Below are positions 1-57,569 of a DNA stretch of 57,569 nucleotides, one piece after another. The stretch covers positions 1-57,569 of the forward strand of contig JAISIT010000223.1 in the NCBI GenBank assembly GCA_031261915.1, given 5' to 3'. The DNA comes from Candidatus Methanoflexus mossambicus (GTDB lineage: Archaea; Methanobacteriota; Methanobacteria; Methanobacteriales; Methanobacteriaceae). A program made the position numbers and the translations under genes. The notes below the pieces were generated by a model. That model saw only the letters and a program-made list of their open reading frames with translations, searched no databases and was not told where the DNA came from. How positions within the stretch are numbered: position 1 is the stretch's first letter; each line of letters opens with the position of its first letter.

Positions 1-40
1 AAAATAAATAAAAATAATTACAAATAAATAAAAATAAAAA

Positions 41-90
41 AAAATAATTAAAAATAATTAAAAATAATTAAAAATAATTAAAAATAATTA
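41..90. repeat. Decamer tandem repeat (AAAATAATTA x5)
   Basis: Five exact head-to-tail copies of AAAATAATTA lie downstream of the glutaredoxin-like gene, with a further copy at 11-20. The same decamer is repeated upstream of modA (53221-53270). Seen directly; no function assigned. Confidence 0.85.
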
Positions 91-134
91 AAGAAATTAA
101 AATATAAATTTTTTAATTAAAAGTTTATGAAAAA

Positions 135-413
135 TTATGAAAAAACTTCTTTAATTTCTTCTTCTTTAAATCCAATTATGGTTTTTTCTTTGTTAATAAC
201 AATTGTAGGGAAAGACAAGCTTGGATTCCATTTTTCTAATTCATTAATAACTTCTTTTCTTTCATCTCCCATTGTTAAGTCAACATACACATAATCATAT
301 TCTACATCTAATTCTTCAAGCAATGCTCTGGTTTTTTTACACCATTGGCAGGTGCTTAATGCAAAAAGAAGAACATCTCCTTTATTAGTTCCATCTACAT
401 GAGTTAATTCCAT
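135..413 (-). CDS. Glutaredoxin-like thiol-disulfide protein
   Basis: This 92-residue protein has the thioredoxin-fold layout of small archaeal glutaredoxins. An early beta strand leads into a CQWC redox motif (about residues 22-25), and a cis-proline segment SFPTIVIN follows near residue 67. A cytosolic thiol-disulfide exchange or reductase role is expected; the electron donor cannot be read from sequence. The ATG start is preceded by GGAGATG at good spacing on the minus strand. It is the first complete gene of the window and has no close partner on the same strand. The motif is CxxC, so a dithiol mechanism is possible. The family is secure, the physiological substrate is not. Confidence 0.85.
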   Translation of the reverse strand: MELTHVDGTNKGDVLLFALSTCQWCKKTRALLEELDVEYDYVYVDLTMGDERKEVINELEKWNPSLSFPTIVINKEKTIIGFKEEEIKEVFS

Positions 414-1130
414 AATTTCATCTCCTGTAATATTTTCACTTTTTATTAATAGCTATTATTTTATTAATTCAATAATTCAATTATTTCTTTATTTCTTTAT
501 TTAATATATAATTGATAACATAAGAATTTAGAATTAATGCTATGCTATTAATTAGTATAATATATTAAATAATATATTCTTAAAGTTTTCTATTTTATTT
601 TATAATATTATTTTATATGTAAATTATAATTTAATTAGTTCTAATAAAAATACTTTTCTATTTTTCAGTGTTTTTATAATTTTATAGATTTTTAATAATT
701 TAATGATATAATTTAATGATATAATTTAATGAATAATGCTAATAATATAAGTTAATAGATAAATTTAATGAATAATTACTAATAATATAATATTAATAAT
801 ATTAATAATAATTTTGATTTAAATATTTTCATAGGAAATATTTTATATTAAAAGAAATATAATTAAATATAATATAAATTAGTTTTAAAATTTTAAATAT
901 TTATATGATTTTCATGTTTTATATATGAATTTATGATATATTTGTGCGAATATTTTAAAACATTTTATAATCTTTTATAATTATTTTTTAATTCATTAGA
1001 AAATCCTTAAATATTAATTATAAAAATAGCTTTTTTATTAGCTATTTTTGCTATTTTTACTAATTTATTAGCTATTTTTGCTATTTTATTAGCTTTTTTA
1101 ATAAAAATAGTGATTTTTTTAGTGAATTAA
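414..1130. other. A+T-rich intergenic region
   Basis: About 700 bases with no credible gene on either strand. It lies between the minus-strand glutaredoxin-like gene and fbp, so it should hold divergent promoters. Visible structure: an AATAGCTATT palindrome at 448-457, degenerate repeats of ATAATTTAATGA around 700-790, and two copies of TTATTAGCTATTTTTGCTAT at about 1037-1090. No G+C-rich segment that would suggest a stable RNA was seen. Confidence 0.6.
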
Positions 1131-1138
1131 AGTTTAAT
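1131..1138. repeat. 8-bp target-site duplication, left copy
   Basis: AGTTTAAT directly abuts the left end (GGCACTG) of the miniature element. An identical AGTTTAAT at 1271-1278 abuts its right end. An 8-bp duplication is the length known for IS6-family transposition. Confidence 0.8.
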
Positions 1139-1270
1139 GGCACTGTGAAAATCAACTTAGTTGAATCAATATTAATTTCATAGCTTTGAGTAAATTAAAT
1201 TTTAAGCAATCTTAAAGTATCTCTTAAAGTATTTTTATTTAACTCGAAGTAAGTGAAAATTGACAGTGCA
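1139..1270 (+). mobile_element. MITE-like element copy 1, upstream of fbp
   Basis: A 132-bp element with imperfect terminal inverted repeats: left GGCACTGTGAAAATCAACTT, right end reading GCACTGTCAATTTTCACTTA on the other strand. It carries no ORF. Perfect 8-bp direct repeats (AGTTTAAT) flank it. A second copy, inverted in the genome, lies at 31758-31879 upstream of gap, and a similar end occurs at 57452. The element ends 20 bp before the fbp start codon. It contains a TATA-like segment (TATTTTTATTTAAC, about 1230-1243) that is also conserved in the gap copy, so it may carry the fbp promoter. That last point is inference. Confidence 0.8.
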
Positions 1271-1290
1271 AGTTTAATTGAGATGAAATA

Positions 1291-2388
<1,098 letters not shown>

Positions 2389-2563
2389 GTTTATTCCTTT
2401 TTATTTCATTTATTATCTTTCTTGTTTTAGTTTTACTTAATTTTTTAGTATTTTTATTTCTAATTTTCATATTTTCTTTTTCATTACTTTCCGTTTATTT
2501 TTATTTTCTATTATTTTTATTTTCTATTTATTTTAACTGTGTCTTTTTCTTTTTGGTGTTTTA

Positions 2564-2722
2564 ATGGAGTATAATTTAGAAAAAATTGTTAGTATTATTG
2601 TTTTTATTTTTGGAGTATTAGTTTTTGGTTTAATTTTAGGAACTAATTCAATTATAGGAATTGTTGTTGTATTTATTTGGGCAATATTATTTGGTATTTT
2701 TTGGAAAAAACAATTCATGTAA
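2564..2722 (+). CDS. Small two-helix membrane protein (hypothetical)
   Basis: A 52-codon reading frame starts with ATG after a GGTG box and ends with TAA. It encodes MEYNLEKIV, a first hydrophobic helix (about residues 8-26), a short polar turn (GTNS), a second hydrophobic helix (about 29-47) and a basic end (WKKQFM). Charge is restricted to both ends, which fits a small integral membrane protein and is unlike the non-coding A/T sequence nearby. No family recognised. It sits 175 bp downstream of fbp on the same strand and upstream of the cell-wall transglutaminase gene. Coding status is inferred from the reading-frame pattern only. Confidence 0.45.
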   Translation: MEYNLEKIVSIIVFIFGVLVFGLILGTNSIIGIVVVFIWAILFGIFWKKQFM

Positions 2723-2780
2723 TTTTATGTTTATAATTTTTTTTTATAATTATAATTATTTTTTATTTTATATTCTTATT

Positions 2781-2848
2781 TTTAATTACATTATTAGTTT
2801 TAATTACATTATTAGTTTTAATTACATTATTGCTTTTAATTACATTAT
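2781..2848. repeat. 18-bp tandem repeat
   Basis: About 3.7 copies of TTTTAATTACATTATTAG, the last copies slightly degenerate. The array overlaps the most upstream possible start of the following gene, which argues that translation begins further downstream. Confidence 0.8.
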
Positions 2849-2895
2849 CACTTTTAAAAATATTAAAGATTTTTATTTATTACTCAATTTATTTG

Positions 2896-4227
2896 ATGTT
2901 ATTTATGTTAATTTTAGATTTATTTAATAAACAGTTCAATTTTAGAAAATCAACTCTTTTTTCAATTGTTTTATCATGCGAGATTTTAATTTTTATTTTC
3001 TTTTCAACTTTAACAACTGTTGTTGCTGTAGATAATAATGTAAATGCTCTTAATGATAATGCTAATAGCATTAATATTGACAATATTAATAATATGAATA
3101 ATAATATGAATAATAATATTAATAATAATATTAATAGCATTAATAGTATTAATAATAATAGTAATGGTATTAATAGCAATATTAATAATAATAGTAATGA
3201 GATTAATAAAAATAATAATAAAAATAGTGATAATAAAAATAAAAATAATAATAATGCTAATTCTTCATTGAATTCAATTAATGATATTAAACATAAAACG
3301 ATTTCTCAAAAAGAAGTTTATAATGTAGCAAAAAAGTATTATAGTAGTATTAATTACTATAGAAATATTCCAAATAATTTTAAAGTATCTAAAAACTTTT
3401 CGTTAAATAGAAATGAGTTTTATTTTGTTTTATCCACTTATATTGTTAAGAAATATAAACATGATAATTCAAATATAAAAATAAAATATGGGATTAAATC
3501 TCCAAAATCAATATATGTATCTACATTAAAGGGTAAAATTTCTTCTTCAAAGTATTATAACTTTGTAATTGAAAATATAAACAATATAAAGAAGTATAAT
3601 TCTCCTAAATCGTATAATTACTATTCTGCGATTTTTGGATGTTTGTATATAATCACAAAATCAAAAAATAAGAAATTACCAAATAGTATTAATGTCTATC
3701 TTCCTAAAAATGATATGATAAATCATAATGGTCAAAGTGTTTTACTTCAAAGTAAATTCACTGGTGGAAAAACTTCTAAATATTTAGGTCATAGTTCTAG
3801 AACTCCTTCAAATAATCCTGAAATTATCAAGATTGCTAAAACTGTAATTAAATATTGTAAGACCACTCGAGAAAAGGCAAAAAAGCTATTTGATTGGCTA
3901 AAAGATAAAACAGATTATGAATTTTATTATGGAACTCGATATGGTGGATTGAAAACAATAAAATCTGGAAAAGGAAACTGTGTTGATCTTTCAAGAGCAT
4001 ATATTTCATTATTACGGGCTGTTAAAATTCCTGCAAGGTTTGTTTATACAAACTCTAAATTTGTTATTTCTAAATCTTATATTCCTCATGTTTGGGTTCA
4101 AGTTTTAATAAATAAAGTATGGATACCTGCGGATTTATCTAATTCTGATAATTCATTAGGAAGTATAGTTAATTGGACACCCTATGGATCTAAGATTTAT
4201 GGATATTATAATGAATATCCAAGATAA
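2896..4227 (+). CDS. Secreted transglutaminase-like protein with pseudomurein-binding-like repeats
   Basis: Likely an exported cell-wall protein. From the chosen ATG it has an N-terminal hydrophobic segment ending near TLTTVVAVD, then a ~75-residue Asn-rich low-complexity linker. Two segments follow that resemble pseudomurein-binding repeats (YNVAKKYYSSINYYRNIPNN and a second one ending KKLPNSINVYLP). The C-terminal transglutaminase-type protease fold shows a candidate triad: Cys in GKGNCVDLS (about residue 361), His in PHVWVQV (about 397) and Asp in WIPADLSN (about 412). The arrangement recalls the pseudomurein endoisopeptidases PeiW/PeiP of Methanothermobacter phages and prophages, so wall remodelling or lysis is the best guess. 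An in-frame ATG at 2830 exists but lies inside a tandem repeat; 2905 is a further alternative. The start is uncertain. Confidence 0.75.
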   Translation: MLFMLILDLFNKQFNFRKSTLFSIVLSCEILIFIFFSTLTTVVAVDNNVNALNDNANSINIDNINNMNNNMNNNINNNINSINSINNNSNGINSNINNNSNEINKNNNKNSDNKNKNNNNANSSLNSINDIKHKTISQKEVYNVAKKYYSSINYYRNIPNNFKVSKNFSLNRNEFYFVLSTYIVKKYKHDNSNIKIKYGIKSPKSIYVSTLKGKISSSKYYNFVIENINNIKKYNSPKSYNYYSAIFGCLYIITKSKNKKLPNSINVYLPKNDMINHNGQSVLLQSKFTGGKTSKYLGHSSRTPSNNPEIIKIAKTVIKYCKTTREKAKKLFDWLKDKTDYEFYYGTRYGGLKTIKSGKGNCVDLSRAYISLLRAVKIPARFVYTNSKFVISKSYIPHVWVQVLINKVWIPADLSNSDNSLGSIVNWTPYGSKIYGYYNEYPR

Positions 4228-4345
4228 CTTTTGTTTACTATTTTATTATAATATCTACTTCTATTTTTACTCATTAATTCTTTATTTCGTTATTACTCAT
4301 TTATTTCAGTTATTGCTCATTTATTTCATTAATTACTTATTTATT

Positions 4346-7108
4346 TTATTCATTAATCCTTCCATCTTTAAAATTTCCTTTTGTTAAATATGATTGGCTT
4401 ATATCTTGAATTTTAGATTTTAATTCTCTTAATTTTCCTCGTTTAGTGTTTTTTATTCCATCTTGATAAATAGAAATAATATTTGAAGTATAATTATCAT
4501 TTGAAAATCTACAATCTAAGATAATGGAATCTAATCCTAAATGTTTTAATTTTCCAATTTCATCAACAAGACATAAACAATCTTTATTTAGGATATGGCT
4601 TCTGTTATTAAAATCTTTAACGACTTTATATTTAAATTTCTTTCTTTTTTTATCTTCTAATATTGCATAGTTGTTTGCATTTAAATTTAATTTTTTATCG
4701 TCTTTTAGTTTAGAAAAGTCATCATTAGTTACTATAAGTTCTAAATTACCATGAACAATTAATTCAAGTTTTTTATCTGCATAATCTTCTTTATTTTCAT
4801 AAAATTTTGAGCTTAAATCTTTTAATTCTCTATATGATAATTCATTAGACAATATTAAAGTTTTAAATTCATTTTTTAATAAATTTTCACAAGATAAACT
4901 ATTAAATATATTTAAATTATGATTTCCATAAATATTGGTGTTAAAATTATCTTCAAGCCCAGGAATATCGCTCATAATAGCTATTGGAATTCCATTTCGT
5001 TTTAAATTATTAAAAATAGCTTGACATTTATCAATTTCACCGTCATATATAAAACTTGGCAAAACCCAAACAAGTTCAGGACTTAAATCATTAGTTTCTT
5101 GTTTAGCTATTTTTAATAGGTCTATTTCTAATTCTTTTGATGATAAAGCTTTTGTTGATTCTAATAGCTTTAATGAAGCATTAGTTAATAATTCTTCAAT
5201 ATTCTTGAAATATTCCTCTTTATTTGGATAAGAATAAGAGGCATCAAAATAAATTCTTTTAATATTATAATTTGAAGCTATTTTTATCTGATTTATGTTG
5301 TTTGCAAATATAGATAGTCCTAAATCTTTATTTTCATCTAAATATGATATTTTAGATTTATATGATTTTATAAACTTATTCATTTTAGTTTTAGATTTAT
5401 TTAACTCTTCTTTATCTGTTTTATAATGATTTAATAATATTTCTGTGGTTTTTTCAATAATATCTCTTCTGATTTTATTTAAATTTCCAATTGAAATAAA
5501 TAAATCTTCTTTAAAATTATTTATCTCAATGTTTTCCATATAAAATGGAGTATTTCCAGTTTTAGAAAGTTGTTTTTTAATATTTTCAATATTGGTAGGT
5601 TTATTCACTGCTTTTTCAAATTTTTCTTCATATCGATAATAGAAATCATAATCCTCATCATCAATATTGAATTTAACGGTTATATTTGGATGTAAACTTT
5701 TATCTAAAGATATATTAAGGTTAATAGCTATTTTTGAAGAGATATTGTCATTTTTTATTTGTTTAAGATTTTTATGAATTAAATGAGAATAGCTAATATA
5801 AACTTTATCTTTAATTCGAACATTTCTTGTTGTTTTAAATATGATATAATCATCATTTTGCTTAATAATTTTATCAAGATAAATTCCTTTAATTTTATCT
5901 CCCATTTTAAAAGCTATTCCATCCCCAACATTAATATCTACCTTATTTTTTTTAGCTATTTTGATGGTTCGCTCTATAATTGTCTTTTTTTCATTAAAAA
6001 CATTTTCATTATTCTTATTTTCTTTTTTAATATTATTTTCTTTTTTAATATTTGTATTAGTGTTATTATTGTTAATAATCTCTTTTTCATCGGTTATGTC
6101 TACAATATCACCAATATAAAATCCAGTATGTCCTGAACTTTCCCTACCCATTACATCTCCGGGAGATTCGTTTAAAATATATCCCTTTGTAAATTTTCTA
6201 TTGAAAACTAAATTTAAATCATTATTAAACTTTTTTTCTTCATTATCAATAATATTGCGATAGCTATTAACCGTTGTTGCTACATAATCTCCAGATTTCA
6301 AGCGACCTTCTATTTTTAGAGAATCAACACCAGCATCAATAATTTTATCAAGATATTGTGAGGTATTTAAGTCATGAGTTGATAATAAATAACCTTCATC
6401 AATTTTCCGACCATTATTCTTTAGAATATACTCTCTTCTACATGGTTGAGTGCATGTTCCTCTATTGCCACTTCTACCATTGTTGTATGATGAAATATAA
6501 CAATTTCCAGATATTGAATAACATAAAGCACCATGGACAAATACTTCTGTTTCTAAATGATGATTTTTTTCATTTATCTTATTATTTTTTCCTAATTCAT
6601 TATTTTTTCTCAATTCATTATTTTTTCCTAATTCATTATTTGTTTTTTCATTTATTTCTTTAATATATTCTATATTTAACTCTCGAGGAAAAATTACCCG
6701 TGAAATTCCCTGCTTATTAGCCCAAATCATTGCTTTTGAATTGTTTAATGTCATTTGAGTAGATGCATGAATTGTCATTTTTGGAAAAATTCTCTTAATT
6801 ATTTCTAAAACTCCAAAATCTTGGATAATTACAGCATCTACACCAATTTTATAAAGTTTAAATAGATATTTAACTAAATCAATGATCTCATTTTCTGTAA
6901 TTAATGTATTTATTGTAATAAACACTTTAACATTATTTAGATGTGCGTATTCCACAGCTTTTTCTATTTTTTCAATATTAAAATTTTCTGCATATGCTCT
7001 TGCACCAAAACGTTTGCCAGACAAGTAAACAGCATCTGCACCAGAGTTAACAGCTATTTTAAATGTTTCATAATTTCCTGCTGGAGCAAGTAGTTCTATT
7101 TTATTCAT
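4346..7108 (-). CDS. Peptidase U32 family protein
   Basis: A 920-residue member of the U32 family, whose studied bacterial members (RlhA, TrhP) act in rRNA or tRNA hydroxylation rather than as simple proteases. The N-terminus (IELLAPAGNYETFKIAVNSGADAVYLSG) and the TIM-barrel repeats are characteristic. Four cysteines in GALCYSISGNC and GTCTQPC match the conserved cluster region. Two low-complexity inserts interrupt it: one with repeated NELGKNN units near residue 160 and an Asn/Lys-rich one near 340. The long C-terminal half resembles the extra domain of large U32 proteins. The ATG start follows GAGGATAC. The DUF357 gene lies 124 bp upstream on the same strand. Substrate unknown. Confidence 0.9.
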   Translation of the reverse strand: MNKIELLAPAGNYETFKIAVNSGADAVYLSGKRFGARAYAENFNIEKIEKAVEYAHLNNVKVFITINTLITENEIIDLVKYLFKLYKIGVDAVIIQDFGVLEIIKRIFPKMTIHASTQMTLNNSKAMIWANKQGISRVIFPRELNIEYIKEINEKTNNELGKNNELRKNNELGKNNKINEKNHHLETEVFVHGALCYSISGNCYISSYNNGRSGNRGTCTQPCRREYILKNNGRKIDEGYLLSTHDLNTSQYLDKIIDAGVDSLKIEGRLKSGDYVATTVNSYRNIIDNEEKKFNNDLNLVFNRKFTKGYILNESPGDVMGRESSGHTGFYIGDIVDITDEKEIINNNNTNTNIKKENNIKKENKNNENVFNEKKTIIERTIKIAKKNKVDINVGDGIAFKMGDKIKGIYLDKIIKQNDDYIIFKTTRNVRIKDKVYISYSHLIHKNLKQIKNDNISSKIAINLNISLDKSLHPNITVKFNIDDEDYDFYYRYEEKFEKAVNKPTNIENIKKQLSKTGNTPFYMENIEINNFKEDLFISIGNLNKIRRDIIEKTTEILLNHYKTDKEELNKSKTKMNKFIKSYKSKISYLDENKDLGLSIFANNINQIKIASNYNIKRIYFDASYSYPNKEEYFKNIEELLTNASLKLLESTKALSSKELEIDLLKIAKQETNDLSPELVWVLPSFIYDGEIDKCQAIFNNLKRNGIPIAIMSDIPGLEDNFNTNIYGNHNLNIFNSLSCENLLKNEFKTLILSNELSYRELKDLSSKFYENKEDYADKKLELIVHGNLELIVTNDDFSKLKDDKKLNLNANNYAILEDKKRKKFKYKVVKDFNNRSHILNKDCLCLVDEIGKLKHLGLDSIILDCRFSNDNYTSNIISIYQDGIKNTKRGKLRELKSKIQDISQSYLTKGNFKDGRINE

Positions 7109-7232
7109 TGTATCCTCATTATTCCATTTTTATATATTTTATAATTTATTATTAAGTCATTATTAAGTCATTATTAAGTTTTTATTAAGTTTTTATTGGA
7201 TTATTGTCAATTTATTGTCAATATTACTATTT

Positions 7233-7487
7233 TTATTCATAAATCCCATAAATCATTCTTAAAGCATCAATTAATCCATGAGCATAAGCTATTGCATCTA
7301 AAGCAATGAATTCTTCTTTTTTTTTAAGATAATATTTAGAATCATCCCTATAATTTATAGCACTTTCAATAATTTCATCTATTTTATCATTAAATTGGAT
7401 ATTTTCTGTTTTTTTTATTTCTTCTAATGCTTTAAGATTTTTATCTAATTTTTCTATATCAATATTTATTCTTTCTTTATTCTCCAT
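7233..7487 (-). CDS. DUF357 family protein, copy 1
   Basis: An 84-residue helical protein ending in YYLKKKEEFIALDAIAYAHGLIDALRMI, the signature of the archaeal DUF357 family (a YAHGLIDAL-type helix hairpin). Its function is not known to me. The ATG start follows GAGGATAAT on the minus strand. It lies between the U32 peptidase gene (downstream, 124 bp) and a second DUF357 gene upstream, from which a 12-copy tandem repeat separates it. The two paralogues share the helix pattern and the YAHGLIDA motif but are clearly diverged, so the duplication is not recent. Confidence 0.82.
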   Translation of the reverse strand: MENKERINIDIEKLDKNLKALEEIKKTENIQFNDKIDEIIESAINYRDDSKYYLKKKEEFIALDAIAYAHGLIDALRMIYGIYE

Positions 7488-7505
7488 ATTATCCTCAAAT
7501 TTTTG

Positions 7506-7687
7506 TTAAAATTGATATTATTAAAATTGATATTATTAAAATTGATATTATTAAAATTGATATTATTAAAATTGATATTATTAAAATTAATATTATTAAA
7601 ATTGATATTATTAAAATTGATATTATTAAAATTAATATTATTAAAATTAATATTATTAAAATTAATATTATTAAAAATGATATTATT
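7506..7687. repeat. 15-bp tandem repeat array, 12 copies
   Basis: Twelve consecutive copies of TTAAAATTGATATTA, some with AATATT instead of GATATT. The array fills the space between the two DUF357 genes. Because the unit is a multiple of three it opens an artificial Leu/Ile/Lys reading frame on the plus strand; I do not consider that a gene. Copy order shows homogenised blocks (GAT-type copies first, AAT-type copies last), which suggests slippage expansion. Confidence 0.95.
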
Positions 7688-7715
7688 TTTTTATATTTTT
7701 ATATTGTATGTATTT

Positions 7716-7958
7716 TTAAATTAAAGATCTATTTATTTTTATTGCATCAATTAATCCATGAGCATAAGTTATACAACCAAATGAAGTAAATAAATCATTT
7801 TTTTTAAGATAATATTCGCAATCTTCAAGATAAGTTTTAATTTTTTCAAGAATTTCATTTTCTTTTTCATTTAACTTAATATTATTCAATTCTTCAATAC
7901 TTTCTTTTAAATTATCAATATCTACTTCTATTCTTTTTTTTTCTTTTATTTCTTCCAT
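7716..7958 (-). CDS. DUF357 family protein, copy 2
   Basis: An 80-residue paralogue of the neighbouring DUF357 protein. It has the same order of helices and ends in CEYYLKKNDLFTSFGCITYAHGLIDAIKI. The ATG start is preceded by AAGGAGTT, a strong ribosome-binding site. The N-terminal half is highly charged (Lys/Glu) and probably helical. Cytosolic, function unknown. The tandem arrangement with copy 1 suggests local duplication followed by divergence; they may form a heteromer, which is inference. Confidence 0.82.
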   Translation of the reverse strand: MEEIKEKKRIEVDIDNLKESIEELNNIKLNEKENEILEKIKTYLEDCEYYLKKNDLFTSFGCITYAHGLIDAIKINRSLI

Positions 7959-8069
7959 TTTAACTCCTTCGATTTATTATTTTATTCCTTTATTTTTTTA
8001 TTCTTTTATTTTTTTTTATTCTTTTATCTGGTTAATATAGTTATATTTTTCATTTGATTAATTATTTAA

Positions 8070-8669
8070 TTATATTTTGTTTTTAAAAATGTATTTTTTT
8101 TTGTTTTTTAAATTTTTCCAAACATAAATAATTCTTTGAGCAACTGTAAAGTAAGAGAGCATTACAAGCAAAATTAATATCCATTGCATATATATTGGAC
8201 TTAATAAACCTCCAATAATAGCTGCAATTATGATTACTATTAATCTAAATGCTCTTTCAGCTATTCCTATTTCACATTTGATTGATTGAGATTCTGCTTT
8301 GGCACGAATATAACTAATCGTTAAAGATGAATGAATAAGCAATATTCCTAAAAACCAATCTATGTAACCTCCAGCTATTATTCCTATGACAATTATTCCA
8401 TCTGAAAATCGATCAACTGTTGAATCTAAAAATCCTCCAAGATCCGTAGCTTTATTGTGGTATCTTGCAACTGCACCATCTAAAACATCTAAACACCCTG
8501 TTAATAAAATTAATATTGCTCCTACAATTAATTGATGATTTAAAAACATTATTGCAGATAAAATAGCTATTAATAATGATATTCCTGTAATTATATTTGG
8601 ATTTATATTAATTTTCTTAGCTATTGGTTCTAAAATTCTTTTTAATTGTGGTCTTAGTTTATTTAACAT
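8070..8669 (-). CDS. Archaetidylinositol phosphate synthase (CDP-alcohol phosphatidyltransferase)
   Basis: An integral membrane enzyme that joins CDP-archaeol to a polar head group. The full CDP-alcohol phosphotransferase motif is visible as DVLDGAVARYHNKATDLGGF followed by LDSTVDRFSD. Several hydrophobic helices follow. The first region (KLRPQLKRILEPIAKKI) is typical of the archaetidylinositol-phosphate synthase subgroup, which uses inositol 1-phosphate; its likely supplier is the inositol-phosphate synthase at 43129. I chose the ATG at 8669 because AAGGAT lies just upstream. An in-frame ATG at 8705 would add 12 residues and has no ribosome-binding site. Head-group specificity is inferred from subfamily resemblance. 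Confidence 0.83.
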   Translation of the reverse strand: MLNKLRPQLKRILEPIAKKININPNIITGISLLIAILSAIMFLNHQLIVGAILILLTGCLDVLDGAVARYHNKATDLGGFLDSTVDRFSDGIIVIGIIAGGYIDWFLGILLIHSSLTISYIRAKAESQSIKCEIGIAERAFRLIVIIIAAIIGGLLSPIYMQWILILLVMLSYFTVAQRIIYVWKNLKNKKKYIFKNKI

Positions 8670-8994
8670 TTTATCCTTAAATTTGTTTTCAATAGCTATT
8701 AACATTATTGCTTTTTTTTAATATTATTGGAAATTAATTTATAATTATATTATAATGGTTAAAAGTATATTATAATAGTTAAAAGTATATTATAATAGTT
8801 AAAAGTTAAGTTAATTAGTAAATTTTTAATTAATATAAATCAGTATCGAAAAATTTTTTAATTTTAAACAATAAATTTATTAATATATTTTAATAATTAT
8901 TTATAGTTAGCTATTACGATTTTATTATGATTTCATTTTTAATATAAATTTTAATATAAATTTTAATATAATTTTTTTAATTATAATTGATATT

Positions 8995-9741
8995 ATGGAT
9001 ATTTTAAACATAGATAATGATAAATTAAGAATATCTGATAAAAATAAGATTAAAAGATCTTTAGAATCTGGAAATATTATTATTTATCCTACGGATACTA
9101 TTTATGGTCTTGGAGTAGATATAACTAATGAAACAGCTATTAAAAATCTTTATGTTTCTAAAAATAGAAGTTTTAATAAGGCGATTTCAGTAATATTTCC
9201 AAATATTGAAGATATTTCTAAATATTGCTATGTTAATAGCAGAATTAAATCTATTCTTGAAAAACATCTTCCAGGACCATTTACTTTCATTTTAGAGTTA
9301 AAAGATCTCGCTACTGAAAATAATATTGGAGTTAATAACGAAAACAATGATAATGAAGAGATTAATAGCAAAAATATTATTACCAAAAAAAGTATTAATG
9401 ATAAAAATAATAATTTGAGTATTAAAGGGAAAAAATTTGATGGAAAAAATTCAATATCGAAATTATTAACTGTAAATTCTAATAAAATTGGAATACGAAT
9501 TCCTAATTCTCAAATAGCGATGGAAATAGCTAAAATAATGCCTATTACATCAACAAGTGCGAATATTTCTAATGCTTCAACTTATTCTACTGTAAATGAA
9601 ATTATTAATCAATTAAATACTAATATTGATTTAGCTATTGATATAGGTAGATTAAAATCAAATATTCCTTCTACAGTTGTTGATTTAACTTCAAATTATC
9701 CAAAAGTTTTAAGAAATGGTGTTGGAGATTTTAATTTTTAA
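8995..9741 (+). CDS. YrdC/Sua5-family threonylcarbamoyl-AMP synthase
   Basis: A 248-residue single-domain YrdC-type protein, predicted to form threonylcarbamoyl-AMP from threonine, bicarbonate and ATP for tRNA t6A modification. Conserved features: IIYPTDTIYGLGVDI near the N-terminus, KNRSFNKAIS (KRP-like substrate loop), the LPGPFTFILE segment, and SNKIGIRIPNS followed by PITSTSANIS. An Asn/Lys-rich insert of about 45 residues (around 105-150) interrupts the fold between LELK and the KLLTVNSNKIG segment, and the Sua5 C-terminal domain is absent. The insert is encoded by repetitive A/T DNA and probably forms a surface loop. A YciO-like role is the alternative. Confidence 0.88.
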   Translation: MDILNIDNDKLRISDKNKIKRSLESGNIIIYPTDTIYGLGVDITNETAIKNLYVSKNRSFNKAISVIFPNIEDISKYCYVNSRIKSILEKHLPGPFTFILELKDLATENNIGVNNENNDNEEINSKNIITKKSINDKNNNLSIKGKKFDGKNSISKLLTVNSNKIGIRIPNSQIAMEIAKIMPITSTSANISNASTYSTVNEIINQLNTNIDLAIDIGRLKSNIPSTVVDLTSNYPKVLRNGVGDFNF

Positions 9742-9807
9742 TATTATTTAATATTTTTTAATATTTTTTAATATTAGTTAATATTATTGTAATTGAATTT
9801 TTTTTAA

Positions 9808-9822
9808 TGAAAACTTTTATAT
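9808..9822 (+). promoter_or_regulatory. Candidate archaeal promoter for radB
   Basis: GAAAACTTTTATATG resembles an A-rich BRE followed by a TATA box. A transcript from about 9845 would have a ~75-nt leader before the radB ATG. Inferred from consensus only; a second TATA-like site lies near 9856. Confidence 0.35.
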
Positions 9823-9918
9823 GTAATTATAATTAAAGATATAATAAAAGTAATACTTTTATATTTATGTTTATGTTTATTTTTTATATATTATAATTAA
9901 TCTATTTGGAGTTTAATA

Positions 9919-10626
9919 ATGAAAACATTGAATAATATTAAATCTTTAGACAAAATAGCAACTAATTCTACGATCGATAGTATTTTAGGTGGAGGAATAG
10001 AAAAAGGGACTATTACTCAAATTTATGGTCCTCCTGCATCTGGCAAAACTAATATTGCTTTAACATTAGCTGTTGAAGTTTCAAAAAACAGTAGAAAGGT
10101 TCTTTATATAGATACTGAAGGTGGAATATCTATTGAACGAGTTAAACAAATAGCTAAAGATAATTTTGATGTAGTTGCTGAAAATTTGATTGTTTTTGAA
10201 CCAAAATCCTTTAAATCCCAACAGATGGATTTAAGAGCTATTGAACATTGGTTAAATGATAACCATGACGATGTTGATTTGATTGTTATTGATTCTATTG
10301 TTGCACTTTATAGATCTAATGAAAAAGCTATTAAAGAGTCTAATAGGGATATGGGTAAGCAAATAGCTTTACTTACAAGATTATCTCGTGAATATCCTAT
10401 TGCTATTTTAATTACAAATCAAATTTATTCTTCTTTTGATTCCGAAGGAAATAATAACAATATTTCTCCTGTTGGAGGATTCACATTACAATATGGGAGC
10501 AAAACAATTGTAGAACTTGCTAAAACTAATGAAATAGGTCAAAGAATAGCTACAATTAAAAGACATAGGACAATTGCTGAAGGAATTGCTACAAATTTCA
10601 ATATTACTGGTAATGGGATTGAATAA
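9919..10626 (+). CDS. radB: DNA repair and recombination protein RadB
   Basis: A RecA/RadA-family ATPase paralogue of archaea, 235 residues, lacking the N-terminal helix-hairpin-helix domain of RadA. Walker A is GPPASGKT (about residues 36-43) and Walker B is DLIVIDSIVALYR. The L2/C-terminal segment includes PVGGFTLQYGSKTIVEL. RadB is thought to assist RadA-mediated recombination; ATP hydrolysis is weak in studied members. The ATG start follows GGAG at about 9909. It is separated by 177 bp from the YrdC gene on the same strand and has its own candidate promoter. Confidence 0.94.
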   Translation: MKTLNNIKSLDKIATNSTIDSILGGGIEKGTITQIYGPPASGKTNIALTLAVEVSKNSRKVLYIDTEGGISIERVKQIAKDNFDVVAENLIVFEPKSFKSQQMDLRAIEHWLNDNHDDVDLIVIDSIVALYRSNEKAIKESNRDMGKQIALLTRLSREYPIAILITNQIYSSFDSEGNNNNISPVGGFTLQYGSKTIVELAKTNEIGQRIATIKRHRTIAEGIATNFNITGNGIE

Positions 10627-11007
10627 AAATATATTTTTTAATTTTTTTAATTTTTTTAATTATTTTAATTATTTTAATTATTACTTTTTTTATTTTTAGT
10701 ATTATTTTTTTAATAATAAATTTTATAAACAATTATATACAAATTATATATATTATTTTTAATTTTATATAAATTAATAAATATAATATGATTAATAATG
10801 GACATCAATTAATAGATTAATTCATGATTAAAAATAAATTGATAGATTAATTCCCAATTAAAAATAAAAATATATAAATTATATTATTATTTTTTTTAAA
10901 ATTATTTTTTAATATTATTTTTTATTCTTTTCTAAAATTTCTTATTACTTCTCTATTTTTTTAATTACATTATTTATTTATGTGGTTTAGATGAAAAAGG
11001 TAAAAAA
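10627..11007. other. A+T-rich intergenic region
   Basis: 381 bases without a credible gene. It contains runs of T-rich heptamers just after radB (a likely termination region), two copies of ATAGATTAATTC near 10815-10850, and a TATA-like AAAATATATAAATTATA around 10866, upstream of the aminotransferase gene. Confidence 0.5.
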
Positions 11008-12144
11008 ATGAATAAACCCGAAAAAATCCCCCCAAAAGGACATGATTCTAAAAATAAATTCTTTAATTCAGTATTTGCAGATAAAGAAATGATATGGATG
11101 GGACAGAATACAAATCATCTTCATGAACATGATTTTATTGCAGATGCTATGGTTAAATGTGTTGAAAGTAAAGAATACTGTAAATATCCACCTCCTGAAG
11201 GATTTCCTTATTTACAAAAATTAATACTTAAAGACTTGGATTTAGAAGAAATGGATATATTAGTCACAGCTGGAGGAACAGAATCACTCTATGTCTGTAT
11301 TAGTGAGCTTATTAAAAAGCATAACAATGTTATAACTTGTGATCCAGGATATTTAATTATTGATGAATTTGCTAGTCGTTTTTCTAATGAAATTCGTTCT
11401 ATTCCTATTTATAATGAAGAATGTGGATATAAATTAACTCCCGAACTTGTAAAACAAAATATTGATGAAAACACAAAGTTAATAATTTTAATTGATCCTT
11501 TAAACCCACTTGGAACTGCTTACACCGAAAAAGAGATTAAAGAATTTGCACAAATAGCTAAAGAAAATGATATATATCTTCTTCATGATATAACATATAA
11601 AGATTTTGCACGAGAACATTTTTCTGTTGCAAAATATGCTCCTGATCATTCAATAACCATTTTTAGCTTTTCTAAAATATATGGAATGGCAGGACTTCGA
11701 ATAGGTGCAGTAATATCAACACCCGAGATTATTGATGCAACAAGATCTGAGTTAATCAATGATTTGGGAACTAATTTAATATCCCAAGCAGGAGCTATTG
11801 CTGCACTTGAATCTAAACCAAAATGGATAGAATCAATTGTTAATACTACAAGAAACAATCAAAAATTAATTAAAACGGCTGTAGATTCTATTGATGATAT
11901 TCATATAGTTGCTTATCCATCTGATGGAAATATGTTTGCTATTGATATAGAAAAAACAGGAATAGATCCAGTTGCTTTGGCTAATTATTTACTTAAAAAA
12001 AAGATATTCGCAAGACAAGGAGTATATACAAGTAAACAATTTGGAGATAAGTATTTAAGAGTGAGTTTTTCTATTCCAGAAGAACAAGTAAAAATATTTT
12101 GTAAAGAATTACCATTAGCTATTGAAAAACTTAAGAATAAATAA
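11008..12144 (+). CDS. PLP-dependent aminotransferase, class I/II
   Basis: A 378-residue fold-type I aminotransferase. The PLP lysine is in [16 protein letters not shown] (about residue 224). The cofactor-binding segments are [12 protein letters not shown] near residue 90, [14 protein letters not shown] near 170 and [12 protein letters not shown]. The C-terminal arginine motif is in [12 protein letters not shown]. The substrate is not evident; histidinol-phosphate-like and aspartate-like aminotransferases share these motifs. The ATG at 11008 is the only reasonable start because an ATG at 10991 runs into a stop at once. A GGTA box precedes it. It is 130 bp upstream of thiC on the same strand, but no pathway link is implied. 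Confidence 0.86.
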
Positions 12145-12274
12145 ATATCTATTGAAATACTTAAAAATAAATAAATAGATATTAAAAATATAATTGAAAT
12201 GATTATACAATTAATATAAATAAATAATATTTTATTATCTGCTTAAAATCAATATAATTTCATGAGGTATTAAA

Positions 12275-13549
12275 TTGACTCAAATAGAAGATGCTAAAAA
12301 AGGTGTTATAACTAAAGAAATGAAACATGTTTCTAAAATTGAAAATATAGATATTCAAAAGTTAGTTAATTTAATAGCTAATGGAAAAGTAGTAATTCCT
12401 AAAAATATTCTTCATGAAATTGATGGTTGTGGTATTGGAGATGGATTAACTACAAAAGTTAATGCAAATATTGGATCATCCTCTAAACTTGAAGATATTT
12501 CTCTTGAAGTTGAAAAAGCTAAAATAGCTGTTAAATATGGTGCTGACGCAGTAATGGACTTAAGCACAGGAGAAAAATTAAAAGAGTTTAGAAAAGAAAT
12601 ATTAAATGCAGTTAATGTTCCTATAGGCACAGTTCCAATTTATGAAGCTGGAGTAATCGCACAAAATAGATCAGGTTCTGTTTTAGACATTACGGAAGAT
12701 GATATATTTAATGCAATTATTAATCAAGCAAAAGAAGGTGTTGATTTTATGACCCTTCATTGTGGGATTAATAAAGAGTTAGTTTCAAAATTAAAAGATT
12801 CTAATAGAGCTATGGGAATTGTTAGTCGTGGAGGAACATTTTTAGCCGCATTAATAAATCATACAAACCAAGAAAATCCATTGTATGCAAACTATGAATA
12901 TTTATTAGAAATAGCTTATGAATATGACATTACTCTTTCATTAGGTGATGGATTACGTCCTGGTTCACTTCAAGATGCTACAGACATTCCACAAATCCAA
13001 GAACTTGTAAATTTAGGAGGATTAGTTAAAAAAGCCCAAGATGCAAATGTTCAAGTAATGGTTGAGGGTCCAGGGCATGTTCCATACAACCAAATAGCTG
13101 CGAATATGCAGATTGAAAAAACCATCTGTCATGGAGCACCATTTTATGTTTTAGGTCCTATTGTGACTGATTTAGCACCAGGATATGACCATATAACTTC
13201 AGCTATTGGTGGAACATTAGCTGCAGTTTCTGGAGCTAATTTCCTATGTTATGTGACTCCTGCCGAACATTTAGCTTTACCCTCCCTTGGAGATGTTAAA
13301 GAAGGTGTTATTGCTTCAAAAATTGCAGCACAAGCTGCAGATGTTGCAAAAGGCATTGAAAGTGCATGGACAAAAGAAAAAGAAATGGCTAAGGCAAGGA
13401 ATAATTTTGATTGGGAAAAACAATTTGATTTATCATTTGATAGTCAAAGAGCAGCTGGATATCGCCTTAATTGCAATATTAAAGATAAAGACATGTGTTC
13501 TATGTGTGGAAAGTATTGTGCAATTAAAATAGCTAAAGATATTGAATAA
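12275..13549 (+). CDS. thiC: Phosphomethylpyrimidine synthase ThiC
   Basis: A radical-SAM enzyme that rearranges 5-aminoimidazole ribotide into HMP-phosphate, the pyrimidine half of thiamine. It is 424 residues, the usual length for short archaeal ThiC. The C-terminal cluster-binding motif CSMCGKYC is intact. Core motifs GTVPIYEAG, DFMTLHCGINKE, RGGTFLAA, LGDGLRPGS and VMVEGPGHVP are all present. Translation appears to start at TTG (12275), 7 nt after a GAGGT box; no in-frame ATG fits. No TPP riboswitch-like sequence is visible upstream. Archaea often carry two thiC paralogues; a second would lie outside the window. Confidence 0.96.
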   Translation: MTQIEDAKKGVITKEMKHVSKIENIDIQKLVNLIANGKVVIPKNILHEIDGCGIGDGLTTKVNANIGSSSKLEDISLEVEKAKIAVKYGADAVMDLSTGEKLKEFRKEILNAVNVPIGTVPIYEAGVIAQNRSGSVLDITEDDIFNAIINQAKEGVDFMTLHCGINKELVSKLKDSNRAMGIVSRGGTFLAALINHTNQENPLYANYEYLLEIAYEYDITLSLGDGLRPGSLQDATDIPQIQELVNLGGLVKKAQDANVQVMVEGPGHVPYNQIAANMQIEKTICHGAPFYVLGPIVTDLAPGYDHITSAIGGTLAAVSGANFLCYVTPAEHLALPSLGDVKEGVIASKIAAQAADVAKGIESAWTKEKEMAKARNNFDWEKQFDLSFDSQRAAGYRLNCNIKDKDMCSMCGKYCAIKIAKDIE

Positions 13550-13796
13550 TATATCTAACATTTATAATTTTAATCATATTTTAACAAATTAGAATAAAAA
13601 TAATAATTATTTTAATGATAGTTTTAATTCTAATAATAATTCTAATAATAATTTAATTTTAATAATAGTTCTAATAATACTCAAATAATAATTTTAATAG
13701 TAATTTTAATGTAATATTAAATAATATATGTTTTAATAAATATAAAATAAAAAATTTACATAAATAAAATCTTAAATTTGGATTAGTGAATTTTTC

Positions 13797-14582
13797 ATGG
13801 ACGATAAAATAACTAAAGCTGATAAACACCTTGAAAAATTAGAAGGTCAAAAAAGAATTAAAGGAGATGAGAATAAACGAGTTGGTAGTGAGATATTTGA
13901 TAAACAGACTCTTGAAACTCTTTATAAATTAGCAAATCAAGGATATTTGGATGTCTTAAATGGTGCAATTAGTACTGGAAAAGAAGCAAATGTTTTAAAA
14001 GGGGTAAAAAAAGACGGAACATTTGTTGCTGTTAAAATATATAGAATTTCCACCTCTGACTTTAAAAAAATGCAATATTATATTCAAGGAGATCCAAGAT
14101 TTAAGATTAGATCTAACAATAAACGTCAATTAATTTTTTCATGGGTTAATAAAGAATTTAGAAATCTTCAACGTCTCCACACGGCTAATGTTTTTGTTCC
14201 AAAACCCATCACGGTTTTAAACAATGTATTACTTTTAGAATTTATTGGTGATGATATTGGAAATCCATATCAAACAGTAAAGCATCAAAACCCACGAAAT
14301 CCCCAAGATTTCTTTGAAAAATTAATGTATGAATGGAAAAAGTTTTTACACGACGGAAAATTAGTTCATGGAGATTTATCAACATATAATATAATAAATA
14401 ATAATGAATATCCTATGATTATTGATGTTTCTCAATCTGTGGTTATTGATCATATTATAGCTCGTGAACTTCTTAATAGAGACATTAATAATATTGTTAA
14501 TGAATTTAAAAAGTTTAATTTAAATATTTCCTCGGATAAAATTAAAGATAAAATAGATTATGGTCGTATTTTTAAAAATTAA
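13797..14582 (+). CDS. Atypical serine/threonine kinase RIO1
   Basis: A 261-residue RIO-family kinase with the RIO1 subfamily signature. The nucleotide-binding loop is STGKEANVLKG, the ATP-contacting lysine is in VAVKIYRISTSDFK, and the catalytic loop is LVHGDLSTYNIINN, followed by the metal-binding aspartate in PMIIDVSQSV. Known RIO1 proteins act in late small-subunit ribosome maturation. In many archaea this gene sits with the KH/Dim2-like RNA-binding gene and topoisomerase VI. Here the KH gene lies more than 20 kb away at 36023. The ATG start has only a weak GGA upstream. Confidence 0.93.
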   Translation: MDDKITKADKHLEKLEGQKRIKGDENKRVGSEIFDKQTLETLYKLANQGYLDVLNGAISTGKEANVLKGVKKDGTFVAVKIYRISTSDFKKMQYYIQGDPRFKIRSNNKRQLIFSWVNKEFRNLQRLHTANVFVPKPITVLNNVLLLEFIGDDIGNPYQTVKHQNPRNPQDFFEKLMYEWKKFLHDGKLVHGDLSTYNIINNNEYPMIIDVSQSVVIDHIIARELLNRDINNIVNEFKKFNLNISSDKIKDKIDYGRIFKN

Positions 14583-14914
14583 TCAAAATTTTATTTTTAA
14601 TTAACTTATAGTTCAATATTATTTTCTTATTTACTTTTTTAAATATCCAAAACTATCCAAAACTATCAATAATTATCCAAAAATATTTGATAATTTTATT
14701 AAGTGATTAAAATTTTTATATGTCATTCAATTTTTATTAAGCTATTCAATTTTTATTAAGCTATTCAATTTTTTACAGTTCATTAAAATTTTATTAAGTT
14801 ATTAAAGTTTTTATATGTCATTAAAATTTTATTAAGTGATTATTATTTTGTTATTAAATAAACTAAACCTTTATAAGTAAGTTTGTAAAAATTGTTATAT
14901 GGAGTCAAAAAACT
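14583..14914. other. Intergenic region with degenerate ~20-bp repeats and a promoter
   Basis: 332 bases made of imperfect repeats built on ATTTTTATTAAGCTATTCA and related ATTAAAATTTTATTAAGT units (about 14695-14845), with no gene. The end of the region carries the promoter of the next gene. Confidence 0.6.
14866..14877 (+). promoter_or_regulatory. Candidate TATA/BRE promoter of archaetidylserine synthase
   Basis: AAACCTTTATAAG: purine-rich BRE followed by TTTATAAG. Transcription would start about 25 bp downstream near 14897, just before the GGAG ribosome-binding site at 14901-14904. This is one of the better promoter matches in the window. Confidence 0.5.
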
Positions 14915-15700
14915 ATGAATTTTAAAAAATTTTATATGGGAAATTTTATAGCAATACCTGACTATCTCACATTACTTAATTTAATATTTGGTTTTTTAGC
15001 TATTTTAATGGCTTTTAAACTAAATTTTGAATTATCCGCATTATTTGTCATAATTGCTATAATTTTTGACTCTGTAGATGGATGGGTTGCAAGGAAAATT
15101 GGTAGAACTGGAGAATCAGATTTTGGAAAAAATATTGACTCTCTTGCTGATGCCATTTCCTTCGGTCTTGTTCCAGGAGTATTATTATATATTTTAAGTC
15201 TTCAAATAGCTTCTGAATTTAATATTCAATTTTTAGGTATTTATGTTGTGGAAATAATCGGATTAGTTGTTGGAATATTTATAGTTGTCTGTGGTATTCT
15301 ACGGTTAACACGATTTAATGTTATCACAGATAAAATCGATTTTAATGGATTCGTCGGTTTACCTATTCCACTTCATGCATTACTTTTTTCCTCCTTCGTT
15401 TTGGCAGGATTATTGAATTTTAATGTCAACTCAACATTTAACAATTTAACATTAATTTTGTGGTCGTTTTTATTAGTGTTAAATATATTCACTGGCATTT
15501 TAATGATAAGCACAATTAAATACCCTAAATTGAATAATTTTAAAATAATTATTCCTTTAGCAATATTAATTTTTTTATTAATAATTAGTTTTGCTTCTGG
15601 AGGATTTTTAATATATAATATCAATATCCCTGGAATTTTATTATTTATATTTTCATTTATATTGATATTTATTTGTCCATTAATTCAAAAAAATCAATAA
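14915..15700 (+). CDS. Archaetidylserine synthase (CDP-alcohol phosphatidyltransferase)
   Basis: A 261-residue multispanning enzyme with the CDP-alcohol motif as DSVDGWVARKIG, then FGKNIDSLADAIS. Motif position (about residues 51-85) and the following segment (RLTRFNV, FVGLPIPLHA) match the serine-using class (PssA type), so the product in archaea would be archaetidylserine. Six or more hydrophobic helices follow, including a long C-terminal hydrophobic tail. The ATG is preceded by GGAG. It is the second enzyme of this family in the window; the first (8070-8669) belongs to the inositol branch. The gene appears monocistronic with its own promoter. Confidence 0.88.
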   Translation: MNFKKFYMGNFIAIPDYLTLLNLIFGFLAILMAFKLNFELSALFVIIAIIFDSVDGWVARKIGRTGESDFGKNIDSLADAISFGLVPGVLLYILSLQIASEFNIQFLGIYVVEIIGLVVGIFIVVCGILRLTRFNVITDKIDFNGFVGLPIPLHALLFSSFVLAGLLNFNVNSTFNNLTLILWSFLLVLNIFTGILMISTIKYPKLNNFKIIIPLAILIFLLIISFASGGFLIYNINIPGILLFIFSFILIFICPLIQKNQ

Positions 15701-16391
15701 TTTTAATATTTCGTGATTTTAGTAATTTTATAATTTTTAGTAATCTTATTATTTTTAATAATCTTACTACTATTACCACTATTACTAATCTTACTAATTT
15801 AAAAAGTATAAATAAAAATACAATACTTAAACTTAATTAAAATTAATTTAAAGTTTAAAGTAAGCAAAACTAAATAAAATAAGTAAAACTAAATAAATTT
15901 TTCAGAATTTTTCTTCGTTAATTGAAAGGATTTTTTTATTAGATTTCATTTACTCCTTGATTTCCGTGTGTTTTTTGTTTCAAACCTTTTTAACATCCAA
16001 TTCTTTGCCTTTCGTTTTTCGTAGATTAATTTCATAGTTAATTTCATAGTTAATTTCATAGTTATTTAACACTTTGAATATTACGAAATTTATTAATTTT
16101 GAAATTTATATTTTAACACAGTTTCATCTTTTTTTATTTTAGTTTTTATTTTTAATATTTTTTTTACTTAATCAAATTAATCAATATAAGAAAATATAAA
16201 ATATAAATATAAATTTATATTGTTTATAAAATTAAGATATTTTCATTTCTCTCCGATATTATTATTTAATCTCAATTTTGTTTTAAACGGATTTAAACAC
16301 ATCCATCAATCTACTTCCCTTTTTTTTATTTTTATTTTTTTTATTTTTTTAAATATTAGATTTTTCATATTTATTTAAAAGAGGGATAATT
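15701..16391. other. Long intergenic region
   Basis: 691 bases with no convincing reading frame. A triplicated 12-mer TTAATTTCATAG occupies 16026-16061. The stretch 15900-16330 is less A/T-rich than typical spacers here (for example GATTTCCGTGTGTTTTTTG and CTCTCCGATATTATT), so a small RNA or long 5' leader of the next gene is possible but unproven. A GAGGGA ribosome-binding site ends the region. Confidence 0.5.
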
Positions 16392-18509
16392 TTGAAAATT
16401 GGAAAAAACAATAAGAGTAATAATGATATTAAAAAGAATAAGGATCTTATCCAAAATAATCAAGAGGATATTGAATTAAATCAAAAATTTAAGAATAATG
16501 ATAAGAATAGCAATAATAATAAAGTTAATAGTTTTCAAAAATATTTTCATAAATTAAAAAGTTTTTATAATAAATGTTCTAAACTTTTTGATTCTTTTAT
16601 TCCTTATGATTTTGATAAAGAAAAAGAAAATAATAATGATACTAATAAACATAATGATTTTAATTTATTAAATACTAATTCTAAGACAAAAACTAATAAT
16701 TATAATAATTTTAAGGTTAATAATATTAAAGATAATAATTTTAATAATGATAAAAACATTAATGTTAATAAAAATATTGAAAATAAGAAATTTAATGATA
16801 TTGATAATGATAAAAGCAATAAAAATAATATTGTAGACGATAAAAGTTTAAAATTCTTAAAGAATATACAAAATATGAGCAATAACAATAATAATCTCAA
16901 TATGGATGTTAATAATAATAGTAATAATAATATCAATAATGATAATGATAATAATAATAGTAATAAGAATAGTAATAAGAATAGTAAGATTAATAATACG
17001 AATAATAATGCTAATTTTAATAATAATGCCAATAATACTAATAATAATAATAATAAAAATCATGAAAAACGGGACAATTCTGTTTTTATTAGTCCTTTGT
17101 CTAAGCAAGAACACAAATATGATCAAAATCACAATTTTATTAAATCTAATCTAAAAGAACCTAAGAAAAATTATGATGTAAATACTTTAAGGGATAATAT
17201 TAAAAAAGTTCAGGATAATAGCCATAAAAATAATTCAAAACTAAAAAATAATGATCCGTTTTCTAAAATATTGTATTCTTTAAACAAATTATTCAATAAA
17301 ACTGATGAAAACAATAGTTATCAAAAAGATAATGAGGATAATAAGAAAATTCATGTTGGTGCAGCTATTTTTGGAGTAATAATTGTTGTATTAATATTTT
17401 CAGCTTATTACTTTCTTATTTTATCTCCTTTTCAAGAAGAACTTAACACAGCCAAAACAATTAAGTTAAATGAATTAAATTCATTATACAAAGGTCCTTT
17501 GTTGGTAGATTCGGAGACTATCTCATTAAAATCCGAAATTGAAAATGCTAATTCTCCAAACGAAGTTAATTCAATTGATATTATTCGTCCTGCTACTGTT
17601 TCGTGGAGAAATTATCAAAACAGAGAAATAAATTCAGTAAAAGATAATTTTTCACGAGTAATGGCAACATATACTGCAAATAGCTCTCGAAATGTGATAA
17701 TGAATATTGATGAAGCTAAAAAAATTATAAATGAAAATGATGGAACTGTTTTATCAAATATTGAATTTAAAACTCCAGATACAGTTGTTGTTCCATTATT
17801 AATTTCACGTCTTCAAGCTGGAGGAGGATTAATCTCTGTTGGAAGTATTACTGATGTTTATTTCCTTGAATCTGAAAATACTGGGAGTAATAGCCATAAT
17901 ACTGGAAATGAAGGTAGCGATAATAATATTAATAACAGTGAGGATATTAATAATAATGGAAATAATAATGGGAATAATAATATAGATAATATTAATAATG
18001 TTAATAATGGCGATAATGGTCAAAATTTACAAAACAATTCCAATTCTAATTCCAATACGGATATTTTAAATGATATTGGGAATGTTAATGAAAATTATCC
18101 AGTTATTAGTGGTGCTACTGTTTTAGCTATTTTACGTTCAAAGGATAGTGGTGTTATTGATGTAAATTATCTTAAAACCAAATCTAATACCCATAATGAA
18201 GTTATTAATTTACAAGAAAATCAAAATTCTTTTTCTACGGATGTTGAACAATTACTTCAAAGTATTGCAGCTGGAGGTAATGATGAGAGTTTGATTGATG
18301 GAGTTTTAAACGATTATGGGTTGAAACTTTCTCAATATGAACGAGAATCTAATTTAGCGGAATTAGATGTTGATTATATTGTATTGTTAGAAGTTCCTCG
18401 TAGTGATGTTACTTTTATTTTAAATAATATGGAAGATTTGATTATAACTATTCCTTCATCAAATGCTCCAAATTGGATGATTAATGAATTAAAAGAAACC
18501 TATTCTTAG
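16392..18509 (+). CDS. Asn-rich single-pass membrane protein (DUF515-like)
   Basis: A 705-residue protein. The first ~310 residues are extremely rich in Asn, Lys and Asp and probably disordered and cytosolic. One strong transmembrane helix follows at about 318-340 (VGAAIFGVIIVVLIFSAYYF). The C-terminal ~360 residues look folded and extracytoplasmic, interrupted by another Asn/Gly-rich insert near 500-560. The folded part resembles the archaeal DUF515 family, but I recognise this only tentatively. Translation starts at TTG after AGAGGGA. The sortase gene follows 204 bp downstream on the same strand, so a shared role at the cell surface is possible. No catalytic motif seen. Confidence 0.6.
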   Translation: MKIGKNNKSNNDIKKNKDLIQNNQEDIELNQKFKNNDKNSNNNKVNSFQKYFHKLKSFYNKCSKLFDSFIPYDFDKEKENNNDTNKHNDFNLLNTNSKTKTNNYNNFKVNNIKDNNFNNDKNINVNKNIENKKFNDIDNDKSNKNNIVDDKSLKFLKNIQNMSNNNNNLNMDVNNNSNNNINNDNDNNNSNKNSNKNSKINNTNNNANFNNNANNTNNNNNKNHEKRDNSVFISPLSKQEHKYDQNHNFIKSNLKEPKKNYDVNTLRDNIKKVQDNSHKNNSKLKNNDPFSKILYSLNKLFNKTDENNSYQKDNEDNKKIHVGAAIFGVIIVVLIFSAYYFLILSPFQEELNTAKTIKLNELNSLYKGPLLVDSETISLKSEIENANSPNEVNSIDIIRPATVSWRNYQNREINSVKDNFSRVMATYTANSSRNVIMNIDEAKKIINENDGTVLSNIEFKTPDTVVVPLLISRLQAGGGLISVGSITDVYFLESENTGSNSHNTGNEGSDNNINNSEDINNNGNNNGNNNIDNINNVNNGDNGQNLQNNSNSNSNTDILNDIGNVNENYPVISGATVLAILRSKDSGVIDVNYLKTKSNTHNEVINLQENQNSFSTDVEQLLQSIAAGGNDESLIDGVLNDYGLKLSQYERESNLAELDVDYIVLLEVPRSDVTFILNNMEDLIITIPSSNAPNWMINELKETYS

Positions 18510-18713
18510 TATGTGTATTTATTAAGGTTTATAGTAAATTATAAACAATTTAATTCTATATTCATTTAATTCCATATTCCTTTAATTCTATATTCCTTTA
18601 ATTCTACAGTCTTTTAATTTTATATTTAAATTTTTAATCAACAAATTTAAATAATATGATAAAGATAATTATTATATTATTTAATATTTTTATTATAATT
18701 ATAATGGATTTTT

Positions 18714-19421
18714 ATGAAAAAGACTACAATCATTATTGTAATAGCTATTTTATTTATTTCATTGTATGCAATGCAAGAAGTTAGCTATTTCTCATATAAG
18801 ACAACTATTGATAAAAACATTTCAACACCTGTTTTAAAGGTTCCATCAATTAATTTAGATGAAAAAGCTAATTTTAATTCATTATCTGAGGGTGTAATGA
18901 TTGATGAGCTTTCTTCAAAGCCAAACGAAGGAAAAATCATTTTTCATGGCCATAGAACATTATTGGGTTCGCCATTTTTTAGATTAAATGAAGTAAAACC
19001 TAATGACACAGTCATAGTTGATTGGGCAGGTGTTGGTGAGGTTAATTACACTGTAACTAAAACATATATTGTTCCAGCAAGTCACACCATTGAAATGGGG
19101 AATATGTCAAAAACTATTTATCTTATAACCTGTGATCCTATTGGAACATCTATAAATCGTTTGATTGTGGAAGCAGAACCTGTATCTCAAGAGCCATTAG
19201 TTGATAAGTACATAGTTACAAATCCAAATGAAAATTATTCAAACTATATTGCTATAGGATTTTTAGCTATTGGTTTAATTTTTAGCTATTTATATCCAAT
19301 AAAAGAAGATAGGAAGATAATTTTAATAGAAATCATTGTAATTTCAATAGTATTATTTGGATTATGTTTTTTCCCAGTTTCCCCTGCAATATTTGGATTT
19401 TTAGGATTTTTAGGATTTTAA
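18714..19421 (+). CDS. Sortase family transpeptidase
   Basis: A membrane-anchored cysteine transpeptidase of 235 residues. It has an N-terminal transmembrane segment (about 4-18), then the sortase beta-barrel. The catalytic His is in IIFHGHRT (about residue 78), the Cys in YLITCDPIG (about 139), and the Arg in NRLIVEAEPV (about 148). Two more hydrophobic helices occupy the C-terminus (about 180-198 and 208-232). This N- and C-anchored layout differs from the single-anchor class A enzymes. Its substrates would carry C-terminal sorting signals; none is obvious in this window. The gene follows the Asn-rich membrane protein on the same strand. Confidence 0.86.
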   Translation: MKKTTIIIVIAILFISLYAMQEVSYFSYKTTIDKNISTPVLKVPSINLDEKANFNSLSEGVMIDELSSKPNEGKIIFHGHRTLLGSPFFRLNEVKPNDTVIVDWAGVGEVNYTVTKTYIVPASHTIEMGNMSKTIYLITCDPIGTSINRLIVEAEPVSQEPLVDKYIVTNPNENYSNYIAIGFLAIGLIFSYLYPIKEDRKIILIEIIVISIVLFGLCFFPVSPAIFGFLGFLGF

Positions 19422-19551
19422 TAGCTATTGTTTTAAAATATAATTCTTTTAAAATATAGTTATTTAATTATTTAATTGTTTAATTGTTGCGTGTATTTTT
19501 ATTAATTTTATTTATTTTAATTTATAATTTTATAAATGGTGTTATAATTTC

Positions 19552-19962
19552 ATGAAAGGCATAATAACTTTAAAGAATGAGGAATATTACATGGATGTTG
19601 AAAATAAATATTTTTCTAATATTACTTCAAGAGAACGAGCTATTTTTGAAGGAGGTATTAGTATGGGAGCTTTGTTCCATCAATTTATTGGAACTCCAGT
19701 AAATTTTAAAACTGCAAAAAATTTAGAAATAGCTATTTCTAATTCAATTAAACTACAGCCAGCTGTTGTTGATGTTGAAGTTTCAATAGAGTTAAATAAG
19801 ATAATGAATGAAAACACAGAGTATGATTATGTTTCCTTATCTGGAGACATGTTAAATGTTAAAATTGTTTCTAAAATACAGGATGTTGAAGTTCATATTA
19901 GAATGCGATTTGTTGAAGAATTAAGCTATCCATTAATGTTTGTTGAAAAAATTATTGAATAA
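19552..19962 (+). CDS. mptD: Archaeal dihydroneopterin aldolase MptD
   Basis: A 136-residue protein matching the archaeal MptD family (formerly DUF372). The family converts 7,8-dihydroneopterin to 6-hydroxymethyl-7,8-dihydropterin in tetrahydromethanopterin synthesis. Recognisable segments are SRERAIFEGGISMGALFHQFIGTPV and the C-terminal EVHIRMRFVEELSYPLMFVE. The start at 19552 follows a GGTG box; an in-frame ATG at 19591 would trim 13 residues and cannot be excluded. The gene is alone on its strand segment, 130 bp after the sortase, with which it has no functional link. Product is cytosolic and expected to be multimeric. Confidence 0.85.
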   Translation: MKGIITLKNEEYYMDVENKYFSNITSRERAIFEGGISMGALFHQFIGTPVNFKTAKNLEIAISNSIKLQPAVVDVEVSIELNKIMNENTEYDYVSLSGDMLNVKIVSKIQDVEVHIRMRFVEELSYPLMFVEKIIE

Positions 19963-20456
19963 TATTTGTTCTATCTTTTTAATATCTAATATTTTATTGA
20001 TTTTAGCAATTATAATTATTTATAATTATTCATAAGTATTTATAAGAGTTTATAAGAGTTTATAAGAATTTATAATAGTTTATAAATTTTTTTAATGTTA
20101 AGTATTTAATGTTAAGTATTTAATTTTTTCTTTTTTTTAATTATCTTTAATTATCTCTAATTATTATTGTCTTTAATTTAATATCATTATTAATTATTAT
20201 TAATTATAGTTAAATAGTTATTATTTTTTAATTTTTAATTAAATATTTAAATTAAAATAATTATATATTATATATAAATATTTATTTTCTTAGTATTTTA
20301 CTATTTTTTTGAATTTGATTTAAATAATTTATTAATATTTTTATTTTTGTTAATGTTATTAGTATTAATATCATTAGTATTATTAATATTATTAGTTCTA
20401 TTAATATTAGTATTTTATTAATATTATAATGTTATTATAACTGGGAAGTGTCGTTT
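19963..20456. other. Intergenic region with 10-bp tandem repeats
   Basis: 494 bases upstream of the kor operon. TATAAGAGTT and variants repeat exactly every 10 bp five times at 20041-20090. TATA-like sequence (TTATATATTATATATAAATA) lies around 20261-20281. No gene is visible. Confidence 0.6.
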
Positions 20457-20654
20457 ATGATTAAAATAGATCATAACTTTTGTAAAGGGTGTGATATTTG
20501 TATAGAATCATGCCCTAAAGGAGTTTATGAAAAAGCAGATGTTTTTAATGAGAAAGATGTTCAAGTTCCTATGCCAGTGAATATAGATAAGTGTATAAAA
20601 TGTCATCTTTGTGAAATGATGTGTCCAGATCAAGCAACATTCGTGGAGGATTAA
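20457..20654 (+). CDS. korD: 2-oxoglutarate:ferredoxin oxidoreductase, delta (ferredoxin) subunit
   Basis: A 65-residue ferredoxin with two CxxCxxCxxxCP clusters (CKGCDICIESCP and CIKCHLCEMMCP), hence two [4Fe-4S] centres. It passes electrons between the TPP subunit of Kor and ferredoxin. I use the ATG at 20457, about 7 nt after GGGAAG; a GTG at 20448 would add three residues but overlaps that ribosome-binding site. First gene of korDABC; korA starts 1 nt after its stop codon. In methanogens Kor carboxylates succinyl-CoA to 2-oxoglutarate in the incomplete reductive citric acid cycle. Confidence 0.92.
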   Translation: MIKIDHNFCKGCDICIESCPKGVYEKADVFNEKDVQVPMPVNIDKCIKCHLCEMMCPDQATFVED

Positions 20655-20655
20655 C

Positions 20656-21795
20656 ATGGGGGAAGAAATATTTGTTCAAGGAAATGAGGCATGTGCATTA
20701 GGAGCTTTAAAAGCAGGATGTAAGTTCTTTGCAGGTTATCCTATTACTCCATCAACAGAAATAGCTGAAACATTAGCACGTTTGCTTCCAAAAAATGGTG
20801 GAACATTTATTCAAATGGAAGATGAACTTTCAGCAGCTGGAGCTATTATTGGGGCAAGTTGGAGTGGAGTAAAAGCAATGACTGCTAGTTCTGGTCCAGG
20901 AATTTCTCTTATGCAGGAAAACATTGGCTATGCACACCTAACTGAAACCCCTGTGGTTTTTGTTAACGTTCAAAGGGGTTCTCCCTCAACAGGTCAACCA
21001 ACAATGGCAGCGCAAGCAGATATGATGCAAGTGAGATGGGGTTCTCATGGGGATTATGAACCAATAGCTTTATCTCCATCTTCAGTTCAAGAATTCTTTG
21101 ATTTTACAATTAAAGCATTTAATCTATCTGAAAAATATCGAGTTCCAGTAACAATAGTAGCTGATGAGGTTATTGGACACATGAGAGAAAAAATAACTAT
21201 TCCAAGTGATAAAGAGATAAATAAAATAGTTTACAGACGAAAAAAACCTTCTTTAAACCCTAATGAATTTTTACCATTTGATAATTTTGAAGACGGAACT
21301 TATGAAATGCCTGCATTTGGTGATGGATATAATTTATCTGTAACAGGTTTAACTCATGAAGAAAATGGTTATCCAAGTCCTTCAAATCCTAAAGTCCATG
21401 AAAAATTAGTTAAACGTATTGTAGGCAAAATTTTAGATAATAGAAAAGATATTGTTTCTGTTAAAGAAGTTTTTTGTGATGATGCAGATGTTGTTTTAAT
21501 TTCTTATGGCTCTCCTGTTCGTTCAGTTGCTAAAGCAATTAGTGATGCAAGAGATGAAGGAATAAAAGCAGGATATTTAAAAATTGATACTCCATGGCCT
21601 TTCCCAGAAGAAGAAGTTAAAAAAATAGCTAAAACTGCAAAAGAAATAATTGTAGCAGAAATGAATTTAGGTCAAATGGTTCATGAAGTTGAAAGAGTTG
21701 CTAAAGACGATGCTAATGTCCATTTAATTGGAAAAATTGGAGGGGAACTTCATAAATCAAATGAAATACTTTCTAAAATTAAGGAGGTTTTATAA
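20656..21795 (+). CDS. korA: 2-oxoglutarate:ferredoxin oxidoreductase, alpha subunit
   Basis: A 379-residue pyruvate/2-oxoacid oxidoreductase alpha subunit, containing the pyrimidine-binding and transketolase C-terminal-like domains. Conserved segments: GNEACALGALKAGCKFFAGYPITPSTEI at the N-terminus, QMEDELSAAGAIIGASWSGVKAMTASSGPG, and the C-terminal NLGQMVHEVERV. The GAGG box overlaps the end of korD. korB overlaps its stop codon, so korD, korA and korB are translationally coupled. The pattern ITPSTEI with PSSVQEFFDFTIKAFNLSEKYRVPV is typical of the 2-oxoglutarate rather than pyruvate enzymes; substrate assignment also rests on operon order. Confidence 0.94.
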   Translation: MGEEIFVQGNEACALGALKAGCKFFAGYPITPSTEIAETLARLLPKNGGTFIQMEDELSAAGAIIGASWSGVKAMTASSGPGISLMQENIGYAHLTETPVVFVNVQRGSPSTGQPTMAAQADMMQVRWGSHGDYEPIALSPSSVQEFFDFTIKAFNLSEKYRVPVTIVADEVIGHMREKITIPSDKEINKIVYRRKKPSLNPNEFLPFDNFEDGTYEMPAFGDGYNLSVTGLTHEENGYPSPSNPKVHEKLVKRIVGKILDNRKDIVSVKEVFCDDADVVLISYGSPVRSVAKAISDARDEGIKAGYLKIDTPWPFPEEEVKKIAKTAKEIIVAEMNLGQMVHEVERVAKDDANVHLIGKIGGELHKSNEILSKIKEVL

Positions 21796-22700
21796 TGGCA
21801 AAAATATCAGAAAAGACTATTAACTTAGAAAATGTCCGTTTAAATAAAGAAAATCCTTTCTTAAAATATCTTAGAAAAGACAGATTACCCCATATTTTTT
21901 GTGCTGGTTGTGGAAATGGCATAATTTTAAACAGCTTTTTTAAAGGAATGGAAAAATCTAAAATTAACTTTGATGAAATAGCTATGGTTTCTGGAATTGG
22001 ATGTTCTTCTCGTATTCCAGGTTATGTTAAATGTGATTCACTTCATACAACTCATGGAAGAGGATTAAGCTTTGCTACGGGATTAAAACTTGGAAATCCT
22101 GATTTAAATGTTGTAGCTTTTACAGGAGATGGTGATGCAGCTGCTATTGGTGGAAATCATTTAATTCATGCAGCAAGAAGAAATATAGACCTTACTGTTA
22201 TCTGCATTAACAATAGTATCTATGGAATGACTGGAGGACAAGTAAGTCCAACTTCTCCTGAAGGTAGTTTTGGAACTACTGCGCCTTATGGAGTTAAAGA
22301 TACTCCATTTGATTTATCTAAGTTAGTTACAAGTGCTGGTGCTTCTTATGTGGCTAAATGGACAACTGCTCATGCTGTGCCATTATCCATTTCAATTAAG
22401 ACTGCTTTAGAAAATCCAGGTTTTTCATTTATTGAAGTGATTTCTCAATGCCCAACATATTTTGGACGTAAAAACAAGATGAAAACTCCTGTGGATATGA
22501 TTAGAATGTTTAAAGAGAATTCTATATTTAAAGCACTCGCAGATAAAAAAATTCAAGATGGTAATGAAGAAGAACTTCTTGGAAAAATAATAATTGGAGA
22601 ATATATTAATAAATCAAAACCAGAACTAAGTTTAGAACTTGAAGAATTAACCAAAGTAGAAAGTGGTGAAATTCCTCTTAGAAAATCAGCATATTTATAA
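21795..22700 (+). CDS. korB: 2-oxoglutarate:ferredoxin oxidoreductase, beta subunit
   Basis: The 301-residue thiamine-diphosphate-binding subunit. The TPP/Mg motif is FTGDGDAAAIGGNHLIHAARRNIDLTVICINN followed by YGMTGGQVSPTSPEG. Cysteines (IFCAGCGNG, SGIGCSSRIPGY) are placed as in family members that bind a [4Fe-4S] cluster. The ATG shares a base with the korA stop codon, and AAGGAGGT lies just upstream within korA. korC follows after 201 bp. Cytosolic complex; electrons pass to KorD. Confidence 0.94.
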   Translation: MAKISEKTINLENVRLNKENPFLKYLRKDRLPHIFCAGCGNGIILNSFFKGMEKSKINFDEIAMVSGIGCSSRIPGYVKCDSLHTTHGRGLSFATGLKLGNPDLNVVAFTGDGDAAAIGGNHLIHAARRNIDLTVICINNSIYGMTGGQVSPTSPEGSFGTTAPYGVKDTPFDLSKLVTSAGASYVAKWTTAHAVPLSISIKTALENPGFSFIEVISQCPTYFGRKNKMKTPVDMIRMFKENSIFKALADKKIQDGNEEELLGKIIIGEYINKSKPELSLELEELTKVESGEIPLRKSAYL

Positions 22701-22901
22701 ATTATTTGTTGAATATATTGATTATAATTTAATTGTAATTTAATTATAATTTTTTATTAACTAATTTATCTAATCATTAATTTATCTAATTATCAATTTA
22801 TCTAATTATTAATTAATTTAATTATCAATTAATCTACTTATTTATTCATAATCATGTCTTAATTAAAGGAAATTTTATTAAAAACAAATTAAAGGGATAA
22901 A

Positions 22902-23447
22902 ATGAGAAAAGAAGTTAGAATTGCAGGATTTGGTGGACAAGGAGTTATTCTCGCAGGAATCATCCTTGGAAAAGCAGCTTCAATTTTTGATGGAAAAGAA
23001 GCAGTTCAAACCCAATCTTATGGACCTGAAGCACGTGGAGGTGCTTCCAAAACGGAACTTATTATTTCTGATGATGAAATTGATTATCCAAAAGTTCAAA
23101 ATCCAGATATTTTTGTTGCAATGTCACAAGAAGCACTAATTAAATATTTAAATGATTTAAAAGAAAATGGTATTTTAATTATTGATCCCGATATGGTTGT
23201 AGAAGAAGAAATAATCAAATTTATTAATAAAAATAATATTAATGTCTATCATGCCAGAGCAACAAGGACTGCAGAAGAAGATATTGGATTAAAAATAGTC
23301 GCAAATATTGTTATGATTGGAGCTATTACTAAATTTACAGATATTATTAGTTATGATGCTGCTAAAAATGCTATTTTATCATCTGTCCCAAAAGGGACTG
23401 AAAATAAAAATATTGCTGCTTTTGAAGCAGGTTATAACTTTAATTAA
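22902..23447 (+). CDS. korC: 2-oxoglutarate:ferredoxin oxidoreductase, gamma subunit
   Basis: A 181-residue gamma-domain subunit with the family N-terminus RIAGFGGQGVILAGIILGKAA and the QTQSYGPEARGGASKTELIIS segment. The start follows AAAGGGAT. Unlike korDAB it is separated from the preceding gene by a 201-bp A/T-rich spacer with short repeats (TTATCTAATTAT), so it may have a separate or weaker ribosome entry or an internal promoter. It completes the four-subunit Kor complex. Confidence 0.93.
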   Translation: MRKEVRIAGFGGQGVILAGIILGKAASIFDGKEAVQTQSYGPEARGGASKTELIISDDEIDYPKVQNPDIFVAMSQEALIKYLNDLKENGILIIDPDMVVEEEIIKFINKNNINVYHARATRTAEEDIGLKIVANIVMIGAITKFTDIISYDAAKNAILSSVPKGTENKNIAAFEAGYNFN

Positions 23448-23689
23448 CTATTAATTATGTGTTAAATTTAATTATGTGTTAAACAATATTAATTATTATT
23501 ACTATTATTACTATTATAATTATTATTACTATTATAATTATTATTACTATTATAATTATTATTATCATTAGAATTATTACTAAAAGTATTACTAAAATTA
23601 TTATTAAAATTATTGTTAATATTATTATTAGAAAAATTATTAGAAATTATGATTTTTATTATTAAACATTATGATTTTATTGGTGTAAA

Positions 23690-25282
23690 ATGACTTTTAT
23701 AACGCTTGAAAATATTAATAAAACCTTTGATCAAGTTGATGTTTTAAAAAATATCAATATTGAAATAAATGAAGGCGAAGTTTTGGGAATACTTGGTAGA
23801 AGTGGCTCAGGCAAGTCTGTTTTAATTAATATGTTGAGAGGAATCAAAGAATATCGTCCAGATAGTGGAAAGGTTATTTATAATTTAGCTATTTGTGAGA
23901 AATGTTTAACTATTGAGCCACCGTCAAAAGAATCTCAAACATGTAAGTGTGGTGGAAAATTAGAATTAAAAACAGTTGATTTTTGGAATACTGATAGAAA
24001 AATCTTTTCAGCTATTCGAAGACGAATATCAATAATGCTTCAGAGAAATTTTGCTTTATATGATGAAGAAACGGTTATTGAAAATGTTTTGGAAGCACTT
24101 GGCGATGGAGATTATGAAGAAAAACTTTATGCTGCATTAGAGCTATTAGAAATGGTTCAAATGAATCATAGGGTGACACATATTGCAAGAGATTTAAGTG
24201 GTGGAGAAAAGCAAAGAGTAGTTCTTGCAAGGCAAATAGCTAAAAATCCTATGATGTTTTTAGCAGATGAACCTACAGGAACATTAGATCCTCAAACTGC
24301 AGAGTATATCCATGAAACATTACTTGAAGGAGTTAAAAATAAAGGAGTCACGATGTTAATAACTTCACATTGGCCAGAAGTTATGAATTTACTTGCAGAT
24401 AAAGTTATTTGGTTAGATAATGGTGAAATCGTTGAAAATAATGTATCTGATATTGTTGTTGAGAATTTCTTAAAAACTGTTCCTTTACCAAAACATGTCG
24501 ACGAATACAAGACTGGTGGACCAATTATTGATATTGAAAAAGCTAAAAAACACTATTATTCCATTGATAGAGGAGTTATAAAAGCTGTTGATGAAATTTC
24601 ACTTAAAATAAATGAAGGAGAAATTTTTGGAATAGTTGGTTTAAGTGGTTCTGGAAAAACTACATTATCTCGAATGCTTGTTGGTTTAACTGAACCAAGT
24701 AGTGGAGAAATCAATGTTCGTTTAGGAGATCAATGGATTGATATGAAAGTCCCTGGTCCACTGGGAAGAGGAAGAATTATTCCATATATTGGTTTACTTC
24801 ATCAAGAATACTCTTTATATCCCCATAGAACTGTTTTAGATAATTTAACTGAAGCTATTAGCTTAGAATTCCCTGCAGAATTCGCTAAAATAAAAGCTAT
24901 TGAAGTTTTAAAAGCTGTTGGATTTGATACTAATTACGCAATGAGTATTTTGGATAAAGAACCTGAAAAATTAAGTGTTGGTGAAAAACATAGGGTAGCT
25001 ATTGCTCAAGTTTTAATTAAAGAACCAACTATTGTTATTTTAGATGAACCAACTGGAACTATGGATCCAATTACAAGAATTCAAGTTACAGACTCTATTT
25101 TAAAAGCAAGACAAGATTTAAATCAGACATTTTTAATTATTTCTCATGATATGGATTTTGTTTTAGATGTTTGTGATAGAACTGCTTTAATGAGAGGAGG
25201 AAAAGTTTTAAAGATTGGAACTCCAAATGAAATTGTTCCAGAACTTTCACCAAAAGAAAAAGATGAAATGTTAACTGATTAA
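23690..25282 (+). CDS. atwA: Methyl-coenzyme M reductase activation protein A2 (ABC-type)
   Basis: A 530-residue soluble double ABC ATPase that supports ATP-dependent reductive activation of the nickel cofactor F430 in methyl-CoM reductase. The first ABC unit has Walker A GRSGSGKS (about 36-43), signature LSGGEKQR and Walker [10 protein letters not shown]. The second has GLSGSGKTT (about 318), signature LSVGEKHR and [10 protein letters not shown] four-cysteine zinc-ribbon-like insert (CEKC and CKCGG, about 71-93) lies between Walker A and the signature of the first unit, as known for AtwA. No membrane domain is encoded. Methanogenesis marker 9, precorrin-2 dehydrogenase and hemA follow on the same strand. 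Confidence 0.94.
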
Positions 25283-25583
25283 GAAAATTAGTTTATTTTT
25301 TATATTTTAATTAATAATTTTTATCATTTCTATTATCATTTCTATTATTATTACTATACTTATTACTACAATTATTATTATATTATTATATTATTATTAT
25401 TTCTATTATTTTTACTATAATTATTACTATAATTATTATTAATATCATTACAATTATTATTTATATTACAAATCTTAATATTGGTATTTTAATTAGTTAT
25501 TTAATAATTGTTTAATAATTGTTTAATAATTATTTTGTATTATTTTAAACTTAATATTAATCAAAATTATGAGGATTTATTAA
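25283..25583. other. Intergenic region, trinucleotide-rich
   Basis: 301 bases dominated by ATTATT and TTACTATAATTATT repeats; a similar stretch lies at 23490-23640 before atwA. No gene or distinct promoter is evident; a GAGG box at 25571 serves the next gene. Confidence 0.5.
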
Positions 25584-26069
25584 ATGTCATGGGATGATGC
25601 ACCGTCACACGTTTGTAGAGGAGGAGATAGTAGGGCATTAGCATTTTGTTGCCCTCCAGTAAAACCGTGTCCAATTTTATATGCTCTTGAAGATGTAAAG
25701 GTTTCTCCACAAGAATATATTGATATAAAAACTGAATTTGGAAAAAAAACAAGACTTGGAGAGGGAACTGGAACTTGTTTTGGGTCCATGGTTTGGTGTT
25801 GCAAAACCTCAAAACCTTGTCCACTGAGGGATATGGTTATGATGAATATTGGAATGGATGAAGAGGAATATTTAACTCTTAAAAAAGAATTGTCTGAACT
25901 TTTAGTTTCCAATGGAAAAGATTATACTAAAGAACAGATTAATGCATTAGTTGAAACATTTAATGTATCTCCAGAAGATGCTGAAAAAGTTTTAGAAGAT
26001 AGTAATAACGATATTAAAATAGCTGCAAAACTTCTAAAAATGCAAAAATTAGAAAAAGATGAATATTAA
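25584..26069 (+). CDS. Methanogenesis marker protein 9
   Basis: A 161-residue Cys-rich protein with the methanogenesis-marker-9 signature: [23 protein letters not shown] near the N-terminus and [20 protein letters not shown] near residue 65. The eight or so cysteines suggest a metal or Fe-S site. The C-terminal ~60 residues form a helical domain ending in UBA/NAC-like sequence ([24 protein letters not shown]). The family is found in methanogens; its reaction is not known to me. It follows atwA by 301 bp and ends 2 nt before the precorrin-2 dehydrogenase gene, so the two are translationally coupled. Confidence 0.9.
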
Positions 26070-26071
26070 TA

Positions 26072-26725
26072 ATGAATGTTATGTTTGATGGAACTTCTCT
26101 TTATTTAAAACTTGATGGAAAAAATGTATTTGTTTTGGGTTCAGGTGAAGTTGGAACTCGAAGAGCTTTGAGGTTTTATAATTCTAAAGCTAATGTTAAA
26201 ATTATTGGTGAAAATTTTTGTGATGAGATTTTAAATTCAGATATGGAAATAATTAATGGTTTTAATTTAGATGAAATAAAAAATTCTGTAAAATGGGCAG
26301 ACATCGTAGTTATTGCAAGTACAGATTCTAATTTAAATGACTATACGAGTGTTTTAGCTAAAGATAAATTGTTAAATCGTGCAGATTTTCCTGATAAAGG
26401 CAATTTAATTGTTCCAACAAAAGTTAACATAGATGATCTAGAAATTTCAATTTTTACTGGTGGAAAAAGTCCTTTAATGGCTCGAGAAATTAGAAAAAAA
26501 ATTGAAAGTATTATAAGCACTAAAGAAGTTCTTCAAATAAAACTTCAAGATTACTGTAGAGATATCCTAAAGAAAAAACTCAAATCTCAAAGAAAAAGAA
26601 AAGAATATTTAGAAATAATTTTTAGTGATGAAAATATTGAAAAATTTTTAGATAATGGAGAATTTGAAGTAGCTAAGGAATATGTTGATAATAATATATT
26701 AAATTCTATTTTAGAAGATAAATAA
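26072..26725 (+). CDS. Precorrin-2 dehydrogenase / sirohydrochlorin synthase-like protein
   Basis: A 217-residue member of the CysG N-terminal/Met8 family that oxidises precorrin-2 to sirohydrochlorin, the branch-point precursor of coenzyme F430 and cobamides. It opens with the typical LYLKLDGKNVFVLGSGEVGTRRALRFYNSKANVKIIGE NAD-binding fold (written here as contiguous family signature only to its start). FTGGKSPLMAREIRKKIE is the conserved dimerisation/active-site segment. The ATG at 26072 lies 2 nt after the preceding stop. hemA follows by 114 bp, so two tetrapyrrole steps are adjacent. Confidence 0.9.
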   Translation: MNVMFDGTSLYLKLDGKNVFVLGSGEVGTRRALRFYNSKANVKIIGENFCDEILNSDMEIINGFNLDEIKNSVKWADIVVIASTDSNLNDYTSVLAKDKLLNRADFPDKGNLIVPTKVNIDDLEISIFTGGKSPLMAREIRKKIESIISTKEVLQIKLQDYCRDILKKKLKSQRKRKEYLEIIFSDENIEKFLDNGEFEVAKEYVDNNILNSILEDK

Positions 26726-26839
26726 TGTATTCTCTAATGAAATATTGAAATATGTATAATAAAAGTTTTGTAATGAATGTTTTGTAATGGAAATTTATAA
26801 TAAACTTTTTCTAATAGCGATTTGTAATGGAGATTTTAA

Positions 26840-28294
26840 ATGATTATTAATATTCGTGTTGATCATAAGTTTGCAGATATTGAAACTCTTGAAAATACTG
26901 GAGATGATTTAAAAAAATTATTCAATGAATTTAAAAATGAATTCAGTATTAATGAATATGTAGAAATAAATACCTGCAACAGAAAAGAGATTTTTATCCA
27001 TAATGATCAATGTGTATTTAATCATCCACTTTTAGATTCAGATAATGATAATTTAATTATTCACTATGGAGATTCAGCTATTTTACATTTATTAAAGCTT
27101 AGTTCTGGTTTGGAATCAATGATTATTGGTGAAGATCAGATTTTAGGACAAATTAAAGATGCTAAGAAGAAAAGTTATGATGAAGGACATTGTGGAAAAG
27201 TTTTAGATCTTCTTTTTACAAAAGCTATTCATGTTGGTCAAGTTGTTAGAAATAAAACTAAAATTAATCGTGGTTCCATTTCTATTGGTTCTGCAGCTGT
27301 TGATTTAGCACAAAAACATTTAAAAGATATTACAGGTAAAAATGTTCTTGTAATTGGTGCTGGTGAGATGGGAACACTTGTAGCAAAAGCGCTTAATGAA
27401 AAAAATTTAAATGCTATTTTTGTTGCTAATCGGACATTTTATAGGGCTGTTCGTCTGGCTGAAGAGTTAAATGGTGAAGCTATTCTTCTTGATGATTTAA
27501 ATAATAAATTAATTGATGCTGATTTAATTATTAGTGCAACAGGTTCCCCACATATAATATTAAATAAAGAAAGATTTATTAAAACTTTAAAAAATGATAA
27601 TTCTGAAGATAAATGCTCATTAGAAAATGATAATTCTAAATATAACTATTTATTAGAAAATTATGAATATAAACCTATGGTTATAATTGATTTAGCTAAT
27701 CCTCGAGATATTGATGAAAATGTTAAAGATTTAGGGATAAAACTATTTAATATTGATGATTTACGAGAAATTGGTGAAAAAAATAAAGAATTAAGACAAA
27801 AAGAAGTTATACAAGCTAATGAAATTATCAATTCGGAATTTAAACTTCTTAAAAATTCATTTAAAACTATGGATATAGAAGGATTACTTTCAGATATAAG
27901 AATCGCAATGGAAAAAATAAGAAAAGATGAATTTCAAAAAGCTATTTATAAATTAGAACATAATACTTTTAAGAAATTAATAAATTTTAATTTTGAATCT
28001 AATAATATAACTAATAATATCAAGAATATTAATACTAATATTAATACTAAAAATAATATTAATACTAAAAATAATAAAAATAATATTGAAAATATTAATA
28101 ATACTATCAATAATGATAATGAAATTGTTGATTTTAGAGATATGATTAATAATCAAGAAAAAATTGTTGAAAATCTTTCTAAATCTATTGTTAATAAGAT
28201 TTTTCACAATATTTCGATTAATATAAAACAAGCAGCTTTAAATGATGAAGACGATGTTATAAATAGTATAAAATGTATTTTTAATTATGAATAA
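26840..28294 (+). CDS. hemA: Glutamyl-tRNA reductase
   Basis: NADPH-dependent reduction of glutamyl-tRNA to glutamate-1-semialdehyde, the first committed step of tetrapyrrole synthesis. The catalytic Cys is in INTCNRKE (about residue 47). The substrate-binding segment is LLKLSSGLESMIIGEDQILGQ and the NADPH site is VIGAGEMGTLVA. At 484 residues it is longer than usual because of two low-complexity inserts: NDNSEDKCSLENDNSKYNYL around 255 and a ~55-residue Asn/Ile/Lys-rich stretch around 390-440 inside the C-terminal helical dimerisation domain. Both look like surface loops. GGAGAT precedes the ATG. Confidence 0.94.
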   Translation: MIINIRVDHKFADIETLENTGDDLKKLFNEFKNEFSINEYVEINTCNRKEIFIHNDQCVFNHPLLDSDNDNLIIHYGDSAILHLLKLSSGLESMIIGEDQILGQIKDAKKKSYDEGHCGKVLDLLFTKAIHVGQVVRNKTKINRGSISIGSAAVDLAQKHLKDITGKNVLVIGAGEMGTLVAKALNEKNLNAIFVANRTFYRAVRLAEELNGEAILLDDLNNKLIDADLIISATGSPHIILNKERFIKTLKNDNSEDKCSLENDNSKYNYLLENYEYKPMVIIDLANPRDIDENVKDLGIKLFNIDDLREIGEKNKELRQKEVIQANEIINSEFKLLKNSFKTMDIEGLLSDIRIAMEKIRKDEFQKAIYKLEHNTFKKLINFNFESNNITNNIKNINTNINTKNNINTKNNKNNIENINNTINNDNEIVDFRDMINNQEKIVENLSKSIVNKIFHNISINIKQAALNDEDDVINSIKCIFNYE

Positions 28295-28456
28295 AACTAA
28301 TTTTAAGTTTATAATAAATTTAATTTATTAGTTAAATTTTTAACCAATTTCAAAGAAAAAAACAAAAACAAAAACAAAATTACTAATTACTAATTACTAA
28401 TTAAAAATTATTTGAATCTCACTAATTATGTAATTTAAGTACATACTCTGTTTATT

Positions 28457-29584
28457 TTATACAAACATGTTTTTTGGAGTTTCTGATTTCTTTAAATGAT
28501 TATTAATTGATGCATTAATTTCTTTTGATGTTATTTTTTCCTTTCCATCAGCTATTGCAATATGCAATGATGATTTAAGAACTTTTTCTTTAATATCTCG
28601 TCCTGAAAATTTATCAGTCATTTTTGATAACTTTTTTGGAGTTAATTCCACTTTTAATGGTAATGTTGAGATATATTTTTTAAATATTTCTGTTCTTTCA
28701 GCTTCTGTAGGTAATGTAAATTCAAATTCATCTTCAAAACGGCTTCTAACAGCAAAATCTAATTGTTCTGGATTGTTGGTTGCAGCTATTGTTATGATTC
28801 CTTCATTTTCTGAAATTCCGTCCATTTCACTTAAAAGAGCATTAACTATTTCTGAAACATCCCCCCTAAGAGATTGATACTGCCTATGTAAAGCTATTGC
28901 ATCAATTTCATCTATAAAAATTATTGCATGGGTTGATTCTCTTGCATTTTCAAAAAGATCGTGTATTTGTCTTGCTCCATCTCCAACATGGTCTCCAATT
29001 AAATTTGTTGCTTTAATTAAATGAAATGGGATATCAAGATCATTAGATAATGCTTTTACTAACATTGTTTTACCTGTTCCAGGATTTCCATAAAATAAAA
29101 TATTATTTGGACCCCATTCACCAAATTGTTCTGGATTTTCAAGATATTTTTTAATTATTTTACATTTATTTTTTGCTTTTTCTTGACCAATTACATCATT
29201 AATAGTTAAATTTGATTCAATTTTTTTGATATTCTCATTTTCTCTTTTTTCTTCATTCAAAAGAATAATTTCAGTGTTATCTCCAATAATACTATCATTT
29301 GGTATTGCAGATATTATTTTAAATCCATAATCTGGCAAAATTTTTTGATCGAATAAATATGATCCTTCAATAGCTGGAGAACCATACCATTGTTCTCTTG
29401 CATAATGTTCAAAAAGAGTTTTATCCTTTATTTCAATTTTAGGATTTTCCATGAAGTTTAATTTAAAGGGAAATCCAGCTTCTTCTATAACTATTTTTTT
29501 CGCCTCATCTTTTTTATCGACATTCGCAAAAACTATACTACTTGCAGCTATGGGTATCTCTTGAGATAAATTATTTAATTTCAT
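28457..29584 (-). CDS. AAA-family ATPase, archaeal
   Basis: A 375-residue protein with one AAA domain in its C-terminal two thirds. Walker A is YGNPGTGKTM (about 164-173), Walker B is HAIIFIDEIDAIA, sensor 1 is IITIAATNNPE and the arginine-finger region is RSRFEDEFEF. The N-terminal ~110 residues form an unrecognised domain. It resembles uncharacterised archaeal ATPases of the proteasome-regulatory/26S-like branch (MJ1494 type), but the N-terminal coiled coil and HbYX C-terminus of PAN are absent (it ends in KNMFV). Substrate unknown. It converges with hemA. Confidence 0.88.
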   Translation of the reverse strand: MKLNNLSQEIPIAASSIVFANVDKKDEAKKIVIEEAGFPFKLNFMENPKIEIKDKTLFEHYAREQWYGSPAIEGSYLFDQKILPDYGFKIISAIPNDSIIGDNTEIILLNEEKRENENIKKIESNLTINDVIGQEKAKNKCKIIKKYLENPEQFGEWGPNNILFYGNPGTGKTMLVKALSNDLDIPFHLIKATNLIGDHVGDGARQIHDLFENARESTHAIIFIDEIDAIALHRQYQSLRGDVSEIVNALLSEMDGISENEGIITIAATNNPEQLDFAVRSRFEDEFEFTLPTEAERTEIFKKYISTLPLKVELTPKKLSKMTDKFSGRDIKEKVLKSSLHIAIADGKEKITSKEINASINNHLKKSETPKNMFV

Positions 29585-29635
29585 TATTTTACCTATAAAT
29601 AAATTTATTAATGGTATTCCAAACTATTTTTTTGT

Positions 29636-29712
29636 ATTTTATTTTTATTTTATTTTTATTTTATTTTTATTTTATTTTTATTTTATTTTTATTTTTATTT
29701 TATTTTTATTTT
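29636..29712. repeat. 11-bp tandem repeat
   Basis: About seven copies of ATTTTATTTTT between the endonuclease IV and AAA ATPase genes. Simple slippage repeat. Confidence 0.8.
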
Positions 29713-29778
29713 TATTATTATATTTAGTTTATATTTCTTATTTTTATTTTTTTATAATTTTTTTCTTTAAAATACTTC

Positions 29779-30627
29779 TTAAATTAAATTTTCATAAATA
29801 TTTTTTAGTATTAATGCATCTTCATCTAAAAGAGGGGATTCACAGATAATTGTTGCTTTAAAATCATTTTCAACCAAGGATTTTAATAGTAATTCTGGTT
29901 CTAGACCAAAATTACTTTCAGCTAATGTGTGATGCCGTTTTTCACCAGATTTAGAATATTCAATTCTTGTAAAATGACAATGAAGTCTATCAATATTTAA
30001 TTCATCTTCTAATTTAGATAAAATTGAATTAAAATCTTGTTTAGTTTTAATATTTCCTTCATTTCTTGCATATAAATGTGCGAAATCAATTGTAGGTTTA
30101 AATTGGTCGAATTCATTGCAAATAGCTATTATTTCTTCAAGATTTCCTAATTGAGATTTTTTACCTGTGGTTTCAGGAGCAAAACAAAAATTATTTATAT
30201 TATTTTCATCTAATTTTTCAAAAAGTTTTTTAATAGTCGAAATAGCTATTTTTAAACTATTAACTTTATCAAAACTTGAATTATTATTTTTTAAGTAGTA
30301 TCCTGGGTGAAAAACAATTCTATATGCACCCATCCAATCTGCTACTTGAGCAGCTTTAAAAAGAATATCAATACTATTTTCAATTATTTTTTCTTTATTT
30401 GAAGATAAATTAATAAAATATGGAGCATGAATTGAAACAAGAACATTGTTTTCATTGGAATTATTTTTTAATATTCTCGCAGATTTTTCACCTATTTTAA
30501 GACCTCTTCCTCCTTGATATTCATAGGCATCAAGACCTTCATTTTTAATGTATTGTGATGCTTTATATCCAGGTCCTTTAAAGTTTATAGGTCTTCCAGC
30601 TGGACCAAAAATAATTTTAGGAATCAT
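29779..30627 (-). CDS. nfo: Endonuclease IV-type AP endonuclease / TIM-barrel enzyme
   Basis: A 282-residue TIM-barrel of the xylose isomerase-like/AP endonuclease 2 family. Metal ligands of the endonuclease IV type can be followed: His in SIHAPYF, His in RIVFHPGY, Glu in FAPETTGK, Asp and His in PTIDFAHLYAR, His in LHCHFTR, and Glu in TIICESPLL. It would cleave DNA at abasic sites in base-excision repair. The ATG start has no strong ribosome-binding site, which fits a leader-poor transcript. It is followed 194 bp downstream by the AAA ATPase on the same strand. A non-repair TIM-barrel function is the alternative. Confidence 0.88.
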   Translation of the reverse strand: MIPKIIFGPAGRPINFKGPGYKASQYIKNEGLDAYEYQGGRGLKIGEKSARILKNNSNENNVLVSIHAPYFINLSSNKEKIIENSIDILFKAAQVADWMGAYRIVFHPGYYLKNNNSSFDKVNSLKIAISTIKKLFEKLDENNINNFCFAPETTGKKSQLGNLEEIIAICNEFDQFKPTIDFAHLYARNEGNIKTKQDFNSILSKLEDELNIDRLHCHFTRIEYSKSGEKRHHTLAESNFGLEPELLLKSLVENDFKATIICESPLLDEDALILKNIYENLI

Positions 30628-30711
30628 AACTTTTTATTTTTTTATTTAGTTTATTATTCTTATTTAGTTTATTATTTACTTTAATATCTGTATCTAACAT
30701 ATTAAGCAACA

Positions 30712-31731
30712 TTATAAAATTCCCATTGCTTTGTTGGTCTTAGCTATTGATTTTTCGTTATCTTCTTCTAATTCACATAATGATCGTATAGCATCAACAT
30801 TTTCAGGAACAACATCTGATTCTTGATGAACAGCTTGCATATAGAATAATTCATCATTAACAACATTTATTGATTCTTTCCATATAGGTATCTCATATAA
30901 ATCGTTTCTATTTCTACCTAATTCCTTAGCATATTCCATAAACTCTGCTGTAGATCCTAATCCATCTTTTGCATTGAGTAATAGAACTCTTGACCTTTTT
31001 TCCCATGTATTAATTATATCATCAACTGAAATATCATCTTTAAGTTCAACCATTAAGTTATGTTGGTGCATTAAAGTAGTTGGAACAAGTAATGCCATAG
31101 TTACAATATTTACTCCATTCATAACGGTTTGAAGGTCTGGACCATGATGAGAAGGAACTGTTGGGGGATTAGGAACAACTGCATTTATAGGACCTTTATT
31201 AACTTGATAAGGATCACTACCACGTCTAACCATAACTGCACGAACTTTTTTAATTCCAATTAAATCATCTATAGGTTTTAAACTGCGAGTTAATCCAGTA
31301 GTATTACATGAAACAACTCTTGTAAATTCCTTTCCTAAAGAATCATCATAATTACCAAAAGAATTAAATGAAAGTCCAGTAAGCTCATGTTTTTCTCCAC
31401 CTTGATATATTGCTTTAACTCCAGCTTTTTTATATTTTTCAAGATTTTCAGACCCTATATTTCCAGGTGTGCAGTCTACAATAACATCGGCTTTACTAAT
31501 CATGTCATCAACAATTCCAGAAACCTCAATTTCTGCTTCATTAAAAAGATTTTCTCTTTCAGGAATTCCAATATACAAATCATACCCCTTTTGAGTAGCT
31601 ATTTTTGATTCATAATTTGGACGAGTTTTACTAACTCCAACAACTTCCATATCGTTTTGTAATGCCACAGCATCAGCAACTCTTTTTCCTATAGTTCCAT
31701 ATCCATTTATTGCAACTTTAATTTTAGCCAT
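30712..31731 (-). CDS. gap: Glyceraldehyde-3-phosphate dehydrogenase, type II
   Basis: A 339-residue archaeal type II phosphorylating GAPDH. The Rossmann start is [17 protein letters not shown]. The catalytic Cys is in [11 protein letters not shown] (about residue 140). The phosphate-binding segments are MVRRGSDP and [11 protein letters not shown]. It works in gluconeogenesis between 1,3-bisphosphoglycerate and glyceraldehyde 3-phosphate, the substrate of the Fbp aldolase encoded at 1291. A miniature inverted-repeat element (31758-31879) starts 26 bp upstream of the start codon, in the same relative orientation as the one before fbp. Any promoter must therefore be inside it or further upstream. 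Confidence 0.96.
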
Positions 31732-31757
31732 TTAAAACACTGTTTTTAATTTTTTAT

Positions 31758-31879
31758 GGCACTGACAATTTTTACTTACTTCGAGTTAAATAAAAATACC
31801 TTAAGATCTCTTAAAATTTAATTTACCCAATAATCCATGTAATTAATATTACTTTAAGTAAGTTGATTTTGACAGCACA
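31758..31879 (-). mobile_element. MITE-like element copy 2, upstream of gap
   Basis: A 122-bp element with terminal inverted repeats (GGCACTGACAATTTTTACTT at the left; AAGTTGATTTTGACAGCACA at the right). Read toward gap, it aligns along its whole length with the element upstream of fbp, including internal blocks GTAAATTAAATTTTAAG and TATTTTTATTTAACTCGAAG. Flanks TTTTTTAT and TTTTTTGG match at six of eight bases, compatible with a decayed 8-bp target duplication. It carries no ORF. Confidence 0.75.
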
Positions 31880-32461
31880 TTTTTTGGTCTGTTCCAAAAC
31901 TATATTTTGGCAAATATTGATTTATTTTACTTAACGAAGTTAAGTAGAAAACTAAGTTCTCTTTAATTAACAAAGTTAATTTAGAAAAAATCTTTGATTT
32001 TTCTTTAAATTCAATTTTGATCTGTTAAATTATTTAAAACTTAAATTCTAATACTCTTTAATATTAATTTTATAAAAATTCTTAAAAATATCAATTATGA
32101 AACAGACATTTTTCTTAATTATTTTAATTTTTTTTAATTAAATAAAACAAATTATATTATCTTTTTTTATTTTAATAAATTTTTCTCATAAATATTTTAT
32201 TTTTATTTTTATTTAATCAAATAATATTGAATTTAATTTTATTTTTATTATAATATTTTTTAGATAATATTTAATTAGTATTAATATATTTAATATATTT
32301 AATAGATTTAATATCTTCTTTTAGTTATGTGTAATTAATATTTAATATATAATTAATCTAAATTAGTTATAAACTCATATTAAGTAGAAAATAATTATTA
32401 AGTAGAAAATAATTATTAAATAGTAAATTAATTAAAGAATATTGATATGGTGTTGTTATTT
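31880..32461. other. Intergenic region between gap and top6A
   Basis: 582 bases with no gene. Visible inverted repeats: CCAAAACTATATTTTGG near 31904-31920, ACTTAACGAAGTTAAGT at 31929-31945 and ATTAACAAAGTTAAT near 31965. These lie upstream of gap on the minus strand and could be operators or hairpins of its leader. The rest is A/T-rich spacer with TTAATATA repeats. Confidence 0.5.
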
Positions 32462-33541
32462 TTAGATATTTTCTAATTTTTCAGGGAAATAAGTATCAAC
32501 AACATATTCCAAACCATATTTTGAGAATGCTTGTTGTTCTGCTTTTTTACCTATTTTAAGCATTTTTTTAATTTCGTTTTGCCACTGCTTATTTTTATAT
32601 CTTGGATCTTTTGCAAGTTCTTTTAATCGCATTATGTCTACTTCTTTTAAAGGGTCTGTAGGAAGATCATAATTAATAATATCACTTGCAGTAACACCTA
32701 AAAATTTAGCATCTGGGGTGGCTAAGTCATGATTGACATGGGCAAGTTTAGCACTTCCAGAAATTATAACCATAGCTATATGGAAGCCCCATGGATCTCC
32801 ATCATTACAAATGTAAACAGGAAGTTTTAATTCTGTGCTAACTCTTTTTAAAAATCGTCTTGTTGCTCTTGCTGCTTGTCCTTTAAGTCCAACAATCAAT
32901 GTATTAAATTTATCATATGCTTTTTCTTGAACCATTCTATGAAACATTCCCATTGTTTCAACAGCAATGACTCTCTCAACATTATGATCAACAAAATCGA
33001 CTTCATCGATTGTGGGAGAAATAGTATATCCAGATTTTCCAGATTTAAGTGCGTTTATTTCTACTTCTCCTTCTTGAAGAGTTATGTTTCCATAAACTGA
33101 TGCTCCATCTTCTTCGGGCATTAAACCTAAATCTTCTCTTGAAGCACCCAAAGTAACTTCCAAATCCTCTGCCAAGATATTAGATTCATTTTGGTCTGAA
33201 AAACTCATTCCCCAACCTTCACTAACATAATACATTTCCCTTAAAGTGGCTGTTTTTTCTCGATTCACAAGATCTTTACAAAAATTTGACACATACATCA
33301 TTTGTCCTATTTTTTTAATTTGTTTAACATTTCCAAGGGATCTTTTTCCATATCTATCCCCTAAAACATAATATCTTTTATTTTCATCGTAAACAATATT
33401 TCCAGTCCCTCTTGATGGTATTTTAAGACTTGGTATCTCTTTGTTTTCAACATCTTCAATAATCGATTGTCCTAATCCTTTAAGTTTATTTATTGTTATT
33501 TCTTTTCTATTGTTAATTGGATTTTTAATTTTTTCAGTCAT
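32462..33541 (-). CDS. top6A: DNA topoisomerase VI subunit A
   Basis: The 359-residue DNA-cleaving subunit of the type IIB topoisomerase, homologous to Spo11. The active-site Tyr is in [12 protein letters not shown] (about residue 102-103). The Toprim metal site is seen as VAVETMG and [13 protein letters not shown]. It makes the double-strand break and covalent 5' phosphotyrosine link, working with subunit B to relax supercoils and decatenate chromosomes. GGTGAATAA precedes the ATG. It lies 95 bp downstream of top6B in the same direction. Confidence 0.96.
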
Positions 33542-33636
33542 TTATTCACCGTCTACAATATTTTCTTACACTATTTGTTATTGTTGTCCTTATCATTTGA
33601 TTATTATTAATATTACTTATTTACTATTAATATTAC

Positions 33637-35385
33637 TTATTTATTATGATCAACAAAATTATCTAAGGTCATATTTTTTTTAGTATTTTCTTTCATATCT
33701 TCTTTTGATATAGTGTCATTATTTCCTGTATTTTCTTTTTTAAAATTTTTATTTTCATTACTTGTATTATTAGATTTATCAATTTCATTAATTTCAATTT
33801 TATCAGGATCTTCACCTAATAATTCTGCTAAAGCTCGTTTTGTGACTTTTGATAGAACTTCATGATATTCAGGAACACCTGTTTCTCCAAGTTTAGCTGC
33901 TTCTTCTATTATTAATGGAACATACTCTTCAAAAATTTTAGATCGCATTGCTTTTTCTTTTTCAGCTTTCTTTGCTCTTAGATATTTCTGAAGCTTACGA
34001 GCTATTTTCATTGTGGCTTGCTTTACTTCCACAATTATCTCTTTTTCTGGAGCTATGCTTTGTTTTCCTGTGGATTGATATGGAACTTGAGTAGAGATAA
34101 TATTAATAAATAATGTAAGAGGAGTGTTTTCTAAATCTTTTATTCCATATCGTTTCCAATCAATACTCTTTAAAGACTCTGTAATTGCACAACTTCCTTC
34201 ATCAAAGGTTAATGGAACTCTATTTGCAAATCTCATAATTTCTGATTTCTTTTGATCTGAAACAATCCTTCCAGATTCCCCACCATAAGCTATTCCTGCT
34301 TCTACAATAAATGCAACCCCTCCACGATACGCAATAGGGTTTCTTGTAGTTGTTGCTACAAATTCAGGTTTTAAAATTTCAACCATACCCTTTTCTATCT
34401 GTTCATTGCCAATTGGGATTAAACCAGATGTAGGTGGAGCCATAAATTTCATTGTGGAAATAGCTTTTACAATATTCTCTGCTTCTTCCCATTTCATATT
34501 TTTAGGTTGTTTATTGAAGTTTATTTTAGTAATATCTTCTATTTCATCTGCTTTTTTCTTAGACAACCTAGAAAGAGATTCTGTTAGTAAAGTTCTAATT
34601 CTTTTTTTCTCGGTATGTTTTCCCATAAAAATTAAATCATCAGCAGTAATCCCTTTTGGATGTGGAAGAACTTCTGTTGGTAAAATTGGAACAATATCTG
34701 CTGCTCTTTTAAAAAGATATTCTCGACGATTTCCGTTTTCATCTTTATTTGGACTTCTAAAGAATATTTGGGCATGAGGATTTCCAACCATTGTTCGTCT
34801 AATATATTCAAATGCACCTTGTTGAGTCAATTTGTATGAAACATCTTTTAATTGTAATTCAATGGTCACACCAGTTTCTTTAGGAGTAAAATATTCTTTT
34901 TTTAATAACATTCCTTTATTTTTTTTCATATCCATTTTAAATGTCATTTTTACTCCTTTAAGTTCTCCATTTTCTTGATATGCAGATGTAACTGTTGTAG
35001 CTTGACCTGTTGACATTTGAGATAACATTACACAACCACTACAACCTAAACCTTGTTGACCTCTTGATTGGATATTTCTAAATTTTGATCCAGCAAACAT
35101 TGTGCAGTATACTTTCATAATAAATGCTTCTGGAATTCCTGGTCCATTATCTGTATGTTTTAAAATATAATGATCCTCGGCTATTTTTCTTAAATCAATT
35201 TTTATTTCTGGCAATATTCCAGATTCTTCACATGCATCAAAGCTATTGGTTATAAGTTCATGAAAAACCATGGTTAATGATCTAATTTTTCCTGAAAACC
35301 CTAACATTTGCTTATTTTTTCTAAAAAATTCTGATGGTGTTAATTCTGTAAAATTATCAAAGAGTTCTGCTGCTTGTAATGACAA
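33637..35385 (-). CDS. top6B: DNA topoisomerase VI subunit B
   Basis: The 582-residue ATPase subunit. GHKL motifs: N-box [17 protein letters not shown]1 [12 protein letters not shown] and G2 [14 protein letters not shown]. An H2TH-like segment and the transducer domain follow, with the long C-terminal helix [22 protein letters not shown]. The last ~45 residues are Asn/Lys/Glu-rich and low complexity, another example of this genome's expansions. The ATG is preceded by AGGAGGAT, one of the strongest ribosome-binding sites here. top6A follows immediately downstream. Confidence 0.95.
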
Positions 35386-36022
35386 AAATTAATCCTCCTT
35401 TTTTTAATAATTAACTTTTACATTTTTAATAATTATGATTAAATTTTATTTGGAAATATAAACTTTTATTTAATTAATGTTATTATTTTTAGTATTTATT
35501 TTTACTATTTTTATTAACTTTATTATTTATTTTAATTAGTAATTATTAATAATTTTTTCTAATTTTCTAATTTTATTACTTTTATTACTTTTATTACTTT
35601 TATCTATATTAATTTATATTCTTTTTATTATTTTACTTACTATATTTATTATTTTATCCGTATATTTATATTTTTTACATATTTATTACTTTTTACATAT
35701 TTATTACTTTTAATTATTACTTTTAATTTTGTTTATATAAACACTTTTTCCAAGAGCATTTGGAAACTAATATTCAACTATAAATAAAGTTATATTTATT
35801 AAAATTAGATATAATATTTAAAATTAATAATTTTATTTAAATTGATATCAATACATTATTTAAGATTAATAACATTATAATGGTAATAACACTATTTAAG
35901 ATTAATAACACTATTTAAGGTTAATAATTCCATTATCCTATTTAAATTAAAACATTAAAAAGCAATATATTTAAAAGATAAATATATTTTTTAATATCCA
36001 CATAAATTATTTAAGTTAATGT
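35386..36022. other. Intergenic region with repeats
   Basis: 637 bases between top6B and the KH gene, both on the minus strand. It contains ATTACTTTT repeats (35575-35720) and two to three copies of ATAACACTATTTAAGRTTA (35885-35930). No gene is visible. It must include the top6BA promoter unless the KH gene is cotranscribed. Confidence 0.5.
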
Positions 36023-36622
36023 TTAAATATCATCTCTTAGTTCAATTTCATTTTCATTTTCAAGTCCAAGCATTGTTTTAAATTCTTTCATTTTTCTGTC
36101 TTGTTTTTTAGATTCTAAAAATCCATAAACTGATTTATGTCTTGAACCATTTAAAATCATTTCAACAGCTTCTTTAGCAACCATAATATTTTCTAATTCC
36201 CCAATTAAAGAAACAGTCTTTCCATAAACTGCCATTGATACTTCTGCCATGTCTATAATTATTTCTCTTGTTTTTCCATCTTTTCCAATAACTCTGCCTT
36301 TGTATCTTGCCAATGCTTTTTTAGATTTTCCAACATATAATGGAATTTTAATTATTTCTAAATAATAATCATCATTCTCTAATTTAATCGCGTTTTCAGG
36401 TGAAAATCCTCTTCCAATAGCTTTTATAATATTATTTGCTTTCCATATAGATAATGGATCCTTCATTTCCTTTGTTGGGCTTATCGTAACCACACCGTCT
36501 TCACTATCAATATCTATTGAAGTTTTAGTTAATTTTTCTATTGTTTTTTTTATTTCTCCTTTTGAACCAATTAATGAACCAATTCTATCTTTAGGAATCT
36601 TTAAATATTCAAATTCTGCCAA
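36023..36622 (-). CDS. KH-domain RNA-binding protein (Dim2/Pno1-like)
   Basis: A 199-residue protein with two KH domains. The first has the GxxG loop in LIGSKGEIKKTIEK (about residue 16-20), the second in RVIGKDGKTREIIIDMAEVS. This is the archaeal counterpart of eukaryotic Dim2/Pno1, which binds the 3' end of small-subunit rRNA and works with RIO kinases and Nob1. Translation starts at TTG (36622) after AAGGTG; no in-frame ATG is suitable. In related archaea I expect a RIO1 gene next to it; here RIO1 is at 13797. Confidence 0.88.
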   Translation of the reverse strand: MAEFEYLKIPKDRIGSLIGSKGEIKKTIEKLTKTSIDIDSEDGVVTISPTKEMKDPLSIWKANNIIKAIGRGFSPENAIKLENDDYYLEIIKIPLYVGKSKKALARYKGRVIGKDGKTREIIIDMAEVSMAVYGKTVSLIGELENIMVAKEAVEMILNGSRHKSVYGFLESKKQDRKMKEFKTMLGLENENEIELRDDI

Positions 36623-37137
36623 TTAAACACCTTAATATTATTTTTTTGATTTATTTTTTTATTTTACTTTAATTTTCAAATTTTTATTTTAATACCATAT
36701 TTAATACCATTATACATTTTATATTTGTTAATATAAATATTTCTTGTTATTTTTTATTAGTTTTTATTTATTATCTTTTATTATTTTTTATTTTTTATTA
36801 ATTATATATTCATATATATTTTTTATTAATTTATTATTTTTTTAATTATATTTTTTCATTCAACTAAATTAAAATTATAAATATATATATGAAAAAAAGT
36901 ATATATTTATTATACTTTTTATTCTATTTTTTTTATAAGTCCTATTTTATATGGATTGTTGTGTTTATAAAAAAAACTATTAATTTATAAAAAAGTTTAA
37001 AAAAGTTATAAAAAATTAGTTATTTATTTATAAAAACATTTAAATAATAATATAATCCAGAAAAACAGTGAATTAAACGAGTATATATGAAGATAAGAGA
37101 TTTTTTTAATGGTTTGATAGTGTATTGGGTGTGAAAA
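36623..37137. other. Divergent intergenic region
   Basis: 515 bases between the KH gene (minus) and the unknown gene at 37138 (plus). It holds a perfect 10-bp stem with 7-nt loop at 36894-36920. A TATA-like ATTTAAATAATAATATAATCC lies near 37039, with transcription expected to start near 37070. No stable RNA gene is evident. Confidence 0.55.
36894..36920. repeat. Perfect 10-bp inverted repeat
   Basis: AAAAAGTATA at 36894-36903 and TATACTTTTT at 36911-36920 are exact reverse complements around a 7-nt loop. Because T-runs follow on both strands it could act as a bidirectional terminator, or as an operator in this divergent promoter region. Confidence 0.6.
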
Positions 37138-37764
37138 ATGATTAAAGATAGGATTGATACTCTTAGACAAGCAGCAAAAGTTTCAACAGAAGAAAATTCT
37201 GATAAAATGTGGTGTGTTATTGCTGGAAATCAAGAATTAATTAATGAAATTGTTTATAAATCTATTTCATCCCATGATCGTGTTCAAATTCTTTTTAGGG
37301 AACATATTATTATTAAAGAATCTTTTACTAATTATAAATTTGATTTTATAATGTTATGGGGCGAAACAAATAAACTAAGAGAATTAACATATTATTCGAA
37401 GGAACATGGAGGTTCTTATGTTAAAATAGCTCCATATTATGTTAAACACGAGTCTAACATCATGCTAATTGTTGGTTCAGATAAAGATGTTAAAAAATTT
37501 GTTGGAAATGTTGAAAATCTTAAATTTGATGTTTCTATTTTATTTGATGACCACACAACAGGTTTTATCGCAACTGATATGCATATGGGCAATAAATTAT
37601 CAAAAATGTTTAAAACCTTTTTAGAACCATTATTTAATATGAATGATATTGTTTTAACTACAATTTTGATATCTGTTAAAGATGAATCAAATATTGATAA
37701 AATTAAAGAATTATCTAAAAATCATAAAGTTTTTGTAATTGATTTCCAGGACATTAATAAGTAA
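37138..37764 (+). CDS. Conserved-looking hypothetical protein
   Basis: I do not recognise this 208-residue protein. It is soluble, with no signal peptide or membrane helix, and looks like an alternating alpha/beta fold: strands MWCVIAG, FDFIMLWGE, NIMLIVGSD, VSILFDD, VFVIDF alternate with charged helices. No catalytic motif stands out. The C-terminal TTILISVKDESNIDKIKELSKN hints at an ACT-like or small regulatory module, which is speculative. The ATG follows GGGTGTG. It has its own promoter region and no same-strand neighbour downstream within 990 bp; the next gene converges on it. Confidence 0.65.
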   Translation: MIKDRIDTLRQAAKVSTEENSDKMWCVIAGNQELINEIVYKSISSHDRVQILFREHIIIKESFTNYKFDFIMLWGETNKLRELTYYSKEHGGSYVKIAPYYVKHESNIMLIVGSDKDVKKFVGNVENLKFDVSILFDDHTTGFIATDMHMGNKLSKMFKTFLEPLFNMNDIVLTTILISVKDESNIDKIKELSKNHKVFVIDFQDINK

Positions 37765-37895
37765 GGTATAATAATCAATACTCAATAATCAATACATAAT
37801 ACCCAATAATTAATACTTAATACTCAATATATACTACTTAATACTCAACACAGAATATGGAATAATTAATAATTAATTAATTCTTTTTTTGTTTT

Positions 37896-38411
37896 TTAAG
37901 AATAAATAGATTTTCCATGAGCAATAGCTACTATTGCAGGAATAGCTTTAACCTTTAATTTAAATATCGATTCTATACCCTCTTCTTTAAACATTACCAC
38001 TTCTTTTGAAATTACTTTATCTGTTAACACTGCAGCTACTGGAGGAGTAATAAAAAAAATAGAATTTTCTTTTTTTAGTGATTTTATCGTTTTATCACTT
38101 AAAGAACCTTTTCCTATATGAATTTTAACTCCAGATTGAGATAATAATGAAATAGAAGACTCAATTTCAGTTTTATTACTTGTTGTAGGAGCTATTCCAG
38201 ATTTACTTACGGCAGTATGCATAAAAACAGATCCGTTTAGATCAAATGGAATTAATTCAATTTTTTCATCTTGAATAATTTTTTTTAACTTCGGTAAAAC
38301 AGCATCACGCCCAGTATAAATAATTCCACTAATTAATACCTTATCTCCAATTTTTAAGTTATTTATATCTTTATTTGATATAGGTGTTTCTAATTTAATC
38401 ATATTTATCAT
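37896..38411 (-). CDS. Class I fumarate hydratase, beta subunit
   Basis: A 171-residue Fe-S hydro-lyase beta-type subunit of two-subunit fumarases (or L(+)-tartrate dehydratases). Recognisable segments are GDKVLISGIIYTGRDAV, FMHTAVSKSGIAPTTSNK and the swivelling-domain core VKIHIGKGSLSD followed by FFITPPVAAVL. It interconverts fumarate and malate with the alpha subunit, which is not in this window. Together with korDABC it represents the reductive citric acid branch toward 2-oxoglutarate. Two ATG codons 9 nt apart (38411, 38402) are possible starts; neither has a good ribosome-binding site. Confidence 0.87.
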   Translation of the reverse strand: MINMIKLETPISNKDINNLKIGDKVLISGIIYTGRDAVLPKLKKIIQDEKIELIPFDLNGSVFMHTAVSKSGIAPTTSNKTEIESSISLLSQSGVKIHIGKGSLSDKTIKSLKKENSIFFITPPVAAVLTDKVISKEVVMFKEEGIESIFKLKVKAIPAIVAIAHGKSIYS

Positions 38412-38753
38412 TTTTACTCATATTTATTCATTTATTTAATATATGCTAAGTTTATATGGTAATTTCAATTATATTTTGATTTATTTTTGATTATTATTCA
38501 ATATACTATTTTTTTTAATTTAATATTTGATAATTTTGATAAAGTTTATATTTCTTTGTATTAATATTATAGTATATTACTCTTATTATTTGCATTATAA
38601 GTTTTGGAATTATATAATTTTTGTTATTGAATACTATTATAATTATTAATATTTCCAATATCTTTGTATATCTTTAATATATTTAATACTTTTAATAGTA
38701 TAATTATTGATAATATTTGGTCTATTGATTAGTTTTTTATTATTGGTGGTTTT
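38412..38753. other. Divergent intergenic region
   Basis: 342 bases of A/T-rich sequence between fumarase beta (minus) and the ion channel (plus). No repeats longer than a dozen bases and no gene recognised. GGTGGT at 38745-38750 is the ribosome-binding site of the channel gene. Confidence 0.5.
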
Positions 38754-39719
38754 TTGAACTTTAATAAAGCTATTTATGAATTTTTAATGTTAATACTGAT
38801 TTCATTTGATACTGTTTTGCTCTTATATTCCAGTTTCTATAATTTTTCTCCATCACAACATAATGCATTATATATTTTTGATTTCATCGTTTGTTTTATT
38901 TTATTTATAGAATTCATTTATTCTTTTAATCAGTCTAAAAATAAAAAAGAAGATTTGAAACAAAATTGGTATTATTTAATTGCTTTAATCCCCGATATTT
39001 TTTTAAAGAGTGTTTTAGGATTTTTTGGTTTTTATAACTTTTCATTTGTCTTCCGATTATTTGGAATTATAAGAATAATGACTTTATTGACTGTTTTAAA
39101 GAAATACTTTTCTCTTTTATTTAAAGTTATTAAAGAAACATATTTGGATAATTTAGTTTTAATTCTTGTCATGATTGTAATATTAGGTTCTATTTCTTTT
39201 TATTATGTTGATAGTTCAGTGAATACATTTGCTGATAGTTTATGGTATGTTTTGGTTACTATTTCGTCTTTAGGTTATGGAGATATTGTTCCTAAAACTT
39301 ACGGTGGAAGAGCTATTGGTTTTATTTTGATAATTGGAGGAATATTTCTATACAGTATTTTAATAGCAGCCATTTCTTCAATTTATACTAGAAAAATTGA
39401 AAATAAAACAAGAAAATCATTAAATAAACGTTTTAATTATTTAGAAAAGAAAATTGAAAACATTCATAGGATTTTAACTCAATTAGAAAAGGAAAAACTT
39501 TCAGAATCAAATAATAATATTGTTAAAAATAGCAATATTGATTTTAATGGTAATTATTGGGATAATAATACTAATAATAATCTTAATAATAATACTAATA
39601 ATAATAGTAATAGTAATAATAATAGTAATAGTAATAATAATACTAACAATTTTAATGCTAATAACAATTATAATGATACTAATAGTAATTATAATTCTTT
39701 TAAAAATGAAAACAATTAA
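38754..39719 (+). CDS. Voltage-gated-type potassium channel
   Basis: A 321-residue ion-channel protein. Hydrophobic helices S1-S3 occupy about residues 8-85. An arginine-spaced helix (FRLFGIIRIMTLLTVLKK) is S4-like and may be a reduced voltage sensor. The pore loop with the K+ selectivity filter TISSLGYGD is near residue 170-176, followed by the inner helix IGFILIIGGIFLYSILIAAI. A cytosolic helix/coiled coil (EKKIENIHRILTQLEKEK) likely aids tetramer assembly. The last ~65 residues are almost pure Asn with Ser/Thr. Translation starts at TTG after GGTGGT. No regulatory RCK domain is present. Confidence 0.88.
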   Translation: MNFNKAIYEFLMLILISFDTVLLLYSSFYNFSPSQHNALYIFDFIVCFILFIEFIYSFNQSKNKKEDLKQNWYYLIALIPDIFLKSVLGFFGFYNFSFVFRLFGIIRIMTLLTVLKKYFSLLFKVIKETYLDNLVLILVMIVILGSISFYYVDSSVNTFADSLWYVLVTISSLGYGDIVPKTYGGRAIGFILIIGGIFLYSILIAAISSIYTRKIENKTRKSLNKRFNYLEKKIENIHRILTQLEKEKLSESNNNIVKNSNIDFNGNYWDNNTNNNLNNNTNNNSNSNNNSNSNNNTNNFNANNNYNDTNSNYNSFKNENN

Positions 39720-39802
39720 TGTAATAATAAAATATAAATATTTAATTTTTTTTATAATGTGTTTTTTAATATAGGATCATTTATTGATTTTTTTTAGTAT
39801 AA

Positions 39803-40606
39803 TCAATTCTCATAATTTTTATTTAAATATTTAAACTTTTTTGCTATGGATTTTATCATTGTGTAATCTATATCTTCATAAGAATTATCTTTAAATCCAT
39901 TTAAATACTCTAATATTTCACACATTTCTTCATACTTTCTTTTAGCATTTTTAAGTGAATTTTCTTTCCTTGAAATAGCTTTAGTTTTGAAATTATTACA
40001 TTCTCCAATAGCTATCGTGTTTAATGTCGTTTCTTCTAAATTCATTGATTTAGCAATATTTAAAGTTTCAACTAATAATGCAGATACTCCTTTTGTATAA
40101 ATACTTCTTAAAATTTTGATTTTTGAAGCTATTTCTGGAGATTTTCCTACTATTTTTATATTTAATCCATAATCTTTTAATATTTCTATTTTTTCAGATT
40201 TTTCACCAGATAAATAAATAATATGCTCTTTAGATTTAATATTTCCAATTATGGATCCTTTAATAAAATTATTTCCAATAATATTTGATATTTTATTTGT
40301 AGTTTCTGGAGATATATTATTAAAATCTATAAATATCTTTTTTATATTTTTATCATAAGTTTTAGCTATTTTCAAAGCTGATACTGGGGAATTTGCAGAA
40401 ATTATAATATCCACTACTTTAAATAGATTTTCAATAGTTTTTAAATCTTTAATTCCAATAGATTTCATCAATTGTTTGGTTTTTTCACTTCTATTTTCGG
40501 AACAACTGTATAATTCAACATTTGCTTTGTTTTTTGATTTATTTTTTAATAAAATTGATGCAATAGTGAACGATACTTCTCCAAATCCAATAAACCCTAT
40601 TTTCAT
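39803..40606 (-). CDS. NAD(P)-binding dehydrogenase with DUF1932 domain
   Basis: A 267-residue protein of the 3-hydroxyisobutyrate/6-phosphogluconate dehydrogenase superfamily. The Rossmann glycine motif is IGFIGFGEVSFTIA at the N-terminus. The middle segment KKIFIDFNNISPETTNKI is where related enzymes carry substrate-binding residues. The C-terminal ~70 residues (KIKILRSIYTKGVSALLVETL) match the DUF1932 helical domain. Substrate unknown; related proteins occur widely in methanogens. The start codon is ATG. It converges with the ion channel gene. Confidence 0.85.
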   Translation of the reverse strand: MKIGFIGFGEVSFTIASILLKNKSKNKANVELYSCSENRSEKTKQLMKSIGIKDLKTIENLFKVVDIIISANSPVSALKIAKTYDKNIKKIFIDFNNISPETTNKISNIIGNNFIKGSIIGNIKSKEHIIYLSGEKSEKIEILKDYGLNIKIVGKSPEIASKIKILRSIYTKGVSALLVETLNIAKSMNLEETTLNTIAIGECNNFKTKAISRKENSLKNAKRKYEEMCEILEYLNGFKDNSYEDIDYTMIKSIAKKFKYLNKNYEN

Positions 40607-40857
40607 TTTATTTCCGTAATTATTTCTTTTTATTTAACTTTTATTTATTTAACTTTTATTTATTTTTTATTAATTCTATTAATAGTTATATTTAATTTTA
40701 TTATTTTTATTAAAGATATTAAAGTTTTATATTTAATTTTAAATATTATAACAAACATATAATTTAATTTATAATAATTTAATATTTAATATCTATTTAA
40801 AAGTATTATTTCTATTTAAACTAAATATAAATGTTTTTTGGATAAAATAATGGTATT

Positions 40858-41778
40858 ATGAATAAATGTAGTAAATGTGGAAATCATCAGGTGATAATTC
40901 ATAGAAAACAGTCTGGACAATATTTATGTAACGATTGTTTCATTGAAGATATTCAAAAAAAGGTTTTTAAAACAATACGAAAGGAAAAACTTATAGAAAA
41001 AGGAGATAAAATATTAGTTGCTCTATCTGGAGGCAAAGATAGTGTTACTGTTCTTGATATATTGTATGATTATTACGAAAGGAATATAATTGATTTAGTG
41101 GCAGTTACAATTGATGAAGGAATTGATGGATATCGTAACGACGGAGTAGAAATAGCTAAAAGATTTGCTAAAGATTTAGGCATTGAACACAAAGTTGTTT
41201 CATTTAAAGATAGTTACAAAATAACTTTAGATGAAATAATGAGTAATCCAAAACATAGAGGGTCTTGTACATATTGTGGTGTTTTTAGAAGAGATATTAT
41301 TAATAAAACTGCAAGGGAAATAGGTGCAACTAAGATTGTAACAGGTCATAATTTAGATGATGAAGTTCAAGCTATTTTAATGAATTATCTTGAGGGCAAT
41401 ATTAATAATCTTCAATCATTAGGAGCTATGACTAAATCTAAAAGCCCACTTTTTACTCCGAAGATTAAACCTCTTAGAGAAATCCCAGAAAAAGAAATAG
41501 GATTATATGTAATAGCTAAAAACTTAGAAGTTCATTTTGCTGGTTGTCCTTATGCCAGTGAGTCATTTAGAGGTGAAATATCTCAAATAATGAAAAATTT
41601 GTCTATTAATCATCCAACAATCATGTATTCAACACTTAAAGGTTTTGATAAAATAAAAATAGCTATTAATAAGGAATATAAAAGAGAATATAATCATAAT
41701 AATTGTATTAAATGTGGAGAACCATCTTCTAATGAATTATGTAGAGTTTGCACATTTTTGGAAGAATTAAAACAATAA
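40858..41778 (+). CDS. ncsA: tRNA 2-thiolation enzyme, NcsA/TtuA/Ctu1 type
   Basis: A 306-residue adenylating PP-loop enzyme that adds sulfur to a uridine (or ribothymidine) in tRNA. N-terminal zinc finger CSKCGN with CNDC, PP-loop [14 protein letters not shown] (about 58-65), a central CTYCGVFRR with [17 protein letters not shown], and a C-terminal zinc finger [16 protein letters not shown]. These two zinc fingers and the middle cysteines (Fe-S or catalytic) define the TtuA/NcsA group. The target position in tRNA is inferred. It probably works with a ubiquitin-like sulfur carrier encoded elsewhere. Confidence 0.92.
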
Positions 41779-41800
41779 TCTTTAATTAATTCCATTGTAA

Positions 41801-41920
41801 TCAATTTTTAAGTCATTTAACTAATTTTTAGTTCATTTAACTAATTTTTAGTTCATTTAACTAATTTTTAATTCATTTAACTAATTTTTAATTCATTTAA
41901 CTAATTTTTAAGTCATTTAT
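41801..41920. repeat. 20-bp tandem repeat, six copies
   Basis: Six head-to-tail units based on CTAATTTTTAGTTCATTTAA, exactly 20 bp each, differing at one or two positions (TTAGTT, TTAATT, TTAAGT). It lies between the convergent ncsA and UbiA-family genes, where terminators are expected. Confidence 0.95.
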
Positions 41921-41958
41921 TGTATGATTTTTTTAAACATATTATTATAAACTGTTAA

Positions 41959-42801
41959 TTAAATTGATCCAATTGCAAAAGAGATAAATGCAATAAACAT
42001 TCCTATTTTTAAGAGTTTAGAAACTTTTGCAGATGTGTTTTTATTTTGATTTTTAAGAATCTTAATTGCAGATATTATAAATATGATTAAAGCTATTGTT
42101 AATGGAATTAAGTAATAAACATTGAATATATTGAATATATAAAGAGTAGGTGAAAGTATCAAGTCTATTATTATAAAAATAGCTGATAATATAGCTGAAA
42201 TTCTCAAACCATGAGCTATTGGGAGTGTAATTACACCTTCTTTTTTGTCACCATCTTTATCTTCCATATCCTTAATAATTTCCCTTGCAAGAGTCATTAA
42301 AAATGCAAATAATCCTAAAATTAAAGATAAATAAATTATTTGCGAATTATTAGTAATTGTTCCACCAAAAATAAAACAAGATCCTGTTAAATATGCAACT
42401 GTCAAATTACCAATTAATATTGTTGATTTTAGTGTATGTGCATAGTAATACATTAAAATTGAATTGAAAATTACTATAATTAAAGGTAAAAAAGTTTTTA
42501 AATTAATACTTATAATTAATCCAAGTATAATAGCTATTAAAAAAAGTAAAATTGCATAAATTTTAGCTGTTTTAAGTTTTATCTTTCCACTTGGTATTGG
42601 ACGATTAGGTTTATTTATTAAATCGATTTTATAATCATAAACATCATTAATTGCATTTCCTCCACCAGTTGCAAGAAAAACTGTAATTATTCCAAGTAAA
42701 AAATTAATATTAAATGTTTTGGATATTATTGCTATAAGTATTACAGCTATTACTGCCATTATAGCATTTCCAGGTCTTAGAATCTCAATATATTCTTTCA
42801 T
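41959..42801 (-). CDS. Digeranylgeranylglyceryl phosphate synthase (UbiA family)
   Basis: A 280-residue membrane prenyltransferase of the UbiA superfamily that adds the second geranylgeranyl chain to glycerol-1-phosphate in archaeal lipid synthesis. The first Asp-rich motif is NAINDVYDYKIDLINKPNRP (about 51-70) and the second is REIIKDMEDKDGDKKEGVIT. Eight to nine hydrophobic helices are evident. The N-terminal EYIEILRPGNAIMAV is characteristic of the DGGGP synthase subgroup. It is divergent from ino1, 327 bp away. Confidence 0.9.
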   Translation of the reverse strand: MKEYIEILRPGNAIMAVIAVILIAIISKTFNINFLLGIITVFLATGGGNAINDVYDYKIDLINKPNRPIPSGKIKLKTAKIYAILLFLIAIILGLIISINLKTFLPLIIVIFNSILMYYYAHTLKSTILIGNLTVAYLTGSCFIFGGTITNNSQIIYLSLILGLFAFLMTLAREIIKDMEDKDGDKKEGVITLPIAHGLRISAILSAIFIIIDLILSPTLYIFNIFNVYYLIPLTIALIIFIISAIKILKNQNKNTSAKVSKLLKIGMFIAFISFAIGSI

Positions 42802-43128
42802 AAATATCAGTTTAAGTAATATGATAATATGTTTAATTATTAGTTTATTAATACTTATAAATTTAAATCATTGTATAATTCATAAATACTTTAATATAGT
42901 ATTAAGTATAAATTTATTTTATTATAACTATAAGTAATTATAAATTAAATAATTTATTATTTTATATTATTTTAAACTTATTAATATTATTAATTTTATT
43001 GACAATATTATTAAACTTGATAATCATTAAACTTGGTAATTATTAAATTTAGTAATATTATTAAAGCTATTAAATATTTAAGTAATTATTCTAATTTTAT
43101 TAATGTATTTACTGTTTTTTGGTGTTTT
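42802..43128. other. Divergent promoter region of two lipid genes
   Basis: 327 bases between DGGGP synthase (minus) and inositol-phosphate synthase (plus). It contains TATA-like CTTATAAATTTA near 42855 and an interrupted inverted repeat around AATACTTTAATATAGTATTAAG (two halves near 42885 and 42897). Short repeats ATTAAACTTGATAATC occur at 43010-43050. No gene seen. Confidence 0.5.
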
Positions 43129-44223
43129 ATGGAAAAAATTAAAATCGCAATAGTTGGTTTAGGAAACTGTGCAAGTTCTCTTATTCAAGGCATACATTAC
43201 TATGAAAACAAAAAAGAAAAGGATTTAATTGGATTAATGCATTGGGAAATTAATGGATTTAAACCCTCAGATATTGAAGTTGTCGCTGCTTTTGATGTTG
43301 ATACGCGAAAGGTAGGAAAAACAATAGATGAAGCTATTTTTGCTGAACCTAACTGCACTACTATTTTCCAAAAGGACATTCCAAAGTCCAATGTTAAAGT
43401 TTCAATGGGTAATGTCTTAGATGGTGTTGCAGAGCACATGAAAGATTTTGATTACTCAAAACGGTTTGTTGTTAGTGATGAATTAGCTGTAGATATTGTA
43501 AATGTTTTAAAAGAAAGTAAAGCTGAGATGCTTATTAATTTCCTTCCTGTAGGTTCAGAAAAAGCTACTCGTTTTTATGCTCAAGCAGCTTTAGATTCTA
43601 AAGTAGCATTTATAAATTGTATGCCTGTTTTTATTGCAAGTAATCCTGATTGGAGTTCTAAATTTGAAGAAAAAGGAATACCAATTATTGGCGATGATAT
43701 TAAAGCACAAATAGGTGCAACTATAACCCATAGGACTTTAGCAACATTATTTAATGAAAGAGGAGTTAAACTTGAAAGAACATATCAATTAAATACTGGA
43801 GGAAACACAGATTTTATTAACATGCTTAATCGAGAGAGATTAGATTCTAAAAAAGAGTCAAAAACCGAAGCTGTTCAATCAGTTTTAAGTGAACGTTTAG
43901 ATGATGATAATATTCATATAGGTCCAAGTGATTATGTGCCATGGCAAAAAGACAATAAATTATGCTTTTTAAGAATGGAAGGTAAGACTTTTGGTAATGT
44001 TCCAATGAATATAGAACTTAGATTGAGTGTTGAAGATTCTCCAAACTCTGCTGGTTGTGTAATCGATGCTATACGGTGTTGTAAGTTAGCTATTGATAGA
44101 GGAATCTCTGGAGAGTTAAGTTCAATATCATCTTATGTTATGAAACATCCAGCCCATCAATATAAAGACTCCATATCTAAAGAAATGGTTGAAGATTTTA
44201 TTTTAGGAAAACGAGAAAGATAG
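43129..44223 (+). CDS. ino1: Inositol-1-phosphate synthase (myo-inositol-3-phosphate synthase)
   Basis: A 364-residue NAD-dependent enzyme that converts glucose 6-phosphate to inositol phosphate, the head-group precursor for archaetidylinositol. The Rossmann motif is IAIVGLGNCASSLIQGIHYY. Conserved catalytic segments are NFLPVGSEKA, FINCMPVFIAS, PIIGDDIKAQIGATITHR and LNTGGNTDFINM. I start at 43129 because GGTG lies 8 nt upstream and the protein then begins MEKIKIAIVG; an upstream in-frame ATG at 43033 would add 32 residues of A/T spacer translation. Its product would feed the archaetidylinositol-phosphate synthase at 8070. Confidence 0.95.
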   Translation: MEKIKIAIVGLGNCASSLIQGIHYYENKKEKDLIGLMHWEINGFKPSDIEVVAAFDVDTRKVGKTIDEAIFAEPNCTTIFQKDIPKSNVKVSMGNVLDGVAEHMKDFDYSKRFVVSDELAVDIVNVLKESKAEMLINFLPVGSEKATRFYAQAALDSKVAFINCMPVFIASNPDWSSKFEEKGIPIIGDDIKAQIGATITHRTLATLFNERGVKLERTYQLNTGGNTDFINMLNRERLDSKKESKTEAVQSVLSERLDDDNIHIGPSDYVPWQKDNKLCFLRMEGKTFGNVPMNIELRLSVEDSPNSAGCVIDAIRCCKLAIDRGISGELSSISSYVMKHPAHQYKDSISKEMVEDFILGKRER

Positions 44224-44683
44224 AACTGATAAAAACATTAATAGTTTTAATTTGAATTTAATTTTAACATATAACGTTTATAACAAATTTTAACTAACTA
44301 TATGATTTATTATTCTTTTATTTTTATTTGTTTTATTTATTATTTTATTTATTATTCTTATTATTCTTATTATTTTTATTATTTTTATTATTTTTTTAAA
44401 TCTATTTTGTGATTTTTAAGAGTAATTAATTTTTATTCATATTGTGAATAATTTTTATGTATAAACTAAATTTTAAATAAATTTTAAATAAATTTATATC
44501 TTATAAAATAGAAATTTTATACTATTATTTAAGTCGTGTATTTAAGCATTATATTTAAGTTTTATAGTTGAGTCATATAATTAATAGTTAATATGATTAA
44601 TAGTTAATATGATTAATAGTAATAACTTTTTTATCAATTTAATTTTATCAATATATAATAACAAAATTCATGGAGATTTTAAA
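44224..44683. other. Intergenic region upstream of mreB copy 1
   Basis: 460 bases, mainly TTATT repeats (44330-44395) and short repeats GATTAATAGTTAATAT (44575-44620). TATA-like TTTAAGTTTTATAG lies near 44551. No gene is visible. Confidence 0.5.
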
Positions 44684-45748
44684 ATGGCATTATTTGGAAA
44701 GAATAAACCTGAAACTGTTAAACCAAGAGGAATAATAAATAGTTTAGGAATTGATTTAGGAACTTTGAATACAGTTATTGCTAAACCAAGTGGAGATAAA
44801 TTTGATTTATATCAAATTCCATCTGTTGTAGCAGTTAAAAAAGATGACCCTAAAGCTGTTTTGGCCGTAGGAGAAGAAGCTAAGTTGATGTTAGGCAGAA
44901 CTCCTGAAGACATTGTAGCTATTCGCCCCTTAAGAAAAGGAGTAATAGAAAGTATTGCTCAAGCTCAAGCATTATTAATCAAAGCTATGGAAATAGGAAA
45001 AAAAGGTGGAGAAAAAATAAATAGAATTGTTATTGGTATTCCTGGTGATTCTTCTGAAGTAGAACGAAAAGCTGCCGAGGATATTGGTAAAAATGCAGGT
45101 GCTGATGATGTTTTGGTGATTAGTGAAGGTTTAGCTGCGGCTATTGGTGCTGGTCTTCCTATTGCCGAACCAAATGGAACTATGGTTATTGATATTGGTG
45201 CTGGTTCTACTGATTTGGTTATTATCTCTCTTGGAGGAATTACTGATATTGAAACTGTTCGCTTTGGTGGAGATGATATAGATACTAATCTTGTTGAAAT
45301 AGTTAGAGAAAAATATAATGTAGAAATTGGTATACATGTGGCAGAAACAGCTAAAATTGAAGTTGGAATGTTTCATTCAAGTGCAGATTTAGAGATTTAT
45401 GAAACTGAAGTCATTGGTAAATCTGCAGATACAAATAGACCACAAAAAATATCTATTGATTCTACAATGGTTGCAGATGCTGCAGAACCAGTTATTTCTG
45501 AGATTATTAAAGGATTAGATTTAGTTTTCCAAAGATTATCTCCAGAATTAGTCGATGGAGTTTATAAAAATTCTGTTGCTGTTGGTGGAAGTTCACAACT
45601 TCGAGGACTTGAAACTAGAATATATGATGAATTATTAACTCCTATAACCATTTCTGATGATCCTATGACTGTTGTTGCTAAAGGTGCAGCTATTGTTGCT
45701 GCCGAACCAAGAGCTTTAGATCCTGAAATTCGTATAAATGTATTTTAA
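44684..45748 (+). CDS. mreB: MreB-like actin-family protein, copy 1
   Basis: A 354-residue actin-fold cytoskeletal ATPase. Phosphate-1 is SLGIDLGTLNTVIAKP, phosphate-2 is MVIDIGAGSTDLVIISLGGI and the adenosine motif is VAVGGSSQLRGLE. MreB filaments guide wall synthesis and cell shape in rods; pseudomurein-walled Methanobacteriales are known to have MreB. I start at ATG 44684 after GGAGAT; the longer in-frame ATG at 44609 only adds A/T spacer. A second copy follows after 205 bp with long stretches of identical DNA. Confidence 0.9.
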   Translation: MALFGKNKPETVKPRGIINSLGIDLGTLNTVIAKPSGDKFDLYQIPSVVAVKKDDPKAVLAVGEEAKLMLGRTPEDIVAIRPLRKGVIESIAQAQALLIKAMEIGKKGGEKINRIVIGIPGDSSEVERKAAEDIGKNAGADDVLVISEGLAAAIGAGLPIAEPNGTMVIDIGAGSTDLVIISLGGITDIETVRFGGDDIDTNLVEIVREKYNVEIGIHVAETAKIEVGMFHSSADLEIYETEVIGKSADTNRPQKISIDSTMVADAAEPVISEIIKGLDLVFQRLSPELVDGVYKNSVAVGGSSQLRGLETRIYDELLTPITISDDPMTVVAKGAAIVAAEPRALDPEIRINVF

Positions 45749-45953
45749 ATATTTTTTATTAAATTAAATTATTTTATCCAATTAATTAATTAATTAAATA
45801 ATTAATTAATTTTTTTTAGTATTATTTAGTATATTAGATTAATTTATTTAGATATTAGATTAATTTATTATATTAGATTAATTTAGTATTAGTTAGATAA
45901 TTAATTTATTATAGTTAGATTAATTTTCTTAGTAAAATTAAAGGAGAATTAAC

Positions 45954-47021
45954 ATGTCTTTGTTTGGAAATAAAAAAACTGAAACTGAACAGCTAAAAGG
46001 AATTATTAATAGTATTGGAATTGATTTAGGAACTTTAAATACGGTTATTGCTAAACCAAATGGAGATAAATTTGATTTGTATCAAATTCCATCTGTTGTA
46101 GCTGTTCGAAAAGATAATCCTAAAGTAGTTTTGGCCGTAGGAGAAGAAGCTAAGTTGATGTTAGGTAGAACTCCTGAAGATATTGTAGCTATTCGCCCCT
46201 TAAGAAAAGGAGTAATAGAAAGTTTTGCTCAAGCTCAAGCATTATTAATTAAAGCTTTAGAGATAGGTAAAGAAGAAGGAGAAATTATTAATCGCATAGT
46301 TATTGGTATTCCTGGTGATTCTTCTGAAGTAGAACGAAAAGCTGCCGAGGATATTGGTAAAAATGCAGGTGCAGAATATGTTTTAGTGATTAGTGAAGGT
46401 TTATCTGCAGCTATTGGTGCTGGTCTTCCTATTGCCGAACCAAATGGAACTATGATTATTGATATTGGTGCTGGTTCTACTGATTTGGTTATTATCTCTC
46501 TTGGAGGAATTACTGATATTGAAACTGTTCGTGTCGGTGGAGATGATATAGATGCTAACCTTGTCCAAATTGTTAAAGAAAAATATAATGTAGAAATAGG
46601 CATCCATGAAGCAGAAACAGCTAAAATCAAAGTTGGAATGTTTCATTCAAATGCAAATTTAGAGATTTATGAAACTGAAGTCATTGGAAAAGCAGCAGAT
46701 ACATATAGACCTAAAAAAGTTGTCATTGATTCAATGATGGTTGCAGATGCCGCAGAACCAGTTATTTCTGCAATTGTTAAAGGTTTAAATTTAATTTTAA
46801 AACGATTATCCCCAGAATTAATTGCAGGAGTTTATAAAAATACTGTTGCCGTTGGTGGAACTTCACAACTTCGAGGACTTCAAAACAGAATTGATGAAGA
46901 GTTAGATATTCCAATTAATCTTTCTGATGATCCTATGACTGTTGTTGCTAAAGGTGCAGCTATTGTTGCTGCCGAACCAAGAGCGTTAGAACCAGATGTT
47001 CGTATGAAAGCAATGAAATAA
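45954..47021 (+). CDS. mreB: MreB-like actin-family protein, copy 2
   Basis: A 355-residue paralogue of the preceding gene, with the same motifs (GIDLGTLNTVIAKP, MIIDIGAGSTDLVIISLGGI, VAVGGTSQLRGLQ). Start ATG follows AAGGAGAA, a strong ribosome-binding site. DNA identity to copy 1 is very uneven. 74 nt at 46299-46372 are identical to 45029-45102, and 46411-46531 differs from 45141-45261 at one base. The N-terminal ~20 codons and much of the last third are clearly diverged. This mosaic suggests gene conversion. Two subtypes could copolymerise. Confidence 0.9.
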   Translation: MSLFGNKKTETEQLKGIINSIGIDLGTLNTVIAKPNGDKFDLYQIPSVVAVRKDNPKVVLAVGEEAKLMLGRTPEDIVAIRPLRKGVIESFAQAQALLIKALEIGKEEGEIINRIVIGIPGDSSEVERKAAEDIGKNAGAEYVLVISEGLSAAIGAGLPIAEPNGTMIIDIGAGSTDLVIISLGGITDIETVRVGGDDIDANLVQIVKEKYNVEIGIHEAETAKIKVGMFHSNANLEIYETEVIGKAADTYRPKKVVIDSMMVADAAEPVISAIVKGLNLILKRLSPELIAGVYKNTVAVGGTSQLRGLQNRIDEELDIPINLSDDPMTVVAKGAAIVAAEPRALEPDVRMKAMK

Positions 47022-47266
47022 ATATTTTAAAAAATATTGGTATTTTTATTTTATATTTATTTCATTATTATTCTTTATCTGTATAATTATTATTCTTTAT
47101 AGGTATTTAATTATTCTTTATTTTTATTGAATTATTATTTTTATTCTTTTTTTATACATATATAACTATATACCAATTTATACTGATTTATAACTTTTAT
47201 AACTATTTAAATTTGTTTAAAGTAGATTTGTTTGTTATAGTTGTTTTTTATTATTTGGTTGTTTTT

Positions 47267-47899
47267 ATGAACATTTTAGGAATTGATGAAGCTGGTAGAG
47301 GTCCAGTTATCGGACCATTAGTTGTTGCAGGAGTTATTATTCCCGATGAAAAATTAAAAATTTTAGAAAGAATGGGTGTAAGAGATTCAAAACGATTAAC
47401 TGAAAATAGAAGAACTATTCTTTCTCGAAAGCTTAAAAACATGTTTGATTATGAAATTGTTGAAATTTCTGCCAAAGATATTGATGATTTAAGATCTAAA
47501 GAGATTAATTTAAATAAAATTGAACGAATGGCTATTGTTAAAATCATTGATAAAATAGCTATTGAACATGATTTTGATTTAGCTATTATCGATTCTTTAG
47601 ATATTAAACCTGAAAGACTCAAATATCAGCTTGAATTTGAAGTTTCAGATGATATTGAAATCATTGCAGAACACAAAGCAGATGATAACTATTTGCAAGT
47701 TGCGGCTGCATCTATAATTGCTAAAAACAGGAGAGATGAGGAAATTAAAAAATTAAAAAAAGAATACAGAAAAATTGGAGATATTGGTTCAGGTTATCCA
47801 AGTGATCCGAAAACAAAAGAATTTTTAACAAATTTTAGTTTTGATGAAATGCCAGAAATTGTTAGACGATCCTGGAAAACAGTTACGAAAATGAAATAG
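47267..47899 (+). CDS. rnhB: Ribonuclease HII
   Basis: A 210-residue type 2 RNase H that removes ribonucleotides and RNA primers from RNA-DNA hybrids. The catalytic acid residues are in NILGIDEAGRGPVIGPL (Asp6 and Glu7), LAIIDSLDIK (Asp near 104) and EHKADDNYLQVAAASIIAKNRRDEE (Asp near 137). The ATG at 47267 starts directly at the conserved NILGIDEAG. An in-frame upstream start at 47213 would add 18 hydrophobic residues with no homologous role. It lies 245 bp downstream of the second mreB gene. Confidence 0.94.
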   Translation: MNILGIDEAGRGPVIGPLVVAGVIIPDEKLKILERMGVRDSKRLTENRRTILSRKLKNMFDYEIVEISAKDIDDLRSKEINLNKIERMAIVKIIDKIAIEHDFDLAIIDSLDIKPERLKYQLEFEVSDDIEIIAEHKADDNYLQVAAASIIAKNRRDEEIKKLKKEYRKIGDIGSGYPSDPKTKEFLTNFSFDEMPEIVRRSWKTVTKMK

Positions 47900-48188
47900 T
47901 TAACTATAAAAACTTAATTAATAAAATATATATTTAAAAATTTAATATTTTTATTATATTCACTTTTATTTATTATAATTTAGTTATTATAAATTTAGTT
48001 TATTGATTGATTATAATATACTTATAATATTTATATTATATTGCTATAATTTTATAATTTTTTATTTAATATTAATATTTTTTATTATATTTGTATAATA
48101 TCATAAATTATTATTATCCATATTATTATCCATATTATTAACGATATTATTAGTAATATTATTTAATTTTATTTTAAAGAGAATTTTT

Positions 48189-49028
48189 ATGATAATTGAA
48201 AGCATACTCGCGGTTTTCACCACTATTGTTGAAATGTTTAGAAGTGGAGGAGTAATTACTTATATTATTACTCTTATTGGCATTTATGGAATATTGATTT
48301 CAATCCAAAAAATAAGATATTTAAAAGGAATGAATAAAAGAAGTATTACCGAAATAATGGATATTGTCAATAGTTCTATGGAACGAGGTGGAGCTATTAA
48401 TGCTTTAAAAGAAATAGCTACTGTGAAAAATCCAGTGGCTAAAATCATATCTGAAGCACTTAAAATAGGATATAAAAATAAAACAGAAGTTGAAGAAGGG
48501 ATGGAACAAGTATTTATTGTGGAATTAAGTAAGATGACAGACGGATTAAATACATTAAAAACAATTGTAGAAATAGCTCCATTTTTAGGATTAATTGGAA
48601 CAGTAATCGGGATTTGGATGACTTTTAAATCTTTAGGTGTTCAAACAAATCCAGTAGTAATGGCTGAAGGAATTTACATTGCATTAATCACTACAATTGC
48701 AGGTTTAGCCGTAGCTATTATCCTTTTACCTACTCACACATATATTAAAAACTTGATTGATCAGGAAATGGATAAAATAGAATTAGCTAATAAAATGACT
48801 AATTGGGGTTATGGACTTGCTAAATTAAAAGTTGAAGAAAATGTTTCTTGTGCAATTGAAGCATTACAAGATGCCGATGGAATTGTTAATACCAAACCAC
48901 TCACTAATGATAGTGCAAATATTCAAGTTTCATTTAAGCCAAGCATGCTAGAAAAAAGTTTAAATAATATTATTCTAGAAAAATGCAATACAAAATCAGA
49001 AATAATTGAAAGCATATTAAGACAATAA
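48189..49028 (+). CDS. MotA/TolQ/ExbB proton-channel family protein
   Basis: A 279-residue membrane protein with the ExbB/TolQ layout: an N-terminal helix (GGVITYIITLIGIYGILISI, about 18-37), a cytoplasmic helical loop, then two helices (APFLGLIGTVIGIWMTF, about 132-148, and YIALITTIAGLAVAIILLP, about 165-185). The conserved LGLIGTVIG proton-channel motif is intact. It should form a pentamer energised by an ion gradient together with the ExbD-like protein encoded 277 bp downstream. The ~80-residue C-terminal tail is soluble. Start ATG after AAGAGAA. The role in an archaeon without a TonB/outer-membrane system is unknown. Confidence 0.88.
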   Translation: MIIESILAVFTTIVEMFRSGGVITYIITLIGIYGILISIQKIRYLKGMNKRSITEIMDIVNSSMERGGAINALKEIATVKNPVAKIISEALKIGYKNKTEVEEGMEQVFIVELSKMTDGLNTLKTIVEIAPFLGLIGTVIGIWMTFKSLGVQTNPVVMAEGIYIALITTIAGLAVAIILLPTHTYIKNLIDQEMDKIELANKMTNWGYGLAKLKVEENVSCAIEALQDADGIVNTKPLTNDSANIQVSFKPSMLEKSLNNIILEKCNTKSEIIESILRQ

Positions 49029-49305
49029 TAAAATGTTTTAATTAATCAATATTCAATAAATATTATCAAATATTTATCATATTTATATATTTATTCATAT
49101 TTAATGTTTATCATGGGTTTATTCCCAAAAATCCATAATTTTATAGAATATAAAAAATCATATAAAAATACTAAAAAAAAGGAATATTAAAATAGAAAAA
49201 AATAATTAATGATGTAATATACAATGAGTAATAAACATATTAAATAAAATTTGCTTTTATTTGTTAACTATTATTTTAATTATTTTTAATTTAAGAGATG
49301 TAATA

Positions 49306-49695
49306 ATGGCATTAGATATTAAAAAACATAGAAATAAAATTAAAGGTTCAAAACCTAATTTTAATTTAGTTCCATTAATTGATATTTTATTTGTGTTAGT
49401 AATATTTTTAGTAGTATCCAGTAGTTTTGCTAGTGGAGAACAAACCGATTCTGGAAAACCAGAGTCATCACAGTCTCAAGGACCATCCGAATACTATCTC
49501 TTTCCTGTAGCTGGCTTAGAAAAAGTAATTGTTAATAGTCAAGATATGTCTTCATTAATTGTAGATAATTCCATAGCTATTCATACTAAAGTCATTGATG
49601 AAGGAGATATTCAGATAAAAGCTAAAGATAAAACTATTATTATTACAACTCCATCTGGAATGACAGTTGATAAAGCAGTGCGATCTCCAACTTAA
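49306..49695 (+). CDS. ExbD/TolR-like protein
   Basis: A 129-residue protein with a single N-terminal membrane helix that carries the essential aspartate: NLVPLIDILFVLVIFLVV (Asp about residue 25). A Ser/Gly/Gln-rich linker and a small extracytoplasmic beta domain follow (EKVIVNSQDMSSLIVDNSIAIH to TIIITTPSGMTV). This is the ExbD/TolR pattern. I start at ATG 49306 after GAGATG; the longer frame from 49261 adds only spacer. It forms a probable operon with the ExbB-like gene. The force-transmitting partner (TonB- or TolA-like) is not present. Confidence 0.85.
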   Translation: MALDIKKHRNKIKGSKPNFNLVPLIDILFVLVIFLVVSSSFASGEQTDSGKPESSQSQGPSEYYLFPVAGLEKVIVNSQDMSSLIVDNSIAIHTKVIDEGDIQIKAKDKTIIITTPSGMTVDKAVRSPT

Positions 49696-49905
49696 GTTAA
49701 TTACTTTAATTCATTTGAGTTTATTTTAATTTAGTTTAATTTATTTTATTTTATTTTAACTTTATTTTAATTACTTTAATTACTTTAATTTATTTTATTT
49801 TTATTTCATTTTAGTTTATGTTTAGTTTAGTTTAGTTTTAATTTAATTTATTTTAATTTATGCTTAAAAAATATAAATTAAAATATGTTATAATAGGAAG
49901 ATATA

Positions 49906-50532
49906 ATGTATTTAGGTAGAATATTATCAATTGGATTAAATAAAAATTTAAATCCTTATGTAGCATATAGAGTTTCAAGTAGATCTTTTCCAAATAGAAT
50001 GGCGAAAGATTTTGAGAATGAAGCAGCTATTATCCCAAAAGAAGGTTTTGAGAAAGATATTTTTGAAAATCCATATATTGCATATAATTGTTTAAAAATC
50101 GTTGAAAATGTAGCTATTATCACAAATGGATCACATACAGATGTAATTGCTGATAAAATAGCTCTTGGGATGAATATTAAAGATGCATTAACTTTATCAT
50201 TGCTTGCTATGGAGTATGAAAAAGATGACTACAATACTCCACGAATAGCTGGTGTTGTTAGACCAAAAAATGAAAATAATGATTATGAAGCATATATCGG
50301 AATAGTCACTCATGAAAAGATTTTAGTTGAAAAAATAGAAGAAAATACTGCAGTTTATATTTCTACTTATGAACAACAAAGTCCAGAAATAATTGACTTT
50401 AATGCATCAACACCTAAAGAAACTGCAGAGTTTATAATAAATAAAGGCAAATTTGAAGAATTCACCAATCCTGTTGCTTCTGTTGGAGCAGTTTTTAATG
50501 AAAAATGGGATATTAGCTCTGTAAATTTATAA
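49906..50532 (+). CDS. purO: IMP cyclohydrolase PurO (archaeal type)
   Basis: A 208-residue enzyme that closes FAICAR to IMP, the last purine synthesis step, replacing the cyclohydrolase domain of PurH in many methanogens. It opens with [30 protein letters not shown], and the segments [19 protein letters not shown] and [30 protein letters not shown]-type end fit the family. The ATG follows AGGAAGAT. cofE begins 87 bp downstream in the same direction. Cytosolic. Family assignment is strong from the N-terminal half. Confidence 0.9.
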
Positions 50533-50619
50533 TTAAATCATATTAGTTATTTAATGAATTAATGTCAGTATTGTAGATTGTCAGTATTGTAGATATAATT
50601 AAATTGATTAATTGAAATA

Positions 50620-51381
50620 ATGAAAATTGAAATCATTCCATTAAAAAAAATCCCTTTAATAAATAAAAAGGTAAATTTAGGTCAATTAATTCTTAATGAC
50701 TTAAATGATGAGAATTTATCTCTTCAAAGTGGAGATATAATATTAATAGCTGAAACTCTAATTGCTAAATCTGAAGGTGAAATGATTAAATTAAGAGATA
50801 TAGAACCTTCAAAAATAGCTATTGATTTGGCTAAAAAAACTAAAAAAGATTCTAAGCTTGTTCAAGCTATTTTAGATGTTTCAAATGAAGTTATTGCTAC
50901 AGGTCCAGAGTTTATAATTACTGAAACTAAACATGGTTTTGTATGTGCTAATGCTGGAATTGATGAGTCTAATATTTCAGAAGGGTTTGCAAAACCAATT
51001 CCTAAGAATCCAGATAATTCTGCTGAAGAAATAAGGTTATTTTTAGAAAATATCCTCAGTATAAATTTAGCAGTCATTATTACAGATACTCAAGGTCGTG
51101 CTTTTAGAAATGGTGCTGTTGGAGTAGCTATTGGTTCATCAGGAATTAATCCATTATGGATTAGAAAAGGTGAAGAAGATTTATACGGAAGAAAGCTTCA
51201 AACTACAGAAATAGCTATTGCTGATGAATTAGCTGCTGCTGCTTCTCTTTTAATGGGACAAGCTAATGAAGGAATACCGATAGTAATTATCCGAGGATAT
51301 TCTCCATTTAATACTCTTAGAAATAAAAATATAGGCATCAAACCTTTAATTCGTCTAAAAGAATTTGATGTTTTTAGATAA
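50620..51381 (+). CDS. cofE: Coenzyme F420-0:L-glutamate ligase CofE
   Basis: A 253-residue GTP-dependent ligase that adds the glutamate residues to coenzyme F420-0, the deazaflavin hydride carrier of methanogenesis. The N-terminus ([19 protein letters not shown]), [19 protein letters not shown], the conserved [11 protein letters not shown] and the nucleotide/metal site [24 protein letters not shown] are all present, and the length is typical. The ATG has no clear ribosome-binding site. purO is 87 bp upstream, so an operon is plausible without pathway relation. Confidence 0.95.
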
Positions 51382-51662
51382 TTTAGAAATTTTTACTATA
51401 TTTTAATATTTCTAATAACTTTAAATAAGTCCATAAAATTAATAGTTTTTATATAATATTTAAAAAAAGATATATTGTAATAGTTTAATAAAAAAATTAA
51501 TCGAATAAAATTAAATTATCACTTTAGCAAAAACTAATATCAAAAACAAACAAACAAACAAAATAAAAAAAAAAAAAAAAATTAAATAATTGAAAACAAA
51601 CTATAAACTATTAAAAAGTATTTACTGACATTAAGTTTTTGGATATTATAATTCCTATTGAT

Positions 51663-52385
51663 TTAAGTTATAATATCTAAAAAATACCTTTCATAATAAG
51701 CTAATGCACTTAAACTAGTTCTTTCACGATCACTATCCCATTCACGATCCTCATAATCATAATCTCTTATTTGTAAAGTATTACTGTTAATTTTTTTCAA
51801 AACATATTTTTGATTATTGTCAAGTCTCCATTTACCGTTTCTAGCTTTTTCATATTCTTTAACATTTATAGTAATTTCAGAACCAGATTTATAAGTAGAC
51901 CAAGTAACTTTTTCAGTGTTACGATCAAAATATTTTGTGCCAGAATCTATTTTACCATTAGCCGTATTAGTATTTGTAGCAACTACATCAGTTGTGACTG
52001 TTTTTAAACTATTTTTATATTTATTATAAAATGATTTAGCACTTAAACTAGTTTTTTCATATTCATAATCCCATTCACGATCAGCATAATCATATTCAGC
52101 TATTCTTAATCTATTTTTAGAAACCTTTTTCAAAACGACTTTATCCTCATCGTCAAGTCTCCATTTACCATTTCTATTTTTTTCATACTCTTTAACATAA
52201 ATTGTAACTTCTGAACCAGATGTATATGTAGACCAAGTAACTTTTTCAGTGTTACGATCAAAATATTTTGTGCCAGAATCTATTTTTTTACTACTTGCAG
52301 CACTAAGAGTAGCAAAAGATGATACACAAATTGCTATGGCTAAAATAGCCATTAAAATTATAACTACCTTTTTAATATTTTTCAT
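51663..52385 (-). CDS. Secreted protein with two tandem ~100-residue repeats
   Basis: A 240-residue exported protein of unknown function. An N-terminal signal peptide (MKNIKKVVIILMAILAIAIC, cleavage near SAASS) is followed by two copies of a ~95-residue domain. Each starts KIDSGTKYFDRNTEKVTWST, continues through GSE(V/I)TI.VKEYEK.RNGKWRLD and ends with a Tyr/Asp/Arg-rich stretch (YDYADREWD). The start at 52385 follows GGTTGT; a longer frame to 52475 exists but would bury the signal peptide. A 59-nt DNA segment is identical between the repeats (51895-51953 and 52228-52286), so the duplication is recent or homogenised. It is adjacent to the variable right end of the window. Confidence 0.72.
   Translation of the reverse strand: MKNIKKVVIILMAILAIAICVSSFATLSAASSKKIDSGTKYFDRNTEKVTWSTYTSGSEVTIYVKEYEKNRNGKWRLDDEDKVVLKKVSKNRLRIAEYDYADREWDYEYEKTSLSAKSFYNKYKNSLKTVTTDVVATNTNTANGKIDSGTKYFDRNTEKVTWSTYKSGSEITINVKEYEKARNGKWRLDNNQKYVLKKINSNTLQIRDYDYEDREWDSDRERTSLSALAYYERYFLDIIT
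51895..51953. repeat. 59-nt identical repeat, copy 1
   Basis: This segment in the second domain of the secreted protein is identical to 52228-52286 in the first domain. It encodes the start of each domain. Confidence 0.9.
52228..52286. repeat. 59-nt identical repeat, copy 2
   Basis: Partner of 51895-51953. Identity at synonymous positions over the whole length indicates recent duplication or gene conversion within the gene. Confidence 0.9.
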
Positions 52386-52569
52386 TTTAACAACCCATAT
52401 AATTTTAACAACCATATAATCCAAGTATAATAATTGAATCATATAATTTATTTTAATACTTAACATGAAAAGCATTAAAACTCTAAAAAATATTTAATAA
52501 CTATTTAATAAATATTTAATAAAAATTTAATAAACTACCATTAACATTGGAATATTTGCAACACGAAAT

Positions 52570-52583
52570 ATTATCATGATAAT
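52570..52583. promoter_or_regulatory. 14-bp palindrome, operator-like
   Basis: ATTATCATGATAAT is a perfect palindrome about 185 bp upstream of the secreted protein start, in the divergent region shared with modA. Candidate regulator-binding site only. Confidence 0.35.
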
Positions 52584-53220
52584 GATTAATTAAATAGTAA
52601 ATAATAATATATGAATCATAATATATAAATGTTTCGTTATATTTTTATATTTATTTCAATTGAAAATTTCTATTAAAATTTTAATATAGGAAAAAATATA
52701 TTGAACACCAATTGGAATACTAATAAAGAGTATTTAGTTAATTAAATTATACTTTCAAAAGTAATAAATGAATAAATCTAAAAAATTAAATCATAAGTCG
52801 TCCCATAATTCATATTTTTAAGAATTTTTGTAAAATTAATATTATTATAAACTATTTAAACATTTTATATTCTTAAACTTTGTTTTAGTTTTTAAAAATA
52901 ACATTATAAAATGAACATATAATAAGTAGTATAATAAATTTTAATAAATTTTAATAAATTTTAATAAATATATAATAAATATATAATAAATTATAAAACA
53001 AATAAACAAAACTATTGAAGATAAACAAAACCAAATGCACAATTCCAAATATGATAAGTTTATATATTCAATTCGATAAATATAAACAAAGGAATATCCA
53101 TAAAAGATATTTCTAAAAAATCTTGAAACAAGCAATATAAACATGAATTTTGAATTTAAATAATTATATTTCACATAACTAAAAATAAAGAGTTAAATAG
53201 CTTTATTTTTTGACATAATC

Positions 53221-53270
53221 ATAAAAATAATTAAAAATAATTAAAAATAATTAAAAATAATTAAAAATAA
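53221..53270. repeat. Decamer tandem repeat upstream of modA
   Basis: Five copies of TTAAAAATAA, a rotation of the decamer found at 41-90. It lies about 40-90 bp upstream of the modA start codon and could modulate promoter spacing. Confidence 0.85.
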
Positions 53271-53306
53271 TCAAAATACTTAAAATTTAATAACTTAGGT
53301 GTTATC

Positions 53307-54110
53307 ATGAATAAAAAATATGGAATAATTGGAGTTATAATAATTATTATCCTAATATTAACAGGAATATACTTCAGTGGTGTTTTAAATAACAATAATA
53401 GTTCCAATGAAAAAGGTGAAGTTTACCTTTTAGCTGGAGCAGGTTTTAGTAAAGTAGGACCAGAATTAGTGAAAGCATTTAATGAAAAATACCCAAATAT
53501 TAAAATAAATGTTAAATATGGTGGAAGTGGCGAGTTATTTAGCATATTAGAAACTCAAAAGCAAGGTGATGTATTTTTACCTGCAGATTACAAATATATG
53601 GGCGACGCAATTAAAAATGATTATATTGAAACCAATACCGTTGTAAATATTACTAAAAATATTCCTACTATTGTAGTTGAAGCTGGAAATCCTAAAAATA
53701 TAACTTCCCTTGCAGATTTAGGAAAATCAGGAGTGAAAGTTGCATTAGGCGATCCAAAAGTGCCAGCTATTGGAAAAGCATCTGCTCAACTACTTGAAAA
53801 AAATAATTTAACTGAAAAAGTTACTCCAAATGTAGAAGTTTACACATCCACAGTTAATCAACTTTTAACTTACCTTGTTACAGGTCAAGTTGATGCAGTT
53901 ATAATTTGGGAGGATATGACTTCTTGGAAAGAAAATGAAGGAAAAATCGAAGTTATTAAAATCCCAGATAATGAAAATATCTTTAGTGATATTCCAGTAG
54001 GAGTTACAAAATTTGCAGAAAATAAGGACGCCTCAAATAAATTCGCTGAATTTTTATATTCTGAAAATGGTAAAAAAGTATGGGAAGCATGGGGCTTTGA
54101 AATAAATTAA
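53307..54110 (+). CDS. modA: Molybdate/tungstate ABC transporter, substrate-binding protein
   Basis: A 267-residue exported binding protein. An N-terminal hydrophobic anchor (about residues 5-25) is followed by an Asn/Ser linker and a type II periplasmic-binding fold. Oxyanion-binding features of the ModA family: LLAGAGFSKVGPELVKAF, VKYGGSGELFSILETQKQGDVFLPAD, and KVALGDPKVPAIGKA, followed by VTGQVDAVIIWEDM. There is no lipobox cysteine, so it is probably anchored by the uncleaved helix. The ATG follows AGGTG. modB and modC follow on the same strand. The substrate could be molybdate or tungstate; both are used in formylmethanofuran dehydrogenases. Confidence 0.9.
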   Translation: MNKKYGIIGVIIIIILILTGIYFSGVLNNNNSSNEKGEVYLLAGAGFSKVGPELVKAFNEKYPNIKINVKYGGSGELFSILETQKQGDVFLPADYKYMGDAIKNDYIETNTVVNITKNIPTIVVEAGNPKNITSLADLGKSGVKVALGDPKVPAIGKASAQLLEKNNLTEKVTPNVEVYTSTVNQLLTYLVTGQVDAVIIWEDMTSWKENEGKIEVIKIPDNENIFSDIPVGVTKFAENKDASNKFAEFLYSENGKKVWEAWGFEIN

Positions 54111-54557
54111 ATCAAAGTTCTTTTTCTTTATTTTTTTAATATTTTTCTTTATTTTCATTTATTTTTCTTTATTTACCTTTTTTTGAGTTTTTTTTTTGAG
54201 TTTTAAATTTTATATATTTAAACATGATTTAATATAACTTAATAATTTTTTAATTAAATATCCATAATCAATCGGTTATCATTTTATCTATTTATATTTG
54301 TTCTAATTTTAAATCTAAAAATGATTAAATAAAAAAATAATATACAATTAGTTATAATCAATTTAAAAAGATGAAAATACATGAAATTAATTAAATGTTA
54401 AAGATAAATAAAAATTAAAGAATATAATAAAAATTAAAAAGATATAATAACTGTTAAAAATAAAATAAAAATTAGAAAAACTATAATAACATTAGAATAT
54501 ATAAATAACAAAGGATATAGAATTACTTTAAAAATATAATTTAAATAAGTAGATATT
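54111..54557. other. Spacer between modA and modB with candidate promoter
   Basis: 447 bases, unusually long within a transporter gene set. It begins with TTTTTCTTTATTT repeats (probable termination region of modA) and later carries TATA-like ATATATAAAT at 54498-54507, about 50 bp before the modB ATG. modBC may therefore be transcribed separately from modA. Confidence 0.5.
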
Positions 54558-55337
54558 ATGCGTTCAAAATTTGAAATGGGATTTATTGGAGTTACTGTAT
54601 TCATTACTCTTCTTTTTTTCCTTGTTATAGGAAGTATGTTTTTAATTCCATCATTTGATGGTTTTTTAAGAGCATTATTCTCTGAAGAAATGAGATTTGC
54701 AATCCAATTAACATTATATACTTCAATAATAGCAGCTATTTTAGTTATGATTTTTTCAATACCAATAGCATATACATTAAGTAGATATGAATTCCCTTTA
54801 AAAAGTATTTTTAAAATAATTCTTGATTTACCTATGGCTTTTCCTGAAATTGTTGTAGGAATAGCGCTTTTAATGTTTCTTGGAGCCAATGGAATTGGTA
54901 ACTTTTTAGAATTTCTTGGAATATCTTTAGTTTTTAATGAAACTGGAATTATAATAGCTCAATTCTTTGTTACATTCCCATACACAGTCAAGATAATATA
55001 TTCATCATTTGAAGGAATTGACACACGATATGAATTTGTTTCAAGAAGTTTAGGATACTCTGAAATTAAAACATTTTTAAATATCACCTTGCCAATGGCA
55101 AAAAATGGACTCTTTGCAGGTTCAATCATTAGTTTAGCACGATGTATAGGAACATTTGCATCAGTTTTGTTTGTAGGTGGAGGAATACTAATGAAAACAG
55201 AAACTTTAGCTATTTCAATGTATTTAAATCTATCTACAGGAGATATAGACTTAGCAATTACCTCTGGAATAATTCTTGTAATCATTTCATTAATTACAAT
55301 ATTTGTAATGGAAAAATATTTAGATAAAACAGTTTAA
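54558..55337 (+). CDS. modB: Molybdate/tungstate ABC transporter, permease
   Basis: A 259-residue permease with about six transmembrane helices and the cytoplasmic EAA-type loop (YEFVSRSLGYSEIKTFLNITLPMAKNG; key Gly in SLGYS, about residue 165) that contacts the ATPase. The N-terminal helix GFIGVTVFITLLFFLVIGSM and LDLPMAFPEIVVGIALL are characteristic of ModB/WtpB permeases. No strong ribosome-binding site before the ATG. modC starts 44 bp downstream. Confidence 0.92.
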   Translation: MRSKFEMGFIGVTVFITLLFFLVIGSMFLIPSFDGFLRALFSEEMRFAIQLTLYTSIIAAILVMIFSIPIAYTLSRYEFPLKSIFKIILDLPMAFPEIVVGIALLMFLGANGIGNFLEFLGISLVFNETGIIIAQFFVTFPYTVKIIYSSFEGIDTRYEFVSRSLGYSEIKTFLNITLPMAKNGLFAGSIISLARCIGTFASVLFVGGGILMKTETLAISMYLNLSTGDIDLAITSGIILVIISLITIFVMEKYLDKTV

Positions 55338-55381
55338 TATATTAATAATCAAAGAATAATAGCTTAATAATGGTGAAATAA

Positions 55382-56533
55382 ATGTTTTTAGAAGTTAAAG
55401 ACCTATCAGTTGATTTAAATAAATTTAAACTTAAAAATATAAATTTAAATGTTGAAAAAGGAGAATATTTAGTTTTAATTGGACCAACTGGTTCTGGAAA
55501 ATCTGTTCTTTTAGAAACTATTATTGGTTTTTACAAAGCAAAAAAAGGGAATATTTATTTAAATGGAAAAGAAATAAGCAATACCCCTCCAGAAAAACGA
55601 GGAATTGGAATAGTATACCAAGACAACATGTTATTTCCCAATATGAATGTTTATGAGAATATTGCTTACGGGGGCAAACACAAACTCTCATCAGAAGAAT
55701 TAGAAAAAAGAATAATTAAAATATCCAAACAATTAAAAATAGATCAGCTATTTGATAGAGATGTAACAACTTTAAGTGGAGGAGAAGCTCAGAGAACATC
55801 CCTTGCACGAGCATTGATTACAAATCCAAAAATAATACTAATGGATGAACCTTTTTCTGCATTGGACATATCAACAAGGACAAAATTAAGATTAGTGATT
55901 AAAGACCTATGTATTCAACATAAAACAACAGTTATACATGTTTCCCACAACTTCAACGATGTATGGAATTTAGCAGATAAGGTAGGGGTTATGAAAGACG
56001 GAACCCTGCATCAAATAGGAAATGTTTCAGAAGTATTTTCAAAACCAGAAAACAATTTTGTAGCAGATTTCGTAGGTGTTTCAAATATATTTAAAGGAAC
56101 AATAATAAAAATAGCTCCAGATGCTGCAAAAATAGAATTAGAAAACGGAACAATGATAAATAGCTCAGATACAAAATGTATGTCAAAATTATACAATCAA
56201 AATCTTCAAAATAACAATGCAAATCAAGATAGTGTGGAGGTTATAGATAATAAAGTATTAATAGCTATTCGCCCAGAAAACATAATTTTCTCCAAAGAAA
56301 AATTTGAATCATCAGCAAGAAATCAATTAAAAGGCAAAGTAATTGAATTAATTAAAAATGGTCCAAATATCATCGTAAATGTGGATGTTAATAATATCAC
56401 AATACAAGGATTACTAACAGCAAATTCTGCAGACATTTTAGATATTAAAGTAGATAATGATATTTATATTAGTTTTAAATCATTAAATGTAAAAATTATA
56501 GATAAATACCATGAATTTGAAATAGGAAATTAA
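55382..56533 (+). CDS. modC: Molybdate/tungstate ABC transporter, ATP-binding protein
   Basis: A 383-residue ABC ATPase. Walker A is IGPTGSGKSVL (about 33-43), Q-loop VYQDNMLFPNM, signature LSGGEAQRTSLARAL, Walker B KIILMDEPFSALD and switch His in VIHVSHNF. The C-terminal ~150 residues form a TOBE-like oxyanion-regulatory domain (FVGVSNIFKGTI; IAIRPENIIFS), interrupted by an Asn-rich loop. GGTGA precedes the ATG. It is the last gene of the transporter set; the small-peptide repeats begin 35 bp after its stop codon. Confidence 0.93.
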   Translation: MFLEVKDLSVDLNKFKLKNINLNVEKGEYLVLIGPTGSGKSVLLETIIGFYKAKKGNIYLNGKEISNTPPEKRGIGIVYQDNMLFPNMNVYENIAYGGKHKLSSEELEKRIIKISKQLKIDQLFDRDVTTLSGGEAQRTSLARALITNPKIILMDEPFSALDISTRTKLRLVIKDLCIQHKTTVIHVSHNFNDVWNLADKVGVMKDGTLHQIGNVSEVFSKPENNFVADFVGVSNIFKGTIIKIAPDAAKIELENGTMINSSDTKCMSKLYNQNLQNNNANQDSVEVIDNKVLIAIRPENIIFSKEKFESSARNQLKGKVIELIKNGPNIIVNVDVNNITIQGLLTANSADILDIKVDNDIYISFKSLNVKIIDKYHEFEIGN

Positions 56534-56647
56534 TATAAGAATTTATTTTTAAAAATAATAATTAAAGAAGTTTTAATAATAAAATAAATTAATATTTCAA
56601 TATTTTTTTTAGTTTTTAATTGTAGGAAAGTGAGTTTTCCTTAATAC

Positions 56648-56743
56648 TCATGTTTTTTTAAGTAAAAGGAATAAAATGGATAGCATATAATAAATGATTG
56701 CTATTAAATAAAATATCAAAGACATTATTACAATAAAATCCAT
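56648..56743 (-). CDS. 31-residue hydrophobic peptide, candidate type I toxin, copy A
   Basis: A minus-strand frame of 31 codons: MDFIVIM, then one continuous hydrophobic helix of about 25 residues (SLIFYLIAIIYYMLSILFLL), ending in LKKT and TGA. GGAGGTG lies 6 nt upstream of the ATG, the best ribosome-binding site in the window. Copy B encodes the same peptide with one substitution (Ser8Phe), and its stop is TAA instead of TGA. Frame, length and stop are thus preserved, supporting translation. Size, single membrane helix, lysine end, tandem duplication and structured leader match type I toxins of the Ldr/Ibs/Fst kind, but there is no sequence homology I can claim. Membrane-active toxin is inference; a small transporter-associated peptide is an alternative. 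Confidence 0.7.
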   Translation of the reverse strand: MDFIVIMSLIFYLIAIIYYMLSILFLLLKKT

Positions 56744-56767
56744 TCACACCACCTCCGCTTAATTGTT

Positions 56768-56809
56768 AAAAGCAAAGCTAGTGTTTAGACAAAATAATGC
56801 TCTGCTTTT
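56768..56809 (-). promoter_or_regulatory. Leader hairpin of peptide A mRNA
   Basis: On the minus strand AAAAGCAGAGC (56809-56799) pairs with GCTTTGCTTTT (56778-56768) as an 11-bp stem with one G-U, around a 20-nt loop. It ends 14 nt before the GGAGGTG box. Copy B keeps the pairing with a C-G to U-G change and extends it by two base pairs, so the structure appears selected. The loop and 5' arm carry the sequence complementary to the candidate antisense RNA. Confidence 0.65.
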
Positions 56810-56893
56810 ACAAATAATTATTTAATAAATAAAAGCAGTTTATACTCACTAACCTACATATTAATTTATTAATTTTAAGTATTAAAATAATAA

Positions 56894-56910
56894 CTATTTG
56901 AAACAAATAG
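56894..56910. promoter_or_regulatory. Palindromic operator candidate
   Basis: CTATTTG-AAA-CAAATAG is a perfect 7+3+7 inverted repeat directly before the plus-strand TATA box. It is fully conserved in copy B at 57428-57444. Confidence 0.5.
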
Positions 56911-56923
56911 AAAAATATATATA
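56911..56923 (+). promoter_or_regulatory. Candidate promoter of antisense RNA
   Basis: AAAAATATATATA: an A-rich BRE-like run followed by TATATATA (56916-56923). Transcription would begin about 25 bp downstream, near 56943-56947, at ATTGTTAGACAG. The corresponding site in copy B is cut by the insertion-sequence end. Confidence 0.5.
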
Positions 56924-56942
56924 ACATCAAAATAAAAATATA

Positions 56943-56997
56943 ATTGTTAGACAGAATAATGCTCAAGCCACCAAATATTATTTTGGTGGCTTTTTTT
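56943..56997 (+). ncRNA. Candidate ~55-nt antisense/antitoxin RNA
   Basis: Bounded by a plus-strand TATA box at the expected distance and by a perfect hairpin followed by seven T residues. Its 5' part (56947-56964, UUAGACAGAAUAAUGCUC) is complementary to 18 consecutive nucleotides of the peptide A leader on the minus strand (complement of 56785-56802), with a single G-U pair. Binding would cover the loop and 5' stem arm of the leader hairpin. It is separate from, not simply opposite to, its target, as in RNAs acting in trans from a neighbouring site. Existence and boundaries are predictions. Confidence 0.5.
56965..56997 (+). terminator. Hairpin/T-tract terminator
   Basis: AAGCCACCAAA and TTTGGTGGCTT form a perfect 11-bp stem with a 6-nt loop, and the 3' arm runs into seven consecutive T residues. 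It is the strongest intrinsic-terminator-like structure in the window and stands out as a G+C-rich patch. Confidence 0.75.
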
Positions 56998-57182
56998 ATT
57001 TAAATAGATATAAGAATTATAAATTAACTTTAAAGTATTATTTATCTATAACTTTTTTTATAATTGTATAATCATTTCACAATTACTACTTAAAAGAGTA
57101 TTAAAAAGTTTTAATCTTAAAATAAATTAATATTATAATCTTTTTAGTTTTTAATTGTAGGAAAGTGAGTTTTCTTTAATAC

Positions 57183-57278
57183 TTATGTTTTTTTAAGTAA
57201 AAGGAATAAAATGGATAGCATATAATAAATGATTGCTATTAAATAAAATATCAAAAACATTATTACAATAAAATCCAT
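57183..57278 (-). CDS. 31-residue hydrophobic peptide, candidate type I toxin, copy B
   Basis: Identical in length and sequence to peptide A except Ser8Phe. The stop codon is TAA rather than TGA. The ribosome-binding site is weakened to GGATGTG where copy A has GGAGGTG. Its leader hairpin is kept (57303-57344), but the loop sequence differs from copy A, so the candidate antisense RNA next to copy A pairs with it only through AAUGCUC. The putative antisense gene of this copy has been cut off by an insertion. Reduced translation would be a plausible compensation. Confidence 0.65.
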   Translation of the reverse strand: MDFIVIMFLIFYLIAIIYYMLSILFLLLKKT

Positions 57279-57302
57279 TCACACCACATCCGCTTAATTG
57301 TT

Positions 57303-57344
57303 AAAAGCAAAGCATAGTGTTTAGGTAGTAAATGCTCTACTTTT
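57303..57344 (-). promoter_or_regulatory. Leader hairpin of peptide B mRNA
   Basis: AAAAGTAGAGCAT pairs with ATGCTTTGCTTTT on the minus strand: 13 bp with two G-U pairs, loop of 16 nt. Stem conserved with copy A, loop diverged. Confidence 0.65.
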
Positions 57345-57427
57345 ACAAATAATAATAAAGATGTAAAAATAATTTATACTCACTAACCTACATATTAATT
57401 TATTAATTTTAAGTATTAAAATAATAA

Positions 57428-57444
57428 CTATTTGAAACAAATAG
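57428..57444. promoter_or_regulatory. Palindromic operator candidate, copy B
   Basis: Same CTATTTG-AAA-CAAATAG palindrome as at 56894-56910. Its retention while the adjacent TATA box is truncated may mean it also serves the minus-strand toxin promoter. Confidence 0.45.
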
Positions 57445-57451
57445 AAAAATA

Positions 57452-57569
57452 GGCACTGTCAAAATCAACTGGTTGGAAGAAAATTTTAGTGACCATAATT
57501 AAAAAAATGCTTAATTTTTGATTTTAATATTTATTTGTTTATTTTTTCTATTTTCATCCAGCGTATTTT
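57452..57569. mobile_element. Left end of an insertion sequence (partial, runs out of window)
   Basis: GGCACTGTCAAAATCAACT matches the ends of the two miniature elements at 1139-1270 and 31758-31879 and the GG..CTGT.CAAA form of IS6-family ends. It begins exactly where repeat copy B is interrupted. The following sequence differs from the miniature elements, so this may be a full-length element with its transposase outside the window. The 8 bp to the left (GAAAAATA, 57444-57451) should reappear at the far end if this is a simple insertion. Confidence 0.65.

Follow-up and report, generated by a model that had tools for sequence, protein, structure and literature searches.

What does the short RNA predicted on the plus strand at 56946-56997 do beside a divergent gene for a small membrane peptide, whose mRNA leader carries almost the same 18 nucleotides? 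The window, i.e. the whole stretch of 57,569 nucleotides analysed here, is contig C229 of a 3.07-Mb genome in 316 contigs. Judged by sequence comparison, the module is probably a type I toxin-antitoxin-like system of an archaeon, present in eight copies, with the RNA repressing the membrane peptide.

Host genome

Matches above cut-off to the NCBIfam models for TopoVI-B, archaeal GAPDH-II, FBP aldolase/phosphatase and the F420 ligase CofE identify the window as archaeal. The mcrA model matched all six tested genomes of the family, including that of the sister species in the same genus, and gave no match in the own assembly. These results indicate a likely methanogenic lineage and an incomplete assembly, the missing mcrA being probably an assembly gap.

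Two divergent promoters and a shared segment

The elements of the RNA gene and of the start of the peptide mRNA are as follows.

56916-56923, plus strand: TATA box of the antisense RNA, TATATATA; an A+T-rich box kept in seven copies, with a BRE-like GAAAA element upstream
56946-56997, plus strand: predicted antisense RNA of about 52 nt, a 5' antitoxin segment followed by a terminator hairpin; covariance model R2, fold z = -4.5
56947-56964, plus strand: antisense segment complementary to the leader, TTAGACAGAATAATGCTC; sequence match and co-variation
56965-56997, plus strand: hairpin followed by a T run, resembling an intrinsic terminator; by eye, compensatory and G-U changes preserve the stem among the paralogs
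56879-56886, minus strand: predicted TATA box of the peptide mRNA, TTTAATAC; conserved sequence, spacing resembling that of the RNA promoter
56744-56857, minus strand: 5' leader of the peptide mRNA, predicted start G56857; covariance model R1, eight copies in the own genome
56785-56802, minus strand: antisense target, comprising the loop of hairpin P1 and the top of its 5' arm; complementarity and co-variation

The earlier note had proposed an RNA with a TATA box at 56916-56923, a start near 56945 and a hairpin with T run as terminator, and these parts are borne out by the sequence. Archaeal promoter spacing predicts the start at G56946, the 23rd base after the box (22 between). The mRNA start G56857 is the 22nd base after its own box, so that the two promoters have nearly identical box-to-start distances. 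Both units are presumably transcribed. The terminator hairpin (56965-56992) has 11 bp and a loop of 6, and with its T run it is the only terminator-like site within 56000-57569.

The 18-mer TTAGACAGAATAATGCTC at 56947-56964 repeats TTAGACAAAATAATGCTC at 56785-56802 with one A-to-G change, as previously described; in the RNA this change produces a G-U pair with the minus-strand leader. The RNA segment is hence complementary to leader positions 56802-56785 with a single G-U pair. For this locus (W1) alone, a 17/18 match between the two stretches was reached in 1 of 1000 dinucleotide shuffles.

The membrane peptide

56648-56743, minus strand: gene for a 31-aa peptide, MDFIVIMSLIFYLIAIIYYMLSILFLLLKKT, with one membrane span predicted; eight copies, dN/dS about 0.2-0.3 in most pairs

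A strong Shine-Dalgarno sequence within the ribosome site GGAGGTGGTG lies immediately upstream of the gene. The peptides have 31 residues, except for one copy with 29 and the read-through copy C113 with 47, and contain one hydrophobic span with a best 19-residue hydropathy (KD19) of 2.6-2.8. Differences among the copies fall mostly on third codon positions (217, against 141 at first and 47 at second positions), and dN/dS was 0.08-0.43 in every measurable pair except W1-C153 (0.99, few changes). By these substitution patterns the peptide is under purifying selection. A Pfam search with the peptide found no family, NCBIfam gave a single match far below cut-off, and an Rfam search yielded nothing above the gathering score.

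Copies of the module

When the own genome was searched by DNA similarity, peptide profile and leader model, eight copies emerged: W1 and W2 lie in the window, and the others are C153, C113, C19a, C19b, C19c and C194. Covariance model R2 identified the RNA gene in seven of them. All copies are paralogs and come from a single assembly, which is fragmented (316 contigs) and has 7.97% contamination. Genes flanking the module on the other contigs resemble chromosomal housekeeping genes, judged by eye from the ORF sequences. Both C19c and C194 adjoin a small kinase-like gene or parts of it (L094, G000:C19:8000-24761; L095, G000:C194); their contigs may represent one tandem array broken in assembly.

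The module was confined to the own genome in every search. The peptide profile found it in none of the 99 other genomes among 100, and the leader and RNA models each found it in none of the 138 others among 139 family genomes. DNA similarity searches of 120 relatives returned A+T-rich noise alone outside the own genome, and plasmids and phages gave nothing credible. On inspection, none of five weak matches of the RNA model proved to be a module. Matches to a 20-nt core pattern, 3 of them viral and 15 bacterial, lack a leader and are attributed to chance.

RNA and leader change together

Apart from its ends, the 18-nt segment shares little sequence across the loci, yet within each locus the RNA matches its own leader. 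The segment of C153, for example, is TTAGGTTATATGATGCT in both RNA and leader, and that of C194 is TTAGAGAATGCAAA in both; matched segments with other sequences recur in five paralogous loci. The shared segment of about 17 nt varies by copy and forms 17-20 bp.

When 18 intermolecular pairs were scored over seven loci, 92% of the cells were paired, a percentage inflated by the choice of the 18-nt register from duplex predictions, compared with 71.6% in shuffles and at most 41.5% in slid controls. The register does not explain the slid controls or the two-sided changes, which occurred in 14 of the 18 pairs and in none of 500 shuffles. The covariation score was 0.661 vs 0.246, and none of the 500 shuffles reached any of the five measures. 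The earlier note had suggested comparing homologous loci for retained complementarity. Both segments have changed together in six of the seven paralogous loci, where all 101 interior cells pair; the six interior unpaired cells all come from C113, as read off the table and the sequences, and here the match has been lost.

Pairing is also copy-specific. Own-pair duplexes had predicted energies of -23.6 to -28.6 kcal/mol in six loci and -9.8 kcal/mol in C113, where the RNA fails to pair with the leader of its locus. Non-own pairs averaged -9.7 kcal/mol, the best (C113 leader with C153 RNA) reaching -23.8. Six of the seven RNAs match the message of their own peptide best, and the true assignment of RNAs to leaders was the best of 5040 permutations (1/5040). 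The sequences therefore support co-variation and locus-specific matching of the two segments, and with them the antisense reading of the complementarity.

That the 18-mer is a relic of local duplication or a product of gene conversion without RNA function, the former being an alternative raised at the outset, now appears very improbable. The module does sit in a region of tandem duplications, but a relic predicts neither the joint change of both segments, which vary between loci and stay matched within each, nor the nature of the interior differences. Where leader and RNA differ in the interior (W1, C19b, C19c and C194), a G-U pair is kept on the predicted strands, always in the one orientation. 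Moreover, the flanks of the two segments are unlike each other, while the promoter, its spacing to the start and the terminator on either side of the RNA segment are conserved. It is extremely unlikely that the repeats, which flank both divergent promoters, are operator sites of a DNA-binding repressor. A single repressor would not tolerate the differences from locus to locus, both repeats lie downstream of the predicted starts, and some differences within a locus break DNA identity but keep RNA pairing.

Predicted alternative folds of the leader

The predicted helices and the ribosome site of the peptide mRNA are listed below.

56765-56811, minus strand: P1 hairpin, 5' arm 56799-56811 and 3' arm 56765-56778, with the target in the loop
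56799-56839, minus strand: P1' hairpin, a competitor of P1 in which the P1 5' arm is paired to 56829-56839
56747-56783, minus strand: P2 helix hiding the Shine-Dalgarno sequence, 56771-56783 with 56747-56759; alternative to P1
56752-56756, minus strand: Shine-Dalgarno GGAGG; GGAGGTGGTG in seven of eight copies, GGATG in copy 2
56636-56672, minus strand: hairpin spanning the stop codon; arms co-change in the more distant copies C19b, C19c and C194 (by eye)
56622-56634, minus strand: 3' strand pairing with the mRNA 5' end (56845-56857); 77/77 cells paired

The antisense target had been placed in a leader hairpin, and P1 is indeed present; what has to be added is a competing fold, predicted to be more stable, that combines P1' with the Shine-Dalgarno-hiding P2. 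P1 is formed by GUAAAAGCAGAGC with GCUUUGCUUUUAAC (96.2% of cells paired; slid controls 41-58%), P2 by CACUAGCUUUGCU with AGCGGAGGUGGUG (99% of cells in the eight copies; slid controls 33-68%) and P1' by ACUGCUUUUAU with the 5' arm of P1. Since the strand CUUUGCU is common to P1 and P2, these two helices are mutually exclusive. Column 142 co-varies with its partners in P1 (CG, UA, UG) as well as in P2 (GC, AU, GU). The two-sided counts for P1 and P2 are small, and those of P2 are often reached by shuffles, so that the support for both helices comes mainly from the persistence of pairing and the failure of slid controls.

The energy model favoured the closed form of the full leader in each of the eight copies, by 2 to 10 kcal/mol. 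For the leader without its 5' strand the balance ranged from -2.3 to +2.6 in seven copies and was +8.1 in W1. The modelled effect of RNA binding on a shift from P1 to P2 was inconsistent and varied between copies. According to these predictions, every one of the eight leaders can bury the Shine-Dalgarno sequence in a conserved helix, in competition with the hairpin that exposes the target.

The pairing of the mRNA 5' and 3' ends was complete in the copies, with one two-sided change, and the P1, P2 and end-to-end helices are retained in all or nearly all copies. The ends of the toxin mRNA can also pair in hok-sok, which is likewise under antisense control. Sok overlaps its mRNA, whereas here the RNA gene and the peptide transcript are divergent and do not overlap (predicted starts 56946, plus strand, and 56857, minus strand).

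The same end sequences are inverted (GTAGG..AGTGAG / CTCACT..CCTAC) and might mark the termini of a small mobile element by which the module spread, with the pairing of the mRNA ends being incidental. The copies are dispersed over five contigs, and in the sister species the element is absent between the same two neighbours as at C153. Homology among the copies, however, continues past the inverted ends and takes in the RNA gene, and one two-sided change from G-C to A-U together with G-U changes maintains the pairing in RNA. We regard this explanation of the inverted ends as very unlikely; it is not in conflict with the antisense reading.

Damaged copies

The second copy in the window (W2) consists of the following elements.

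57183-57278, minus strand: second peptide gene copy
57287-57291, minus strand: altered Shine-Dalgarno sequence GGATG of copy 2
57321-57337, minus strand: segment of copy 2 corresponding to the antisense target; no RNA matching it in the assembly
57452-57569, unstranded: end of an insertion sequence, inside the TATA box of the RNA gene of copy 2

A pattern search of the assembly found no RNA matching the target of copy 2. In this copy the TATA box of the RNA gene is cut by the insertion sequence and the Shine-Dalgarno sequence is altered to GGATG. C113 has lost the RNA match, and its peptide frame, reading through the normal stop, reaches 47 residues. In C19a the duplex contains a 1-nt bulge (still -24.8 kcal/mol), and a deletion alters the peptide C-terminus. 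Damage to the RNA or its promoter was thus accompanied by damage to the peptide gene in 3/3 cases, whereas the peptide genes of the five intact RNA-leader pairs are all intact. This pattern, noticed after the fact among eight copies and including lesions some of which could be assembly errors, is as expected of a toxic peptide.

It bears on the possibility that the pairing is real and the product a harmless membrane peptide, for instance a stress or envelope regulator, under tight antisense control. Small membrane peptides in multiple copies can be regulators, and the pairing evidence is neutral on the role of the peptide. The joint damage argues against a harmless product, as does the precedent of tandem, diverging pairs with pair-specific recognition among the zor-orz type I toxins (PMC3919570). 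We consider a harmless peptide unlikely, at a probability still worth bearing in mind.

The boundary GGCACTGTCAAAATCAACTGGTT of the insertion sequence is equally sharp beside different flanks on other contigs. This end (GGCACTGTCAAAATCAACTGGTT...) belongs to a multi-copy insertion sequence, and several contigs of the assembly break there.

Proposed mode of action and comparison with known systems

By analogy, the locus would work like a divergent type I toxin-antitoxin locus. The divergent TATA promoter would give rise to an RNA of about 52 nt, made up of 17-18 antisense nucleotides and the terminator hairpin. Its antisense part would bind P1 at the matching loop and the upper portion of the 5' arm, immediately upstream of the Shine-Dalgarno-hiding P2. 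Repression by binding at this position is the most likely mode of action, as IstR-1 and OrzO bind upstream of their ribosome sites (PMC4147584, PMC3919570). With the RNA bound, ribosomes would be barred either from an upstream site or from the open fold, and no peptide would be made; the block of translation could accordingly act through an upstream ribosome site or through refolding. If the RNA were lost, by gene loss or under stress, the peptide would be produced, act on the membrane and probably stop growth. The translation block and the toxicity of the peptide are steps that we infer.

Two hallmarks of type I systems were found at these loci, a small hydrophobic peptide gene under selection and, in six of seven loci, an RNA gene complementary to the peptide mRNA. 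As in zor-orz and tisB-istR, the genes are divergent and pair within the leader upstream of the ribosome site, over 18-21 nt in those systems (PMC3919570) and over 17-20 bp here; recognisable homology to a described family was not detected. The closest likeness is to zorO-orzO and zorP-orzP of E. coli O157:H7, with a 29-aa toxin, a divergent sRNA pairing through 18 nt at its 5' end and tandem specific pairs (PMC3919570). The shared traits are a peptide of some 30 aa containing a single hydrophobic span, a divergent sRNA whose 5' end pairs over about 18 nt with the mRNA 5' leader, and tandem copies in which a variable segment gives pair-specific recognition (PMC3919570). The present module differs in its archaeal host, TATA-type promoters and leader helices, and has no detectable sequence relation to zor-orz. 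Repression by OrzO requires RNase III (PMC3919570). The RNase III model TIGR02191 had no match in the own, incomplete genome, whereas it matched in nine bacterial genomes used as control; an OrzO-type RNase III step is therefore unlikely here.

In tisB-istR1, too, the leader is structured and its ribosome site sequestered, and a divergent RNA pairs far upstream of that site (PMC7708055, PMC4147584). That system differs in domain of life, sequence and length, and the present module occurs in eight copies. The timP-timR system shares mutually exclusive folds of the toxin mRNA leader and an antisense RNA that binds at a comparable place, about 50 nt upstream of the ribosome site (PMC11228461); the active form of timP is a pseudoknot, whereas here P1 competes with P1' and P2, and the sequences are unrelated. 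Among archaea, sRNA162 of Methanosarcina mazei is a small RNA that pairs with 5' leaders, in one case in antisense (PMC3510493), but it regulates other genes and is not part of a multi-copy peptide-RNA module.

A paper of 2025 described type I systems as known only from Proteobacteria, Firmicutes and Tenericutes and added Cyanobacteria (PMC12390103). Our literature search, whose coverage excluded most subscription papers, found no archaeal type I system. On balance, we lean towards regarding the module as the first archaeal type I family, independent of the bacterial loci and comprising eight diverging copies, orthogonal pairs and a leader switch between open and closed Shine-Dalgarno states. 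If so, Archaea arrived at the same solution as Bacteria using their own type of promoter and with no RNase III found in the genome, which raises the question of how repression works without that enzyme. The seven RNAs and eight leaders constitute a natural specificity panel for the recognition nucleotides.

Other observations

In two other genera of the family (L099:1501-1595 and L100:1501-1595) a TATA box precedes a stretch common to both, AATATAATATGTTCTAAGA, and a T-rich end; this may be a small RNA unrelated to the module. Elsewhere in the window, two closely similar MreB/Hsp70-like genes lie in tandem at 44609-45748 and 45954-47021.
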